Below, piece after piece: positions 1 to 5,943 of a stretch of DNA of 5,943 nucleotides. Where the stretch lies: contig JAJZDO010000969.1 in assembly GCA_021805955.1 (NCBI GenBank), positions 1 to 5,943 on the forward strand. The letters are read 5' to 3'. The translations under genes were made by a program, and so were the position numbers. The stretch's first letter is position 1; each line of letters begins with the position of its first letter. The notes under the pieces are model-generated. The model saw nothing but the letters and a program-made list of their open reading frames with translations, ran no database searches and had not been told where the DNA came from. Source of the stretch: Acidobacteriota bacterium (GTDB lineage: Bacteria; Acidobacteriota; Terriglobia; Terriglobales; Acidobacteriaceae).

Positions 1-1
1 G

Positions 2-184
2 AAGCGCATCGCGTTGCCGGCGGAATTATTGCGGGCGCGACCGAAGCGGCTGCGCTTCCTGATCATCAACACGGCAGGGCGGTTGGTGCAACATGCGCGG
101 AAAATGCGGCTGCGGCTGGCCGCATTGGAAGAGCGCATCGCCCTATGGAAGGAGGCCATGCGGCGGCCGCCGATCACTACATGA
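2..184 (+). CDS. Transposase, C-terminal fragment (IS1380-like), cut by the window edge
   Basis: An open frame enters from the left edge and ends at TGA 182-184, giving 60 residues that begin KRIALPAELL and end RRPPITT. The basic, arginine-rich helical tail (RLRFLIINTAGRLVQHARKM) resembles the extreme C-terminus of IS1380-family DDE transposases, where a hydrophobic strand is followed by an 'AGRLVxHAR' helix and a short basic end. The DDE catalytic residues lie outside the window, so neither activity nor family can be confirmed. If the family is right, the protein is a cut-and-paste transposase encoded by an insertion sequence whose right inverted repeat should lie a short distance downstream. 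No such repeat can be recognised because the left end is not visible. The family call is from memory of the tail pattern; the open frame itself is clear. Confidence 0.5.
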   Translation, partial: KRIALPAELLRARPKRLRFLIINTAGRLVQHARKMRLRLAALEERIALWKEAMRRPPITT

Positions 185-516
185 GAAAAGGCTGCGGCGC
201 GCGTATCGACGGATTTTCCTGAGCCGATTTTGACCGACCCAGGTGGAACTATGTCTTGAAGCGACGCTGGAGTAGTTGACCAGCGACCGGAGACGGCGGC
301 TGGCGGCCGTTGCAGCCTATTTGCAGGCCAGATGCGCCGCATAAACTCCTGCCGGCAATCCAAATCTCCCCCGCCGCAACCCCTTCCAAACCTTACCGAC
401 GGATTACGGACAAGACGTAACCCTATGCTTCTCTTGCGATTGCCCGATTCATCGCTCAAATTCTGAGGAAACTCCCGTTGGGGTCGAGTGGGGAATGGGT
501 ATCCGGCTGATCGATC

Positions 517-541
517 CGATTGCAACGGTGATTTGCAATCG
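517..541. promoter_or_regulatory. 25-bp perfect inverted repeat (9-bp arms, 7-nt spacer), candidate operator
   Basis: The arms CGATTGCAA (517-525) and TTGCAATCG (533-541) are exact reverse complements separated by CGGTGAT. The dyad ends 80 bp upstream of the ATG at 622. Its right arm contains TTGCAA, which could act as a -35 element with TATCCT (555-560) as the -10, so a bound repressor would cover the promoter. There is no following T-run, so it is unlikely to be an intrinsic terminator. The operator role is inference from symmetry and position; no known regulator is recognised from the sequence. Confidence 0.35.
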
Positions 542-560
542 TAACGCGTGCGAGTATCCT
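533..560 (+). promoter_or_regulatory. Possible sigma70-type promoter for the small gene at 622
   Basis: TTGCAA (533-538) matches four of six -35 consensus bases and TATCCT (555-560) four of six -10 bases, with a 16-bp spacer. Transcription would start near 567, giving a leader of about 55 nt that contains the AAAGGA ribosome site. The match is weak and rests mainly on position and on overlap with the dyad. Confidence 0.22.
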
Positions 561-621
561 GATTTCACCCTAGCTCAGAGTCCGATCGCGATTCGCGCGT
601 GGAAATCCAAAGGACGCCATA

Positions 622-876
622 ATGAAAGGCTGCGGCATGACGAACCCGTCAACGATAAACACCGCCAGCATTCCCCCGGAACTTTCCGCGGAGATACGCA
701 GGCTAATGCACGACCTGAGCAATGCGCTGGAAATTGTGCTGCAGGCCGGCTATCTGCTGAACACGGCAGCTACAGAGGAACCGGTGAAGGAGTGGATCGG
801 CCTGCTAGACGGCGGAGCACAGCAGGCTTTGAAGATCCATCAACAACTGCGAGAGTTCATCCGTACACACAGCTAA
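622..876 (+). CDS. Small stand-alone DHp/HisKA-like helical hairpin protein (84 aa)
   Basis: AAAGGA at 609-614 sits 7 nt before the ATG at 622, supporting this start; an alternative ATG at 637 (MTNPST) would trim five residues. The protein has a short polar lead (1-17), a long helix with the motif MHDLSNALEIVLQ (29-41), a loop around TAATEEPVK (50-56), and a second amphipathic helix (57-82). HDLSNAL resembles the H-box of histidine kinases (H-D/E-L/F-x-N), with His30 the candidate phospho-acceptor and Asn34 at the +4 position. No ATPase domain, signal peptide or membrane segment follows. By shape it could be a phosphotransfer intermediate (Spo0B-like idea) or an adaptor that pairs with a kinase. 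That function is inference; what is seen is a two-helix domain with an H-box-like motif. Codon use looks like a genuine gene, and no neighbour shares its operon. Confidence 0.6.
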   Translation: MKGCGMTNPSTINTASIPPELSAEIRRLMHDLSNALEIVLQAGYLLNTAATEEPVKEWIGLLDGGAQQALKIHQQLREFIRTHS

Positions 877-916
877 CGCCTGCTGCCATGATTTCCTGGC
901 GTCGGACTATTTCAAT

Positions 917-1394
917 TTACGGATTTAGAGCCATGCCGTCTTGCAGGACCTTCGTGGATCCAGTGATCGCGATCAGGCGGTCAATATCGAAGTCTTTATA
1001 GAGATCCAGGCAGAAAATATCGGGAGCATCGGTATACATAACGGGCTTCTGAAGAAGGTATCCTTCGCCAGTTTCAATGGTTCCAACCTCTTCGAACTTC
1101 GGAGGCGAGTTTCTCCATGCTCCTGGCCAGCCATGATAGATCACATCTTCAAGGAGGTGCTTCCGTGTCTGCTAGGCGTGGGCGGTCCATGCCACTGCAC
1201 CGATAGGATCGGGAAGGCTTGGCGCGCGCCATCAGATATTCACGCAACTGGTAGAGCACATCCTCGTGAGATTGAACAGATTTGCCGACAATCTCCTGGA
1301 TATGTACATCCGTATCCTCTCCATCGGCCACCGCAGCAAAGATGAACATGCTAAACAAAATGACACAGATCGCACGCGTGATTTTTTCCTTCAG
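917..1394 (-). pseudogene. Decayed gene for a small exported protein, frame broken
   Basis: Two protein-like stretches lie end to end on the minus strand in different frames. The upstream part (about 1394 down to 1149) begins LKEKITRAICVILFSM followed by FIFAAVADGE, a good export signal (basic start, hydrophobic core, Ala-rich cleavage zone), then VHIQEIVGKSVQSHEDVLYQ. It has CTG where a start would be expected, no ribosome site, and ends at TGA 1149-1151. The downstream part, in the shifted frame, reads QTRKHLLEDVIYHGWPGAW and continues to MALNP and TAA at 917-919. That frame is closed upstream by TAG at 1172-1174. At least one frameshift and one nonsense change, or two unrelated remnants, are needed to explain this. 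I do not recognise the family; the mature part recalls secreted soil-bacterial proteins, possibly hydrolase-related, but that is a guess. The separate short frames could also be read as two hypothetical genes. Confidence 0.42.
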
Positions 1395-1516
1395 CGTAGA
1401 AGGAGAGCGGAGCTGGCGTGGCCGTTCTATCCAAGAACGACCACGCAGGAGGAAATTGGCCAGTCTACAGGGGTAGAAGAAGAGCATTCAAAAGCGGCAG
1501 CGGACAATCGCCACAC

Positions 1517-1942
1517 TCAGGCCAATTGGGCATCCAGGGTGATTTCGGCTGCCTTCAACAGGCGCGAGATGGGGCAATTGATCTTCGCTTCATTCGCCGC
1601 GGTCGCAAAGGCCTCTTTGCTGGCGCCCGGCACTTTCGCGCGCGTGGTCAGATGGATCTTGGTGACGGTCGGACCGCCCTGGAGCATTTCAAGCGTAACT
1701 TCCGCGGTGGTTTCCAGCGAGTCTGGTGTCAGCTTCGCATTGGTCAGTTGGCTGCTTAATGCCATGGTGAAACAGCCGGCGTGAGCGGCGGCAATCAACT
1801 CTTCCGGGTTGGTTCCTTTGCCATCTTCAAAGCGTGTATGAAAGGAGTATGCGGTATCTTTCAGCACTCCGCTCTCAGTAGAAATGGTACCTTTGCCTTC
1901 TTTCAGCGTGCCGTGCCAGACTGCGCTTGCTTTGCGTTGCAT
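1517..1942 (-). CDS. osmC: OsmC/Ohr-family peroxiredoxin (organic hydroperoxide reductase)
   Basis: The 141-residue product has the size of E. coli OsmC (143 aa) and its landmarks. They begin with an N-terminal RKASAVWHGTLKEGKG strand pair and the conserved NPEELIAAAHAGCFTMALS with peroxidatic Cys57. The second, resolving cysteine is Cys123 in NCPISRLL, and Arg37 and Glu47/48 fit the residues that position the peroxide. OsmC proteins are cytoplasmic dimers that reduce organic hydroperoxides through the Cys pair, using lipoylated protein or other thiol donors, and belong to osmotic/oxidative stress responses. The start is fixed by AAGGAG (complement of 1951-1956), 8 nt before the ATG. The spacing of both Cys residues favours OsmC over YhfA-type relatives. 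The gene is monocistronic as far as seen; no terminator is evident downstream. It lies on the same strand as the kinase gene, 144 bp beyond that gene's end, so weak read-through from it is possible. Confidence 0.93.
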   Translation of the reverse strand: MQRKASAVWHGTLKEGKGTISTESGVLKDTAYSFHTRFEDGKGTNPEELIAAAHAGCFTMALSSQLTNAKLTPDSLETTAEVTLEMLQGGPTVTKIHLTTRAKVPGASKEAFATAANEAKINCPISRLLKAAEITLDAQLA

Positions 1943-1950
1943 ATGTAGTT

Positions 1951-1956
1951 CTCCTT
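1951..1956 (-). promoter_or_regulatory. Ribosome binding site of osmC
   Basis: AAGGAG on the minus strand lies 8 nt before the ATG at 1942. It is the strongest Shine-Dalgarno sequence in the window and settles the osmC start. Confidence 0.85.
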
Positions 1957-1964
1957 AGGTTGTG

Positions 1965-2021
1965 ATCCTAAAATTTGGATGCAGGTACGATGGGGAAAGT
2001 TCCCCGTCTTCGGCTGCCTGC
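1965..2021 (-). promoter_or_regulatory. osmC upstream region with two dyads, candidate operator or structured leader
   Basis: Directly upstream of the osmC ribosome site is an imperfect 16-bp AT-centred dyad, ATCCTAAAATTTGGAT on the plus strand (1965-1980; 12 of 16 positions symmetric). A near-perfect palindrome GGGGAA-AG-TTCCCC follows at 1992-2005, flanked by GCAGG (1981-1985) and CCTGC (2017-2021), which can extend a hairpin. A TAGGAT hexamer on the minus strand, inside the first dyad, could be a -10. Peroxide-sensing regulators such as OhrR bind AT-rich palindromes ahead of osmC/ohr genes, but this sequence does not match a site I know. Which element, if any, binds protein is inference. 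Confidence 0.3.
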
Positions 2022-2086
2022 GGTCGAACCTTCAGACTATCAGTCCCATCGTTCCTCGGCCAAGGGCCGGCGGACGCGTGTGCCGG

Positions 2087-3553
2087 TCAACTACTCGGTT
2101 CCGGCATGTGCGGCTGAAGCGGCAACTCAAACGAGAAGACGGAACCGTGTCCGACTTGACTGGTTACGGTGATTTTGCCGCCATGCGCTTCCACGATGGC
2201 CTTGGCGATGGCCAGTCCCATTCCAGTTCCGTGGACCTTGTAGCGTTGTCCTGGGCCGCGGTAAAACTTGTCGAAGATAAAGCTCTTTTCCAGCATCCCG
2301 ATTCCAACTCCACGATCGGCCACGCTGACGACAAGCGCGTCCTTAGTCTGTTCCGCGCTGATGCAGACAGGACTGCCGGGAAGCGAGTATTTTGCGGCGT
2401 TTTCCAGCAGATGATGGAGGACTTTTTCGATCATGCGCAAGTCGAACAGGACAGGTTGCAGGTTGTTCGGTAGACGCACGCTTATGGGATGGGAGGCAAC
2501 GACTTCCTGGGCATTCTTGACCGATAGATCGACAAGTTCCTGGATCGGGTGAAGTTGCAGGTCCAATTGCACTTCATGGGCATCCAACTGCGCCATTTCG
2601 ACAGCTTCTTCAATCAAACGGTTCAGGCGTCCACTTTCCTCGTCAATGATGGCGAGCAGCTCGTTTCGTTCCTGATCTGTCAACTGCAGTTGTGAACGCA
2701 GGCTGCTGACGGCCCCCATAATGGAAGTGAGAGGCGTTCGCAGCTCATGGGTCACGGAATCCAGTAGTGCGCTTCGAATCTGTTCACTTTCTCGCGCGGC
2801 TTCTGTTTTTCCCAGCTGCTCGACGGCTCCGGCTCGTTCCACGGCGATGGCCACCATGCTGCCCAATGCCTCCAAACTCTGCCTCGACGGCCTTTTGCCA
2901 AGAATCCCCAGTGCGCCAATGGGACGCACGCCCATCATGAGCGGGATCAGAGTTATTCCCGTCTCATCGTTTCTCTGAATGTCGCGTTCGTGGGAGGCGG
3001 CGCGGAGCATCTCATCGCCGATCCGCTCACTGCTTCTACCGGAATGGTAGATGCGGCCTCGGGCAGTGACCAGCAAAGCAGCGCCCTCTATAAAGAACGT
3101 GGCCGTAATAATCTTGGGAATGGAATTCAACAGGTCGAGGATATTGTCGGTGGCCAGCAACTGCCGGCTGAAGTCGTACAGACGCTCCATTTCGATTCTT
3201 TGACTTTTGGCCTCTTTGGCTTCATCTCGGGCACGGTCGGAGAGACGGCTGGACAGGATTGCGGTGATGAGGAACGCGCCGAGAGAAACCCAGTTCTCCG
3301 GATCGGCGACAGTGAATTTTCCAATCGGAGGAAGAAAGAAAAAATTTAACGCCAGGGTGGAAAGGACTGAAGTGAAGATGGCGTTGGAAAGCCCCCATTG
3401 CCCTGCAATAAATAGAACGTATAACAATAAAGTAAGAGCAACTGTGGTGTGATTGACATGCAGCAGGGAAAAATATATCCAGACAATCACAGCGACCACG
3501 AGCACGGACGCTGCGTAACGAACCATCGGAGATGTTCTATGCGGCAACACCAT
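2087..3553 (-). CDS. Membrane sensor histidine kinase: KdpD C-terminal half as a separate protein (DUF4118-GAF-HisKA-HATPase_c)
   Basis: From the ATG at 3553 the product is 488 residues. In order it has four membrane helices of the KdpD DUF4118 type (about 12-32, 38-54, 57-74, 87-101). A basic/charged linker and coiled coil follow (about 103-130), then a GAF-like domain (about 130-245). HisKA has phospho-acceptor His269 in SVTHELRTPLTS. HATPase_c has an N-box (HLLENAAKYS, Asn385), G1 (DRGVGIG, 413-419), F-box (FDKFYR) and G2 (GTGMGLAIA, 442-450). All catalytic motifs look intact, so it should autophosphorylate and pass phosphate to KdpE at the inner membrane. It corresponds to roughly residues 395-894 of E. 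coli KdpD and lacks the N-terminal sensor, which is encoded divergently 27 bp away. The frame stays open further upstream to 4291, but that part is antisense to the sensor gene and lacks kinase-like sequence, so I start at 3553. No good ribosome site is seen. A later ATG at residue 10 is an alternative start. Confidence 0.9.
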   Translation of the reverse strand: MVLPHRTSPMVRYAASVLVVAVIVWIYFSLLHVNHTTVALTLLLYVLFIAGQWGLSNAIFTSVLSTLALNFFFLPPIGKFTVADPENWVSLGAFLITAILSSRLSDRARDEAKEAKSQRIEMERLYDFSRQLLATDNILDLLNSIPKIITATFFIEGAALLVTARGRIYHSGRSSERIGDEMLRAASHERDIQRNDETGITLIPLMMGVRPIGALGILGKRPSRQSLEALGSMVAIAVERAGAVEQLGKTEAARESEQIRSALLDSVTHELRTPLTSIMGAVSSLRSQLQLTDQERNELLAIIDEESGRLNRLIEEAVEMAQLDAHEVQLDLQLHPIQELVDLSVKNAQEVVASHPISVRLPNNLQPVLFDLRMIEKVLHHLLENAAKYSLPGSPVCISAEQTKDALVVSVADRGVGIGMLEKSFIFDKFYRGPGQRYKVHGTGMGLAIAKAIVEAHGGKITVTSQVGHGSVFSFELPLQPHMPEPSS

Positions 3554-3580
3554 TACAATTCTACTCAGGTCGCGTAAGCT
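3554..3580. promoter_or_regulatory. 27-bp divergent promoter gap between the two halves of KdpD
   Basis: The gap holds TACAAT on the plus strand (3554-3559) and TAGAAT on the minus strand (complement of 3558-3563), each one mismatch from the -10 consensus and overlapping by two bases. Plus-strand transcription would begin about 3566, leaving a leader of some 15 nt. Minus-strand transcription would begin at or beside the kinase ATG, so that mRNA may be leaderless. No clear -35 is seen on either side; any would lie inside the opposing gene. A single CTTACG (complement of 3573-3578) shares the core of the repeats beyond kdpE, but one copy is weak evidence of autoregulation. Confidence 0.35.
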
Positions 3581-4729
3581 ATGAGCCCACAAACCGGAAA
3601 CATAAAGCCGATCAAAACGCCTGAGCAGTGGCTGGAAACAGCCGCTCCGGAAAAGACGGCGGGGATTTTCAAGGTCTTTCTGGGCTATGCCCCTGGCGTT
3701 GGCAAAACGTTCAACATGCTGAGCGAAGCCATCCGGCGCAGTAAACGCGGCGAAGATGTGGTAATCGGATTCGTTGAGACACATCAACGTCCTCGCGTGA
3801 TCGAGTTGGCCAGCCAGATGGAGGCGGTTCCGACTCGGCGTGTCGAATATAAGGGCACATTTTTTGAAGAGCTTGATCTGGACGCCGTGCTGTCTAGAAA
3901 GCCGACAGTAGTGGTAATCGATGAACTGGCGCACACGAACATTCCAGGAAGCAAGCACGAAAAACGCTATGAGGATGTGCTGGAGCTGCTGCAGAACCGC
4001 ATCGATGTTCTTTCCGCGCTGAACGTACAGCACGTCGAAAGCGTGGCTCCCACAGTGCAGAGCATTACGGGCATTACCGTGCGTGAAACGGTGCCGGACT
4101 GGGTGCTGGACCGGGCCGACGAAGTGGTTTTGGTCGACGTCACTCCCGAAGCGTTGCAAACCCGGATGCGCCGCGGGGACATTTATCCAGCCGAACGCAT
4201 TGAGCGGTCTCTGGCCAATTTCTTCCGCCGGGGAAACCTCCTCGCGCTGCGCGAGTTGGCGCTGAAGCGCGTCACCCATGCTGTCGATCAAAATTTAGAC
4301 GCCTACCTGCGCCGCAAGCAGCTCGGCCAGGATTGGATGGTACAGGAGCGAGTGGCGGTGTGCGTCAGTTCGAATCCGGCCTCGCAGCAGCTGATTGCGC
4401 GCGGCGCGCGCATGGCCGAAGGCATGGACGCCGAATTTTATATTTTGCATGTAGACCTGCCAGACGACGCAAGTGAAGAGAAGAGCCGGAACCTGGCCGC
4501 CAATCTGCGCTTTGCGGAAAACCTTTCGGCCAGGATTTTTCGTTTGCAGGGCGGGAAGGTTGCCACCACTCTAGGGGAGTTTGTGAGGGAACACCGCATC
4601 ACGCAGATCATCCTGGGCCGGTCGGCGGTTCGCGGCTGGGGAAACTATCGCTACTTCATGGCAATTCAGCGGCTGCTTCGTGAAGCGCCCCATGTGGATG
4701 TCCATATTGTGACGCAAGAGCAGCATTGA
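3581..4729 (+). CDS. kdpD: KdpD N-terminal sensor protein (KdpD domain plus universal stress protein domain), lacking the kinase
   Basis: The 382-residue product matches the cytoplasmic N-terminal half of KdpD. The KdpD domain (about 26-235) carries Walker A GYAPGVGKT (35-43) and Walker B VVVIDELAHTN (110-120). It also has the family blocks KRYEDVLELL and LNVQHVES (147-154), and TVRETVPDWVLDRADEV. A USP-like domain (about 255-378) follows. The protein ends at VTQEQH with no membrane helix, HisKA or ATPase, whereas E. coli KdpD is 894 aa. In the family this half senses intracellular K+/ATP and adjusts kinase versus phosphatase activity. Here it must act in trans, presumably on the divergently encoded membrane kinase. 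Short KdpD homologues are known in cyanobacteria such as Anabaena. The gene ends 6 bp before kdpE, so the two are probably co-transcribed. The ribosome site is weak (CAGG, 3566-3569). The clean end at the natural domain border argues against a recent truncation. Confidence 0.93.
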   Translation: MSPQTGNIKPIKTPEQWLETAAPEKTAGIFKVFLGYAPGVGKTFNMLSEAIRRSKRGEDVVIGFVETHQRPRVIELASQMEAVPTRRVEYKGTFFEELDLDAVLSRKPTVVVIDELAHTNIPGSKHEKRYEDVLELLQNRIDVLSALNVQHVESVAPTVQSITGITVRETVPDWVLDRADEVVLVDVTPEALQTRMRRGDIYPAERIERSLANFFRRGNLLALRELALKRVTHAVDQNLDAYLRRKQLGQDWMVQERVAVCVSSNPASQQLIARGARMAEGMDAEFYILHVDLPDDASEEKSRNLAANLRFAENLSARIFRLQGGKVATTLGEFVREHRITQIILGRSAVRGWGNYRYFMAIQRLLREAPHVDVHIVTQEQH

Positions 4730-4735
4730 GCGGAC

Positions 4736-5482
4736 ATGACGGATCAAGCAACAACACCGCGCGATAGTACTGACCCAGCGAAAATCCTGATCGTCGATGA
4801 CGAGCCGCAAATTACCCGCGTCGTCTCCATGGCATGTACCGCGCAGGGATACCAGGTTCGATCCGCGGCGGACGGAGAATCCGCGCTGGCCATATTGATC
4901 GATTGGCCAGCCGAGCTGATCATCACAGATCTGGCCATGCCCAAGCTGGACGGCGTGGAACTCTGCCGCGCCATACGAAAGCAATCCAATGTTCCCATCC
5001 TGGTGTTGTCTGTGCGCAACCAGGAGAAGATGAAGGTCGAGGCACTGGACGCCGGAGCCGACGACTATGTGACCAAGCCGTTCCAGATCAATGAGCTTCT
5101 GGCTAGAATTCGCGCGGTCCTGCGGCGATCCAGCCACACAGCCGCGAAAGACAAGAATGCGGAAGCGACGCTGGGGGATTTCCGTATCGACCCAGCTTCG
5201 CGGCAGGTTTTTGTACGAGGGGCAGAAGTCCATCTGACACCGAAGGAATTTGATCTGCTCCATGCCATGTCGCGCTACCCTGATCGGGTCGTCACCCGGC
5301 GCACGCTGATGGTTGCGGTCTGGGGCGGTTACAACATAGACCAGCCGGAATCGCTGCGCGTCCTGATTGGGCAGCTCCGCCGGAAGATTGAACCGGGCGA
5401 AAAGCCGCACTACATCCTGACCGAACCCTGGGTTGGATACCGCTTTGTTCCGGAAGGGGTCCAGGCCGCCTCGTCCTTATAA
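4736..5482 (+). CDS. kdpE: KdpE, OmpR-family response regulator of potassium transport
   Basis: The 248-residue product has a receiver domain (about 16-132) with acidic pair Asp21-Asp22 in ILIVDDEP, phospho-acceptor Asp65 in LIITDLAMPKLDG, switch residue Ser92, and Lys114 in DDYVTKPF. A linker follows, then an OmpR/PhoB winged-helix domain (about 145-238) with HLTPKEFDLL, the recognition-helix region ESLRVLIGQLRRKIE, and the hairpin VGYRFVPE. RVLIGQLRRKIEP and TEPWVGYRF are typical of KdpE among OmpR proteins. It is expected to be phosphorylated by the KdpD-type kinase and to activate kdp transport genes. It begins 6 bp after the sensor gene ends and has no strong ribosome site of its own, which suggests translational coupling. 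A 15-residue polar N-terminal extension precedes the receiver. Just beyond its stop lie phased repeats that suit its own binding mode. Confidence 0.95.
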   Translation: MTDQATTPRDSTDPAKILIVDDEPQITRVVSMACTAQGYQVRSAADGESALAILIDWPAELIITDLAMPKLDGVELCRAIRKQSNVPILVLSVRNQEKMKVEALDAGADDYVTKPFQINELLARIRAVLRRSSHTAAKDKNAEATLGDFRIDPASRQVFVRGAEVHLTPKEFDLLHAMSRYPDRVVTRRTLMVAVWGGYNIDQPESLRVLIGQLRRKIEPGEKPHYILTEPWVGYRFVPEGVQAASSL

Positions 5483-5513
5483 CTTTCTTACGATCTTCTT
5501 ACGCACTTTTTAC
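5474..5513 (+). promoter_or_regulatory. Candidate KdpE operator: heptamers repeated every 11 bp
   Basis: TTCTTAC occurs at 5485-5491 and 5496-5502 and TTTTTAC at 5507-5513, each starting exactly 11 bp after the last. A degenerate fourth copy, TCCTTAT (5474-5480), is in the same phase and overlaps the end of kdpE. OmpR/PhoB-family regulators bind head-to-tail as dimers on direct repeats of about 11 bp. The E. coli KdpE site, as I recall it, has TTTATAC and TTTACAC 11 bp apart, close to TTTTTAC here. Four phased copies would seat two dimers. The array ends 58 bp before the ATG at 5572, right for an activator site next to a -35 region; a weak TAATCC (5530-5535) could be the -10. The regulator assignment is inference from family, spacing and adjacency. 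Confidence 0.6.
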
Positions 5514-5571
5514 TTCGGGCCTTGTGAACTAATCCTAGGTCGGAAGAAGCGTCCGATCTGGGCAGGCAATT

Positions 5572-5943
5572 ATGTTGGCGACTATCTTAACTGGAATTAG
5601 CTGCATGACGGCGATAGGTTTTCTAATATTTTGTTACCTGGGCTTTGCTAGTACCCAGGCTGAGGAACGCTCGAGAAGAAAGAACGTGAATGTGTTTCCG
5701 CTAGATCGCAACAAAAACACCTTGCCTGGGAGTAAAAGGGCTCTATTGGCGCTCGTTGCCCTGAGTATATTCCCTGGCCCACCGATGCGTGCGCAAATTA
5801 GTGGACAGTCCGCTGCGGACGCAAATGCCAAACAAACTGGCTCGGCCGCGCCCGAAGCAGTCCCCGCTGAAACTGTATCGACAGCTCCACTTCCGGCGCC
5901 AGCAATGGTTGGCCCCCTCAGTACCGCGTCTCCCAGAACGTTT
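5572..5943 (+). CDS. Start of an exported protein, porin-precursor-like, with a KdpF-like N-terminal helix; runs off the window
   Basis: From the ATG at 5572 the frame is open for 124 codons to the right edge with no stop. Residues 3-26 (ATILTGISCMTAIGFLIFCY and on) form one membrane helix similar in size and position to the KdpF peptide, followed by a charged stretch (EERSRRKNVN, 31-40). A second hydrophobic run, KRALLALVALSIFPGPP (55-71), ends at MRAQ and looks like a signal peptide with cleavage near Ala74. After it comes an Ala/Pro/Ser/Thr-rich linker and PAPAMVGPLSTASPRTF, a style I associate with Gram-negative outer-membrane beta-barrel porin precursors; the barrel would lie beyond the window. 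The gene is the first one downstream of the phased KdpE-like repeats, so it is probably part of the Kdp regulon. The ribosome site is weak (GGGCAGG, 5560-5566). Internal TTG codons (5722, 5746) could start a shorter form without the first helix. Confidence 0.55.
   Translation, partial: MLATILTGISCMTAIGFLIFCYLGFASTQAEERSRRKNVNVFPLDRNKNTLPGSKRALLALVALSIFPGPPMRAQISGQSAADANAKQTGSAAPEAVPAETVSTAPLPAPAMVGPLSTASPRTF

Follow-up and report, generated by a model that had tools for sequence, protein, structure and literature searches.

The 5,943-nt stretch of an Acidobacteriaceae contig analyzed here (the window) appears to encode a two-chain KdpD, consisting of a K+-sensing histidine kinase half and a separate serine kinase, together with a KdpE-type box and regulator genes that would be expressed at a basal level from divergent promoters; we give this reading a probability of roughly two in three. 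The membrane kinase half would sense K+ and phosphorylate KdpE, KdpE~P would bind a repeat box located after kdpE and turn on an operon of a porin gene and kdpABC, and the soluble KdpD/Usp half would phosphorylate the pump subunit KdpB at high K+ and so shut the pump. The regulators themselves would be kept at a basal, KdpE-independent level by divergent promoters in and around the tiny gap between the two halves, with the kinase half made from a leaderless mRNA. The split of KdpD is already in print, Acidobacteriota included: the available parts of Silberberg et al. 2024 (PMC11018627) describe a two-chain KdpD, a KdpD/Usp serine kinase plus a TM/GAF/DHpCA histidine kinase, with this phylum as a main home, and this was the only report on split KdpD in Acidobacteriota that our literature search returned. 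The combination of back-to-back starts with almost no gap and a separate control site before the pump genes looks new.

Two KdpD halves encoded head to head

The C-terminal half of KdpD occupies positions 2087 to 3553 on the minus strand and comprises the DUF4118 membrane region, HisKA, and HATPase_c, all found by Pfam; it measures 488 amino acids (aa) from the ATG at 3553, within a longer 734-aa open frame, and its start is ambiguous between this ATG and the GTG at 3550. The N-terminal half (KdpD/Usp, 382 aa), a predicted atypical serine kinase (ASK), lies at 3581 to 4729 on the plus strand and carries the KdpD domain PF02702 (301 bits) and a partial Usp match (25 bits against a cut-off of 24), and the divergent start codons are separated by only 27 bp (3554 to 3580). 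A response regulator gene, kdpE (4736 to 5482, plus strand; Response_reg and Trans_reg_C), follows the sensor half after 6 bp. The 5′ part of a BBP2-type porin gene, assigned by annotation, runs from 5572 to the window end at 5943 on the plus strand; in relatives such as L003 and L004 the porin gene is followed by kdpA, kdpB, and kdpC. An OsmC-type gene identified by profile annotation lies at 1517 to 1942 on the minus strand, and no Rfam families or tRNAs were found in the window. The frames, strands, and lengths agree with those in the initial annotation, as do the division of KdpD into two pieces at a domain border (PF02702/Usp versus DUF4118/HisKA/HATPase_c) and the company that the sensor half keeps with kdpE on the same strand.

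Both halves look intact, as had been proposed. Kinase residues His269 and Asn385 and those of the G box are invariant across 14 alignment rows, and the G/K/T of Walker A (G-x5-GKT), the Walker B D/E, and the equivalent of R190 are conserved in 55 of 55 sensors from loci with divergent halves, the window included (three tandem sensors, from L106, L111, and L156, had been removed by a length filter before residues were counted). The partner of R190 in the adenine pair, W39 in Escherichia coli, is replaced by F or Y in 53 of these sensors (F in the window) and by H in the other 2. The dN/dS ratio against three relatives was 0.048 to 0.080 for the kinase half and 0.033 to 0.049 for the sensor half; in a fourth comparison, with L004, the sensor ratio was 0.057 and the kinase dS could not be used. 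Both halves are thus under purifying selection. A GAF-like region in the kinase, also suggested initially, is plausible from the alpha/beta structure that the predicted model places between the membrane part and the DHp helices, but no GAF domain was detected by Pfam in the window's kinase; the model is modest (mean pLDDT of 71), with the listed structure matches supporting mainly a DHp-CA fold, and the sensor-half model was too poor (pLDDT of 61) to be used. In NCBIfam, the KdpE equivalog is among the best matches of kdpE at 183 bits, below its cut-off of 325; KdpD_non_kinase (NF038185) reached 392.4 bits against a cut-off of 550, and the full-length KdpD equivalog (PRK10490) reached 328.6 and 201 bits with the two halves against 1123. 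The best protein matches include several named Acidobacteriaceae.

The divergent layout proved to be conserved in a search of other genomes. A kinase-profile scan of genome contigs, of which the best 80 loci were kept, and 100 stretches from relatives gave 180 loci, which were annotated by profile search together with the window. The divergent pair of KdpD/Usp and kinase (type II) was found at at least 56 distinct loci, counting the window; these include L001 (MAG WH2.bin123), almost a duplicate of the window with 99% identity in the kinase, L026, whose halves are >1 kb apart, and L073, in which the kinase frame is broken. Its usual flank is KdpD/Usp-kdpE-(porin)-kdpABC on one side. Other loci have a fused KdpD, a kinase-kdpE-kdpABC-KdpD/Usp series in one direction, sometimes with two tandem KdpD/Usp genes (type III), or a kinase and kdpE arranged head to head, with KdpD/Usp at another site (type IV). 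The set of 54 loci used below lacks L154 (a copy of L009), L160 (a copy of L001), L073, and L026 and retains L001 beside the window, as well as L152 from the same MAG as L001.

Of 297 Acidobacteriota genomes drawn evenly, 105 carried a KdpD domain scoring above the cut-off, 63 of them with frames of <600 codons only and 42 with a frame of ≥850 codons; 19 of these 42 were inspected (20 stretches), of which G081 and G221 turned out to be sensor only, and the other 23 were judged by frame length alone. Type II was seen in 25 of 62 stretches around short KdpD frames. Among 45 genomes reached via the kinase-scan loci, a KdpD domain was not detected in G012 and G041, and none of the 43 others had a KdpD frame of >568 codons; these genomes were selected by their kinase, and long frames are common elsewhere in the phylum (42 of 105). 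A full-length KdpD elsewhere in the genome, together with decay of either half in close relatives, had been named initially as evidence against a working split, and no full-length KdpD was found in the nearest MAG (G001), whose two KdpD frames are both short. A decaying or assembly-broken full-length kdpD is hardly conceivable given these data: a few broken frames do occur (the kinase of L073, the sensor of L141, and the regulator of L103), but active sites are intact and long frames are missing from the 43 genomes, and a pseudogene or assembly break was rejected on the recurrence of the divergent pair at ≥56 loci together with the low dN/dS ratios.

Start-codon geometry and the KdpE-type box

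On the minus strand, the gap holds a −10-like hexamer, TAGAAT (3558 to 3563), 4 nt before the ATG at 3553 and 7 nt before the GTG at 3550. A TANNNT hexamer 6 to 7 nt before an in-frame kinase start was present at 51 of 54 loci, compared to 4.0 expected from shuffling, which allowed for the selection of kinase starts among all in-frame candidates; before the kdpE starts of the same loci it was present in 0 of 50, and the controls for kdpA, kdpB, and kdpC were small (5, 10, and 5). Since the hexamer would be at the −10 position if the transcription start site were the start codon, this suggests that the kinase mRNA is leaderless. The feature is not peculiar to split proteins, as it was also common at the starts of fused kdpD genes (23 of 42 in its strict form compared to 1.1 expected; 12 of the 23 from Bradyrhizobium and 8 acidobacterial), and only 3 of 10 type IV kinases have it.

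The KdpD/Usp side is less uniform. The strict hexamer was found there at 12 of 54 loci (2.6 expected) and a relaxed form, [TG]ANNNT at 6 to 8 nt, at 34 of 54. Strict hexamers at the kinase and relaxed hexamers at the sensor coincided at 33 loci, in 13 of which, three with a TTG sensor start, the start codons were exactly 18 bp apart. Bidirectional promoters are defined by divergent start sites 7 to 25 bp apart with overlapping −10 elements, and 18 bp is their commonest spacing according to the accessible parts of PMC10268837 and PMC12825309; the presumed starts in the 13 relatives match this spacing, with the difference that here they coincide with start codons. In the window, a sigma-70 pattern scan of positions 3400 to 3700 returned no promoter and the sensor start has no −10-like hexamer at 6 to 8 nt, so that two-way leaderless transcription is suggested for the relatives and not for the window, for which a shared promoter is not supported. 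Among the titles and abstracts returned by a search on leaderless, bidirectional promoters and two-component genes, no kdp case was found.

This geometry bears on the initial proposal that the kinase was cut in two so that separate divergent promoters could set sensor and kinase amounts independently. The genes do lie on opposite strands, and at 6 of 54 loci the gap exceeds 64 bp, leaving room for separate promoters. At 48 of 54 loci, however, it is ≤64 bp (start codons for gap lengths were picked automatically as the ones closest to the profile start), so short that any promoters must extend into one another or into the partner gene, and the paired hexamers described above, with the 18-bp spacing usual for one shared −10 element, likewise argue against independent levels, which we regard as unlikely.

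Four 11-bp direct repeats on the plus strand at 5474 to 5517, identified by repeat and matrix scans (matrix consensus TCTTTACGNAC), form a candidate KdpE operator ahead of the pump genes; the first repeat overlaps the kdpE stop codon. The half-site type and the 11-bp period resemble those of E. coli KdpE, whose half-sites, in the sections of PMC3264566 available, are TTTATA and TTTACA with a 5-bp spacer. With a matrix refined on the same type II loci that were scored (49 loci; L001 was excluded, and L006, L012, L065, and L141 gave no kdpE region), the box scored >20 at 35 of 49, and at 32 of the 35 it lay no more than 60 nt past the kdpE stop. Random windows had a 95th percentile of 0.44, and 1.5% of 540 random 700-nt windows scored >15; only 9 of 49 boxes exceeded the 99th percentile of random windows from the same loci, which may contain real boxes.

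The box tracks the pump genes. Where kdpA or kdpB lies downstream of kdpE, 33 of 36 loci scored >10, compared to 1 of 10 where ≥5 kb of sequence contains no downstream pump gene; at three further loci, the window among them, the sequence was too short to place a pump gene. Loci L015, L096, and L103 have a downstream pump gene and no box, and L110 has a box without a downstream pump gene. Within ∼700 nt upstream of kdpA, 14 of 39 type II loci scored >15, fewer than after kdpE, in part because the porin gene lies between. No KdpE-type box was found in the divergent gap between the halves: scores there had a median of −9.9 and a maximum of 4.7, against a median of −12.7 and a 99th percentile of 3.95 in random stretches, with 6 of 53 loci above the random 95th percentile and one (L021) above the 99th.

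Possible input of the predicted free serine kinase

According to the accessible parts of PMC11018627, the "sensor" half of KdpD acts as an atypical serine kinase and shuts KdpB, a subunit of the pump. The conserved sensor residues are consistent with the same activity and target here, and the target motif TGES is present in 108 of 108 KdpB proteins from all loci studied; the window itself holds no KdpB. Because the N-terminal half would have a substrate of its own in KdpB, the trans action on the kinase that had first been supposed for the sensor is not a necessary consequence, and MAG G012 (L013) retains kinase and regulator with no detected PF02702 domain.

The c-di-AMP control described for the free KdpD/Usp protein seems unavailable to many of these organisms, since, of 62 genomes searched, 17 carry a diadenylate cyclase domain and the other 45 no detectable one. 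It was not found in the nearest MAGs (G001 to G005 and G341, which at 1.9 to 3.7 Mb may be incomplete) or in G139, G262, G270, G278, and G286 (contigs of 2.9 to 6.4 Mb). The genomes bearing it form one clade on the kinase tree that includes no tested genome without the cyclase, and among the tested sensor rows of type II, 35 of 51 come from genomes in which it was not detected. In many type II organisms, the free kinase thus appears to lack K+-sensing domains as well as c-di-AMP; one possibility is that its input comes in trans from the kinase half.

In one form of this idea, the halves reassemble: the soluble half would dock on the kinase half, and K+ sensing at the membrane would control both activities in trans, as in fused KdpD. 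We consider this possible, if doubtful. It fits the strict gene neighbourhood and the correlated evolution of the halves (pairwise distances, r = 0.877 for 54 pairs, a value reached in 0 of 999 permutations), and the lack of a detected cyclase in 45 of 62 genomes would remove the published c-di-AMP input. Correlated distances, however, are also expected from common descent, and the kinase-regulator pair of G012 argues against docking. So do four type IV genomes (G022, G026, G037, and G039), which keep a DUF4118 kinase head to head with kdpE and have KdpD/Usp at a distance, preceded by a further frame that looks like a histidine kinase (Pfam checked for G026 and G039).

A further proposal, which we hold to be rather unlikely, is that without c-di-AMP the histidine kinase half passes the K+ signal in trans to the free serine kinase, while one symmetric leaderless bidirectional promoter keeps the halves in step and the direction taken by RNA polymerase sets their ratio. 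If true, this would be a tandem kinase joined by DNA geometry rather than by a peptide bond.

Comparison with known systems and the origin of fused KdpD

The published two-chain KdpD (PMC11018627, in the parts available) shares the cut, the domain content, and the phylum with the window, except that GAF was not detected here by Pfam. Those parts show no gene arrangement for Acidobacteriota. In its examples from Deinococcus radiodurans, Anabaena, and Alicyclobacillus, the ASK chain is encoded downstream of the pump, whereas in the window layout the ASK gene lies upstream of the pump, in company with kdpE, and diverges from the kinase gene; its c-di-AMP control also appears unavailable in most genomes searched here. 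The kdp locus of D. radiodurans, as far as the accessible text of PMC5716572 describes it, is similar in having separate KdpD-N and sensor kinase genes in opposite orientation across a short (38-bp) divergent gap. There, however, KdpD-N belongs to the pump operon and the kinase accompanies the regulator, which binds the divergent gap; in the window, it is KdpD-N that accompanies the regulator, with the kinase gene by itself and the KdpE-type box after kdpE. The KdpD/KdpE system of E. coli shares the KdpD, Usp, DUF4118, HisKA, and HATPase_c parts and the ASK and kinase residues but has KdpD as one polypeptide, with all genes in one direction, compared to two polypeptides from divergent genes here. 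Our literature search, which covered parts of papers, returned no earlier account in Acidobacteriota of the layout, the start-codon geometry, the position of the box, or the c-di-AMP gap.

The initial annotation regarded the split as one kinase turned into separate proteins. The two pieces are there, but a cutting event is unclear: separate KdpD chains are held to have been joined by gene fusion in the available parts of PMC11018627, and a fused KdpD (L175) is placed among split proteins in both of our trees. Its neighbor L093 has KdpD/Usp, kinase, and kdpE consecutively in one direction, and L175 is a probable fusion within the split group. In the FastTree analysis, the 55 KdpD/Usp rows of type II group in a single clade (support of 100), and the fused proteins need two changes on the KdpD/Usp tree; for the kinase half, a tree holding all fused rows together was rejected (p-AU of 1.3e-6, computed with a quick tree from 49 of the 130 kinase rows). 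As the rooting is not settled, we make no claim as to which state is ancestral.

A single phylum thus contains fused KdpD, several split layouts, a probable re-fusion, and a clade with diadenylate cyclase beside relatives in which none is detectable. Such variety makes two questions testable by comparison: which input the free KdpD/Usp serine kinase obeys when K+-sensing domains and c-di-AMP both seem unavailable, and whether the joining of separate kinases gave rise to fused KdpD.

Further frames in the window

Downstream of the kinase half (positions 2087-3553, minus strand), and on the same strand, the window carries an OsmC-type gene (1517-1942); by reading of the related loci, L002 has a similar frame after its kinase gene, and L003 has one some 3 kb past that gene. 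An 84-aa frame on the plus strand (622-876), for which a Pfam search gave no match, contains an HDLSN motif reminiscent of the helix that carries the phospho-acceptor in histidine kinases.

Probable loss and re-fusion, and kdpD starts

Reading of the sequence between the kinase gene and kdpE in L013 suggests that the KdpD/Usp (sensor half) gene there is reduced to approximately its first dozen codons, and a PF02702 domain search of the source genome, G012, found none. The 908-aa KdpD of L175 (1153-3876) is fused and groups among split KdpD proteins in the trees of both halves; in its neighbor L093, the genes for the two halves are arranged in a row. We consider the L175 protein to be probably a re-fusion of split halves. 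The MAG nearest to the window, G001, holds a second, diverged locus with a divergent sensor-kinase pair (L152, contig C56), whose kinase is 79% identical to that of the window; it may be a paralogue or come from a mixed strain. Frames split in two were seen for the kinase of L073, the sensor of L141, kdpE of L103, and kdpA of L016, and these may reflect a frameshift, a stop, or an assembly error.

In 12 full-length Bradyrhizobium kdpD genes (L054, L057, L059-L062, L066, L068, L070, L072, L074, and L076), TATATT or TATAAT is found 6 nt 5' of the ATG, which would fit an internal leaderless promoter for kdpD.

Remote and tandem KdpD/Usp genes

Among nine loci listed with a KdpD/Usp gene remote from kdp, eight have it directly 3' of a frame resembling a different membrane histidine kinase (L087, L121, L139, L144, L145, L149, L150, and L155, the last with this frame truncated by the contig end); the ninth, L153, does not show this arrangement. 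The three such kinases checked (L121, L145, and L150) have HAMP and PAS domains.

Tandem KdpD/Usp gene pairs occur in 12 loci (L029, L030, L044, L046, L047, L098, L101, L107, L142, L157, L158, and L159). In the alignment, the weaker-scoring copy has mostly G (10 of 12) or P (1 of 12) at the position of E110, the Walker B glutamate essential in Escherichia coli, which is retained in a single copy; because of this substitution, the weaker copy is probably an inactive serine kinase next to an active one.
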